Shown here in pieces: positions 1 to 64,000 of a stretch of 64,000 nt of DNA. The DNA is from Linnemannia hyalina (Eukaryota; Mortierellomycota; Mortierellomycetes; Mortierellales; Mortierellaceae). How positions within the stretch are numbered: the stretch's first letter is position 1; each line of letters begins with the position of its first letter. A program made the position numbers and the translations under genes. Below the pieces are notes generated by a model, which was given only the letters and a program-made list of their open reading frames with translations, did not search any database and was not told where the DNA came from. The stretch spans positions 1,240,001 through 1,304,000 of the forward strand of contig JAHRHY010000017.1 of the NCBI GenBank assembly GCA_019671135.1, given 5' to 3'.

Positions 1-1992
1 TGTCTGAAACTTCCTTTGTGCTGTCAGTAGACTCCCGACGCTGAGGTGTACCCCATGCTGAGGATGCGCTTCTTGTAGGTTGAAATTCTAAGCCTGATCC
101 GTTCTTTGGCTGTTGAGATTGCCCTGCCTGGGTGACCTTCCTGTGAACCCCAAGAACGGCACTGCCGATGGCGTTCGACGCAAAATCAAGTGTCGAAAAT
201 AATGCCTCCGCAGGTCGCAGCTATTAAAGGTCAGGACATGTGAAAATGTGAGAAACACCGGCCTCCATTGATAGTTTCAAACTACATGAGCATATAAGTC
301 ATGAACTTACATCAGAGGAGGGTCTCCGGTGAGAGGGCGAGTCCGCGTGAGGTGAATCGGTGGATTGCGGCACAGAAAGGTTGCTGGCGGTGCGAGAATC
401 TTGACCCGAAGAGAGACTGCCAGACCGAGGAGATCCAAACAAATTCTTCACGTCCCTGCCTGACTCTGCTAAATACTGGTTATCTCGACTTTGTGGGCGG
501 AAGCTATCCTGCTGACGATCCGCTTGCTGGGTCTGGAAACCAAAACCTGGCTTCTCCTGGGGGTTGTCCGAAGGTGGCGACATGGTTGGTTGTTTAACTG
601 CGGATGATGGCATCGTCGTTGGTTCAGCCTTATAGACAACCGCTTGACCATCCCAGTCATCGCCCCAGGCGTCATCATCACCCCAGGCGTCGGCCGAAGC
701 GTCAATAGCATCCTCGTTATATGCCAGCTTGCCCTGTGAGCGAGAGACGCCATTTTTGTTGACATCTGAGGTTGGCCGTGCCAGGGGTGGGCTGGGTTGC
801 CTTGGCGATTGGGTTGACTGCAACAGATCAGAGATGTCAAGCTTGCGGGGTTCGTTCTTCGACTGGGGAGAAGTACTCGTGTTGTTGCTAGGAGGTTGTT
901 GGTTGGGTTGCTGCTGTGGATGTTGTTGTTGCTGCTTTGTTGGCTGCTGCTTCTGGCGCTCCCGCTCATACTCGTATTGTGGATCGAGAGACTCGTACAC
1001 CTTGTCAATGTGCTCATTTGCCACGTTGCGGATACCCTGACCTGTGAAACGGAGGAATACAGGATTTTAGAATGTGAGGTTGATAGAGGGTGATGACATA
1101 TCAATTACATGCAGCCTTGCGCGATTCGCCACTCACCGATTGTATGGGCTTTGGAAACCACCACGTTGGGGTTCTCAATGACCTCGCTGACAGTGCTGAC
1201 AGCGGTGTTGATCCAGGAACCCAGAGATCCCCAGCCGTGGCCTGCCTCTTGCTGCTGCTTATTCCTTGCGGCTACAGAAGGATCGCTTGGCCTTGGCCCG
1301 CTTTGCTGCTGGTAAGGCGATTGGCTGGATCCAAAGTATTGTTGCTGTTGTTGCTGCTGGTGTTGTTGTTGCGGTCGAGGAGGTTGCTGTTGCTGTGTGC
1401 TTGAAAATGAGGGGGCCAATGGAGGTTTGGTCGACAACGAAGGTGAAGGAGGTTGAGAAGGGGGTCCTGGAGTTGAAAACTGTTTGGGATAACCCCGAGT
1501 TGAAGTAGGAGGCGACGTCGGTCTCTGTGGGTCGTCAAGTCGCTTTTGAGACAGGACACGCTCCTGCACGCGGGTTGGCGTTTGTGTTGGGGGAGTGTCG
1601 ATTGAAGCGTGGCGAGAAAGCACTGCGGGGCCAGCAGTTGCCGTCCTGTCTTTGAGTGACATGGTGTCCAGTCTAGGAGATGCGTCCGAATGCAGGTTGT
1701 TGTGGTGCGAGTGCGAGTTGATGGACGAGAGCGGTTCATGTTGCTGGGCTTGTTGTTGTTGTGGTGGTGAGGGTGAGGGTGATTGAGGTGTTGGTTGCAA
1801 AGGCACCGGTTGTTGTCTGACTGCAGCATGCTGAACCGGCTCCTGAACCGGAGCCAAGACCTTGGCAGCAGGAGTATTCAAGAGAGAGTCGCGTTCCAGT
1901 TCTTGTTCCTGCTCGCCCTCGGATGCGCTTTCAAAGTCGTCGTCAGAGTCGTCGTCATCGGACAGGACGGGTGGATGTGGGTCGGGAGTCAT
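1..1992 (-). CDS. Acidic, Gln/Pro/Ser-rich hypothetical protein (3' end beyond window)
   Basis: Exons on the minus strand are 1992-1137, 1041-311 and 220 to the left edge; introns have GT-AG ends and phase is kept. The start is the first ATG of the long frame. The protein opens with an acidic stretch (SDDDDSDDDFESASEGE), continues with long Gln/Pro/Ser tracts, and then has a conserved-looking segment GWGSLGSWINTAVSTVSEV running across the first junction into a charged helix (YESLDPQYEYERERQ). Repeated WGDD motifs follow, and the third exon encodes a hydrophobic stretch (LDFASNAIGSAVLGVHRKV). The WG-rich/amphipathic layout faintly recalls FAM114 or PRRC1-type membrane-associated proteins, but I do not recognise the family. 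Opposite-strand frames here are Leu/Cys-rich shadows of the Gln codons. The gene is divergent from the ubiquitin ligase at 2428. Sure of a gene, unsure of function. Confidence 0.7.
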
Positions 1993-2427
1993 TTTGTGCT
2001 TCAGCGTTGGAAGGGGAGGATGAAGGAGGAGAACGCAGTACGAAGGAATGTTTGTAAATTAGAAGGTGCCATGGTGTGTTCATAGTTCAATTGATGGAAT
2101 GGTCATGTGACTGTTTGCGATCAAATGAAGCGTCAAAGAGAAAGAAACGCCACCACTTTTTTGTTACGAGGAAGACAACGACGGTGGCAAAAACAACGCA
2201 CCCATCCTCTTCCTTCCTTTGACTCTTCTCACTCATTTCGCTCACACGGACAGGTTTACACGACCAGCAGCCAGGCTCAAGTCCCGCAAAGGGAAAAAAA
2301 ACATCATTCGCCACCAACGCAACAAAAGCAACCAACTGGCATCCTCATTCACCCAGGAAATCACCAGTCAGGAACTGCTTTATTACTCGCCAGAATCAAA
2401 CCTGCAACAAAAAGGACGACAGTCAAC

Positions 2428-5115
2428 ATGGACACGCTGGTGATGCTCTTTCCCTACCACAGTCGGACTCAACTGCAAGAGTATCTAGAAAAAGCCGGAG
2501 GAGCTGTGGAACAGGCTGTAGAAGCATTATTCGACGTGCCTGTACCAACCGCCCGTGCTTCAGCACCTTCAGCACCGTCACGTCAAGCCAGTGTCCAAGT
2601 CTTTCACCAGTCAAACCCACATACCCACGCCCACACCAATACCGTCAAGCGACAAAAGCAGGCACCCGCTTCCACTTCAAATGGAGTAGTAGACCTGACC
2701 TGGTCTGACGAGGACGATAATGATCTCAACAAGTGCTGTGACAAAGGGCTATCCCTACAAACATCAAAGGCGGCTATCGTAATTGAGGACGACACCTTTG
2801 ACTTTGACGACTTTCCTCGCCCAGATCCTTCGACATCCAGCGCAAGAGGTTCTAACATGCCGAGCTTTGAAGACTTTCATCAGCAGGAGCAAAAGCGACT
2901 CGAGGACAAGCGACTCAAGGAGCTGCAGCTGGAGGAACAGCGAAAGGCTCTTGTTGACAACTTTGTGTCGCATGCTCAAGTCATGTTTGAAAACATCTCC
3001 ACCCCATACCTCGAACGCCTGATTGTGGAGAACCGGCCCAGAATCTCATCAGACGAAGAGCTTATCGACACTTGCATTGAAACTATCTTCAAAACTAACG
3101 GCAAGTACCCCAAAGCCAAGAGAAAACGGAGTGAGGAGGGCGGCGAGGGAGAGGATGATGATGGCGACTCCTCGGGGTCAGAAGAGGATTTTGGACTAGG
3201 AGGAGGTGGTGGCCATCAAGGATCTAGCACAAGTCAGTTGAATCCCCGTGCCAAGAGGGACTTTAACGAATACGCTGTTCAGATGGGCGCGCAATATATG
3301 CTGGACTCGTAAGTGTGCTTTGTCTCTCACTCGAACCACTGTGTCCTCTCGATATTATATTGTGCACGATCTGGCATGAACATATATTTACACATTACCT
3401 TATAGCGCGGGTCAGTTATTTCAGGACTTTCCAACGTTATCAGCGACGTCAATCAGAGCAGTGCTGGGCAAATTTCGGTATCACTACGCGCCGGCGTTCG
3501 AGTATATCAGCAGCCTCATGACCGAACTCCAAAATCCAGGAAAGGGCAAGAAGAATAGCACTAACGCGAGCGACGTTAGGCTGACTGAGGTCAAAAAGCC
3601 GCGGAAAGCCAGATCCCCCGTCCCTCTCAACACTTTGGATCCAGACTTCCGGAGGGAGCTTTTGTGGGTGAGAGCTAAGATCGGTAAGTCATTTGGCTGA
3701 CCATGAGGACACGTATGGCTGTTTCCATCATTACGAGTCTCACCTCTTAACGTGCTACTTTCAACTTAACTTATCTTTAGAGAAAGAACAAGCAGAGATC
3801 AACGATGCCTTGGCTGAAGAGGAGAACTTGAGGGTTCATACCGAAAACAACAACTTGAAGGAGTGGTAAGGCGCTTCCTTTGCTGCAAAAGATTTTATTC
3901 ATAATGTTGTAGCATGTATTGGTGATGCGCTGCGCTAATGTTTTACATGTCTCATATCTTCTTTGTGAATAACGTAGTGGATGCTGCTTTGACGACGTGC
4001 CTGCGAACAGGATAGCAATGTGTGAAGAAGGGCATATCTTTTGTCTGAGCTGTTCACGACGCGGCGCTGAAGTTGAGCTTGGATATAGACGAACGGTCCT
4101 CAAGTGTATGACAGGTGGATGCACGGCGGTCTTCCCAGATTCAGAGGCAGTGCTATTCCTGGCCAAGCCTGTTTTTGAGGGTCTTTTGCGAGCGCGACAG
4201 CAGAGCGAGCTAAAGATGGTAAAAGCGAGATGAAGGCATTGATCGGGGGTCCCTTATATGAATGGCAAGAGAGCGTGTCGGCTAACCGAGTCTATAACTT
4301 TGCATGCGTTTTAGGCTGGTCTGGATTCGCTGGTGGAGTGTCCTTTCTGTTCGTATGCGGCGATTGTAGAGAATGACGAGGACAAGGAGTTTCGGTGCCA
4401 AGGACCAAAGTGTCGAAAAGTGTCGTGTCGGTTCTGTAAAGCGCTTACTCACATCCCTCTTTCATGCGAAGGTGAGTCGCTTTGCTTGTCTTTTTGGTGC
4501 CAGGCACGTTCTTTCCAAATGTTTGTATCTGTATCTCACTCATGTTTGATTTGTGGCTTTAGAATACCGCAAGGAACTGGAGAAGAATAACGTTTTGAGT
4601 GTCCAACACAAGGTCGAGGAGGAAATGTCGCAGGCATTGATTCGCGAATGTCCGAAGTGCAAGTCGCGCTTCTTCAAGACGGAAGGTATGTGGTTGCGGA
4701 GCAAATTATTTGTCTTTTGATCATGATCTATGTGTACGAGCATGTCAATTCAGTTATCTAACGCCTTCCTTGATGTCTGTAGGTTGCAATAAGATGACAT
4801 GTCCTCAGTGCCACACGCGTATGTGCTATGTCTGCAAGATTCAGATTAAGGACTATTCTCATTTCGACCAGTCGCCAGCAGGACAACCAGCCAAGAAAAA
4901 GAACCGTAAGTCAGCTCGCTTTTGGTTGATCACCAGTTGACGATACACTTGTTAATGTGTGTTCTTTTATTCTTTCAATAGTGTGCCGATTGTGGGAGGA
5001 CACGATTCAGAGAAACAACGACGAGGTCAAGGCAGCGGCACAAAAGACGTTACAGGAGCTGCAAACGCAGGATCCCAACTTGGCAGCCCAAGTCCGTCTG
5101 GACATCCCAAAGTGA
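2428..5115 (+). CDS. RNF216/Triad3-like RBR E3 ubiquitin ligase
   Basis: Exons 2428-3308, 3406-3683, 3781-3865, 3978-4218, 4315-4471, 4563-4685, 4783-4905 and 4982-5115 join in phase to a 673-residue protein. It would transfer ubiquitin through a RING-between-RING relay. The N-terminus (MDTLVMLFPYHSRTQLQEYL) looks like a CUE/UBA-type helix bundle. Acidic SUMO-interaction-like patches (VVDLTWSDEDD, AIVIEDD) and a charged coiled coil follow. The C-terminal third carries RING1 (CGCCFDDVP...CEEGHIFC), the in-between RING (CPFCSYAAIV...CRFC) and RING2, with the candidate catalytic cysteine in GCNKMTCPQC and then CYVCK. The order and spacing match the RNF216 family rather than parkin/HOIP. An upstream in-frame ATG at 2107 would add 107 low-complexity residues; I chose 2428 because the conserved helix begins there. 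The third to eighth exons are short, typical for this genome. Confidence 0.9.
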
Positions 5116-6416
5116 TGCAGCTTCTGTCAGATTATACTGGGCATATCTGCGGACAACAAAGGGAAGCAAGAGATGAAAGCAACCTTGTACCATATTCTCG
5201 TTTTCTTTACTTTCTTCTCTTCTCGCTCCACTTTTGGCTCTACGTACTTTGTGTCTTTCGTCCATGTTTCTCTCAGGTCTATCCCTACCTTCCCCCCTTA
5301 GTCCCCTTCTGTCCTTTTCAACCCTCCTTCCTTCCCTGACCTGCTCCCGCCTGCATTATGTCTTTCTTTCTCACCCCTTTCTTTCTTTCATTCATGACTG
5401 GCATCATAGTCCTTTCCTTCCTCCCTTCTTCGATCTCTTTCATCTCATGCCATGTTATTTCAACAGCAAAGGCGTGTTCTCCCACTCTCCTTTCACCCTT
5501 CCTTTTGCATTTCAATTGAATAAAAAGAGAAAAAAAAATGTCGGCAGATACCATCTGATTACCACCACGGGATAGGCCTGGCTAAGGCTCCAAAACAGGT
5601 GTAAACTCGGTCCAATCTGCCCTTCTTTTTCACCTTTTGCTCGAGAGGATAAGATAGCAACATCCAATGTATCGCGTAAAGAAGATCTTTCGATCCAAGC
5701 GATACACATAGAGTGGGACTATTTCATCTCTCGGAGAAGCGTGATAAAATGAAGTTGTATGTGTGGTTTGATGTCACCCTGTAAAGAGACCTACTTGAAC
5801 TACTCTGTCATTGAACCAAAGCAATGCCTCCTCTAGGTTCTAGGGGTGGGCTTCTTTATGTTTCGACAGGCATCACCCAGGCCGGGTTGTTGTGTTGTGT
5901 TTTGGTGATCAACAACAAAAGAGAAATGAACAAAAAAAAAGGGAAAAAAAATATACCTTGTTATTCTTCGACTCCAAATATGGCGCACAAAAACTCGCCA
6001 AGGGTGCCCAGCCACCCAGCCACCCGCGCTCTCTCCCTCCTTTGATTTCTCACTCACTCACTAGTCACTGCCAATAAACCTTCTGGCAAACCCAAACCAC
6101 GCTTCCTCAGCGAGATGGATCGGCGGAGTGCGCAGGCTGGCAGGTGGCACCGTGGCAGGTGGCGAGAGAGCGCAATTGTGCAAGAAAGACATGGAGATAG
6201 GGGTAGAGAAAACCCTATTGCTCCTCGCACACTCGCACAAAAAACTTGTTTGTGTCACTCTTCTTTTTCAATTGCTCTTCTTCTTCTTCTTCTTCTTCTT
6301 CTCCCTCTCTTGCCTGATCACATCTCTCATTCACTTCTCGCTTTCATTCATTCCCTTCTTCAATCACCCACTGCACAGCGCACAATAAAGCATACACCAT
6401 ATACATATCATAGGCT
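5116..6416. other. Intergenic: RNF216-like 3' region and MFS promoter
   Basis: No credible gene is seen. The left part is strongly C/T-rich (5,190-5,520). A (CTT)n microsatellite lies at about 6,270-6,302, and pyrimidine-rich sequence continues to just before the transporter ATG. Such tracts precede several genes in this window and probably belong to the promoter/5' UTR. Confidence 0.6.
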
Positions 6417-8442
6417 ATGGATGACCCAGTCGCAGTAGCCCACGCACAAGAATCAACGCCCTTGTTGAGAGGAGATATCAACACCACCACCAACAACAAC
6501 AACGACAGGAGACAGGGGACGAGTCATGACGACGACGACGGCGATACCCCCAATTGGTATTGGCCATGGCCTGCAGCTTACTGGGCAGCAATCCCCGTCA
6601 TCTTCCTTGCTGGTTTAGCCGTTGGTCCCGCTATGGCCATGACTCCCCCCTTGGTCAAGTTCCTCTTCTGTGAGCGAGGCATCCCAGATCTCTTCAAGGA
6701 CAAGAACAGAGACCATCTCCTCCTTCTTTCAAGCGATGAGAAGGACTGCGACTCGTCAGAGTACAGTGCTGCCATTGCCAAGTTTATAGGCGTCTTTGCT
6801 TCTCTCACCTCCGTTCTTGGTAAACATCGATCTTCCTCCTCTTCCCTTCTTTTTTTTTTCTTTCTTCCCTTTCCAACGAATGAAGGATAACATATCATCC
6901 TTTTACTATTGCATCGCAACTGCTTGCTGCACATGCGCATACCAATGTTAAAGTGTCGTCTCTTTAACGTTTTTGTTGCAATTGATCCACGTATCTAGTC
7001 ACCCTCACTGTTCGGTACTGGAGTTCGCTGAGCGACAGGATTGGGCGCAAAAAGACCATGCTGGTTTGGGCTGTTGGTACAACCGTGGCACATACCTTCC
7101 CCCTGATGGTCTACTACAACAAGGGCATGAGTCTCTACGTTCTCTGGGTTGGTGGTATGATCGAGGGTTCTGCGGGCTCGATCCTATGCCTCATTGCTCT
7201 GGTGCATTCGTATGCGGCTGATGTCTCGAGCCCCGAGAAGCGCACCGTTGTCTTTGGACGCATGATTGCTGGATGGTACGCAGGTCTTGGAGTCGGGTAC
7301 GTCTTTTTCTCATGTGCCGTTGGGCGATAAGTAGTAGAAAATATTGCTTCGCATTTCACTTTTTGCTAACCAACAATATTGTGTTTCATGGAAATAGATC
7401 TGCGGTTGGAGGACTGGTTGCGAAAAAGTTTGGAATGATAGCGGTGTTCTGGATGCTGCCCATTATCGCATTCATCGACGTTCTGTATGTGTTGATGATC
7501 CCCGAGTCCCTGACAGTCGCCAAACTTGCAGGAAACAACCAACCCACGATGACCAACTCACAGAGCCAGGCGACCTTGATTGACATCGATAGTAGCAACT
7601 CTGTAGGACCCAACAACAAATCCTCACTCCAACCCATCAAACCAGCTACCACCCCTCACCACCAAACGTGGGTCGACCGTGTCATTCGATCGTGTGTGCC
7701 CGAGCAACTGCCCCACCGCCTGGGTGGCAAGTACAGTATCGTTGTATTGATGATCACTTGCTTCTTTACCCTCATGTCGGTCATGGGAGCCATGTATCAG
7801 TCGCAGGTCTACCTGCTCTATATGTTCAAGTGGACAGGACCTGAACTGAGCTACGTGGGCGCCATCCAAGGATTGAGTCGACTGGTCTCGCTGACAGTTT
7901 TGTTGCCCCTCATCAAGAAGCTTGCACCCTCAAGAGCAAAGACCAACCCTGCTCTTGGAATCAAGTTTGACCTCAAAGTTATGATCATGGGCTTGTGGCT
8001 TGAGGCCGTGACCATGCTCATCTACGCTGTCGCCCCCATTGGCGAATACTTTTACGTTGGTATGTAACCACACATGTTTCTGAGCAAATCATGGAGACGC
8101 AAGAGATGAGGTTACTAATCCTCCTCTTTCTTTTTTTTGCAAAAACTATGTGTAGGTGGCGTTACGGGAGCTATCGGATCGTTGTTCTTCCCAGCAACCC
8201 GTGGGATCCTCTCCCAGTCAGTGGCACCAGAGATGCTTGGAAAGACCTTGGGCACATTGGCGACATTCGAGTCATTGGCAGCCGTGATTGCACCATCGTT
8301 GTATGCCTGGATCTATGCCCTCACGTTGAAGACCTACCCTTCACTCGTGTTTTATGTGGCCGCTGGCGTCATCATGCTCGCCTCTGGATTGGCCATCTCT
8401 GTTGCCGTTGCGCATAGAAACGAGATGAAGCGTCGTGCCTAA
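6417..8442 (+). CDS. Major facilitator superfamily transporter
   Basis: Exons 6417-6819, 6999-7296, 7398-8059 and 8156-8442 join in phase to 549 residues. The protein is a multi-pass membrane carrier. A hydrophilic Asn/Asp-rich N-tail is followed by the first membrane helix (PAAYWAAIPVIFLAGLAVG). The MFS signature loop is SLSDRIGRKKTM between helices 2 and 3. A long hydrophilic central loop (Thr/Asn/Ser-rich) separates the two six-helix halves, and the second half ends in a short basic tail (RNEMKRRA). The DRxGRKK motif and layout fit drug/H+ antiporter or SLC46-like carriers; the substrate cannot be read from the sequence. The 3' end converges on the Mpv17-like gene 264 bp away. Confidence 0.88.
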
Positions 8443-8706
8443 TGTCGATTCTAATACCGTTTGGATACCCTTTCAACAAATAGAAGCAATTTGTATTAAA
8501 ACCCGGTGTATATATATATCTACGTGGCAATGACTGGTGCAGCAGCTCTAGAGTGTTCCGTCAGGTTTTGTTTGTCCATCTGTTGACCTCTTGTGTTCAT
8601 CAGGCTAATTATGTTTGGCAATTGAAGTAGAGCGAAAGGTGTGAGAACAGGTTACAATTCACTAGGTGTATGAAGTTTGGAGGAATGTTATACAAAAACA
8701 ATGATA

Positions 8707-9798
8707 TTACCTCAGGTAGGCGTTCCATGCGATCCCTACGACGCTGACAAAGGGTAGGCGCAATTGAAGAGGCATGACACTAAACATGATTCGGAGGACA
8801 TGATAAAATGGATGAGAGGAGAGAAGATTTTGTTAGCATGCACTTGCTTTGATTTCGTCATTACTACGCCCAGATTTGGGTTTTTCTTGTTGGAATTACC
8901 TGAAGTTTACGAGCTGGACCATGGGCCAGACTAGGTAGTTGGCTTGCAGTGTAGGAATAAATGTCTACGTGCAGAAAAAGAATGGTGGTAATGTTAGACA
9001 AGTGTATTTAGCATGCGGCTCAGCATGTCACCAAAGTTTTTTTTTTTTTCGAGAAACAAAGCATACGTTGTTCAGCTTATCCTTGATCTGCTGGAGACTT
9101 CCACCCTCAAGAACAGTGAGTCCAGTAAAGAGCATCGCAAGTCCAATGGGCGCAAAAATGACCTGGTCGGCAATCACTCGCTTCACCACTGGCTTCAAAG
9201 TATGCATAACCTTGGCAGCCGCTTGCTGGTTCTGCTTGTTGCTGACAGCCTGGGCAGCTATGGGGAAGTTCTTGTCGAGGACAGTGTACCAGGTGTGGAT
9301 AATGGGCGCGACCGAAAAGTTGTAAAACATGAACCGTCCTGTTCTCGCAAAATCCTGTGCAGGGGGGATCGTCTGTTGTTGCTTGTTGTGGCCAAGATCT
9401 GATTGTGAGAGTTGGTTCTCGATCTGTTGTTTCCCTTGGTGGACCAGCTCTTGCCCCTGATAAACGACTTGTCCTCCTTTCTCCTTGATATTTTCGAGTG
9501 TTGCCGAGGCGGTCGAGTCGACGCTGGTATCATTGTTGACGGTTTGGTCGATTTTGTGGGCGAGCTCTGTGGCACCCTCTTGGACGTTGGTGCTGATGTT
9601 GTCGACTGTCTCGTCGATCTTGTGCGAAACCTCTGCTAGTGTTGTTGCAGCTGGTGTTGTCGAAGGGGTGAGGTACTTTTGGGTGAGGGTGTCCGAGATT
9701 CCGGCGAGGAAGGCGTTGGTAACACAAATGGTCAGGATGGGGTGTGCCTGGTAGCGGCGGTTGTAGAATGCATATGCTGGCTTGAGGATCAAAGCCAT
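8707..9798 (-). CDS. Mpv17/PMP22 family membrane protein with long internal insert
   Basis: Exons 9798-9067, 8964-8900 and 8779-8707 join in phase to 289 residues. Family members (Mpv17, PXMP2, yeast Sym1) are small four-helix proteins of mitochondrial or peroxisomal membranes. The N-terminus (YNRRYQAHPILTICVTNAFLAGISD) and the C-terminal block (NYLVWPMVQLVNF, then GIAWNAYL) are clear family signatures. About 100 residues of charged, helix-forming, low-complexity sequence (repeats of KIDETVDN/KIDQTVNN type) separate helix 1 from helix 2, so the protein is much longer than the usual 170-200 residues. The insert is encoded without an intron. Stop TAA follows CTGAGG directly. Confidence 0.88.
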
Positions 9799-10843
9799 TG
9801 TTGAAATAGGAGAGAGGAATGCAAGGGTAGAGAAGAGAGGGGAAGTGTGTGTGTGTGTGAAAGAGACAGTCGTTGGGATTATGGGAGGTGAGAAAGGGGG
9901 GGACGTTTAATAACGACTGGGACAGTGGGCATTTTAAATTTCTTACAAAAGGGCTGCTTGCCTGTTCAGCTGCTTGAAGAGATGAGTGGAGTCGGTGTCA
10001 TGATGATAGGAATGACGATTCAAAGATAAGACAAAAAGACACACGTACAGTGCGACTACAAACGTAATTTATGGAAACAGACGGATGCCAATGATTCAAC
10101 ACAGCATCATTACGTCCCACGGACCACGTATCTATGGCCCATGGCATGGCACTCATGCAGCCGACTTTTTCTATTTTTACTCCCAGGGTAGAATGGGTAG
10201 AAAGTGGCGCTAAAAAGAAAGAGGCGTAGCCCGATCTGGAGATGCTATCCCACTGATCAGTCAGAGCCTGCACATGTAGCTTATTGGTCTTAGACTTGAC
10301 GCTTGAAGAAGTGTCTTGCAGTAGCAAGAAGTAGGCCTGGATGGGGATGGAGACGGAGAGTGACAGCATGTCGTTCTGCATTCTGGTTCCGATTGATATT
10401 GTTCTATCTGGTTATGAATCAATGGATATTAATGCCCTTCTTGTTCATAGCCGAAGATCAAAATCAAACAACCGCCGTTGGCCTCTTTCATGCCCATCTA
10501 CTGGTGCAACAGCTGTGCGTGCTATTTTTTTATTTTTTTACTCGTTTGCTTTTGTCGTTCTCACTCTTTTCTCCAACCTCCCACACAGCCCTATCATCGC
10601 CCCCCTGTCCAGGCCCCTCTCTCTCCCTGACTTTATTCTTAGCCTTTTTTAATATCCTTATTCCTTTACTATTCTCTTCCTTCCGCCTTTATTCACCCAC
10701 TCCTTCCCCCTCCACTCCCTACTACATAGACAATCCTCCTCTTTCCTCTCGCCTTTCCTCTCTCCCCTTTCTCCTACACACACTCATACCTCCTTCCGCC
10801 ACAAGCGAATGCAGCAACGACAACAACCATAATAGCAACCCTA
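9799..10843. other. Divergent intergenic region
   Basis: This 1.05 kb lies between the divergent Mpv17-like and fucosyltransferase-like genes and should hold both promoters. A (GT)n run sits at about 9848, and a long C/T-rich tract covers about 10,530-10,800 ahead of the + strand ATG. No coding signal was found. Confidence 0.55.
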
Positions 10844-12463
10844 ATGAATCAAACATGCAGACAGCTGGCCATCGTGGCCGCCCTAGGATCCTTTGTTAGT
10901 GTCCTTTTCATCCTCTACACTGTCCGCCACCAAACACTCGACGGCCTCCTCAACCAATACGCACCTTCTCCTTCCACCTCCTCCAATAATAACCGCACCA
11001 CCAACACCACTCAACCATTTACACCAAAGGTCAACGTCCCCAAGAGTGAATGGGACCCAGAACAAAAGTACCTCGTCTACCTCCCGTTCGAGGGAATCTC
11101 CAACCAGTTCTACTCCTTCCAGAATGCCGCCACCATGGCCAAGCGTCTCAACCGCACCCTTGTCGTCCCTCCCATCACCTCCAACCGACATGATCGTCTG
11201 GGCACCAACCAACCCTGGAGCCACTACATGGATCTCGAACACATGGCCTCTCACTCTGGAATCAAGGTCGTCGAATGGCACAACATCAAGACGATCGACG
11301 CCGAGTCCCGCAAGGCCATGGAAGGGGGTTCAAGAGTCAACTTTCCGGAACCCTGGAAGGCCCGGGCGGAACGGTTTCCCTGCCAAGTGATCCGGAATTA
11401 TGGACACGACTACTTTGTTGGCGAGGAGGACTCGATCGGCGCCGACTTTGCATACCAGTATCTTCTGAACCTGGACCCAATCCCCGTTCCAGGGTTCGGA
11501 CCCACCGACACAGTGACCTATGTTCAGGATATCTTGGACGCCAACCAAAACTCGACCGAGAATGTCATCTGCTTTACCTTCACCTTCACTGCCCAGTTTC
11601 AACGCAACAAGAACCGATGGGATATTGGATGGGAGGAAGCAGGAAAATACCTCCGGTTCTTACCCAGGTTCGCCTCCTATGTCGAGGACTTGATCGCCTA
11701 CCGGTTCGGACTCTTGGAGGATTTACATATCCACCCACACCCGCCTCTGGATCTCGGAAACTCTATCCTCGACAAGGGCGACTCGTCTGAGACCTTTTTG
11801 TCCAGGAAGCCCGACTTTCCAGAATACATCGCCATCCACTTGCGACGTGGAGACATCGAAGCCAAATGCGTCAACCAACCCAAGGGCGACTGCATCGTCC
11901 CCCTCTCAGAGTACAAGAGCCATGTCGACGCCATCCTCGCCACCATCCCCAAGGACAAGACCCCACCCAACGTAGTCCTCGTCTCAGACACACAATCGGC
12001 AGAGGAAAAGGCAAACATCGACGGCTACGGATGGTACCGTCTCGATCACTCAATTGACGAAAATCTGGTCGATGCCTCCAAGGTTCTCGGCCCCTTCAGC
12101 CCAGCTCTCATCGACTCTGCAGTCCTGACAGGACGAGGCGCACGCTGGGTCATTGGAAGTCGTCGTTCGACCATGTCCTGGCTGGCCGCCATGCGCATCA
12201 CAAGCTGGAACAACATGACTATTATATACCCAATGCAGACTGCTCAAGAGGAGGCCCAGGAAAAGGCCACAGGATTCAATGCTTCTGCGCCCCTCAACCT
12301 TGCAGCAGGCACTCGTTCAAATCGTCGCTCCACGGAATCTCCCTATCGCAGCAAGAGGCGGTACTATAGTGGTGGTGACGGCGAGGAGGAAGAGGACTAT
12401 GTATTTACTTGGGATAGACACGAACATCATTATTTCCAAATGGCCGGACCCTCTTATAAATAA
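10844..12463 (+). CDS. GDP-fucose protein O-fucosyltransferase-like Golgi enzyme
   Basis: This is an uninterrupted 539-residue frame, unusual among its intron-rich neighbours. A type II signal anchor lies at residues 9-26 (IVAALGSFVSVLFILYTV), followed by a Ser/Asn/Thr-rich stem. The catalytic part has YLPFEGISNQFYSFQNAA near the start, matching the substrate-binding GG(L/I)xNQ region of O-fucosyltransferases. It also has YIAIHLRRGDIEAKC, the conserved HxRRGD motif of the GDP-fucose site, and GRGARWVIGSRRSTMSW near the end, like the third family motif. The predicted role is glycosyl transfer in the Golgi; fucose as donor is inferred from family. An acidic EEEEDY stretch and His-rich tail close the protein. 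The 3' end converges on Mre11 (141 bp gap). Confidence 0.88.
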   Translation: MNQTCRQLAIVAALGSFVSVLFILYTVRHQTLDGLLNQYAPSPSTSSNNNRTTNTTQPFTPKVNVPKSEWDPEQKYLVYLPFEGISNQFYSFQNAATMAKRLNRTLVVPPITSNRHDRLGTNQPWSHYMDLEHMASHSGIKVVEWHNIKTIDAESRKAMEGGSRVNFPEPWKARAERFPCQVIRNYGHDYFVGEEDSIGADFAYQYLLNLDPIPVPGFGPTDTVTYVQDILDANQNSTENVICFTFTFTAQFQRNKNRWDIGWEEAGKYLRFLPRFASYVEDLIAYRFGLLEDLHIHPHPPLDLGNSILDKGDSSETFLSRKPDFPEYIAIHLRRGDIEAKCVNQPKGDCIVPLSEYKSHVDAILATIPKDKTPPNVVLVSDTQSAEEKANIDGYGWYRLDHSIDENLVDASKVLGPFSPALIDSAVLTGRGARWVIGSRRSTMSWLAAMRITSWNNMTIIYPMQTAQEEAQEKATGFNASAPLNLAAGTRSNRRSTESPYRSKRRYYSGGDGEEEEDYVFTWDRHEHHYFQMAGPSYK

Positions 12464-12604
12464 ATATTTTAAAACGCTTTTCTTTATTCTTGCTTTTTTT
12501 TCTCAGAGTGTTTGTAGATCGTCGGTACGTCTCATACTCCGTTCCACACCCAGAAGAATCGGACAAGAGCAAAAAACAAAAAAAAAAACAGTTGTCGAGA
12601 ATGA

Positions 12605-12809
12605 TTAGAAGAGTCTCTTCTTACGACTTCCAATCGACGCGACAAGACGCGACGGTGCTTGGCTGGATCCTTGGCTGCTAATCTGGCTTGCATTCTGTAC
12701 TCCTGCTCGTCCCTTTGGTGCCGGTGCAGCTCGTGTACTCGCGCTTGTGCCTTGATCTTGAACAGCCGCTGCCGCCGCCGCCGCTGCTGCTGCAGCTGAA
12801 GTCTTTTTT

Positions 12810-12853
<44 letters not shown>

Positions 12854-15800
12854 TTTTGGCTTGGGCGCAGCCTTTGGCTTTGGAGGACTACATAGGCGAT
12901 AAAGGAAAAAGTGATAAAAAAGAGGATTCGTTTACCAGTTAGCATCGCCTGTTCCGTATTAACCGAGCACAATGTCACTGATATGAAGAACGTGTACCTT
13001 TTGTCGCGTGCTTTGCCCTTGGCGCGGGCACCAGCCTTGGGAACCAAAAAGTTATCATCTTCGTCCTCGCCACCGGTTTGATCATTCGCAACAGAGGCTT
13101 CGTCTTCGCTGTCCAGAACCACATGCATCTGTTTGCGAGGACTTCGAGTACTAGTAAGCACCGGTTCCTGATAGTCATCATCGTCATTCCCTCTTTGTTC
13201 CTCGGGTTCGTCCTCCTCATGCGAATCTTCTGCCACAATCGTCCGAGTCCGTGTGGAGGTGGTCCTGGGAGCAGGTGGAGTTGTCGCTTTACGAACAGGA
13301 CGTTTCGCATTACTTCCTGTGGTGCTGGTCGCTGGTTGCTTCCGAGGGCTCCTTGCTCTTGGTGCTGCTTTGCCTTTTGTCTTCTTAACCTCCGCCTCTG
13401 ACGCCATACTCTCCTCACCTTCGTCATTTGTATGGTCTAGATCCATATCGTTGTCATCGTCATCACGACCCGTCCGTTTCTATTAGTTTGAGTTGCAAAT
13501 ATATGTCAGAAACATTCGTCCCTGTTCGCTGAATGAACCAAGTAGGTCATCATTCTGAGCCAGAGACTCACATGGCCTAAAAGTCCTCCGTTGGGGTGGT
13601 CGTGTGCATATTTCTCTGCCTGCAGCTCCTTCTCCTTGCTGATCTAGTACCGCGAAAAGGCGATAGCGAAAAAGAAGACAGAAGCGTTAGGCATTGTCAT
13701 GTATCTCCCAATAGTCCTCCAAGACGATGATTGTTGGAATATAGACTTGCCTCTTTTAAAAGCGCTTCCTCGAGCTCGATATTTTGTTTTGTCCGCATCG
13801 CTTTTTGCATCCTGTCAAGCGAGCTGGCTACAAAACTAGAGAAATATACGGTCAAGATACACTTGGCGTTAACAATACTACCAGATGCCTCTCGATACGC
13901 ATCCAGAAGAATATCATCCAGACCGCCACACTTACTCTTTCACGGCGTCCTTTTCGTCCTTCTCCACATAGATCCGAACGGCATCGGCTAACTGCATTTC
14001 GGGCAAGATGCTCAAGTTCTGTGCAGAGAGGTACTTTTGGACCAGGTTCTCCACCTTCAGCGTGTCCAGCTTCTCGGTCGGTTCCACATGGTCAATCTCT
14101 GTCTTCGTCTTTGCCGCAACTATTTGACGAAGAGTGATCAAGGTACGGAGGCAAGGGTAAGCGACATAGAATATGGATACAGTCGGAAGGTTGAGTATCT
14201 TCGTAGCAAGTATGTGAGATACTTACTAGTCTTGTTGAATGCGGTCTTGCGTCTGTAAAACTGAACAATATCGCGTGGGTTGGCCACCGTGTCCACAAAC
14301 TCCTGGCCAAAACGCTGTGGGTTGAAAATCTCATATCCTCCGCTGTACTCGACCTGTAATGAAAAATACGGAATGTGTGCACGCGGTTAGTCTACATGTC
14401 GACAAAAGAAGCACGAGGTGTGAGGAAAATCCGATTTGATATGGGACATTGGATCGTACTTTGAGACGGACAAGAGGCTTTGGAATCCCGGTTGGCTGGT
14501 CACCACTATGGTCTTGATTTGTATCGTCTTCGTCACTTTCACCCTCAGGGTCCATGCGTCTTTTCAGTGCAATACTCTTATTTTTATCCAGCCAGTCAGC
14601 CTTGGCCTCCTCAACAAGTTCCCGGACCTAATAGCGAGCGATCGTTAGCGATTAGGTCTTGCAAGTCATGTCCCCATCCAACTTTAATGTTCGTAAAACA
14701 GCGCCAACCCGAGCGCTCACCTTTCTGGAAATCAAGCTGTTGACTTTTTGTTGGTTGGTAGGATCAATCTGATGATCAGCAAGAACGAGGTCTCCCATGA
14801 TGAATGGTCGCACAGAAGCCAGGCGGATCTTATCCAGTTTGAACTTGCTCCGACAGATCTTGAGCAAGGCGACGTGTTTCTCCTTGGACTCTCCTTCTGA
14901 CAAACTGGTCGCGACGGAAGAGCCGGGTTGACTCACATGGAAGCCTTGCTGTGGGTTGTAGACAGGGTCAATAAGGCACTCGTGCTCATGACCCCAAATC
15001 ACCAGGTTGATAAAGTCATCCAAGAATGCTTCCGGAATATAGCTCTTGGGTCCATGCATAACTCTATTTGCATGCGGACGAAATTAAGTATCCACAATAA
15101 GTGCTTGTCCCATTTATATATGCTTGACCAAATATCTCCAATTCGGCCCTAAGAAGGACGATTTACCGGTTTTGATGCAAGACAAGCATGTTGTACCAGG
15201 GCTCCTCTTCCTCGTCCTCCTCCGGTCGCATTAGTTTCACGTTACGACGTAAAAAGGTTTGGTGAAGACGCTCGTCGCGGATGTTGCCAATGCCGAAAAG
15301 CGCAAGTCGGCTGGCTCCTTTCTGCAGCAGGATCGGTTTGACGACCACATTGTCTACTTCCTGTGAGCGTCCGAAATAGTTGACAAGTCCGTTCATCGCG
15401 AGTTGGTCCAGAGCACACAAATTTCCATCTCCTGCAGGATCGTCGTGGTTACCGTGGATTGAGAATACTGGAATCGCGATATTCAGATTGGCGTCCATGT
15501 AGTTGACATTTTCGATTCTAATAATATCATTGACACTGGCATTAACAAAGGGGACAAAAAGGATACATAATATACAACAAAGAGTGCGCGCTTACCCTTC
15601 GGGGAAGTTGTCGGTGGGGTCACTCAGGAACTCGAGACTGATGGGCTTGTCGCCCAGACAGTACTGCTTCAGCAGCTTCGTCGTGTTGTAGAGTGTTTTC
15701 CGTGATGGCTTGTTTTCGTGAAATAGGTCGCCTCCGAGCAGAATCATGTCCACCTGCGATTATGTAGCCGAGTTGATTGGTGAACGTGACAAGAGTTAGC

Positions 15801-16176
15801 GTTGCAGTTACTCTGGAAGACGCGTTTGCAAGTATTTGATTGCATCAAGGAACCGCCATAGGGCCACTTGCCTCGGACTCCGCGGCAAGCTTGAGAATCT
15901 CCTCAAAGGCCTTGAACGAATCGTCGCCTCGTACAGGATCCTTTTCTAAGTAACCCAGGTGGTTGTCTGTTGCCACCAAAATCGAGAATGTGTCCTGCTC
16001 CTCTCCTTCGCCTTGGTTCAGCTGCGACGCATTGCTCTGCTCCAGCCTATGTCAGTTCACACAGTCAAGTGGAATGTTTCACACAGTGCACGTCAGTACA
16101 GAGTTGATTCCTTTTGTCTGTATAGATTTCGAGCATGAAAAAGCGAGCGTTACATGTCAGGGCTCAAGTCGTCCAT
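12605..16176 (-). CDS. MRE11: Mre11 double-strand-break repair nuclease
   Basis: Twelve exons (16176-16154, 16046-15872, 15753-15596, 15517-15167, 15063-14721, 14627-14460, 14353-14227, 14119-13936, 13835-13751, 13643-13572, 13479-12998, 12887-12605) join in phase to 816 residues. Mre11 is the Mn-dependent nuclease of the Mre11-Rad50-Nbs1/Xrs2 complex in the nucleus. All phosphoesterase motifs are visible: VATDNHLGY (D35, H37), [10 protein letters not shown] (D75), SIHGNHDDP (N142, H143), LVLHQNR and VIWGHEHEC. The Mre11 DNA-binding/capping segment follows ([21 protein letters not shown]). The C-terminus is acidic, then basic, with a poly-Ala tract and a final RKKRLF. Two introns have GC donors: after exon 2 (donor at 15871) and after exon 9 (donor at 13750). 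Confidence 0.95.
12811..12852. repeat. (CAG)n microsatellite inside Mre11 coding sequence
   Basis: About 14 CAG units on the plus strand read as GCT (alanine) codons in the Mre11 frame on the minus strand. They extend a poly-Ala tract in the disordered C-terminal tail. Confidence 0.9.
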
Positions 16177-16445
16177 GGTGAGGGATCGGCGATTCTTTGT
16201 TTGTTTTTTGCTAATGCGGTTGCTGATTCCAGTAAGTTGGAGTGTCTGCAGGTTATGGCAGTGGACAGTAGGTGCTGTTGTTGTTGTTATCGGAGGTGTT
16301 GGTGAAGAAGTGCGAATGGTACAGAAGACAAAGAATACGCAACAACAAATGAATGTGTACCTTTTTTTATTTTTCAGAATGATTTTTTGGTGGCAAAAAT
16401 GGTTGTAGAATGTGGTGTGTGATAAATGGAATGAAAATGAGGGGA

Positions 16446-19058
16446 TTAATCTTCAGCAGTGGGGACATTGAGTTGCTTGAGGAGAGTCTCCATCTCCTTC
16501 TGACGCTCCTCCATCCTGGCAATGCTGGCCAACAGCGTCTGAACCAACGCTTCGCTCATAGCGGGTCCAGCCGAGGTGCTCGAGGCAACAGCAGCAGCAG
16601 CAGCAGCAGCATCCGCACGCTCGTCCTCATCCGACGAGGATGATGCTTCCTCAGCGCGGGCAGCGGCGGCAGCGGCCTTGGCGCGAGCCTCATTCTCCTT
16701 GACACGGCGACGCTGGAAGTCAGCAAAGGTCTCGTTGACGGGTCCATTTGACTTCCAGCCAGTGAAGGAAGCATCTACAACGGCTCCCTCTTCGCCATTC
16801 GCAATCTGGATGGCAGTCTCGCCGGACACTGCTGCAGCATTCTCATCAACATCCTCGATCATGAAAAGGTCCTCGACACTGATATCATCCAGAGTCAGGT
16901 GGCGGTAACGGCGACGACCCCCCTGAATGTCATCGTCATCGTTGGTACCTGTGAGCTCCTCGTAGCGCTTTTGTTCGCCGTAGGCAATCGTCAGGACAGG
17001 GATCCAGAAGAGGATGCCCATGACGACACGGTTGAGGGACTTGTAGTTCTCCTTGGACAAAATGGGTGTGAAAGGAATGACAAAGAAGACCTCGATCAAG
17101 TTGAAGGGGGCGGCATAAGGGAACTGATCGGGCGACTTCAAGTACGAGAAGACTTTGAAGGTGAACAAGGCTAGGTACTCCTTCTCGGACGAGTCGGTGA
17201 TGTTGGTATACGACGAATTGAAGAGGGCAATCAAGAGGTTGAGCAAGATAATTGAAGTCAAGAACAGGTAAAGGGCAAAGACCCAGAATCCGTACTTATT
17301 ATCAAGGACCTCAGCAAGCTCCCAATCGGGGTCCTGAAGGAAACCACGCACCAGGAGCGAGAAGGCCGCGTTGAAGTCCTTGGTTTCCGCTTTCTGGAGA
17401 GCGAAGAAGCTCTGGAGGAATCCGATGAACACCCAGGCGAGGAGCCAGAAGAACATGATTCCGTCCTTCAGCATTTTTTGCAACACCATCACCATCGTTC
17501 CTATCGGTATTCAGGAACGGAGCGTCAGTCGTCATTGCGTTAAATTTTCAGTGGAGACTGGTTGGCTGTAGTATAATACGATCCTGCCTAACCTACCAAA
17601 GTACTGGTTGCCATCCAACAAGGAGAGTGTCTTGACCCACAAAAAGACGGCGAGCAGGGCTTGGAGATCGTACGCAATATCGTTGTATTGCACAATTTTA
17701 GACTTATCGGTGAGGATGTAAGAGGCGGTGAAACGGAACGAGAACGAGACCATAAACATGGAGTAGGAGATGATGTTGACCCAGTGCCAAATGCTGCCAA
17801 GGAAAAACGCCGTGCCTCCCTCAAAGATCTATTCCACAGTGATTGACTTTGTGGTTATTATTGACAATTTCATACTGGCAAGATAATACATGTTAAACAT
17901 GTATCAAACGATGAAGGTGTTGTTTTTGTTGCTTACCAGACGGAACTCTTCAAAGATGTAGCCACAGACAAAGACATACATGAGCCACTCGATAATGTTG
18001 GGGTTTGGGGACTGGTTGTTGACAACAAACGTATACATTGCCAAGAAGAAGATGAACAGTGCAATCTTCATGTTGTTTTGGTACCTATTCAGTTACAAAC
18101 AAAGAGTGTGGAGAGTTAGAGTCTGAAAATTAGGTGAACAAAAGAATGTAGATCCCGTTAAGTATAGTATACCAGAGTAAACAGCGAGAGAGAGATTGGG
18201 AAGGGTAGAAAGACAGAGAAGGTGAGAGAGATGATCCTCCAACACACTTCCATGTATATCCTGATGTTTTTCACCCACTCTATCAATTCAATGCGCCAAC
18301 CTAGTTGCAATAAAAGCAAGTACTCACTTGGGAACATTAAGACGACCAATGTCGAACCAATCCAGCAGACCGCGGCGGGAACGACGGAGACCGCCGTATT
18401 CGACAAAGCGGATGCGAGACTCATCTTCCTCGACCTGGAGAATAAGACCAGTCCAAAGTGCCTGAACACAGCGCTGTACCTCAATGTCGGCAATAAAGTC
18501 TGTTGCATGGACACGGATGGCGATTTCAATGGCGTTCTCGGCAGTGTTGCGCTCCTCGCCGACGGCATAGTAAGGACGGGAGAGGACATGACAGTAAGTA
18601 CCCATTCGGTCCTTGTCGACAAAGGCCTTTGTAACAGCGGCAGCAGCGACCTGGGTGATCTCGGCACGACGGTCGAGGAGTCTCTTGCGTCCGACGTCAC
18701 GCTGGCCCTCGGCGACCATGCTCTCGATACAGCGGAGAAGACCGTAGACGACCTCCTGACCGAGACTGCAGAGGTACTCGACAACCTCGTCGGTGACGAC
18801 TTCGTCCTCGACGTTGGAACAGTCGACGAGGGAGTTGATAAGGGTGAAGAGGCGGGGAAGGAGAGCATGGACTCGCTTGGGAGTGGATGAGGAATTGAGG
18901 TGGTGTCCGTTGGGGATCTCGTTTTCGATGAGGTTACGGATGTTTTCTACGACGTTGCGATGGGATGTCTGGTCATGGTGGTTGTGTTGCTCATTGTCAT
19001 TGTTGTCTTGGTCCTGAAGGAGCGGGGTGTGCTCGTGGTCCTGTTCGTTGTCAGCCAT
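16446..19058 (-). CDS. Yvc1/TRPY-type vacuolar cation channel
   Basis: Exons 19058-18328, 18084-17937, 17828-17597 and 17500-16446 join in phase to 721 residues. Fungal TRPY channels release Ca2+ from the vacuole on stretch or Ca2+ signals. The soluble N-terminal domain (about 240 residues) ends with IRFVEYGGLRRSRRGLLDWFDIGR. Membrane helices follow: MKIALFIFFLAMYTFVV, a FEEFRLIFEGG link, IISYSMFMVSFSF and LLAVFLWVKTLSLL. Next come the linker DGNQYFGTMVMVLQKMLKD, the pore-side helix FFWLLAWVFIGFLQSFFAL, and the last helix FWVFALYLFLTSIILLNLLIA. The acidic segment after it (DDDDIQGG) and the Ala/Glu-rich coiled-coil tail are cytosolic. The start at 19058 (MADNEQ) was chosen over an upstream in-frame ATG at 19277 because the added residues are low-complexity and read through a purine-rich 5' region. 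The gene lies 269 bp upstream of the Mre11 start, same strand. Confidence 0.9.
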
Positions 19059-19703
19059 GTCTTGGAGATCGACTCTTCTTTTTATTTTTCCGGAGGACGG
19101 GAAAAGAGAAGGAGAGGAAGGAGAAAGAAGAGGAAGGAACGGAAGGTTAAAGAAAAGAGAAGAGAAGAAAAAAAAAAGAAAGCAACAAGGAAGGGAAGAA
19201 TAAAAGGTAGAAGGCAACGGGGGATATACGAGCACAGGAGCCGTGAAAAAGGAAAAAGAGAAGATCGGAGGGTGCAAGTTCCTACACTGTAAGTGTGCCC
19301 TTGCTATTCATGCAAAGGACTCCTTTCTAGACTCACCTAACTCCATAAAACATGAGAAAAAAAAAGCCTCGGCCTCCTTGTTTCTCTCTTCCCATCTCTT
19401 TGACCCCTTCTTCCCATCCCTTTGACCACTTCTTCCCGTTCCTGCATCCAACTCACTTTTTCACTAGCCCTTTGCACTTTTCGCATCCTTTTCCCAGCTG
19501 AGCTCCGTTTTTTTCTTGTTGTTGGTCCACTCCAAATAACGCACTCATCTCCGCCTGAATGGTAAGAAAGGAAACCTTACTGCAACAGTTGTCTTACCTC
19601 ATCGGCATTCGTGCGTGCTCGGTCCTCACGCGACAACCAGATGAACAGTCGCAACGCTTCATTTGGAATTGGTCAATAAAAAGGAATTGGGGTATATTAT
19701 TGC
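19059..19703. other. Intergenic, purine-rich promoter of the channel gene
   Basis: A strongly A/G-rich stretch (19,080-19,260; C/T-rich when read in the gene's direction) precedes the channel ATG. The rest to the esterase stop holds no recognisable feature. Confidence 0.5.
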
Positions 19704-21605
19704 CTAGAGTTGAACAAGAATAGCCTGACCGCCGCCGAGCTTGCCGACGCGGGCCTCCCAACCAACGACGGCATCGTCCTCCAGGGCACGGAGCTGACCA
19801 TCGACATTAACCCGGTAGCTGCTCTTCTTCTCCACTCCCTCGCCACCAATAGTGACCTGACGAATAAAGTCGGCCGAACGCTGGATTGCATCTGCTGCAC
19901 CCGGCAAAAAGTCAAACATCTGGAAGACATGAGGCATATCATCATAGACGAGCAATTGAATCGGGGCCGATGCATTGGCATTCTTTTTCGCAAACACAAT
20001 CGACTCATCCCTCAACATCTCTCCATCTCCTGTGATCTGTTTTTTAACAAGGTATTGTTTGAAAGCAAAAATTCTCTGTTACCATCATGGGATACCAAAT
20101 AAATAAAAAGGTGCAATAGCTACAACAACAGCATATCAAACACGAGCAATTGAAAAGAAAACGTACCACAAGCATTGGGCAGACTCCTTCCAAGTTCTTC
20201 TCCACAAGGGGAGAGACATATGTACAGTCGAGCACAGCATTGCTTGCATAGTACTGGATCTCGGGCAGATCGGGGTGGTGTTGCATTACATAGTCAGCCT
20301 CAACGGCCTCTGCCAATTTGGCAATCCTTTTCAGCGATCCCTGTCCGCCCTGGGTGAAACCCTCTGCTGGCAGATAGTCGCTTCCTGCGTTAAGCAACAC
20401 CGATGGCATCGAGTGCAGCAAGTCCAGCCTAGTATATCATTTTTTTTGCACCGCAATTTGTTAGTTTAAACGCTTGCTGATCCCTTAGCACAGATAGCAT
20501 AGGAATAAGAGGGTAACTTACCAGGGACTCCAGCCGATAACCCCAGCGGGGATAGGGAGACCAGCATCACGGATAGCCAGCATTGTTCCATATGTGAGTC
20601 CTATTGTGTGAACGTTGTCCATTGTAGGTCGTGTTAGTCTGTGAACATGGATTTGAGTGCTTGTCGCTAAAGCAATTGGGAAAATACAGTGGAAGACAGA
20701 AACTCGCCTCCGCCGGCAGAGTCGCCCATGATGACAATGTTTTGGGGGTCGATAGGGGCAATGCCAGAGTCAGCTGGAGGGTTGAGCAAGTATAAGTAGG
20801 CCGACAATGCATCCTGCACAGCTGCTGGGAACGGCGAGTCCGGTGCCAGTCTATACTCTAGCGCTGTATTTATGGTAGATGGGTATCGTTAGTTCATGTG
20901 TCTTTTCTCTGTCAGTTCATTCTCTTATTATTTTGTCTCTCTTTTCCTTCTTCACCCTCTCCTTTTTTCATTCCTCAGTTGTCCCATTAGCCTACTCCCT
21001 CTCTCACTTTCTTTCTTCATTGTCTGTCTCTCTATCACCATACCCCCTCTGAGATAAGATGATAACTTACAAAAGACCTTGGCGCCGGCTTGGCGGGACA
21101 TGTGCCAGGTGGCCCATCGATGGGTACGAATGGATGCGAGAAAGTATCCTCCACCGTGAAGATAGAGGATGGTGCGGCCGTCCTTGTAGTTGTCACCCTT
21201 GATTCTAGTCTCAGTCCATTCTCCCATTAGAGGCTCGGCAGCAGCAGGGTCATTTTTCCAGTCCCATCCAAGTTTGATCGAATCGATTCCTTGAAGATTC
21301 AAGAGTCGCTCCATGATATCGGCAGCCTTTTCTCTATACTCCTTCAGGACAACAGCCTCGGTGGCAATGGCTCCTTCGTTGACAGGGGCTTTTTCATCGG
21401 TCATCTTGGACATGATTTGCGATTGACTGACGGGGACTTCGTTCAGGTGGGCGACAAATGCTCGCATGAGGGCCATGGTGACTGAGAATCGATATGACCA
21501 GGAGGGCTTTGCAGGACCGTAGGCGTAGTGGACCAGGGTTGTTGAGACTAGCAAAGGCACCTTGGGGACCAACAGACGAGCCATTGTTACAACTTTTGAA
21601 GCCAT
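19704..21605 (-). CDS. HSL-family alpha/beta hydrolase (esterase/lipase-like)
   Basis: Exons 21605-21071, 20863-20708, 20600-20522, 20428-20167 and 20036-19704 join in phase to 454 residues. The oxyanion-hole motif LHGGGYF (H150-G153) is followed by the [13 protein letters not shown] block. The nucleophile elbow is GDSAGGG (Ser227), with Asp348 in [11 protein letters not shown] and His380 in DDMPHVFQ. This is the complete catalytic set of the hormone-sensitive-lipase/acetyl-esterase family (abhydrolase_3). A hydrophobic N-terminal stretch ([20 protein letters not shown]) suggests membrane association. The second intron has a GC donor (GGAG|gcgagt at 20707). The substrate is unknown; short-chain ester or steryl/lipid ester hydrolysis is typical. 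Confidence 0.9.
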
Positions 21606-23278
21606 TGTTGTTGTTGTGTTGGTGTAACGAGAGACAAAGTTGAATGTGAATGTTAAGGTGAATTAGACTTGATGGGTGAGAGTGAATGAGGATGAGTATG
21701 AGCTGGAGAAGTAGTGAGAAAAAGGGAGGATGTTGTCGAGCCGAGGGTCTTTTATACGCTATCGTCGCTATCGTCGGATGTCGGATGTGTAAAAAGTCAA
21801 AAGTCAAAAGAAAACCTGTTTGTCACTCTCTCTGCCTCTCTTTAATGTTTTTTTTCTCTGGCCCCTATCTTGCTCTCTCTCTCAATTGATGGTGGTAAAA
21901 GGCCAAGGAGAACCACGCGAGGCAGCATGTGCCGATTGTATCCTTGTTGGAAGTACAGACTCATCCATAAACACTTGAAAAAGAAAGAAGAGTGTGCTCA
22001 ACCGGGATATTTTTCCATGTGTGTGTGCGTATGTGGCCCATGGAATTGTCTTGCCCGCTTGTGATCGATCGAATTAGAAGCAAGAGAATAATGAACTGTC
22101 TCGGGTTGAATGTTCAACCTTGTCCTTGGTCTCTCTTGGTCTATCTCCCACATTCCCCTTCCTCTTGCTAATCTCCAGGGAGTCTGATCTGCCCCCTTTG
22201 AGCAGAAGAAAAGGACATCATTAGATAAGTTTCACTACTTTGCATGCAGCATGAGAAGAGGGGAAAGGTATCAAGATGAACCTAGTGCTCGATGAAGGCG
22301 ATGCCGACCTTACCGTTGAAAAGACGCTGTGACGGGATAAAGACCGAGAGTAAAGGCTGGGCAAGGCATTATCCATAAAGACCTTGACGCCTCTAACAGA
22401 CTCGATGGTGTTGAACCCAAAGAGCCCGTCTTCAGGAGACTTTCCAAACTAAGGAGACTCTTCAGTAGCCAGGCCGATCGTTTGTCGGACTTGCAGTCCG
22501 CCATGTCCGATCCGAGGTATCCAGAGGACGACGCTTTTCTTCGGTTGTCTATTCCCAATCCTATGCACACACCTCCTAAACAACAACCATTCACTTTTCA
22601 CTATGAAAAGTGCATTATTCTGCAAAAAGGAGTGTAGTCCAACCCCGTTACAAGACCACTGTCTCTAGGAACGCAATATCCAGGCAACACACATAAATAG
22701 AGCGATAACCCCCACCGTGGAGGAGGAGGGATGCCGGCTGTCTCGACCGTCAGTCCCATGGCATCTTGGAATAGAAAGACAAAAAAAAAGTCCTGTTGTC
22801 ACCTCCAATACCAAAATAGAAAAAGGGTCCACTGTCAGTATTGTTTTTTGTAATCACAGGGGATGCATCGACAGACTCTATTTTTTGGGTCTTCTGTGCC
22901 CTGAGAGAAGACCTAAATAATTTTTTTTCTGTCTCTTTTTTTCTGTCCCTTGGATTCTTTGCATGCTTGCTCTAATTTGTAAACTGTAGAAACCCCTAGA
23001 AATGAAAGCCCTCAATAACTTTAACCATGATAGCGCCCTTTTAACGCATAGCTACTGCAACAAAAAAATGTTGCACAACACTAAATCGCCGGAGACTCTG
23101 GCTTGTGGTAGCCCTTTTTGTTGACATGCTTGCAAATGTTGGTCTGAAATACTATTGTATTGGTTGGTTGGACTGCTTGCAAATGCTAATCTAGTTCACC
23201 TACACCGCTGCTGATCCTTGGTGTGTATTTCTGCACCCCGTCCTCGTCCGTTCCTCCGGATCCTTCTTCGAGGGCTAC
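21606..23278. other. 1.7 kb region without recognised gene
   Basis: Several short frames exist on both strands but none shows a domain, a plausible splice chain or unusual length. AT-rich stretches with T-runs lie at about 22,780-23,060. I see no RNA gene or repeat. Confidence 0.5.
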
Positions 23279-25986
23279 CTACAGGAACGGGTTATCATTA
23301 TCCTGCATGGTCGGCCTGTCATAGTTCGAGCTTGGCGTGCTGCCGCGTCGCTGAGACTTGCAAGGGGAGAACATGACAAACGGAAGATCGCGCTTGCGGG
23401 GCGGAGGGGTTGTTGGTCTCTGAGGTGGCGGCTCTATGATATCCGGCGTGCTTCCTTGTGAAGACGTGATCAGGGGTGTCGACGCCGACGAGGACCATGG
23501 CTCAGACACAGATTTCGAACGTGATGTAGCTGGCAGGGAGAGGGCTGCGCTGACAGGGAGCGTCGAGTGTGGCGTGATTGGGGAAGACGCAAGTGTAGCA
23601 GTGGCCGTCTTCGCATACAAAGCCATGTGGGCCTATGCAGGTACAGTCACAATATTAGAAGGCGCTCTTGAAAATACGAAAGACATGCATGCAGTTATTT
23701 CAAAGGGTACCTACCCGAAATCCGAGTAGCACCTCTAATGATCGCGAGCTCAGGAAAGCATTTAGCTTGGTGTACCCAAATGGCAGCCACACCTTCTCTT
23801 GTGTGGATCGACCGCAACCAATGATGTCGCCGTATCGTCGCAGGGTGTAAAAATCGATGGACAGGCCACGAGTTTCTGCGACAATAGGGTAGTATTGTGC
23901 GATATCAAGGCCCTTCTCCTCCAGAGCCAGGAGGATGGCGATATTCAGACGAACACTCTTCCCTTGCTGCACCTGGCAAACCAAGTCGCTAACCAATGAC
24001 TTACATTCAAACTCACATATTTCGTCCGCCCAAGACTTGTCGACAAAGACCCTGATTGTCAAATCCACTTTTCTCGAGCTCGTACTAGTCACCGTCTTCC
24101 CTCCGAACACGCTCTCGGTCAACAAGCGAGATTCCCGTGATGTCCTGCTGCCTAGTTCACCGCTATGTAGAACGATTAAATAAATATATAAAAAAAGTGT
24201 TAGAAGATAAGTTACGCGTTCGTCCGAAATGCAATTAAACTTGTCGTAACGCCCACTTACGGAATGCCGCGTAGGCCAGACTGGGCAAAGAGCGTGTTCA
24301 AGATGTCACTCCACGCGCTGACAAACACATGTTCCGATACGGGCGAGGTGAAGTTATCATTTTCCAGCCAGTGCAGGACTTGCGAGACAATCTTAAGGGC
24401 CAAGTACTTTTCTTTGGCCGCTCGTGTGGGACGAGGGTCTATGGACTGGAGCAACGACTCGTAAACAAATCTTTGGAGAGATTCGACTGACATGGCTGCA
24501 GGGTCGTCAGGGTCCGGATACAGTGCTGCTTGCATATTGGCCCGTAAGTCATCAAGAGTCTTGGACCTGTATGATAAGCACACCATACGAGACTGTTCTT
24601 GCACAAGTGGCGAGAGGGTGAACAGCTGACCAACAAGTGATAAGTGTTGACGATTCCACTGACAAGTCCACTAGACGTACAAGATTGTGAAATGTTGACA
24701 AAGGAATAGTATTAACACATTTGCGACTCGATGATTAGAGGAAGTGGCAAAGCTGAGCGAATAAGGGGTGAGTGACTTACAAGACAGATTTCTTCTTGGT
24801 AACGTCACCAGGCTCTCGTAAGAGCTTAAGTGCCATGCCGAACATCTCGCTATGCGTTGAGGACAGTCCTGGTGGCAAGGCAGGCAGAGAGGGGTCCTGA
24901 CCCTGCGACTATACCGAATGGCCTATATGTTAGCACCCGAGGGCTCAGGAGAGATACCAACTGCGCCTTGGATTGGACTGGATGAGCCAATCGTACCTTT
25001 TTAAAGATAAAGTCAACGAGCTCGTAAAATGGGGATGTACGTGCACGAGCAACATGAGGGTCAGGCACTATCATTGGAAACGAAGAATATATGAGTAGAT
25101 AGTAGTGGGACAAGGACAAGCGGGCAATTCAAGGCACGGTATTCAAGGCCACAGCACAAACCTGGGTCGTATCCGTTTTCATCGTCGTCAAGATCCTCGT
25201 CTAAGTCGACAGGGAATGGAATCTGTTGAGAAGGCTGTCCAACGATGCAAAACACATACAAATTGGTGGAGGCATAACAATCAAATACCTGGTGATCGTT
25301 CAGTGTTCAGTATCCTGCCTGTCGCCGTAGGTGTCGTCGTAGATGTGGATGTATGTGTCGCCTCGGATGTCACTCTCGGTGCCTCTGTCGGGTACAAGGC
25401 GAGAAGGGTGTTGCGTTGAAAGAGAACAGGCATTGGCCAAGCAAATTAAAGTTCAACTCGCGCATCAGAGCTGTGCTTACCAAAGCAGATATCATCGAGG
25501 AACGGCGAGAGTGGTGACGACGTGGTGTTTGTTGTTGAAGAAGACGCCACTTGTTCTATAATGGCAAATGCAATGGAATTGAGTGAGCAATGTGGATTGC
25601 GCCAACAAGAAAAATAACAAGTAACGTTGTGACAGTGGCAAGACAGCAATTATTAGTCCAAAGACAAAATTCGCTGTGCAGTATGCTCTGAGATTGCGAT
25701 GCCTTCGTCACGATTGTGAGTGAGTGAGAGGGTTGGATTGGACCTCGTCACAGCTGGCTATCAAGTCTTATGGCTTCTTACCTGTCGCATTTTGGAGAAT
25801 GGCGTCCTTTGCATAGGGCACAGATCCTTCGATTAACACTGCGGCGGTGTCAATTGCAGTTCGAGCGGAGCGACGGAGCCAGAAGGTTGGTGTCTTGTCC
25901 CTCTTCCACATTTCGAACTCGCTCAATAGGTTCTTCTTGAAGGGATCGCTCAAACCTGTGGTCTGAACAAGTCGAACATATCTCAT
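23279..25986 (-). CDS. Orphan protein with PD-(D/E)XK-like core
   Basis: Ten exons (25986-25782, 25555-25481, 25384-25289, 25200-25162, 25067-24997, 24908-24781, 24670-24635, 24566-24261, 24162-23715, 23632-23279) give a phase-consistent 585-residue model. The 36-nt seventh exon with a weak GTTGGT donor is the least certain part. The core segment reads RKVDLTIRVFVDKS, then EICEFECKSL, then QQGKSVRLNIAILLALE, then a predicted strand with LRRYGDIIG. An Asp followed by E-x-K before a Gln/Lys/Arg helix is the pattern of PD-(D/E)XK nuclease folds, common in expanded orphan families of Mucoromycota. The N-terminal half is helical with FGMALKLLREPGDVTKKK, and the C-tail is Ser/Thr/Pro-rich. Function is not established; the fold call is inference. 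Confidence 0.6.
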
Positions 25987-26760
25987 GTGACCGCGTTGTT
26001 TGTCCGATATGTCAAATGCTTCAAAGTACGCGGATCCAACTCTCTGTCAACGAACTGTGTACCATTCGAGTTGACGTATGCAATCCGAATTTGCAAGAGA
26101 GATACAACATAAATAGGAGGCCTTTCACGTCCAAATTATCATATGGTGTTTGTTACATCTCTGTAGATCTCGACGATATCCATGGCGACTATGAGATGAG
26201 AATGTATATATGATACCAAGCATGTAAGACAACCATTGTAACATTTTTTGTTTAACTATCCTACTAAACACCATGATATCCTTCAAACAACAAAGTCTTC
26301 TTATTTTTTGCACACCAATCTCTTGAATGTCTCCATCTACTATTAAACTGTACCCATCACTGCGAGATTAAGGGGAGTAGTTCTTGTATGTGATCATCTA
26401 AAGCACTTGTACTCTCAACTGTATCTTTGGGGCGAAATACAGGGGAGAGATTACATTTTAAAAAAACATGTGCTGTCTATTGCTATTTTATTCTGCGTTC
26501 TGTTGCCCACTATGAAGAGATATGTCAGTTATGGAAGTCAACACTCCGTTCCTTGGGCTTTGGATATTTTTTATATGCTTTTTTATATCCTCTGCACATG
26601 GAGGGGCGGCATAGGCACCAAGCAAGATGCGATTTTTTAAAAACTAGTCTCTTATCTGCATTATCCAATGCTCCATCGAACCATGCCATCTCTTTGTCTG
26701 AAAGAGTCAAAGTCGCCATGCTGAAGTTCATCGATTTAAGGCATTAGAATGAAGAGCGTT
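25987..26760. other. AT-rich gap before the mobile-element zone
   Basis: Only short frames are present. The base composition becomes more AT-rich than to the left. I see no gene or clear repeat. Confidence 0.45.
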
Positions 26761-26861
26761 GAGACAAGATATGAGAGGAACGAAAAGCGTCACAGTCCAC
26801 CGTCGGTTAGCAAAAATTAAGACCCAGACAAAGGGAAGAAAGAGCAAAGGCAAAATTGTAT

Positions 26862-27178
26862 GTCAACAAGCACACGGTCCAATGAGGCACCTCAGCTTTG
26901 AAAGTTTCCAAGTCAGCGCATGCGGGTCAAGGGAGAGAAGCTACTCAAAGGAAAGTCGTGGTTTTGGCATGGCCCCCACGGCAATACGCCATGGTTGCAA
27001 GATGCGTTGTACAGAGAACAATTCTATGACAAGTCGACAAGCGCACGGTCCAGTGAGGCACCTCAGCTTTGAAAGTTCCCAAATCAGCGCATGGGGTCAA
27101 GGGAGAGAGGCTACTCAAAGGAAAATCGTGGTTTTGGCATGGCCCCCACGGCAAAACGCCATGGATGCAAGATGCATC
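26862..27178. repeat. Two tandem copies of a 171-bp unit
   Basis: The segment starting CAAGCACACGGTCCAATGAG (about 26,867) recurs at about 27,038 with roughly 90% identity. It replaces the expected 3' part of the Fanzor-like gene: the first bases after the conserved ITSKDDIV codons (about 27,180) already belong to this unit. Confidence 0.85.
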
Positions 27179-30100
27179 GACAATGTCATCCTTGCTTGTG
27201 ATCAAGTGACGAATCTCTTGAAGGTAGTAGTCGGTACCTCCCACCGTGGATGTCAATCTAGGCGGCAGACGGTTCTCTGGCAAACGTCGATAACGGACAT
27301 CCTGCAGTTCCCGCAGCTTAAAGGCGAGAAGCTGAACACGAAAACCGTCAGCCCTAATGGAACCCCTCAACAAGTATTCTCGTTCCTTGTATTGCGACGG
27401 GTCGAGGTGCTTGTCCTTGACAACATCCAGGTGAGCTCCAATCTCGTTCAATGGCAACAGCCTTATAGCTGCTCGGTGACCGGCCTTTTTCCGCTGGCGA
27501 CTCGTTAGACCATGGGGCGCCACGTCACAGACGAAGTGCTTTATGATGTACCCGGGCTCCTTCCCACCAATCCATGTTTCGAGATCGTTCGTAGACGTTA
27601 TTTGGGTATGGTCCTGGCGACCCAATTCTTCCAGTCTCTCCCTTAATGGCTTCCGTTTCCAAAAGAATAAGGCAAGCTCCCGTTCAGAGAAGCTTACAAA
27701 GGGTTGCTGGGAAGTGGTGAATGGCGCGATCTTGCGGCTGTTGTTGGTGAGCTTGTTAAGGTGGAGAAAGTTCTCAGCCGCTGAAATTTCCTCCCGAATC
27801 TGAATGTCGATGGTCGTTCCTAGAGTCCCCTTCTTCTTCATAACCTCGGCCTATAAAGAAGGAAAAAAACATTAATATTACATATTTTTTTTGGAAGACA
27901 AGTGTCTGAAAACATAGTGGCAACAGTACAAAAGCATCTCATTGCATACCTTCTTGTAGAGATCAAATGTCCCATTCCTGTATATTTTCTTGAGTTCCAA
28001 GGCCAATTGGCCAGAGACCGATCGCACCAAATTGTTGGGAGTAAAGGGCATTTGAACATCGATCTCGCCGCGCGACCGAGGTGGGTTGTACAACTTTCGG
28101 TCCACAAGCCAATCGATGAAGGTGTTGACGGTGGGGATGACTCCAATGTCCTTGGTATGAGATTCCACTGTTTTGTTCTTCATTTCGGGATAGTTTCCCG
28201 AATACAGAAACACGAGAAAGGACTGGAGAAAACGGACTTGTTCTCCTCCGTCTTTGTCATCGATGTCGCCGTTGTCCTCACCGCTCTTCGTCTCGCAATC
28301 ACCCTCATTCTCGCTATTGTCCTCTTCGGGCTTGATACGTTCGCAGAGGTGGTCAAGAATCCTGCGCTCGTCATCCGATATGGCATCTCTCCTAGCCTCG
28401 GCCAGCTTCCTGACCAGATCTGCCTCGGTGATAGATTCCGTAGTGGACCGAAGCTTGTTTATGAACCTCAATTCGGCAGCATCCATCTCCTTGTTCATGG
28501 TCTCGACAAACTGACCTACGAGTCGCTGGGTCTCCCGTTTGACACCAGCTGAAAGACGAGGAGCCTCCTGAAGACACTCCACCACGAGCCGCTGTAGATC
28601 AGGGCGGTCCAAGACGGGCGTCGAAGGTGCGGGCGTTGCTGTGGTTGGCTTGGAGGAGACAGGCGTGGGCGATGGGGTAAAAACCCTTTTGGTGTTGGCG
28701 GCCAGCGTTCCAGTCTCGAGTGTCACTGTTGAATGGTACCATGCCATAGAACGCACTAGTCCATTCTTGCCCTTTGTACCTCGTGGCTTCTTGGTGATAG
28801 TGGAGTCCTTTTCCGCCTTGGCCTTGGATTTGTTGTCGGAGGGCTGATTGGTGGTTGTTGTAGGACGTTCCTTGTAGTGTTTTAGAACAAACTGCTTCAT
28901 TTTCGGCGGAGGATCATGTACCGTTTTCCCGGTTCTTTCTTTGAACGAGAATCGGGCTCGGTTCCGGGGTATTCTGGTCCTGTTGAGAGCTGGATGACCG
29001 TCGTCTTGTTAGGCTGTAACGGAGGGTGTGTCGTGTTCCTGTGGGACAGGGGCTGCTTGTGGCGGGGGCGATTCTGAGACCAGAATGGGTGACTCCACAG
29101 TTCTGTACCGATTGAAAGACTGAGGCTTCCGCACTCGAACGATGTTCTCCTGGGGGGACCTACTTACATCAAGCGAAAATAATAGCTGGTAAGATACACA
29201 ATTCGATATGATGCTCGATACGATGCGAACAAAAACTAATTACACATATCAAATTACCTAGATATAGTTCCTCGAGGCTGCTTCCTGAGATTGTATCTCT
29301 GCATGAGATCCTCGAAACGCTGCCGGCACGCATCAAAGACAACCTGAGAGGGCATCTGAAAAACCACAGGTTCGATCCGGGTCTGCAGCTGGTCGATAAA
29401 CACTCGCATGGAGGCCTCAAAGGTTCCCTGCTGCGTGTTCCTTGTTACGACTTTGCCATCCCGTAGGTACGCCGACACGATGTCTCGAACAACTATTTCA
29501 AAAGAGAAAAGGTAGAGATTAGACTCTAACATAAAGAGGTTGTGAAAAGTTCCAAATAAAAGTCATTCTTGACAAAGCTGTACCTGATTTGTGTCCAATG
29601 GCCTTGATGATAGAATAGTTGGATGCCGGACCAAGGGAGTAAATGTTCCTTTGGTAGTCATTTCTAGCGACGATGGCCAGTGCAGTTAGCTGGTTCCTGC
29701 TGAATTCGATAGTCTTGAGGACGTCCGGCATAGAGTAGACAAGAATGAGACCCTGGGAGACAGGTGTTTGGACAGATGCATTGGCCATCATGTCGCTGTC
29801 CGAGGAGATTACAATGTCTTCCGGCTGGGCATCCTGCGCGATAGCAACATCTGCCTCCGTATTGCAAAGTATAACAGTCCAGCCGACACCTCTCATGTAC
29901 TCCGCAAAGTGTTGCCGACTAGGCAAGGACCAATAGAACGCCGAAACAAGGTTCTTCCGGATGGCTATAAAGTGCTGTTTTCTGATCCTGAGATCCGCCT
30001 CCATTCGGGTTTCGAAAGTTTCCACGTCTGTCGAAAGATGGTCCAATGCCTTCATTCGGGCCGCTTCTCGAACTTGAGCCGTACTCGCCTTCTCTACTGG

Positions 30101-30349
30101 CTGTGGACCATCGAGGTACAGCATCATATTGAGATGATTCCCCAATCGTTCTACTTCTTTTTGAAGCATTCTATTGGCGACGTCCTGAGGATGACTGGAG
30201 TAGGCGTAACCGATGGTGCGAAAACTTGTACTGAGGACATCAAAACGGCGTCGTCCGGTAGTTGTGATGCTGACGAGTATGGTGTGGTACAGCAAGACAG
30301 GGTTGTACCCCTTCCTGCGAATGAAAGGGAACCAGTCAAAGAGTCCCAT
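26945..30349 (-). pseudogene. XPG-like nuclease fused to Fanzor-type protein (stop-interrupted, 3'-truncated)
   Basis: Part one has exons 30349-29584, 29492-29258 and 29162-29009 (384 residues). MGLFDWFPFIRRKG matches the XPG/FEN1 N-terminus. YLDG (D80), TEADVAIA (E165, D167) and ISSDSDMM (D184, D186) match the XPG-I acidic cluster. The TAA at 29011-29009 is followed in the same frame by open sequence leading into part two with no shift, so the two parts look like one ancestral frame. Part two has exons 28900 (or earlier)-27950 and 27850-26945. It carries the helical N-terminal region of a Fanzor-type protein and ends with RYRRLPENRLPPRLTSTVGG, just before the RuvC-I motif. The last ~80 codons are read from the 171-bp repeat. 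As two separate genes, part two would start at 28900 and have 618 residues. Confidence 0.7.
29009..29011 (-). other. In-frame TAA separating XPG-like and Fanzor-like halves
   Basis: The frame of the third XPG-like exon continues without any other stop from this TAA through about 108 bp into the ATG at 28900. A single nonsense change would therefore explain the split. Confidence 0.75.
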
Positions 30350-30929
30350 GATGTTGGGCCATGTGCTTTTGGGGTCGGAAGAAAAGAATGTTTGATGAGG
30401 ATAGTCGGTTTTGCTGAAGTAGTAAAAGTAGGAAAATTGAGCTTTGAGTGTGTCATTTATGTGGAGAGCAGTCCAGAGAAAGTGTCAATTGACAGTTAAT
30501 TTCGATCCATGTTAGGAAAGACCCATAGATTCTTTCAGCCAATAAGAGAATTATGGCGTCCATTGTCCTGCACCTGTAACTTCGGTGACGTAGTTCTCGC
30601 GCCCATTGCCTTGTTTCCTGGATTGTCCTGTTACCTCTCCAAAAAACCACCCTCCCTCGCCACCCTTTCTCGCAATCATCCTCACCATTACACGTACTTT
30701 TACTCTTTCCTACCCACCACCTCCCTCATCATCTTTTCTCGCAATCATCCTCACATCACGCGAGTTTTGCTCTCTCCTCTTTTTCATAATTCTAAGTCAT
30801 AGCAACTCTCATCGAACCCGCTTGCGTGAAGGTACAGTGTTGTACTTAGTCTCAATGGTCCCATTTGGGTATCCGTGTTGGCGGACAAGGATGAATGTGT
30901 ATAGACAGGGACGGATGTTTCAACGTTTA
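30350..30929. other. Short unassigned region upstream of XPG-like gene
   Basis: It contains a C/T-rich stretch with two copies of the phrase TTTCTCGCAATCATCCTCAC about 64 bp apart (30,665-30,760). No gene was recognised. Confidence 0.4.
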
Positions 30930-31646
30930 CCTCTACAACTTGTTTTGTTCACTGTCGCGCATCTGATGCCTCTCAAGTGTGGAGCAGAGCGGGGAGTTAT
31001 TCTTTTTATTATGTATTTTACTCCTTTCGTGCTTGTGAGGGTAGGATCAGGAGCCGTGTTGGCTGTTCAAGTATGGAGCAGAGCGGGGAATTATTCTTTT
31101 ATTACGTTTTTTACTCCTCTCGTGCTTGTGAGGGTGGGATCAGCAGCCGTGTTGGCTGTTCATCAATACGGGTACGGACTTTCAGCCTCTGCCAGGAGTC
31201 TCTCTGCAACTGGTTATGTTCACTGTCGCGCATCTGATGCCTCTCAAGTATGGAGCAGAGCGGGGAGTTATTCTTTTTATTATGTATTTTACTCCTTTCG
31301 TGCGTGTGAGGGTAGGATCAGGAGTCGTGTTGGCTGTTCAAGTATGGAGCAGAGCGGGGAATTATTCTTTTATTACGTTTTTTACTCCTCTCGTGCTTGT
31401 GAGGGTGGGATCAGCAGCCGTGTTGGCTGTTCATCAATACGGGTACGGACTTTCAGCCTCTGCCAGGAGTCTCTCTGCAACTGGTTATGTTCACTGTCGC
31501 GCATCTGATGCCTCTCAAGTATGGAGCAGAGCGGGGAGTTATTCTTTTTATTGTGTATTTTACTCCTTTCGTGCGTGTGAGGGTAGGATCAGGAGCCGTG
31601 TTGGCTGTTCAAGTATGGAGCAGAGCGGGGAATTATTCTTTTATTA
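30930..31646. repeat. 271-bp tandem satellite, about 2.6 units
   Basis: The phrase TTCACTGTCGCGCATCTGAT occurs at 30,948, 31,219 and 31,490, exactly 271 bp apart. Each unit contains two related sub-repeats of about 94 bp that start at GGAGCAGAGCGGGGA. Long frames cross the array in more than one phase because 271 is not divisible by three and the unit is stop-poor; I do not call them genes. Confidence 0.92.
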
Positions 31647-31717
31647 ATATGGAGCAATGTCAAGTGCTTTATTCCCTAGACATTTCTTTAGAGACTAATA
31701 TTGAGCTTTTTTCTAGA

Positions 31718-34047
31718 ATGAAGTCGTTCAAGGATTTTGCAATCGCTGATTCCCACTGCCACCCCAGCTTCGAAAGTATATATAGCTGCTACATGGCATA
31801 CGTTGGTCGGAATAACAAGTACGGAAAACTCAACGTTCAAAACAAACCTAACGTGGATCAATGTCGGAAGGAGTTTCATGTTCTCCTGCTGGAAGGAAGC
31901 CTGAGTCTGTCGCGCGTTTCGGCCTCTGAGCTCGTCAACTCGTCCATACTGGATCACACTGAACGTAAGGGCACTCACAATTGGCTGCGAGTATCAAGTA
32001 GGGTGCGCCATTAACCAATTGCAAGCGGTTGGGAGTACCAAGCAAGCCATTAACCAATTACAATTTGATCTGATCGTATAGAGGCTATGCGTCTGCGCCA
32101 AGAATCAAAGTGCTGTAAGATAACTTTAAAATTATGAAACTAAGACAAGCATCAAGAAGTCATTGATTCACTCTGACACACTTGCATTTACCAGCGCCGC
32201 ATGTAGGAACATCTTCACATCCCAAAGTCTCTCAAGAGCAAGGAACAAGCCCGGAATTCTCACCAAGCATAGCAGCCTCGTCTACTTCTGGTGGCACTGT
32301 CCCATCTATCCCGACGTCGCACAATGCGAACGAGGTACGTGCAACAAGGTATTGTTTTTTTTATGTTGTGTCCCTATTACCATCGTAGTAAACATGTGGA
32401 ATCCTTGGTTAATTCTCGCACTATAGATCTCGAAGGACGCCAATGTACACAATGCGGCAACAGAGCGCAGCAACGGCGGCTCGTCCATCCCAGGTATGTT
32501 CGAGATCTTGTTATGATTCACACGCACTGCGTTTTCAATTTCAATCACACTGATCTATATTATTTAAAACTGCTTCATAACAACAGTACTTCTGAAACGC
32601 GGCAGGACCAGGAAACCGGATACTGCATCGAAGACTGCAAGATATGGCAAGTCAAATAGCAACGCTGGATTTACTCCTGAAGTCTTCTTGGGAGGCAACT
32701 ATCAACCTCCGGAGTACAATGTCGAAGATGGGACTCGGACACCCCCACGTGGTGTACAGGGACACAACGAGGATATTCCCCTCGTGGAAGAGTAAGTGAG
32801 ATACTTTTCACTTCGTTGAATATAGATAATCGTAACTTTTAGATTAACTCGTGTTTTTTTCAAATCAATATAATAGTCTCGCGGCATCCTTTCAACATGA
32901 AGACGAATCCACAACGTTCCGATTAAGTGACATTGATCAGGCCTTGTATGAGGAAGCCAGGGAATGGTTCAAGTCAAAAATTCGGACGTCAACAGAACTG
33001 ACAATAGTAGAGATGAGAAAGACGCGTTTCCGAGAGGATTGGATTCACGACCTCCTCTATGACAGGTAATAACAGAAGTTGCTTTGCGTTGCCATCAAGC
33101 AGCATGTTATGTGTATATTACTATTATTAATATCATCATTATCATTGAATAGACTGAAACTTCTCCGAACAGGGTTGAACCCAAACTCGGACGAGAATAC
33201 ATACACGTCGTTTTGGATAGCACCAGATTTTGTTGCCCTCCAAACAGGAGTCCCAGGACTAATAAGCTCCGGTTTTATTAATGAAAACCATTTCGGGCCA
33301 TCTGCTTGGCGCCGCTCTCTCGCGAGAGGTACCCAGTCATCAAAAGGCACCAATGTAGACGCTTATTACCTTGCACGAGATGAGTATGTTGACATCATAT
33401 TTGAGAACGTTGGTCCCCCAAGCTGTACCAATCACTCAAAACACCACGAGGACAAAGAAAAAACATGGCGAAATGCCGCAGATGCCTTGTTGGAAAGATA
33501 CTACAATTCATCTGGTTCTTTCGAAACAGCCAAGTGTTACAAGATCGTCTGTGTCATTGTGTTTGGTAAGCCCTAATAATATTGTTTGCATCTGGGTCTC
33601 CTGGCACTGACTACTAACTAATATAAATTTTGATGGATGCCATATTCTAGGCCATGAAGTTACCATCTATACCGTCAACATACTGAACGAGAATGAGTAT
33701 CTCATGAGAAAAGTATTCCAAGACAAGTACCATGTCCGTCGGGATGTTTACCTTGCAAACCTGCTTGTGCATCTGAAGATTTGTCTTACAATCAAGGTGA
33801 CTCTTTTGCTATTAATGTTAATGTTTATCTCCTTTCCGCTGGCAGTCTTTTTACACTCACAATCTTTTTTACACAGTCAATCCTAGAGCGTAATTGGGAT
33901 GTCTGTGTCAAGTTCGGCAACTCCATCGAGTCCATTCCAACGGACGAACAAGCACGCCATCATTTGAAAATCCATGTCACCCCAGCAAAAGGCCAAATCT
34001 CACCTTTCAAAGGCAAACTAATGCATACCAATAGCAATCAGCTGTGA
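31718..34047 (+). CDS. Orphan eight-exon protein, possibly nuclease-like
   Basis: Exons 31718-31964, 32195-32334, 32427-32493, 32587-32791, 32877-33065, 33153-33565, 33651-33796 and 33877-34047 join in phase to 525 residues. The N-terminal half is Ser/Thr/Pro-rich and variable. The C-terminal half is folded-looking: SDIDQALYEEAREWFKSK, LLRTGLNPNSDENTYTSFW, KGTNVDAYYLARDEYVDIIF followed by ENVGPPS, then a helix KEKTWRNAADALLERYY, a strand YKIVCVIVFGHEVTIYTVNI and a final helix. The alternation of Asp, ENVGPP and helix recalls PD-(D/E)XK-related orphan families in Mucoromycota, but a clear E-x-K is missing. The start is uncertain (an ATG at 31649 in the satellite edge is an alternative). No frame breaks seen, so it may be functional. 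Confidence 0.6.
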
Positions 34048-34560
34048 ACATACTTTCTTCAGCGAAATGGAGAAATGAAATAAAATGTTATCGTCTTCGC
34101 GTCTTCTAACTTTATTTACGCCTCACTAATCCTATTATCTTAATACGCCTTCGCTATTATGCCTTTACTATTTGGGGACGTATAAAAAAGAGGAATGGCC
34201 TGACAGGACTCGGAAGAGCGTGTATTGTTTTATTATAGATTTGTTATGTGAAGGAGAGAGAAGTGTAATAGTGTGCAGAAGAACAGTGGCAGAGGACAGG
34301 TGGGAAGTGAGTTGTTGTAAAATAAGTGAAAGCGGCAATATGTTCGCGCTGGTAGTCGTCGGTGCACGCGCTTCGTCTTCCTCGAACCAATGAAAGATAA
34401 AATAATTCGGAACCGAGCAATAGGCTCGGTTATTTTGACCAGCAAGGACCTCTCGACCACCTTTTGACGGGTATTGCCTCGGAAACAGCGCGAGAATTAC
34501 GTCACCGAAGTGAGTAAATCGCTCGCCCTCCCGAATCCCGAACTCGACCCATGTATTTGC
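34048..34560. other. Gap between orphan gene and Fanzor-like relic
   Basis: AT-rich sequence without a supported gene. The 3' ends of the orphan gene (+) and the Fanzor-like relic (-) converge here. Confidence 0.45.
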
Positions 34561-37355
34561 TTAAACATAAAATGGGTCTAAAATATCTAAAATAGGAAAA
34601 CCTATGCTAAGGCGTGGCCTGGAACGTCTGTCATGCATCCAGGGATAGTTCCCATCACTGTCTTGGAGCTGGAGGTAGAGTGGCCGCTGTTGCTCGAGCG
34701 AGTGTCCTCGAATGGCATTACACATGTTGTGGCCGGCCATGATGTCGCGGTGCATGTACTTTTGACACTTTGAACAATACAGTCGGCGGAGGTCAACTTG
34801 GCCAACGAACTCTCTACATGTCGGGCATTTCTTCGAAGTATAATACTCATTAACGCCAACGACGATATAGCAAGAGATCGGGCCTGAAAAATAAGGGGTG
34901 TAAAGAGCAAAAAAAAACAATTAATAAGCGTCCCTTTCAGCGTCAGGAGGAAAGTTTGGCTGTAATTTACACCTACTTTTTGAACGAAGTATGACTGGAA
35001 AGACTCATGCAAAGATGATAATCTAATCTTGGAGGAGAACTCCAAGACTCACGCCTATTACGACCTTGTTGTCCTCGTCTCTCTTGGCCCCTGTCGATCC
35101 TCCAACAAGCTGTAAAAGACGATCGGCGATCAATCTATACTCCTCTGCTCGAGTCTTCCTAGCGTTCCACCTGTGCTTCTTCAGGACCACACTGCCATAG
35201 AACGAATCGAGATGGCCCTCCACTTCCCGCTCACTCTGAATGTAAAGTGCCGGACAAAAATGATCACTCTTTTTGTGAATTCAGCTTTTGTTTTGAAATG
35301 CTCATTCACCAATGTTCCGATTAGCCCCCAGGTTCCTGTCGTACATTCTCTTGATTCGTAACCTCTTTCATCACCACTTGTCTTTTTCTGCATGAACCGG
35401 CATCGACTCTTCGTCGGAATTGAAATGCCCCATCTCAATTGATCATTTTTGTCATTTGCGATTTATCTGTAGAAAGTTTATTGAGCTTGTGGGATTAAAA
35501 AACACAGATTGTTCCGTGCTAAGCCCATGTAAAATTTTACATAGAGATCACACGCCACATATGGCAAATGACAAAAATGATCAATTGAGATGGGGCATTT
35601 CAATTCCGACGAAGAGTCGATGCCGGTTCATGCAGAAAAAGACAAGTGGTGATGAAAGAGGTTACGAATCAAGAGAATGCACGACAGGAACCTGGGGGTT
35701 AATCGGAACATTGGTGAATGAGCATTTCAAAACAAAAGCTGAATTCACAAAAAGAGTGATAATTTTTGTCCAGCACTTTAATTGCTGATACTCGCTTCCG
35801 GGCCACGGCGAGGAGGTAGATCGGTCTCAATTTGACTGATGGAAGGTCCTCCCTCAATTGTCTGCCCTTTCCTACGCTCCAGCCATCATCTATGCTTGAG
35901 GGTAGGTTGGTAGACAGCCTTCTGCTTGACGGCCAAGTTGAAAAACTTGGGCAACGGTTCCTCGGCCTGTTCATCCTCCTTTGCCTCAGTACTCGACTGA
36001 GGCGACTCCATGGTAGTGGCGCCAGGCTCTTGTCCTTGATTGACATTCAGCTGCTCGCGAGTGGGTAGAATCACATTCGCTTCAACGACAAATGCTTGGC
36101 CCAAGTCAATGCCGAGGATGTTGATATTCTTGGGATCGCAACTCCAGAGCTGGGTGAGATCCTGCTTGGCCGAAACGACATTCCTGATCTCCGTCAAAAA
36201 ATAATCCGTGCCGCCAACGGTGGATGTTAGTCGAGAAGGCAGCTTCTCCGCGGGTAGTCGTCTGTACTTGACCGAGTGGAGCTCATTCAACTTGAAAGCA
36301 AGCACTTGGAGTCGGAACACGTCTGTCCGAATCGATCCACGCAGAACATAGCCTTTCTCGGCGTATGCAGTAGGCTCAAAGTCATCGGCTCGAATATTCT
36401 GGAGATGACTCTTCATCTCCTTCGAAGGCATCAGGAAGGTCGATCTGGAGTAGTTTTTGAGCTTTTTCCGTTGATCCGCTGAGTACCGGCCAATATCGGT
36501 GAGTAGCCTCGTGATGAGAAAACCGGGTGTTGTTGTTGACAGCCATTCGCCAACATCGGTCTGCGAGAGTTGCTCGGGATACTCGATAGTTGAAAAGTCC
36601 AGGTTGGCGTACGACTGAAGCACAGGCCTCAAGACAGGGTGCTGCCAGAAGATCTTGGTTAGATCCAGCTCTGACAAAGTAATAAACTTGACATCGAAAG
36701 GCGATATTGGCACCAATGAGCGACGGCTCCCGCAGGCCCTGTTCAAGAGTATGAAATTCTCTATCGCAGATCTTTGGGGCGCAATGTAATCTCTCGCTTC
36801 TTGAGGCAGAACCTTCTTGTGCTTTAGGACTTCGATCTATTGTTTTTGAAAGAAAAGAATTGTGTTAACTATTGATCCATGTTAAAAACTAATGTCTGAA
36901 TAGAAGTTACAGCTTTCAACTCTTTTTTACCTTATTGCAAAGATCGATCGCTCCATTCCTGTAGTGCATTTTTAACTCGACGGACAACTGCAAGGCGGCA
37001 GACCTCAAAAATGAAGATCCGGCATAATACTCTGTGCTCATACCCTCAGTAAAGATGGGTAAGAACTCCTGCGCACGTTCGATGAAGCTTCGAACATGCA
37101 ACCCCATCCCTTCTTTTATGGGAAGCTTGGTGGAATGTATGGCTGTAAGGAGCGACCGCAGAAACGATAATGCCTCGTTTTTCTTGCCGATACTGTCGCT
37201 GAGTTCCTCGAGACTTTTGGGCTTGTCGGGCTCTTGGTCTGTTCCCTCCTTGCTGGGTTCGACCAAATCCTTGTTGGAAAAGGCAGGGCAAAGAATATTG
37301 AGAAGTCTCCGGTCGACTTCACTAAGAATCTTGGCATCGGTGGTCCCCTTGCCAT
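34561..37355 (-). pseudogene. Fanzor (eukaryotic TnpB-like) nuclease relic with RuvC and zinc-finger motifs
   Basis: Reading right to left: the helical N-terminal domain (from about 37,355; exon end TGCAATAAG near 36,930), then an exon from about 36,838 to the MITE. That exon carries RYRRLPAEKLPSRLTSTVGG and the RuvC-I motif NINILGIDLGQAF. After the 534-bp insert the frame resumes (KKHRWNARKTRAEEYR, then DDE-independent NKVVIGVSLG near 35,050), then FSSKIRLSSLHESFQSYF. The last part is VGVNEYYTSKKCPTC, YCSKCQKYMHRDIMAGHN and the stop at 34561. The CxxC...CxxC finger followed by a RuvC-III Asp is the TnpB/Fanzor signature. Breaks: no XPG-like half (5' cut at the MULE edge), the MITE, an apparent 2-nt loss near 35,045 and a 1-nt loss near 34,875. 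The region from the first to last motif aligns closely with the copy at 26945-28900. Confidence 0.78.
35245..35778. mobile_element. 534-bp foldback MITE with ~217-bp inverted arms and TA target duplication
   Basis: The left arm (35,245-35,459) and right arm (35,566-35,778) are near-perfect reverse complements, separated by about 106 bp. The ends read AAGTGCYGGACAAAAATKATC and are flanked by TA on both sides (35,243-35,244 and 35,779-35,780), as in Tc1/mariner-type insertions. It carries no transposase. It sits inside the Fanzor-like frame; counting one TA, the flanking frame stays open across the insertion site. Confidence 0.9.
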
Positions 37356-37391
37356 TCTATCCATATACAGCTCGCACCTTTCCCCACCATC

Positions 37392-39940
37392 ATGAGTGGA
37401 TTGCGAGTAAGGGATGTATTTCTATCATCCAACGACTTTGATCCGCGCCAAGCTGTTGAGCCTTACCATATATCGGGCGAAGAGAGAGTCTGGAAACGCA
37501 AACTGAGTGGCGATGAATTCAGGTACGAATATTTGCTCGTGTTATACAAGTATTCGTATTCGCTTGGTTTTTGATGACCGAGCGTCCTGATGGCCCTGAT
37601 TTTCTTCTGTTTAGATCATTCTGGTACAATGAACGAGTGTCCGTGCAGTTTGAATACAGGTCGGAAGGAGGTTCTCGAGACATAAAAACTGACGATGAGA
37701 GCATGGAGACGGAGCTTCCAGTGTTCAAAGCAGTCCCTGGTGCTCGGGGTGCACCAAAGAAGTACGATTGGAGCCTTCGATTCTGTTGCAGACGACTTCG
37801 TCCTCGAAAAGAGTTGGGCATCGGTCGAGAATCTGTGGGCAACGGCTGTCCTGCACAAATCAGAATGAGAAAGCTCGTTTCTTGTGATGTTGTGGAGGTG
37901 GAGTACGACTGGTGTCACAACCATGCAGATTCGGCGCAGGCAAGATCCAAGCTGCCCCTGGGGAAAAACGAGCTTGAGTGGACCAAGGCAAAATTGCTAG
38001 TGGTCAAGACTGGAAGGCAATTCGATCACAATTGCGTCTAAGCAAGGAATCCCTTGACTTGGTATGTTCTGGCTTCTCTTTAATGTATCATTCTCACTCC
38101 CCATCACTTTTTTTTCTCTCTTTTCTCTCTCTCTCCCCCTCCCTCTTTCCTTCTGTCTCTGTCTCTGTCTCTGTCGCTTTCCTCACTCTCCTTTTTTTCC
38201 CTACGCCATCGTGTCATTTCCATGTCAACATTTATAGCTTGAGGACCAAAAAGGCCAAGGCCCCATCCCTCCATGCCTCTATATGTTATATGATGATGTC
38301 CGAACGGTCGCTTATCGTCAAAAGATACAAGGGTCCCGCAAGTCGCACGATGTTGGTGTGAGTGTAAATATCTGGCTTGATCTCATTGTTCAAGGAGGAG
38401 GCAAGAGCATGTTTATGGATCAGGTTGCCGAGTTTCCGGGGCACTTCATGTTTGCATGGTGTACGAAATTTCAACTCAAGGTGAGCGCCAATAATTACAT
38501 GAGTGTGCTGTTTTTGAGTTGTCATGCACACTCTTATTGTTTTGTTGTTGATGATTGAATCCAATTAGGTCATGAGCAACAACAAATCCATTGTATGTAT
38601 GGATTCTACCCATAGGGTAGTGAAATCAATGAAGCCGGACAAAGACGGAAATTTTGCATCCGCTTACCTATTCACCATTCTCGTCAGAGATCAAAAAGCG
38701 AACACAGGAATACCAATTGCATTCATGGTTTGCAACTCCGAATCAACGTAAGTTCCTGAGTTCGCGTATCTCATTTGCTTGAAAGGCCGATCTCTTTCAT
38801 GACTTTTGGAAGAATACTCATAGTATTTTTTTACGCACTAGTTACATTTTGAGAAAATGGTTAATATGGCTCAAAGACGAGTGCAAGCTTAAGGCTACCA
38901 AGTCCATGGTGGACTGCTCTGTGGCAGAGACCGAAGCACTGAATCAATCCTTTCGTGAGCATGAGGTCTATTACTGCTCCTTTCACGTAGGGCAGGCGTG
39001 GGAGCGGAACATGCGACAAAATTACGATGTGAGTAAAGAAGTAGTTTACATTGAATGTTTATCAGTTTCACATTCCACGCTGTTCCTGATATTTGCTAAT
39101 GCCCATTATCTTTTTGAGAATCCTTAGGATAACACCTGCACTGCTATGCGTGGACATCTTACTGCCATTCGACGTGCCTCATCAGAGGTTGAGTTTCAAG
39201 AAAAATGGAATACCTTTCAGAACTTGTTTCCATTTGCCACCAAGATGATTTCGTATCTGAAAAAGCAATGGATGGTACCAAAGAAGTTGGTCAAATGGGT
39301 GATTTATCTTCGAGAGGTATGGAATTGCTAAATCATGTGTATTCTATATTTGAGCAAACAAACACACAAAGGCGCTCAAACGTACATAATTCCTTATTTA
39401 TGCATGCAAATAGAACTACCAGCACACAAATACCAACAATCTTGTCGAAAGCTGGCATAAAACTCTGAAACGACAACACTTGGGATACGAACGCGACTTG
39501 CGTGCAGACGACTTGGTTTGTCTACTTCAAGGAGTGGTAGATGTTGATTTCAGGACCACCCACTTCAAGATCACTCATGGATTGCAGCCCATTGTCCTCT
39601 CGGCATACGACAAGGCCAACAAGGCCAGGCCAACAAGGCCAGGCCATGGCGCTGGCATTTGATGTTGCCAGCAATATGGTCTCTGAGGAGGTAGAACAAT
39701 TCAAGGTATGGACAAATGGTGTGCAATGGCGCAGCGTGTTGACTGCGTGTGATTATATTGTTTTTAACTTTTCTTTTTCCAGTTCTTTGTCGTTTCGTTC
39801 ACAGACCCCAACAAGAAGTATAGTGTCAGCGCAAACGTGGACAGTATGCTTCTTTTTTCATGTACTTGTGCCGAATACATTCGACACATAGTGCCATACA
39901 AGCATATGTACCTTGTGGCAAGGATATACAGTGGTATGGA
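37392..39940 (+). pseudogene. MULE-type transposase with SWIM finger (frameshifted, 3'-cut)
   Basis: The first exon 37392-37522 joins 37615 onward. A MULE catalytic region is clear: SIVCMDSTHRVVKSMK (first Asp), AYLFTILVRDQKANTGIPIAFMV, then MVDCSVAETEALNQSF and VYYCSFHVGQAWERNMRQNYD, each on short exons between about 38,570 and 39,030. Later blocks are WNTFQNLFPFATKM, NNLVESWHKTLKRQHLGYERD and a SWIM-like finger SCTCAEYIRHIVPYKHMYLV near 39,860. A one-base loss near 37,990 shifts the frame (KLLVVKTG instead of the continuing KIASGQDWKAIRSQ). The gene ends in unrelated DIRS sequence near 39,940. It would have moved a cut-and-paste DNA transposon. Confidence 0.82.
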
Positions 39941-42310
39941 AGTTTGCTTTAACGGAGACCCTACTCTTGCTCCCCGAATTGGATCATGTCTACACTGCGG
40001 AGCTATACTGCGCCAAGAACCCTCTGCAGCAATACGCTGCACCAGGTTGGGATCTTCCGTGGCCTGCGAACCAACAAGGAGCCCACTATCACTTCGAGCG
40101 AGCTCTTTGCAGGATTTTGGAGCGGATTACCGACTCCACCCGTCCGATCGATGAGTTTGCGGCGGAGTTTATCACCAAATGTGCTGATGTCACAGTACGA
40201 ACGGATGTTGCAGAGTTTTTACACATCGCCCGTTCCCAGCAGGCTCTCATTGCCAGAGACATTCAACAATTACGTCGCGAGAATTTCCTTCGCGCCAAAG
40301 GATTGCAGCCGGCACCCGAGAAGAAGAAGGGCGTTACCATCTCCAAGGATACGATCACCGCTGACATTAAGGCTGCAGAGGACTATGCCAAAGCTTAGCT
40401 ACCCAAGAACAACACCCAAGGAGGGGCACAGGGAGGAGGCAGAGGCCACTGAGGTGGTCGTGACCATGGCGGCGGCGGGCGCCTTTTCGGTCAACATCAA
40501 CAGCAGCCTCAATACCAACAACAGCCACAATATTACCAACAACAGCAGCAGCCCTATGCTGCGCCGTATCAACAATCAGCGCATTATCAACAACAACCGC
40601 CTTTCGCCTTCCAGCCCCAGGGATTCGGTGACTATGGCGGCTATGGACAACAACCCCCACAGGGTTTTCGCGGGGGTCGCGGTGGACGAGGCCGGGGCCG
40701 CGGCCAGATCTCCCAGTAGGAGGACGTCTTCAGGCATTTCTCCCGGCCTGGCAGGAGCTTACAGACGATTCTTGGATTCTCAATGTGGTAGGAGAAGGAT
40801 TTCAAATACCCTTTCACTCCTCACCACCAGTCACCATTCAACAGCAGCGACAGTCTCCAATGTCACAGCAGGACGAGGTAGCCATCGAGGAGGAGATCCA
40901 GGCTCTACTCGACAAGAGAGCTATCGAGCCCGCAATGAGCGCTTCGCAGCCGCTTATTTACAATCGTCAAGAAGACAGGAGACCTGAGACCTGTGCTCAA
41001 CCTTCGCCCACTCAATCAGTACGTGGAGCCTGCCTCATTCAAGATGGAGAGCACCAAGATGGTATGTGCGATGATTCGAAAAAAGGACTTTCTGACATCC
41101 ATAGACCTGAAAGATGCTTTTCTCCATATTCCGATCGCAGCTTCTCACCGTCACTTTTTGCAGTTTGTATGGAAGAACCAGGTGTTTCAGTTCAGGACTC
41201 TTCCTTTCGGCCTGTCTTTATCCCCTCTTGTGTTCACGAAAGTTCTTCAACCACTCCTACGGTGGGCTCGCCGTCGCGGGATCAGGATTACCGCTTATCT
41301 CGACGACTTGCTCATCATGGCACGGACAGAGGAGCAATCACGCAGGAATACACAACTAGTCTGGGAGAAGCTAGTCGAGCTGGGGTTCATCGTCAACAAG
41401 GAGAAATCGTCGATGGAGCCGACACAGAGGCTGGATCATCTGGGCTTTTCCTTCGACACCCGCAATATGACGCTTTCCGTTCCCAAGAACAAGCTACGGG
41501 ATCTTCGTCGGGAGGCCACGAAGATGCTCAACAAGGGTTATACAACCCTGAGGAGTCTATCCTCATTCGTCGGAAAGGCCATGGCAACAACCCTGGCAGT
41601 CTTCCCGGCGCGTCTTATGACGCGTCACCTTCTCGCCCTCAAGAACTCGGCATTGAGCCGGTCGGGAGCTCAGTGGACAGATAGAGTCACCCTCACGGTC
41701 AAGGCAGAGGAGAACTTGTCTTGGTGGATATCGAGCCTACGCGAATGGAACGGAATGTCATGGCTTCAGACACCGCCGGATCTGGATGTCTACACGGATG
41801 CATCCGACAAGGGTTGGGGAATTGTTATCGAAAGCAAGTCATGGAGCGGTCTTTGGTCCCAGGAGGAGCTCCAGCAACATATAAATTGGAAGGAACTTCA
41901 AACGGTGTTCCTAGCCTTAACACTACCCGAGACTCAAGGACGAATGGTCAATCTAGCCATCGACAACACCTCAACGATCGCCTATATCAACAAATTCGGC
42001 GGAACGAGATCAGCACCTTTGATGGAAGCGGCGGACAGGATCTGGCGACACTGTCTAGCCACCAGCACACGTCTGCAGACGACGTATGTACCTTCGTCCT
42101 TCAATCCAGCAGACCCACCCTCACGTCAACTTCAGGAGCAGCTGGAGTGGAGTTTGCACCCTCAGTTCTTCCAGGATCTGGATCGGTGGTGGGGTCCGCA
42201 CCAGCTCAACCTCTTTTTGCATCGGCGACCAACACCCAGCTCCCTCGCTTCGTGTCATGGAGCCCACACACATATGTCCATGGCACCGTAGACAATGCAA
42301 GTAGTCCGTC
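39940..42310 (+). mobile_element. DIRS-type retrotransposon relic (Gag-like, RT, RNase H)
   Basis: The first part (to 40,398) encodes a Gag-like helical protein (WPANQQGAHYHFERALCRIL, AEFLHIARSQQALIARDIQQ). A Gln/Gly-rich region follows, shifted between frames. The main frame 40993-42291 holds a reverse transcriptase (VLNLRPLNQYV, SIDLKDAFLHIPIA, FRTLPFGLSLSPLVF, ITAYLDDLLIMA with the YxDD core) and an RNase H (DVYTDASDKGWG, INWKELQTVFLAL, AIDNTSTIAYINKFGG). This order and the FGL/YLDD style are those of DIRS/Ngaro elements. A small shift at about 42,214 throws the end out of frame (the LFASATNTQLPRF motif continues in another frame). No tyrosine recombinase is left, so the 3' end is missing. 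Confidence 0.85.
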
Positions 42311-42510
42311 CTCTATAGGACACTTGTGGATCAAATCAAGCGAACACGAGAGTTCGTCAAACGAACTGTGTTAGATTTTTTCCATATTTAGAAATATCTG
42401 GAGAACTCAAATCTTATGACTGCTTATTTAAATTTCTCGTTCCAGCCAATAGATGAATTGTCCTGTTTCCGGACGACCAAGTGACGAGAACAGTCTCCTT
42501 TTGAGTATAA
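42311..42510. other. Spacer between DIRS relic and Helitron-like block
   Basis: About 200 bp of AT-rich sequence with no recognised feature. It ends with the CTAG that marks the Helitron-like terminus. Confidence 0.4.
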
Positions 42511-45500
42511 CTAGAATAGTACCCGCGGCTTCGCTCGCGGAGGTGTGGATCAAGTGTGAAGTGATCAAAAAGTGGTGGTGGTTGAATATTAAAACGTTTA
42601 TTTGTATTTGTCAGTTCCTTATTTCTCTCTTGCTTTTCTTGTCTATCTTTTTTCTGCTTTCTCTTTTTTCTTCTTTTTGTCCTCCTTGACTTTTTTTTTT
42701 ATTGACGTCAGATCTCCCACAGATCACGCCGGCATGCCAGGCCTGACTAATCCAAGCTATGGGAAGGAGGTGCCAGACGGGACCCCTGGGAGTCCGAATG
42801 CCTATGGTTACACAACTTGGGTCGCATAAATGCCTTGAAGTGGCCAGCACCGAGCCAGCCGTCCGCATTCCCAACGCGACCTGTCGGGTCTGATGAGCCC
42901 TCTGTCAGTCGAGATCTCGGTCAAAGATATTATGTAGCAGTCTCGTTTCTTTCCATTAAATGCAACACCATCTTGCCATGTACGTGCTGGACAAACATTC
43001 TCGTCCGCCTCAGTCAGACCTTGTTTGACAAATCGACTCGTCGCCTTGGCGGGCCAAACCCTGTCGGTTTTCCCCCCTTGCTCAAACCCGCCTTGTTCTC
43101 TCGAGGTATTAGTATTATTCCTTGGGTCCTCTCCTATTCCACCATTACCCTTGCAACGTACGTGCCATATCTCCGTCCGCCAAAAGTTCTCTATCGCACT
43201 CACAATACCTTTTTTTTCTTTTTGCTTCCCTCTGCCAGACGGTCAACGCATGTCACGGTTCTTGAGCTAATACCGAAGGATGTAAAGGCAATGACATTAT
43301 TGAAGATACGGAAGGTTGCAAGAAATAGTCCGGAGAAAAAGGTACCACCTCTGAAAGGCTTTGTAATTCACATATGGACATGTCACCGTGGTCAATGTAA
43401 TTCAGCAAGGGAAGCTTCAATGGCCGGCGTTTGACTCTTAGACAGCAGAGAAGCGTAGATTAGCGACTATACGTCCAACACACTCCTGCGTTTTCAAAAG
43501 AAATGATTAAATCGATATTAATAAAAAGAGGGAAGGATGTAAATTAGCTGTAGGTAATATCGTAACTGGTTACCTCTGTCCACTGTAAAGCACCACAATG
43601 AGAGCAGACCACACTCATCGATCCCAAGATCATGTACACTGTATTGTCCTAATCCTTAACAGCTATTCTATTTCCAAAACACTTAGATCAGCAGGAGCAA
43701 CAGGAGCAGCAGGGGTAACAGGAGCAGCGGGAGCAGCAAGGACCGTGGAAGGAATAGGAGCAAGAGATTCTGCAACGATCATGCGCTGCCTTCCCATAAG
43801 GCAATCCGGATGAGTTGTGCAATGGTGACGGAGTTGTCTGCAAGCATTACAGTTCATATCAGAGGACTGAGGTTCATCATGCAATGCGATGGCAATAGCT
43901 CGCTCATGTTACCTAAATGGGTTGGAATGGTTGGCGCCGGGCTGGAACCATGCATGGCTGCTACAATCATGAGTGACTGGGACAACCTGTGTCAGCTGGC
44001 TGTTCTCCTTCAGCAGGTGAGGGCTTGGGATCCCGTTTGGCGTAGTAGTAAAGCGTCCTCCTCACAATTATGAGGTCCTGGGTTCGAGTCCTAGGAGAGC
44101 GTTTGGCTTGGCGCATGATCTCCTCATCTTACACTTAAGGAGTTGAGGGCTCCCCCCTTTTCTACTGCACAAAGTCTTCCCTCAAATTCAGAGTCTTGCC
44201 GCTGCCCCCTACACATATCTTTCTCAAGTACCGTCTTCAGAAATAAAAAAAAACCCCTGGTGGCTTGTTGCACCACTGGGGCTGTTCTCTCCTTACTGAG
44301 CCTTCCTATGGGAAGGTTCAATTTTAAAAAAAAATCCTTCAGTTGGTTGTCGTTATCGCTTATGTTACCTAAATGGACCGGAATGGTAGGCCTCAGGCTG
44401 GAAGTATTCTCCCAGTACCAATACCTCCGCCGCCTGATCGATGGCCCATCATCACCCCCCTCACCCTCCCACTGAACCGTTGTCTGACTTGTAGTCTCGA
44501 ACTATTGAACCACGTCAGCAATTGCAGTGTAAGCATCCTCGTCTGAAATAGTATCAAAGCTTGTTTTGCAGTTATCGCTATTATAAATTAGGAGTTGTGC
44601 TGCAAAGAGGCGGCAATCCGAGCAATTGTCGTCTATTTGCCCTAAAATTACCGTTTGTTTTCATTTATAGTAGGGACAGTAACAACTTGTCGACCTTTGG
44701 TGGCCGTTTCCACGTCCACGATACTTGACACACCTACTGATGGAGGAGGAAAAGGAGGAAGGAGTGATGGGCTTGGATTTGGTGGTGATAGTAGTGGTGC
44801 GCTTGGTGGCGTGTTTGGTGGCGTATTTGGTGGGAAGCAAGTAGGGAGCGGAGGAAGCGGAGGGAGCGGTAGCAGTGGTGTTGGTGGCAGCGGTGTGCTT
44901 GGCAGAAAGGGGAGAGAATGTGACCGACTTGGCCGGTCGCGACCTTGTTGAGCTGGCACCCTTGGTCCGCCTGTATCCTGTAAAGGTCGAAGGAGAGACA
45001 TTGGAAGTGGAGGAGGAAGTGGGAGAGATACGGCGAGAGCGAGTGGAAGGCATGCTTAGTGACAGGTGTGATAATGTAGAAGACGAAAGACGTGGAAGAG
45101 GAAGATAAAGAATAAAGAAAGAAAAAAGAAGAAAGGAAAAGCAAACATGTTTGTAAAAGAAAAAGAAAAAGAGGCTCTACTTTACCTTTCTGATCCATGA
45201 GCATTTTGATTTTTGTCGTTTTTCATATCCATATGCATATTCATCTTACTCTTATCGTATCCATCGCATTGCATCGCTCAGAATTAATGACTTGAATCGA
45301 TTTTCTAATTAACTCTAAACAAAAAAAAAAAAAAAAAGCAATTATCACACACGTACACTCGCCATACATACACACACACACACACTCACACACTCACACA
45401 CTCACACACACGCACCATACACACCATGCACACACCACACTCTTGGACAAAAGAACATCACATGATTTACGAAACGCTAAATCAGGTGATCGCTGCAGTC

Positions 45501-45516
45501 GCTTTGTATTATTAGA
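42511..45516 (-). mobile_element. Helitron-like block, copy 1 (non-autonomous)
   Basis: Read on the minus strand, the block begins TCTAATAATACAAA at 45,516. It ends with a GC hairpin (CCGCG AGCGAAGC CGCGG, 42,540-42,523), eight bases, then CTAG at 42,514-42,511 followed by T. A 5' TC, a 3' hairpin and CTAR are Helitron hallmarks. The minus strand contains relic exons: a Ser/Thr-rich start (MPSTRSRRISPT, 45,053), a zinc-knuckle-like piece CNACRQLRHHCTTHPDC (about 43,830) and FVKQGLTEADEN (about 43,030). No Rep or helicase domain is seen. It shares most of its length with 46741-49616 and carries a private SINE. Confidence 0.62.
44006..44347 (+). mobile_element. tRNA-like SINE with 13-bp target duplication, only in block copy 1
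   Basis: Compared with copy 2, bases 44,019-44,334 are extra. They are bounded by TCCTTCAGCAGGT (44,006-44,018) and TCCTTCAGTTGGT (44,335-44,347), a target duplication. The head has an A-box-like TGGCGTAGTAGTAA and a B-box GGGTTCGAGTCC with a pairing T-arm, as in Pol III promoters. The acceptor stem does not pair, so this is tRNA-derived rather than a tRNA gene. The tail ends in TTTTAAAAAAAAA. Confidence 0.85.
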
Positions 45517-45529
45517 CTAGAACTAGAAA

Positions 45530-46740
45530 GGTTGCCCGTGGGCGATGCCACGGGTGCCGGAAGTTGCTGTAAGGGGGTCTGGGGTGAGGGGTGTGGGTCT
45601 TGGAAGGGTCTTTGAAGGGTGTTTGAAGGGTCTTTGAAGAAGACTCGTTTAAAGATAAGGGTGCCACTTGCCTATTACCTTTTTCCTTTTTCAAGTGTAG
45701 TGTGACTGTAAATTTTTCACAACTACCTGTGGCCAATGGCATGCTTGGGGAATGTAGAGCTCATACCTGTGGAGTTTCCTGTTGTGCCATAAAGAATAAT
45801 ATCCCTGGTCCCAGCTGGGCCCAGCTGACGTCCCTTATTAGATAGTCATCTTAGTAGCTGAGGAGCCATCCCCCTGGCCTTGTTAGTATTCATTATTCTC
45901 TCGGGTCACCCTCACGCGCAGTATATTCAAGATATCCTTGACTGCCCTTTGCTCTACATCACGCCAGAGGATTTCTTGCTTTTTAGTAGGCTTGCGAAAA
46001 GGCTCGTTCACAGCATACTGGCGCTTTGCGCTAGATGGCCCAGACGGCCACGCTCCAGCGGTCGCTTCCTTTTGCCGCAGGCGGCAACAGGTATCTGACA
46101 GCTACAGCTTTGCCCTTACGAAGTACTGGGGCTTTGCGCAAGAAAGTTTCTCTGGTTCGGGCTACGCCCTCATATCCTCTTGTCCCGTGCCCGTACGCTC
46201 GCTGCGCTCACAGGATACTGGCGCGCTTTGCGCAAGATACTCTTAATGGCCTTGCCCGTGACCATCGCTCGCTTCGCTTACAAAGTACGGGTGCTTGGCG
46301 CAAAAAAGGTCCTCTGGTTCGGGCTACGCCCTCACATCATCTTCTCCCTTTCGTACCCGTGCGGTCACAACATACTGGCGCTTCGCGCAAGATACTTTCG
46401 ATTGTCTCGCCAGGGCGCGCGCCCGTGACCATTGCTCGCTGCGCTCACATCCTCTTCAAAGCCCCTTGATTCGGGCTACGCCCTCATATCCTCTTAGCCC
46501 GTGCCCGTACGCTCGCTGCGCTCACAGGACACTGGCGCGCTTCGCGCAAGATACTCTTGATGGCCTTGCCCGTGACCATCGCTCGCTTCGCTCACAAAAT
46601 ACTGGCGCTTCGCGCAAGACACAGGCGCTTCGCGCTGGCGCTACGCGCAAGATACTGGTGAGGGCCACGGCCCTCACAACATTTTTAGTTCGGGCTCCGC
46701 CCTCACGTGATATACAGAAATCGTTATTTTTTTAAAGAGA
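45530..46740. repeat. Array of short GC-rich hairpins between the two Helitron-like blocks
   Basis: The region is packed with small palindromes: GGGCTACGCCC, GCGCTTCGCGC, GCTCGCTGCGCTCAC, CCGCAGGCGG, AGGGCCACGGCCCT and CCGTGGGCGATGCCACGG. They are joined by recurring links such as AAGATACT and GCCCGTGACCATCGCTCG. A larger unit of about 310 bp is duplicated (46,155-46,300 and 46,469-46,615 share their start). The first hairpin (45,538-45,557), read on the minus strand, is followed by CTAG, again Helitron-like. Confidence 0.8.
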
Positions 46741-49616
46741 AAGAGATAGTACCCGCGGCTTCGCTCGCGGAGGTGTGGAGGAAGTGTGAATTGATAAAAA
46801 AGTGGTGGTGGTTGAATATTGCAAAGTTTATTTGTGTTTGTCAGTTCCTCATTTCTCTCTCACTTTTCTATTTCTGTCTTCACTTTTTTTTTTCGTTTTG
46901 CCCTCCCTTCCTTTTTTTTTCTTTGTCAGATTCCACAAATCGTGCCAGCGTGCCAGGCCTGACTAATCCAAGCCACAGCCACGGGGAGGAGGTGTCAGAC
47001 GGGATCCCTGGGAGCTCGAATGCCTATAGATACACAACTTGGGTCGCATGAATGCCATGAAGTGGCGAGCACCGAGCCAGCCCTCCGCATCCCCAATGCG
47101 ACCTGTCGTGTCTGATGAGCCCTCTGTCAGTCGAGATCTCGGTCAAAGATTTTATGCAGCAGTCTCCTTTCTTTCCATCAAATACAACACCGTCTTGCCA
47201 TGAACGTACTCTACAACCCTCTCGTCCGCCTCATTCAGACTTTGTTTGACAAATCGACTCGTTGCCTTGGCGGGCTAAATCCTGTCGGTTTTCCTCCTTT
47301 GCTCAAACCTGCCTTCCTCTCTCGAGGTGTTATTCCTTGGATCATTCCCTATTCGACCGTCGCCCTTGTAACGTACGTGCCATATCTCCATCCTCCCAAA
47401 GTCCTCTATCGCACTCACAATACCTTTTTTTCTTTTCGCTTTCCCTCTGCCAGGCGGTCAACGCATGTCGAATGTCACGGTACTTTGTACTGGTACCAAA
47501 GGATGTAATGTAAAGGCAAAGACACTGTTGAAGGTCCGGGTGGTTGCAAGAAATACCTCTGAAATGGCTTTGCAATCCAGCAAGGGAAGCTTCGATGGCT
47601 GGCATTTTGACTCTTAGGCAGCACACAGAGAAGCGTGGATTAGCGACTGTACGTCCGACACGCTCCTGCGTATTCAAAATAAATAATTAAATCGCGCATC
47701 AATAAAAAGAAAGAAGAATGTAGAATAGTTGTAGGTGTTATCGTAACTGGTTACCTCTGTCCAATGTAAAGCACCCCAATGAGAGCAGACCACGCTCATC
47801 AATTCCTAGATCATGTACACTGTGTCGTCCTGCTCCTTAACAGCAGCTACTCTATTCCCAAAAACACGTAGATCAGCGGGAGCAACATGAGCAACAAAGG
47901 AAACATGGGCAACAAAGGAAACATGAGCAACAAAGGAAACATGAGTAGCAGGGGTAACATAAGCAGCAGGGGTAACAGGAGCGGCAGAAGCGGCTGGAGT
48001 AGCAAGGACCGTGGAAGGAGTAGAAGCAAGAGATTCTGCAACGATTATGCGCTTCCTGCTCAAATGGCAATCCGCATGAGTTGTACAACGGTGACCAAGT
48101 TGTCTGCAAGCATTACATCTCGTAGCAGAGGACTGAGGAGCACTATGCAATGCGATGGCAATAGCTCGCTCACGTTACCTAAATGGGCCGGAATGGGTCG
48201 GAATGGTTGGCGTTGGGCTGGAGCCATGCGTGGCTGCTACAATCATGCGTAACTGGGACAATCGGTTTTTCTCCTTCAGCAGGTCGTCGTTGTCGCTTAT
48301 GTTACCTAAATGGGTCGGAATGGTAGGCCTCAGGCTGGAAGCATTCCCCCGGTACCAGTGCCTCCGCCGCCTGATCGATGACCCATCCTCACTCCCCTCA
48401 CCCTCTCACTCAATCGTTGTCTGACTTGTAGTTAGCCAATCTAATCGATTTATTTGAATTCCCTATGGTTTGCATTGGGTTTGTGCGCATTCGAGTCGAA
48501 ATTTTTAATCCGTTTCGAATGCGCACAAATCCTAAGCAAAACATAGGAAATTCGAATAAATTCGATTAGACGCTCTACTTGTAGTCTCGAACTATTGAAC
48601 CACGTCAGCAATTGCAACGTAAGCATCCCCGTCTGAAATGGCATCAAAGCTTGCTTCGCAGTTGTTACCATTATAACTTAGGAGTTGTGCTGTAAAGAGG
48701 CGGCAATCTGAGCAATTGTGGTCTGTTTACTCTAAAATACCGTTTGTTTTCCTTTATAGTAGGGACAGTAACAACTTGTCGACCTTTGTTGGCCGTTCCC
48801 ACGTCCACGATGCTTGGCACACCTACTGATGGAGGAGGAAGAGGAGGTAAAAGGGGGGAAAGAGGGAAAAGAAGAAGAGGAGGAAGAAGAAGAGGAGGAA
48901 GAAGAGGAGGAATGAGGAGGAAGAGTAAGGGGTGATGGCATTGAGTTTGGCGGTGATAGTGGTGGTACATTTGGTGGAAAGGAAGTGGAGAGTGGAGGAA
49001 GTAGAGGGAGCGCTAGCAGTAGAGCGACCTTGTTAAGTTGGTCGCCTTGGCCCGTCTGTATCCTGTAAAGGTCGCAGAAGGAGAGACATCAGGGGTGGAA
49101 GTGGTAGTAAGAGTGACACGGTGAGAGCGAGTGGAAGGTATGCTGGCTACTGACAGATAAAAAAAAAAAAAAAAAAAAAAGAGAAAGGAAGGAAAGAAAA
49201 TATGCTTGTCCGTGAAAGAGAAAGAAAAGTCATCGGCTCTACTCTCTCCATTCTCCATTTTCGCATCTTAACATGCTTACTGCTTACCGGCAGATCTTCT
49301 TACCGGCGTGGCTCTCATTCCGCAGTCGCATTTTAACATGGTTACCGGCAGATCTGCTTACCGGTATGACTCTGATTGCAACCCCCATCCATCTCTCATT
49401 TTAATTTAATTAACTTTAAACTAAAAAAAACGCACACAGCACACACAACACACACAACACACACAAACACTTACACACACACTACACATACACCATACAC
49501 ACCATACACACACCACAACACCACACACACCACAACACCGTGAGAAAGAGAAAGAGGGAACATCACATGATTTACGATAAGTCAGGTGATGGAGATAACG
49601 ATTTTGTATTAGTAGA
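46741..49616 (-). mobile_element. Helitron-like block, copy 2
   Basis: It is homologous to 42511-45516 over nearly the full length, same orientation. It begins TCTACTAATACAAA on the minus strand at 49,616, preceded by A, and ends with the identical GC hairpin. The CTAG is replaced by a non-matching TCTT, so this end is eroded. Its zinc-knuckle-like relic reads CNACRQLGHRCTTHADC (about 48,110). Mid-region coding differs by repeats of ATGAGCAACAAAGGAAAC (47,880-47,950). It lacks the SINE of copy 1 and carries a private palindromic MITE. Confidence 0.6.
48424..48584. mobile_element. 145-bp palindromic MITE with 8-bp target duplication, only in block copy 2
   Basis: ACTTGTAG occurs at 48,424-48,431 and 48,577-48,584. 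The 145 bp between are absent from copy 1 and form one long imperfect hairpin (arms with TCTAATCGA and TTTGTGCGCATTCGA). An 8-bp duplication is typical of hAT-type elements. Confidence 0.88.
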
Positions 49617-49864
49617 TGAACGAACTTTTCTCTTTTTTGTTCTCATCCATCCATCCTCAACTAAACCATAGAGACCCCTTTTTCGTCACAAGCAGTTTGA
49701 ATAAAACGAACTTTCGCAATCATCATCGTCATCGTTTCAAAGAAATGCAATTGCACTGAATCAGTGTATATAAAAACGAAATTAGCTACATGCTTTTCAT
49801 CCTACAGGCTGATCAGTACTTTGTGTTGCCTAAAACACTCTTCCAACTCCTATCAATTGTAGTC

Positions 49865-51226
49865 CTACATCTGGCGTTTAGTGAGGATTTGTGCCGTTCC
49901 TGCTCTTGCACCTTTGTTTTTGTTATTCCAATTTCTGACATCCTCCCAGCCTACACCCGCCAAATTGCAACTAGACTTGCTCATGTTGATGCCGCTGTCG
50001 TCCTTGAGGTATGCTCGCACATATCTGTCAAAGCACATGTCCTTGTCGACTTTCCAGCGCCGCATAGTGTAGTCTCGCCACATGTTGATTATCGCCATAC
50101 TCCACTGTGGTTGGCCACCTTGCCGGAAGAATTCCATACGGATCGTCACATCGTGTAGCACTGTCGAGTCCTCGTACATGATGAATCGCATCTCACCGTC
50201 CTCCTCTACTGTGCAGTGCACATTCTCAGCATAATCAGACGCGAGTGCATAGGCCGCACAGTTCGCCATTGGTACCGATGACTCGCCCTCTGCAGCAAGT
50301 GCCGCCCATAGTTCATCCCAGAGCAGCGTCACCGTTGCCAACACCCTTGCTGCCCCCCATCCGCCTGCGTGGTTGCCCGTTTCACCGCCCAACTGAGCTG
50401 CCGCCTGGATCAGGACCGTATTAATATACCTTCCCAACGTATTACCATTCAAAGCACTCTTGCACGCCATAACAACATGAGAGCAATGGTCACCGGTGAT
50501 CCCATCGGCTAGACTCCCTGTCCGTGCTAGTAATGTTATGGCCACCATATGCGCTGCACCACATGGCAGCTCCCCCTCGTATGTCGTTTCCAATTTGCCT
50601 AGCCTCCATCGATCATCCGCTCCACGTCTCCTTGCCCAGATCCACCATGGGTCGAGCTGCATCTTGGTGCATGGCGTACAGATACGCATCGCTAAAAACT
50701 GGTACCATGGTCCGTGCACAGCAACTGCAGGCATGATTTGACGCAGCTTTGGGTGACTTCTGGAGCTCATAGTTGTACTAGTCGTCCTCGGCACTTCAGC
50801 TATCGTTCTGATCATACCCAGTATGTTATGCGGATGCTCCTCCAACACCCGGCCCATCACACCGCCTACGGTACACATCGCGTCCAAGCCAAGGCGTACC
50901 GAATCCTTCGTACCATTGACCGCATGAGCGACTGCGACTAGCAAATCCGCGCACGAACTAGCATCCATAAACAAACTCTTGGGCTCATCCTCCGTCGTGA
51001 GCTCATGCTCCATCGTGAGCTCATGCATCAATGCTCGATATCTCGCATGATTTCTTGACCGACAAGCGCCACCATCCAAACATTCACAGTTTTCCGCCAA
51101 CAGATGGAGCTCCTGCTGCAAGTTACCTGGCATGTGATCGTCATCTAGGCGCTGAAACTCTGCCCGCTCAAAATGATCGTTGGCTTCGTACATTGCGCCA
51201 GGCATTGCTGGTATACGACTGGTCAT
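49865..51226 (-). CDS. Unrecognised 453-residue protein
   Basis: This is a long open frame with coding-like composition and no low complexity. It may continue upstream through in-frame open sequence to an acceptor near 51,305 (CTTAG before CTATTCTTTC). The N-terminus has a Cys cluster (ENCECLDGGACRSRNH). The middle is hydrophobic and helical (CADLLVAVAHAVNG, GAAHMVAITLLARTGSLADG), and the C-terminal half is Trp-rich (QWSMAIINMWRDYTMRRWKVDKDMCFDRY). No family motif is recognised. It lies between the Helitron-like block and a minisatellite, so it could be a captured or element-borne gene. The exact 5' exon is unknown. Confidence 0.5.
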   Translation of the reverse strand: MTSRIPAMPGAMYEANDHFERAEFQRLDDDHMPGNLQQELHLLAENCECLDGGACRSRNHARYRALMHELTMEHELTTEDEPKSLFMDASSCADLLVAVAHAVNGTKDSVRLGLDAMCTVGGVMGRVLEEHPHNILGMIRTIAEVPRTTSTTMSSRSHPKLRQIMPAVAVHGPWYQFLAMRICTPCTKMQLDPWWIWARRRGADDRWRLGKLETTYEGELPCGAAHMVAITLLARTGSLADGITGDHCSHVVMACKSALNGNTLGRYINTVLIQAAAQLGGETGNHAGGWGAARVLATVTLLWDELWAALAAEGESSVPMANCAAYALASDYAENVHCTVEEDGEMRFIMYEDSTVLHDVTIRMEFFRQGGQPQWSMAIINMWRDYTMRRWKVDKDMCFDRYVRAYLKDDSGINMSKSSCNLAGVGWEDVRNWNNKNKGARAGTAQILTKRQM

Positions 51227-52350
51227 TGAGAATGGTGGGTTTTTCGTCTTGACCGAGTTGTTATTAGTGGCTGCTGCGTTACTAAGTCGTGAAAGAATAG
51301 CTAAGGGCAGAAAAAGATGTTAGTCCTTTTGAAGGGCTAATATATCTTTATATCGGCGTGAGAGTAAGTGCTTTATGGACAACCCCTGTAATAATTAGCT
51401 GAAGTCCAGCCATATAGCCTTACCAGAGTGAGCTCAAGAAATGCAGATATGCTTGGGGGTTGTGCAAATCTTTTTGTGAGCGTTCCTGAAGGTGTTACTG
51501 AGAGTGTTCTTGGTAAGGGACTGTGGCGCTCTTATGAGAGTTCGTATGAGGGAGATCGTTCGTGCGGCAGCTCTTGTGACGGTCCTTGCGATGGCTCTTG
51601 CAGTGTCTTAAGGTAGGATCGGTGCAGGACGCTGAGTAGATGCAACGTCCTTATACAGCTGAAGGTCAATGGTACACTGAAAAAGAGGGAAGCTGGCAAG
51701 ACCCAGGGTGTAATAGCAACAGATAAGACAAGGATACAAGTGGAAAGACAAGGATATAAGATGAAAAGGCAAAGGAAGAGACAAGGGAAACAAGAGGATC
51801 GAGTGAAAAGGGCAAGAAATGGTGCTGTTTTTTTGTATTGAAAGAAGGGAGTATTTATAGGCGCAAGTTTACTATAGAGGAGGATGCAGTCGAGGAAAGT
51901 GTAGTAAAAGCGCGGATAGTATTGAAGCAAAGTAAGCAGGCAGAATAGCGAGATGACTCTATATATTGTGTATTCGCAAAGATGTGATGCAGACAGGAAA
52001 AAAATAAATAAAGGGATGTTGTACTGGTGTTACATTTACAACATGCATCTAAAGTAAGTGATCTATGCATCACACCTACAGAAGGTCATCATACTTTCAG
52101 TTTCGAAGGTTGCCATGCCTTGCCATTTTTGTGTGCTATACTCATATAATCAGTTTTTTTTCGGCGCCCTACGCGTATGTAAAAATAGATATCGTTTTAA
52201 TAATGTTCATTATTTCTGATGTCTTTAACATTGGAAACATCTCAGACATTGAAATCAAGAGAGCACAGTGTTTGAACAAACTTCATCGATACAATAAAAA
52301 CACATCAAAATCATCACTTTTCCGAGTGCAGTCAGATCGTCGCAGCATCA
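51227..52350. other. AT-rich gap with no supported gene
   Basis: Short frames only. The stretch 51,720-51,800 has repeated purine-rich phrases (AGACAAGGATA). No gene is called. Confidence 0.45.
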
Positions 52351-52359
52351 CTTCCTTTT

Positions 52360-52800
52360 CCAGCATTCTTTGATCGTTTCCCAGCATCCCTTGATCGTTT
52401 CCCAGCATCCCTTGATCTTTTTCCAGTATCCCTTGATCGTTTTCCAGAATCCCTTTCTTTTGCAGCATCCCTTTCTTTTTACAGCATCCCTTTATTTTTG
52501 CAGCATCCCTTTCTTTTTGCAGCATTCCTTTCTTTTCGCAGCATCCCTTTATTTTTGCAGCATCCCTTTATTTTTGCAGATCCTTTAATCTTCCTCCAGA
52601 TTTCATTGATCTTTTTTTATCATCTTTTTACACAGCATCCCTTTCTTTTTGCAGATCCTTTGATCTTTTTCCAGAATCCCTTGATCTTTTTTTAGCATTT
52701 TTTTACACAGCATCCCTTTCTTTTTCCAGCGTCCCTTTCTTTTTCCAGCATCCCTTTCTATTTCCTGCATCCTTTTCTTTTTCCAACATCCTTGATTTTG
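52360..52800. repeat. Pyrimidine-rich minisatellite
   Basis: Variants of a 17-24-bp unit (CAGCATCCCTTTCTTTTTG or CAGCATCCCTTGATCGTTTC) repeat about 20 times with growing divergence to the right. Frames through it, such as the GMLGNDQ repeats on the minus strand, follow from the repeat and are not taken as genes. Confidence 0.88.
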
Positions 52801-53161
52801 CTCTTTTCAGGGTGCCTTCTTTCTCACATCCTCAATCTTTTCGGCGGCATTCCTCCACGCCCTTGATTTTTTTTGGCATCCCTCCCTCTCCCTGTTTTTT
52901 TATGCGTGACCATTCTTACTTTTTCGGCACTGCTTACTCCCTATATCAAGATCCCGCCACATCCCAAATTAACACACTTTCAACTCTCAATAAACAGTGA
53001 CCAGTTCCCACACGTTTATCATTCCTTTTTTTTATTCCTTTCTCATCTTCGCCTACTCTCGTCTCTCCTTTACAGCCTACACACTCTACTCTACGTCTTA
53101 CCCTACCCGTAGCCAACCCTTCTTCCTTCACCCCACTATCACTACCACTAAACAACACAAC

Positions 53162-55445
53162 ATGGCTCTCACGGAACTGGCCAAATACGCACTCGAGCAT
53201 GCAACACGCACAAACAACATCAAACTCCTCCTAGCCATATCGGCCATCTTCCTCTACAAGTACCGTTCTCATGCTGTCGGTACCCGTCACCGCCCAGACC
53301 TTAAGGCCCCTAAAGGTGCAGTCCCCTTTCTCGGCCATATGCCCCTCCTCGCCAGCATCCATGGCACCAAGCTGTACGATTTCTTTGAGAAGAACTATCG
53401 TGAGTTGGGACCTGTCTGGTCGATTTCGTTGCCCTTTATTGGACGTATGGTCCAGGGTGACTCTCCCGAGTTGCTCGAACATGTCTTGAAGCACAACTTT
53501 TGGGCGTATGAGAAGGGTCCTATCCTGAAGGGTGTACTCTTTGACCTCTTTGGCAAAGGTGAGTTCTTCTGCTGCTGTTGCCATTCTTATTTACGTTTAG
53601 ATTTCAGTTGCAATTCACACGCTCTCTTTTTCCTTTAATCATATTTTGTTTCTTCTTGTGCACTATCTAATCCCTTCCCTTCTATTTCTTTCTCTGTCAC
53701 CCAAAATTAGGTATCATCACCTCGGACGGACCCCAATGGAAGTTCCAGCGCAAGATGGCCTCCCACATCTTTAACGTCAAAGCCTTCCGTGAGTACACCA
53801 GCGATGTCTTCAACAAAGAGGCGGAGAAGGTGTTGGCTTACCTCGGCAAAGCTGCTGATGCGGGTACCCAAATTGATTTCCATGCCCTTATGCTCCACTT
53901 TACCCTTGACAGCTTTGGGACGTAAGTTTCAGTTTTTTGTTGTATTTGTTGCCTTTGTTGTGTTTATTGTGCGCACGCACCTCTCTCTCCTCGCCTGGCT
54001 CTTTAGGCGATAATTAAAAATTGCCCAACATGCCAAAAGAATGTGCGCAAATATTCTTTACTCACATGTTACTTGTCTTCTCCTTTTGCAGCGTTTCGTT
54101 CGGAGAAAGCTTCGGATGCTTGGATAATATCGAGTCCGAGGTCGATTTCGCAGTCGCCTTTGATGAGTTGACCTCTATTTGTTCTGACCGTCTGATGGAT
54201 CCTGCCTGGAGGATCCGTGAGGCCTTGACGAAAGTCGGCAAGAAAACTGTCCACGACCGCAACGTGGTTCGTGGGCATGCATTCAAGATTATCGAAAAAC
54301 GTCGTGCAGAGGTATACTACAAGCCTAAGAAGGATCTGTTGCAGTTGTTTATGGAGACCAAGGATGAGGAGGGGAATGAGTTGACAGATGAGCACCTTGT
54401 CGATGTCATCTTGAACTTTACTGTAAGTGGGTGCGCAGTGTGAAAGAGATGAATGGAAAGAACTGTATTGATGGCCTTATCTGAAACACTTTGCGCTAAT
54501 GGTCTTCTCGGTATCAGTAACTACCATGCCTCTAACCACTTTTCGTTTTCCTTTCAACTTCTTCGTTGTTATCAGATTGCAGGACGCGACACGACGGCAC
54601 AGACCCTCTCCTGGATGTTCTACCTTTTGAACCGAGATGGTACCGACCCCTCCATCAAACAGACTTTGGTCCGAGAGGTCGATGATGTCCTTGAGGGTGA
54701 ACTGCCATCGTATGAGTCCTACAAACGGCATAAGTTTGCCGAGGCATGGTATGAAACGACAAGACCCGATGCACTCCTGTGGTGATGGATTTTCTTTCAA
54801 TTGAACACATTGCTAACTTTTTTTGCCTCTTCTTTTCTCTATTCTTGTTCCTCTCCCCTTTCTTTAACTGCACCAACAGCGTCAACGAAGGTAAATAATT
54901 GAACCTATACGCTTAGACATGGCCCTCTCATTTTCAGATACTACGAGATCTCCTTTACCAACTCTTGTCGTCCCTCATTTATCTTTCTCCACGCCTTGCC
55001 TTTTGCTGCGCTCACCACAAAAACAGCTCTCCGAATCTTCCCCGTCGTCCCTCGTAACCTCAAACTCTGCGTCCAAGACGACGTGCTCCCCGACGGAACC
55101 AAGATTTACGCCGGAGAATGGTTCACCTGGTCCTCCTACGTTATGGGCCGCTCCGAAAAGATCTGGGGTCCAGACGTGCTCGAATACAAACCCTCTCGTT
55201 GGTTGCAAGGCGAAAAGTTCTCGCAGGGAAAATTCAGTTCTTTCCATGCGGGTCCTCGTGTCTGTCTGGGTATGAACTTTGCGATGCTGGAAGCCCTCAC
55301 TGTGATAGGACTTATGCTGCAAAAGTTTGACTTGACGCTTGTGGATAGTGCAAAGTTGCCACCTTATGGTGTGTCAGTGACGCTCCCCATGCTGGAGGGT
55401 TTGCCGATGAAGGTGACGCATCGTCGTGCTGCTGTAGGTCTTTGA
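53162..55445 (+). CDS. Cytochrome P450 monooxygenase with an 11-nt microexon
   Basis: Exons 53162-53558, 53711-53921, 54092-54422, 54576-54748, 54880-54890 and 55027-55445 join in phase to 513 residues. An N-terminal membrane anchor (IKLLLAISAIFLYKY) places it at the ER. Key motifs are the oxygen-activation helix AGRDTT (316-320), ExxR at E374-R377 (NEALRIF), the PERF-like region KPSRWL, and the heme loop FHAGPRVCLG with Cys454. Layout and motifs fit the CYP52/CYP704-like fatty-acid or alkane hydroxylases, but the substrate is inference. The 11-nt exon at 54880 supplies the codons for C-V-N-E, including the ExxR glutamate. A simple gene finder would probably miss it. A C/T-rich promoter precedes the ATG. 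Confidence 0.9.
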
Positions 55446-55472
55446 ATAGGGATGACGAGTTAAGAGAACTAT

Positions 55473-55612
55473 ACAGTTGAAACTCCCCTATAGGACAATC
55501 CTCTATAGGATATTCCTATCCTATAGCATAATTTTTTTTTAAAAAAAGGTTCCATGCTCGCTCATAGGATATCCTATCGTTTTCTCCTATGGTGGTGATA
55601 TGACTGGGAATC
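55473..55612. mobile_element. Possible ~135-bp MITE with CAGT ends
   Basis: The segment starts CAGTTGAAACTCCCCTATAGG after TA and ends with the reverse complement of CAGTCATATCACCACCATAGG. The arms share the ATAGGATATCCTAT block. The right flank lacks TA, so the target duplication is not confirmed. Confidence 0.5.
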
Positions 55613-55989
55613 GCGTGTTTTCCCCAACATAGAGCCTCTTTTTGAACGCGTTAATTTGCGGTTTGTCCCTCTTTGCCAAGGAGGATGTCCACATCCTCCC
55701 AAGAGGGCATTTAACTCCCTCTTTCAAGAGGTTCACACAAACAAACAAAGATTTTGTACCTCTTTCACAGCCTTTATATGGCACTGTTGGTGATACAGCT
55801 CTACAAGCCAAAGATCAAATTGACAATTAGTGTGCAATTTGTTCCAATTTATGCACACTAGGGCATTGCCATTTGAATTGTTCTCTTCATTTTTTATGCA
55901 TTGTTTTATCTGTTTATTATTAGAGGTGTACTATACGAAGTAAACAAAGAATGGTTTGTGGTAATTTTGTTTGAATGAGTTGGTGTTGG

Positions 55990-56400
55990 TTAAAGTGCTG
56001 CTTTGAAAACTATGTTTCTGGTGTAATGTTCTTTGGTTGTTGTAAAGGGTGTTGTTGGCGTGTTTGAAGGTCGAAGCATTGTGGGAGCGTTAAGGATAAG
56101 GACCTTTAAGTTGTTAGGGTTTGAACATCTTGATAGTGCAATATAAAGTTGCCCATGTGAAAACACAGGTTGTTGTAGATAGACACCTGTTGTTGTTAGC
56201 GTTTGTCCTTGCGCCTTGTTGATGGTAAGTGCAAAAGTAGGTCGGATTGGAAATTGCAAGCGCGTGAATTTAATTGGTGTGGAGCCGTCGTCTTTTGAGG
56301 AGAGTGGAATTCGTGGGATGAGAACGATGTTGCTAGTGAATGATCCTGCAATGATCTGTGCTTCTATAATGTATTCGCCGAGTTTTGTTACTTGTAGTCT
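55990..56400 (-). pseudogene. Helitron helicase C-terminal relic
   Basis: The minus-strand frame reads LGEYIIEAQIIAGSF, then IVLIPRIPLS, FPIRPTFALTINKAQGQTL and PVFSHGQLYIALSRC, and stops at 55990. These are the final helicase motifs (V and VI) of the Pif1-like domain of RepHel proteins. The upstream part of the protein is not present within the preceding kilobase, so only a 3' fragment remains. The Helitron 3' end was not found with certainty. Confidence 0.85.
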
Positions 56401-56887
56401 GTGTTTTTTCTCGTGTTGGCTGAAGGATCACTTCTTCTGGTATCTCGATGTTATCGAGGTGGATCCCCTCGCTGTAGGTTCGCTCAGTGCTATCTCTTAC
56501 TATGAGCAATTAGTTTATGTACGCTTGGTGCTTTGTGTTGCTCCAATCCGCATGTTTTTTGTTTGTTTAAATACTGTAATAAACATACTGTATGCTGGGA
56601 TTTTGGGCCTGCATACTCTCCAATGTGGTCATTTAAGATAACGTAATTAGGATGCTTTTCAATATAGGTTTATATGGTAAGAAATATGGTGGAAGAAAGC
56701 TGTATACACCACGACTTGAAATCACATATGTTCATAGAATGGTGGATGTGAAGTGTGAGACGAACAAAGTCTGTTTTTGGAAGATGAAAATACTGGAAAC
56801 AAAGGAGCACTTGATTTTAAAGCTTCGAGTGCTGCAGTCACGGTTCAGGACGAATGGCGGCCATGAATGAAACATCGTGAAGATGGG

Positions 56888-57256
56888 CTAGGGTCGGCTT
56901 ACTTTCTCGCAGCTCATTGTCTCCCCGTCCTTCACTGAAACGCCACCTAGAAATCCAACACAAACTTTGTACTTGCACGTATCAATGCTGTCTTTCGGCA
57001 TGATTCTGTTGCACGTGCCTTTGCACAACTGGCAGACTCGTCGTCCAATAGGATAGCGTATACCAGCAACGTCAAGCGCTTTCAGAATAACGGCGGTGGT
57101 CAAGACAGCAGTTGTGTGGGCCTCGGACTCGCCTAGGGTATCATTGAAGGCCGAAGTATACTTGTACAGATCTGCTGCGAGCGCCTTCGCATAGAAACTG
57201 CTGCTATCATGAAAGGAAGGCTCGATCTCATCGTCGACCGCTTCAACATCTACCAT
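56888..57256 (-). CDS. Small Cys-containing hypothetical protein
   Basis: A 122-residue open frame without signal peptide. The central part is Ala/Thr-rich and helical (TTAVLTTAVILKALDVAG), followed by RRVCQLCKGTCNR and CKYKVCVGFLGG, a possible metal-binding CxxC-CxxxC cluster. It is not recognised and may be part of a larger spliced gene. Confidence rests only on composition. Confidence 0.35.
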   Translation of the reverse strand: MVDVEAVDDEIEPSFHDSSSFYAKALAADLYKYTSAFNDTLGESEAHTTAVLTTAVILKALDVAGIRYPIGRRVCQLCKGTCNRIMPKDSIDTCKYKVCVGFLGGVSVKDGETMSCEKVSRP

Positions 57257-57407
57257 AGGCTTTCTGTCGCTGCAAAGTGCACGGCCATGTGATTGGCCAG
57301 CGGCTCGCCTTATATGAAATTGTCAGAGTAAAATGCAGGCGTTAGAAATTTGATCGATTGCAACACTGTATACACATCAATCTTGCCCACATTTCATCCA
57401 AGTTTGA

Positions 57408-57851
57408 TTACCATGTTTCACGCCATTCGTCACTACGAAACACAACGTCTGGAATTTGTAGTCCGTGAGGGATGAAGGAAAATGAAGGCTTGTACATACA
57501 AGAGTAAACTCCCATTGCGTCCGATCTCAGCCTTCCGCAAGCCCACTTTCCGGCCGCCTCCGAATAGTACCGCTTGCCGAAATCTCCACACATCGTGTCC
57601 GACTCCCGAATTCCATCGCGGCTCTCTAATTGGCAGAGGGCGTTAGCGCCAACAAGCCTGGCCTTGAAGTCGACATCAGGCAGGAAGCCTAGCTGTTCTG
57701 TAGCAAGGCCTCCAAGGATACCGTTCAGCAAGTTGCCAACTCCGTCGACAGTGCCTGCTATGGTTCCAAGAAGCTTGCCGAAGTTGAATGCTTCAGCGTT
57801 AAAGGTCAGGCACAGACAGGCCAGCAGAGTCAAAATCGCTCCGGACTTCAT
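57408..57851 (-). CDS. Small secreted protein (147 aa), cysteine-containing
   Basis: MKSGAILTLLACLCLTFNAEAF is a signal peptide, with a likely cut after AEA. The mature part begins with a Gly-rich amphipathic stretch (LGTIAGTVDGVGNLLNGILGG). A compact Cys region follows: ALCQLESRD, TMCGDFGKRYY, KWACGRLR and YSCMY. The same spacing (LCQ, C, GxW-x-C, Y-x-C) appears in the secreted protein at 59382 on the other strand, which suggests a family. The upstream in-frame extension to 58313 is ignored, because the signal peptide marks the start. An effector-like role is possible but is inference. Confidence 0.7.
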   Translation of the reverse strand: MKSGAILTLLACLCLTFNAEAFNFGKLLGTIAGTVDGVGNLLNGILGGLATEQLGFLPDVDFKARLVGANALCQLESRDGIRESDTMCGDFGKRYYSEAAGKWACGRLRSDAMGVYSCMYKPSFSFIPHGLQIPDVVFRSDEWRETW

Positions 57852-58259
57852 TTTACGTAGGATGCTTAAGGAGTGGGATAGATATACAGTAATACGATGT
57901 GAGCTTTCTGAAAGGAGAATCTCGTACAGGACACACCGCAAAAACATTAAAAAAATCGGTCTTACATAGAGGAAAAGTTGGTGAAGTCTTGTAGTCGAAG
58001 TGTTTTTGTTGCAAAAGGATGATGGCCAGAGAATCAAGGTTGAATGATGAAATGGAAAGCCAATTCCGTTTCCGTTTTTATACGTGATGAGTACTGCAGC
58101 CGATATGTACTGAGTATGTGCTACTGGTGCACATAATTTCACCAGATCCATACTTGCAGCATGCGTTTCTGACCATTGTCCGTTCGTAAGCGCTTTTTTC
58201 ACTTGTCCTCTGTTATCTCTTCGTCCTTGCAGATCAGATGGCATAAATGGACGTGGGGA

Positions 58260-59010
58260 AGCATGGGCGCAAAGATGGAGAGTAGTCCTTCTTGGTGCAT
58301 GAACCACAAACATTCATAGAAGTCCATGCCACAGCCTGAGAGCCAAAGCGAGAGAGTAGTCTTGCTTGGTCCATGAGTCACAAGCATGCATAGAGGTTCA
58401 TGCCACAGCGTAAGAGCCAGAGCGAGAGTGTAGTCCTGCTTGGTGCATAAACCACAAGCATGCATAGAGATTCATGCCACAGCGTGAGAGCCAGAGCGAG
58501 AGTGTAGTCCTGCTTGGTGCATAAACCACAAGCATGCATAGAGATTCATGCCACAGCGTGAGAACAAAAGCGAGAGAGTAGTCCTGCTTGGTGCATAAAC
58601 CACAAGCATGCATATAGATTCATGCCACAGCGTAAGAGCCAGAGCGAGAGTGTAGTCCTGCTTGGTGCATGAACCACAAACATGGAGATTCATGCCACAG
58701 CGTGAGAACAAAAGCGAGAGAGTAGTCCTACTTGGTGCATAAACCACAAATATACATAGAGGTTCATGCCACAGCGTAAGAGTCAGAGCGAGAGAGTAGT
58801 CCTGCTTGGTGCATGAACCACAAACATGGAGATTCATGCCATAGCGTGAGAACAAAAGCGAGAGAGTAGTCCTGCTTGGTGCATAAACCACAAGCATGCA
58901 TAGAGATTCATGCCACAGCGTAAGAGCAAAAGCGAGAGTATAGTCCTGCTTGGTGCATAAACCACAAGCATGCATAGAGATTCATGCCACAGCGTGAGAG
59001 CAAAAGCGAG
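58260..59010. repeat. 74-bp minisatellite, about 10 units
   Basis: Units begin near GCTTGGTGCATAAACCACAA and recur mostly every 74 bp, with two shorter variants lacking a few bases. Minus-strand frames repeat MHACGLCTKQDY-type peptides only because of the array. The array lies between two related, oppositely oriented secreted-protein genes. Confidence 0.93.
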
Positions 59011-59381
59011 AGGGATCAAGCCCACATGCGATAAGGTGAATTGAAAGCACAGGACAAGTAAGAGGACAATCGCGATTGCACAAGGGCCAAGAATACAAGG
59101 CATGTGGAGATTTTGTGAACAAGTGCACGGGTTCTGGAACTTATTTGCTCAGTGCCACCATAAAATAATCATCGCATATAAATGCAGTCTCTTCTGTTCC
59201 AGCATTTAATTTCAAATTCCAAGGCCTTCACCTCAGCTCCACCTCAAGCACTGAGTTTCTAAACCGCAACCAGCACATCTCCCACTCTCAGAGTAAGGCA
59301 GCGTGGCATTTCAAAGTATAATGATTATCCTTATGCGTGGAAGCTAATATTGTTTTACGATCGTACGTAGACTCACCAAGT

Positions 59382-59705
59382 ATGCGTATCAGGGCAACTG
59401 TCATATTGCTGGCTACATATCTCGCTAACCTCGGACAAGCTTATACAATCGGAAGACATGGCGGCAAACAAGTTACACACACCCGTGTTCTTCATACGGT
59501 CAGTTCCGTCCCGTATGCCTGCAACGGAGATACTGAATGCAAGAGGCTGCTTGCTGAAGCCAAATTGCTGTGCCAGAGGGATGATGAGGATGCCGACTAC
59601 TTGTGCGTCGAATATGGAGCCAAATGCCACCCTGGCGTAGAAGGATTTTGGGGTTGTGCAGTCGACACCGCGGATAGATACTTCTGCGCATTTGTCCCAA
59701 GTTAG
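59382..59705 (+). CDS. Small secreted cysteine-rich protein (107 aa)
   Basis: MRIRATVILLATYLANLGQA is a signal peptide. The mature part has cysteines in CNGDTECKRLL, LLCQRDDED, YLCVEYGAKCHPG, GFWGCAVD and RYFCAF, eight in total, consistent with four disulfides. Its Cys-region spacing resembles the protein at 57408-57851. The start at 59382 was chosen because the signal peptide begins there; an in-frame ATG at 59337 adds 15 charged residues. The adjacent CGTAG may be a splice acceptor. Secretion is well supported; function is unknown. Confidence 0.7.
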   Translation: MRIRATVILLATYLANLGQAYTIGRHGGKQVTHTRVLHTVSSVPYACNGDTECKRLLAEAKLLCQRDDEDADYLCVEYGAKCHPGVEGFWGCAVDTADRYFCAFVPS

Positions 59706-60044
59706 ATAGAGCTGTAAATAGCTTAAATCAAATGGCCAGGCACTTCGAGTGCATTCCCTTGTCTAGTCTCTCAAGTAGCCACTGCACTTGCAGGATTACA
59801 TCGCATTTGTACATTTGCTCATTGAATGATGAACTTGAGGCTTGGCATCCAATTTGTGTTTGTGTTGCACATCATGGTGTACTGACAAGAGGGTCACTTG
59901 TGAGAACAATAAAATCTCCGGTCCCCCGCTCAAAATGCTCTTCCTGTTGTCCACGAGCATGATAAGCAGGACTAACTTGTGGAGATCAGTGTCATACCCG
60001 ACGATGATATATTTTTTTTTTATTTTTTTTTATTTTTTTTTTAT
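59706..60044. other. Gap downstream of secreted-protein gene
   Basis: No gene is recognised. T-rich runs with ATTTTTTTT repeats begin at about 60,008 and lead into the dispersed repeat copy. Confidence 0.45.
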
Positions 60045-60225
60045 TTTAAATGTTCATTCACTAATGTTCCGATCGGCCTTCAGACTCCTGTCCTTCATTC
60101 TCTTGATTCGTGGCCTCATTCATCACCACTTGCCCTTTTTTTTTCTTTTTTTTCTGTATGGACCGACATTGAATCATCCCCAGAATTGAAATGCCTGAAT
60201 CGGCTGATCACTTAATTGGAGCGTA
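60045..60225. repeat. Diverged single arm of the foldback MITE family
   Basis: The phrase TTCACTAATGTTCCGAT is followed, a few dozen bases later, by CATTCTCTTGATTCGTGGCC and CATCACCACTTGCCC. This matches the left arm of the element at 35,245-35,459 in order and spacing with about 80-85% identity. No second arm is seen, so it is a decayed or partial copy. Confidence 0.8.
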
Positions 60226-60469
60226 TGCATCCTGGTTTTCCTTTTCAACTTGCGGGCTCTTTTTAGTTTCTAACTACCATTCAACCTCCATGAGATACTC
60301 CTTCGAAAATCCTATACAACCTTCTATCAAAGTTTGGAGTTCCTACTCAAAGTTTTTTTTTGACTTGTATGCATGATTTTATGTGGATTTGGCAAGTGGC
60401 AAGCTGTTTTTTTGTGCAGCCTCAATGCACTTTCTACAGGCAATCCGAAAGGTGATCTGTGTATAGGAC

Positions 60470-60800
60470 ATGGTAATGTTAGCAGCCTTGAGCTGTCAAG
60501 TGCGTGAGAAACGATTCTACGAAAAGGCACAGTGGAATACTTTCAGGAACCTGTTCAACGATGTCTGTTTTGTAACAAACCCTTTTGTGCCTTCCACAGC
60601 ATCCTTACACACGCCAACCTCTATTCCGACGCTGAAAGTGGTGTGTGCGAAATCAATCATCATACATACTACAGGAAGCGTTCGAGCAAGCCTAATGTAT
60701 TGTCGATGGAGCATCGAACACGTTCATTGGAAAGACAAACAAACGCAACATAACCATGCTGAATTTTCGTCAGCGGCTAATACCACTTTGCGAATGGATT
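60470..60800 (+). pseudogene. Short transposase-like relic
   Basis: KAQWNTFRNLF resembles the WNTFQNLF block of the MULE transposase at 37392-39940. Beyond it the frames change (CLFCNKPFC in another frame). It is too short to assign safely. Confidence 0.3.
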
Positions 60801-60937
60801 TTGTTTATTGGTAGCTTTACAGCAGTCGTTGCAATAGAAGACAGAACGCTTGAGAGGCAGTGAGAGGATGAGACCAGTCAAAATAAGCGAGGAGAAAGTG
60901 TAAGATTTGGTTTATCTTGTTTTGATGATTGGGAGAT

Positions 60938-63900
60938 TTATTGCTCATCGCATTGTGAGGAGTCATTCGCCTTCAATTTTGATTTTTGAGATTGCTGGTC
61001 TTCAGAACGTCGCTTGTGTCCTTCTAGGTAGTCCAGAAAATCGACGTAGCGACGTAGGAAGATCTTCGGAAAGTTGTTGTCATCGATGCCGATGGACACA
61101 CGTTGGAGGCCCTCAAGTTCGGTCTCAGGATCAGGCCAAACAACTTGGAAACTGACACCCTCAGCGGGGTAGGTGCTGATGTATATCCCAATGGAACTGT
61201 AGTCCTATAATTGTAGTGGTTGCTGTTGATCGGATGGGACGCTTGTAGTCCAATCCTGTTGCCCCTGTTTTCGTCGCTTCTTCTGTTCCTTTTCCATCTT
61301 CTCCTGCCATTTTCCCCTGTACGGCGTGGCTGCTCACAGCTGCGAGCGCATTCTCGACATCGCTGGGCTCAAGAACTTGTCGCAATTTCAAAACCGGGCA
61401 AAGCAGGGTCACACGTCGCCATTGATCTTGACGAAAACATGACATCAAGTTCGGAGACATGAGGTGCTGGGAAATAAAATGGAGGGATATCTTGATCGTT
61501 CTGTTTGGAGTCGTTCTCGACGTGCGCCTTCATAAGATGCTGTGTGGTGATGTTTTTCTGTGAGATGGCGAGTTTTGATTGCTGATCGCCGTATCCAACA
61601 GTCGTCACATCCTCGGCGAGCTGGTCCGGAAGAGAAGTGTTGGTCATCAAAGGCCATGACGACAACAGTCGACTTTTGAACGTCTCGGGCGGCACGTCTC
61701 CCATGTGTTTTCGTGTACCGAAGGGTTGTCAAATTGTATCATCGCTCGTTCTGCCGCTGATACGAGTGACGCATCCTTCTCCCGGAAATAGTTGATGGCC
61801 GCTTTCGAGGCCAGTGGTTCATCGAGAACGGTTCTTGTGACACCTCCAAAGATCTTGATGCGACCGGACGCTGCCTCCGCTAGGTGCACTTCATTCTCAA
61901 GCACAGTCGACGGAGCGTCCAACAGATGACGGCGAAAAAAAAGAATAGTCCAAGCGATTCCTTGATAGAGGAGCATGAGGTGAAAAGCTCGGGATGGTTG
62001 GCGATCTTGGTCTCCAAAGTAGATTAAGTATTGAAAAAGAGGCAGTAGTACATTAGTAGAAAATAAGGTAGCAGCGAGCAGTGACATGAGAACATAGGAC
62101 AATTCAAATGAGATGATAAGCAGGACAACTTACCGGTTGAATTCTCCGCACAAGTTTCCTCGGCGCTCTCGATCCTTCCAAGATGTAATCATGGTCTCGG
62201 TCTTGTCGATGGCAGCATTCCACTTCACGATCTCGAGAATTCCTTCGAATAGCCGTGACGATAGGTCTGAATCTGCCGGCGAGTCTTTTGTGCAACATCT
62301 CTACTGCGACGGAGGGTATAAGGAGTCCGCCTGTCTTTACGAATCGTCGTCCGGTAGCTGCTCCTTGAGGCGATCGACATACGCTTGTACCATATCGGCA
62401 CCGGTCCATCCTGGAATCTCAATATATTTGGAAGGTGTTCGAGCCATACTCCTTGATGCCGTCGCCGCTGCTCATCGCTCAATGGAGAGTTCGGGTGCTC
62501 GGTCCTGTCCCACAGTAGACGATCGTAAGCTCATTTCGACTGCCTGCTCTTGGAAAACCGTTCAAGATCGGGGATAACATTGGTCGCGGATTGGTTTCCA
62601 GGTAAGACGACTGGAATTTTGTACTGCCCTTGTCGCTCAGATCCTGGGCTTTGTCCACGACCAGCCTTAGCTTGGACTCGCTTGAGAAATTGGGATAGGC
62701 ATGAGCAGCAAGACTCTTTCGCACTGAAAGAAGTTCGTGTCGGACAATAGGTCTCAATGCTGACTCGAATATCGTAAGTCCTTCCAGCTTGTTATAGAGT
62801 ATCGAGAGCAGTTCTGAGAATACGTCTTGGAACATGTGAAGACAGACCTGGAGTAAGGCCCAACTTGCGCTGGAAAACGTCTGGCGGCAATCGGAGATCC
62901 GCAAACAGTATTTGAGGACCAAGAGTCGGGAGAGGAAAAGCAAAAGGGTCTTGTTGCATGCGAAGGCGGTGTTATGACCAGGACCTTGTTCCTCCATTGC
63001 TTCGGTGCCAATGGAATCGGGAAGTCGACTGAGATCGTTCAATCCAAGCTCATTCTTTGCCGCATTGAGATATAATCCCCATTGAAGGCAGAGCATCCCT
63101 AACACCGAACGAGTTTTCCACATCCTACAAGATGGTAAGACATCAGGAAGTGTATGTTAGTCTACGGAAAGGCGAAAGCGCCGACATTGACAATGGATGT
63201 ACAAACTCATGAAATGCAGCAAAGTACGTACCGGATACGCCAAATACCGGAAAGTCTTGTGATTGCATGTCCTCCATTCTTTCCAGTGGCATGTTCGATC
63301 TAAACTTTTCGGTGGAGCTGATAAATCCAAGAAAAAGAGCTCAGTCTCGCTTCCGCTTTTTTTGATGACGCCTCGCCGTAGGACTTTGGCAGCCGCTTAA
63401 TTCCCTGTTGTCGTGGTAGGTAACGACTTTTCTCCATTCACGAAGCGTCCAGAAAGAGAGAGGCGGGCGAGCCAAGCGCGAAAAACTTGTTCTCGATTTT
63501 TGTTGATGTTGGCCCCGAGATCACCTGTTGAGAGATGAACCAGTTAGACAACGAAGCAATCATAACAAACAGGGAAGAGGGCAAGAAGCGGGGTCGACAG
63601 AACTTACCAGAGAGAGGGGTGCTGGGGCGAGATTGATCCGAGAGTTGGCTAGGGAGAGTAGGGGCTGGAGCCAGGGACAGGTGGAAGGACTATGTCAGTG
63701 CAATTGGATGAGAGGATAAGTTAGTGAATGCATAATGGACAGAATACATGTAAGGTGTGAATGAAAAAGCATGTGTGTTTGTGCATTACCTGGCGGAGGT
63801 CGCTGGACGATGCCGTGGGCCGTCTCTTTAGGTAGCTCCCAGGTAAGTGCTTTGGAAATACGCGTCGAGAGCTCGTCGTCCTCGTCCGTGATTGCTACGG

Positions 63901-63995
63901 AGACACGCTAAAGGGTGAGCTGGTCTGCATCGATGTCACTAGGCCATGGTCTTTTTGGCCATGATGAGGTTTGGAAGATCATCAATAGTGTCGCT
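60938..63995 (-). pseudogene. Crinkler (CRN) effector-like gene relic (NTPase plus PD-(D/E)XK module)
   Basis: Reading right to left: a CRN N-terminal header (DIDADQLTL, then VSVAITDEDDEL and GIVQRPPP near 63,800). It is interrupted by a stop codon at the Trp expected after LTL and by frame changes on both sides. Next come a Ser/Pro linker, DLGANIN near 63,510, and an NTPase region with a damaged P-loop near 63,120 (one base lost), LRLVVDKAQDLSDKG, PMLSPILNGFPRAG and LTIVYCGTG. A helical part follows (LYQGIAWTILFFRRHLLDAP, then LAEAASGRIKIFGGVTRTVLD). The C-terminal nuclease-like end has CPVLKLRQVLEP and GLQRVSIGIDDNNFPKIF, with a stop at 60938. The layout matches CRN proteins of Mucoromycota. 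Multiple breaks mark it as a pseudogene; the 5' end lies at or beyond the window edge. Confidence 0.78.
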
Positions 63996-64000
63996 TGAAG

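Follow-up and report, generated by a model that had tools for sequence, protein, structure and literature searches.

Are the XPG-like nuclease and the Fanzor encoded side by side at one locus of the fungus Linnemannia hyalina parts of a single protein, and if so, what would such a protein do? In the window, the whole stretch of 64,000 nucleotides analysed here, minus-strand open reading frames (ORFs) for an XPG-like nuclease (29519-30349) and for the N-terminal region of a Fanzor (27878-29008 and 26945-27850) do lie in one frame, as had been proposed from the letters alone (hereafter, the sequence-only reading).

The broken copy in the window

Judged by its sequence, the window copy is a dead relic of a five-exon gene on the minus strand (27182-30575) and would make no Fanzor nuclease, because it is broken off before RuvC. 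What remains encodes a 5' nuclease domain of Rad2/XPG/FEN1/EXO1 type, followed by a linker and the beginning of a Fanzor1; set against an open copy that is ~95% identical (D_C13, at C13:857940-862370), it retains exons 1 to 3 and the start of exon 4. The element begins with a 5' terminal inverted repeat (TIR) of the GGTGCAGGACAATGGACGCCATAATT class (30546-30575, minus strand), with which the related copies at C13, C48 and C22 likewise start and which recurs in inverted form at their right ends. All on the minus strand, exon 1 (29585-30349; tblastn 94.6% to D_C13 residues 1-258) holds the XPG/FEN1/EXO1-like nuclease domain, also identified by AlphaFold and Foldseek, exon 2 (29257-29493; tblastn 97.5% to residues 259-337) the end of that domain in another frame, exon 3 (27950-29167) the linker and the start of the Fanzor WED/REC part, and the remnant of exon 4 (27182-27850) the Fanzor REC/WED region, with exons 3 and 4 jointly matching residues 335-963 at 90.8%. 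The match to the open copy thus ends at residue 963 of 1348, before the RuvC-I Asp at residue 981; RuvC and the zinc ribbon are absent, and a 170-bp tandem repeat of 1.8 units (26866-27175; TRF) stands in place of the RuvC part.

The sequence-only reading had described a lone TAA between the two halves. The frame instead has 11 in-frame stops before its last one: seven lie in three predicted introns, three in exon 2, because this exon is read in another frame, and one is a nonsense TAA in exon 3 (29009-29011, minus strand), at which the C13 copy is open and which is probably the TAA that was meant. The range proposed for the pair (26945-30349) does hold XPG and Fanzor content, but its last ~240 nt (26945-27181) are non-Fanzor sequence and at the other side the element extends to ~30575. 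Among deposited sequences, KI688_004861 (P0008, 96% identical) probably represents the window gene.

A second family member, 5'-truncated and retaining a Fanzor half with the zinc ribbon, lies on the minus strand at 34612-37326. It is close to group C (up to 63% at the amino acid level), with tblastn matches of the group C model C_C1 at 36836-35784 (63%), 37314-36928 (47%) and 35250-34612 (57%), and no XPG match was found at this locus. Just upstream of the broken element, a 271-bp tandem repeat (2.6 units, 98% alike) occupies 30931-31646.

The two halves in intact relatives

In intact relatives, the two nucleases are very probably joined in one protein of ~1300 aa, which, on the combined evidence of sequence, deposited annotation and fold prediction, would consist of an N-terminal Rad2/XPG/FEN1/EXO1 nuclease, a linker and a complete Fanzor1 (WED/REC, RuvC and TNB zinc ribbon). 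Spliced models built by eye from GT..AG introns, with predicted splice sites, were open without repair in groups D, C and F (D_C13, 1348 aa; C_C1, 1295 aa; F_C4, 1351 aa), with identities among the three of 36.0, 21.5 and 21.1%, and the open L. hyalina proteins (1295-1351 aa) have both catalytic sites. Single polypeptides with both PF00867 and PF07282 are also deposited (P0004, P0005 and P0024, from Podila, Linnemannia gamsii and Benniella), and intact fusions are thus found both as models and as deposited proteins; the case that would have told against the sequence-only reading, intact homologues invariably split into two genes that start independently, was not borne out. In two other deposited proteins (P0044 and P0046) a transposase remnant runs into the fusion, which is probably an annotation effect.

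The gene structures agree in part. The last two introns, within the Fanzor half, share alignment column and phase (phase 0) in D, C and F, and the intron at the XPG-linker border is in phase 2 and at the same place, within two columns, in D and C. Group F also has a phase-2 intron after the XPG part, but this is not aligned with that of D and C, so that a common position for this intron holds for D and C and fails for F, a point counted against the best explanation. In groups E and F, the Fanzor-side exon has no Met before the start of the Fanzor fold, and this half cannot start alone and needs the upstream exons, because its first Met lies after the start of the fold. The corresponding exon of D and C does have a Met ahead of the fold, and a separate start of the Fanzor half is possible in these two groups. 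The misaligned intron of F and the Met of D and C slightly lowered our confidence in the fusion, and in the mechanism proposed below, to the levels at which each is stated here. The donor of the phase-2 intron after the XPG part begins GTAA in the D, C and F models, and an unspliced transcript would therefore stop at once at the TAA and give an XPG-only protein; retention of this intron is possibly a regulated switch.

Whole-genome searches with the two ends of the window gene gave at least 96 matches for the XPG end and at least 90 for the Fanzor end, these own-genome counts being lower bounds drawn from the best-scoring candidates. A Fanzor piece lies downstream, on the same strand and within 3.5 kb, at 68 of the 83 XPG-like loci of the L. 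hyalina genome counted in this way, and chance adjacency of two ORFs was rejected on the pairing counts. Among 100 Fanzor loci, an XPG piece lies downstream at four and on the opposite strand at one, and an upstream XPG match is missing at 32, which was counted against the best explanation. The pairing count took the 96 XPG matches and five of 68 from a further XPG search (the others coincide in position with these), 64 of 90 Fanzor matches and 42 of 64 from a further Fanzor search, and 39 of 67 piggyBac matches; as read from the tables, the matches left out are pieces of the loci counted or ~17 small fragments without XPG upstream, which would give 68 of ~117 Fanzor loci. Distances in the XPG and Fanzor halves are correlated (r 0.80 over 38 of 45 sequences; 0 of 2000 permutations), and dN/dS is low in both halves, at high dS (1.7-3.1) and with three further comparisons saturated.

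Evidence for the XPG-like half came from profile, fold and residue tests, because Pfam XPG_I falls below cut-off in the D, C and F models (it is above cut-off in three other family members); Pfam alone was rejected as proof of the domain, the window ORF being below cut-off as well. A profile of A1 matched RAD2 at 3.4e-8, which is further evidence for the assignment of exon 1. For the window XPG ORF, AlphaFold2 (pLDDT 76.7) predicted an EXO1/FEN1/XPG-type nuclease fold, as expected from the sequence-only reading, and a Foldseek comparison of this model with the PDB gave E 1.3e-7 and probability 1.00. In the AlphaFold model of the fused relative P0020, residues 1-248 match EXO1 and residues 418-1111 match Fanzor1. 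The family is like Rad2, XPG, FEN1 and EXO1 in its predicted fold, in its acidic sites (D34, D86, D160, D179, D181 and D233 kept in 85-97% of aligned sequences), in the Lys/Arg pair of the FEN1-type helical gateway (FEN1 K93 and R100, kept at the same spacing in 85-97% of sequences) and in the helix-two-turn-helix Gly (34 of 41 sequences). It differs from them in being joined to a Fanzor, in its ~14-18% identity to solved members and in a subgroup in which one Glu is Gln (position E158: E in 27, Q in 10 and D in one of 38 sequences). A 5' flap or 5'-3' exonuclease activity is therefore putative, from the kept sites and predicted fold. Academ transposons carry XPG nucleases; an Academ-type origin of this domain was considered and set aside, a literature search having given nothing useful.

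The Fanzor half of the family matches the Fanzor fold (WED/REC/RuvC/TNB) and has the RuvC catalytic Asp, Glu and Asp and the C4 TNB zinc ribbon, with PF07282 at E 1e-14 to 1e-10 in the D, C and F models. The match begins at P0020 residue 418, equivalent to D_C13 residue ~477, and no phage relatives of the Fanzor piece were found. RNA-guided DNA cleavage by this half is putative. Fanzors are described as proteins of 400-700 aa in the accessible text of PMC10432273, and the family differs from Fanzor1 proteins such as SpuFz1, GtFz1 and PpFz1 in being ~1300 aa long with an N-terminal Rad2-family nuclease. The extra domain of PpFz1, according to the accessible part of PMC11423790, is a non-nuclease RuvC insertion that binds cyclophilin.

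Relatives of the fusion, many of which cover part of it, number 70 distinct proteins in searches that each scored ~8000 candidates (those sharing most words), and all 70 carry Mortierellaceae genus names (Mortierella, Linnemannia, Haplosporangium, Podila, Entomortierella, Dissophora, Benniella, Actinomortierella and Gryganskiella), which fits the large Mortierellomycete proteins of this kind mentioned in the sequence-only reading. Taxonomy confirmed Mortierellaceae for three species, and we take the remaining genera to belong there too. One relative over 74% of the query, P0061 of Mortierella alpina (939 aa), is deposited as 'Rad2 nuclease' and is probably a partly annotated family member. A literature search, with most subscription papers outside its reach, found nothing joining Fanzor with XPG or Fanzor with Mortierella, and its only match for TnpB with XPG was a Cas12a paper; the absence of a functional description, noted in the sequence-only reading, accordingly stands for the literature covered. 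The XPG-Fanzor fusion appears to be undescribed as such, though sequences with both domains are public in databases.

Carrier transposons and right-end folds

As judged from the sequenced copies, the fused gene resides in DNA transposons of at least two kinds. The first is represented by groups E and G, in which a piggyBac-type transposase gene (PF13843, DDE_Tnp_1_7) lies upstream in the same direction, an arrangement found at 28 of 83 XPG loci genome-wide. Group E comprises 12 copies of 6.6-7.0 kb with flanks that differ by eye; the C1 and C6 copies share 99.5% identity across 6.6 kb, and for the remaining copies the match at the ends is 93-100%, with one right end split. The transposase is truncated in group E, and in group G has stop-free frames of 591-616 aa in four of six copies and is split in the other two. 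Though like piggyBac in this gene and its orientation, these elements are unlike it at their ends, which read TA-TCCC...GGGA-TA in 12 of 12 group E and six of six group G copies (two G copies share flanks), with a TTAA target duplication in none of the 12 or the six. Every one of the 12 group E copies has a T immediately before its left TA. For one group E insertion an empty site was sought, and the joined flanks matched the filled site only; the TA duplication is thus inferred from the 18 filled sites, which include one pair with common flanks. At C1:1874500-1883500, a piggyBac-type transposase and an XPG-Fanzor gene stand in tandem between ends TATCCC...GGGATA, and a terminal hairpin capped by a GCAA loop is predicted there. 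In group F, at least 10 copies have a stop-free Fanzor exon that is 100% identical (rounded).

The second kind comprises groups A, B and D (the window copy belongs to D), with copies of ~4.6-4.8 kb and 16-nt TIRs of GGGTGCAGGACAATGG type. They are classed as a putative TIR transposon of MULE or hAT type by the criterion of TIRs with an 8-9 bp target duplication, exact 8-bp duplications flanking the TIRs in two of the four copies readable at both ends (ATTTGCAT at C13 and AGGCATCC at C22) and being absent from the other two (C4 and C48). In group C, the terminal repeat was found at the right end only. No open frame in the copies read of the TIR groups was recognisable by eye as a transposase of their own. 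A conserved CTTCGGTGACGTAATT box occurs at the right ends of groups A-D, is in tandem in group C and recurs outside the left end of the window copy. At C44:133471, a group B copy is interrupted directly behind its Fanzor exon 4 by a group A element; the latter has a truncated left end, and this nested insertion was unusable as a source for the target duplication. In the accessible text of Bao and Jurka 2013 (PMC3627910), Fanzor1 elements are of Mariner, Sola, IS4, Helitron and MuDR types and also occur in Rhizopus, Phycomyces and Mucor. The family resembles these in that Fanzor genes are carried by unrelated DNA transposons, and differs in the piggyBac host, the XPG domain and the fusion, none of which that part of the paper mentions.

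A structured non-coding RNA downstream of the fusion, proposed in the sequence-only reading, is suggested by single-sequence folds and received no support from covariation. From the stop codon to the right end (n = 7), group D folds at -53 kcal/mol (z -6.11), and z is -4.65 in A, -3.09 in B, -2.34 in C, -3.60 in F, -2.54 in G and only -1.07 in E. RNAalifold on 12 right ends found covariation in 0 of 5 predicted pairs, and on 16 right ends yielded no structure with support. Directly downstream of the stop codon, a hairpin that by eye looks compensated (GCGTG/CACGC, GGGTG/CACCC and GTGTG/CACAC) has its arms out of register in the MAFFT alignment. A right-end guide RNA is plausible from these sequences, and inverted repeats bound by the transposase could be an alternative source of the folds. 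The right ends of E, F and G fold as a hairpin, of which the outer stem TATCC/GGGATA repeats the left terminus (E and G) and the inner stems differ per group (UACG loop in E, GCAA loop in G).

A possible role in processing guided breaks

EXO1-type nucleases resect 5' strands. The reading that we prefer, at somewhat less than an even chance, is guided cutting at the transposon's vacated site with built-in 5' end processing that favours re-copying by recombination. The transposase would excise the element and leave a vacated site, and the Fanzor half, binding RNA from the right end of the element plus flanking host sequence, as proposed for TnpB, would cut this site (or an empty sister or allelic site). 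The EXO1/FEN1-like half would then degrade or trim the 5' strands at the cut, and the processed ends, ill suited to end joining and well suited to homologous recombination, would allow the latter to copy the transposon back. According to the accessible text of PMC10432273, a guided TnpB cut in the sister chromosome allows the insertion sequence to be copied by homologous recombination, and the same is suggested there for Fanzors; in the accessible parts of PMC11423790 and PMC10432273, SpuFz1 leaves 5' overhangs and other Fanzors leave blunt, mixed or 3'-overhang ends. The broader proposal, that this is a self-contained break-and-resect protein (an RNA-guided cutter plus a 5' end-resecting nuclease) that evolved to steer repair to homologous recombination and works for two or more unrelated types of transposon within a single fungal class, is more doubtful, though it may hold.

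Kept FEN/EXO1 catalytic and gateway residues, long hairpins that can form at the right ends, and the accessory nucleases carried by other transposons would also suit an XPG-like half that acts during transposition itself, trimming flaps, hairpins or gaps where the element was excised or newly inserts, independently of RNA-guided cutting, with the Fanzor half supplying only DNA binding or cutting nearby. We consider this unlikely, because the groups read show the nuclease fused to the Fanzor even when the element has a separate piggyBac transposase gene. A lower probability is given to maturation of the guide RNA, in which the XPG-like half would process RNA 5' ends rather than DNA ends: the nuclease could be brought close to the guide scaffold by the linker, and the right ends of most groups give good RNA folds (z -1.07 to -6.11, n = 7), but in both sequence and fold the closest matches are DNA nucleases (RAD2, FEN1 and EXO1), and the gateway Lys/Arg and, in 34 of 41 sequences, the helix-two-turn-helix Gly of such enzymes are kept. 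Slightly less probable again is a non-catalytic DNA-binding adaptor, a role compatible with the Gln that replaces E158 in 10 of 38 sequences but opposed by the conservation of the other acidic residues and of K93/R100 (85-97%) and by dN/dS of 0.11-0.14, at the high dS given above. Finally, two neighbouring, separately translated products (by own starts, or as XPG alone by intron retention), or an annotation artefact, would accommodate the many in-frame stops and frame change of the window copy, the Met before the Fanzor fold in D and C and the stop met at once in three models when the intron that follows the XPG part is read through, but are improbable given the open spliced models in three groups, the lack of a usable Met in E and F, the border intron common in phase and place to D and C, the same order at 68 of 83 loci, the fused proteins deposited for several genera and the correlated divergence of the halves.

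Guided cutting with built-in end processing has a man-made counterpart in Cas9-exonuclease fusions, which, in the accessible text of PMC9450370, were tested in a yeast to raise recombination. Both would pair a programmable cutter with an end-resecting nuclease to favour recombination, whereas the fusion described here is natural and common to diverged groups. XPG-Fanzor would thus be a ready-made programmable nuclease with a resection module, as has been sought with Cas9, and elements in which a Fanzor accompanies a piggyBac-type transposase open the cut-and-copy model to testing in a eukaryote. The biological role of Fanzors for the transposons that carry them is described as still unknown in the accessible text of PMC10432273. 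Long retention, within one Fanzor lineage and in the same protein, of an active-looking nuclease of EXO1/FEN1 type points to such a role, the processing of the guided break, and a direct test of it is possible because the two catalytic sites can be mutated separately.
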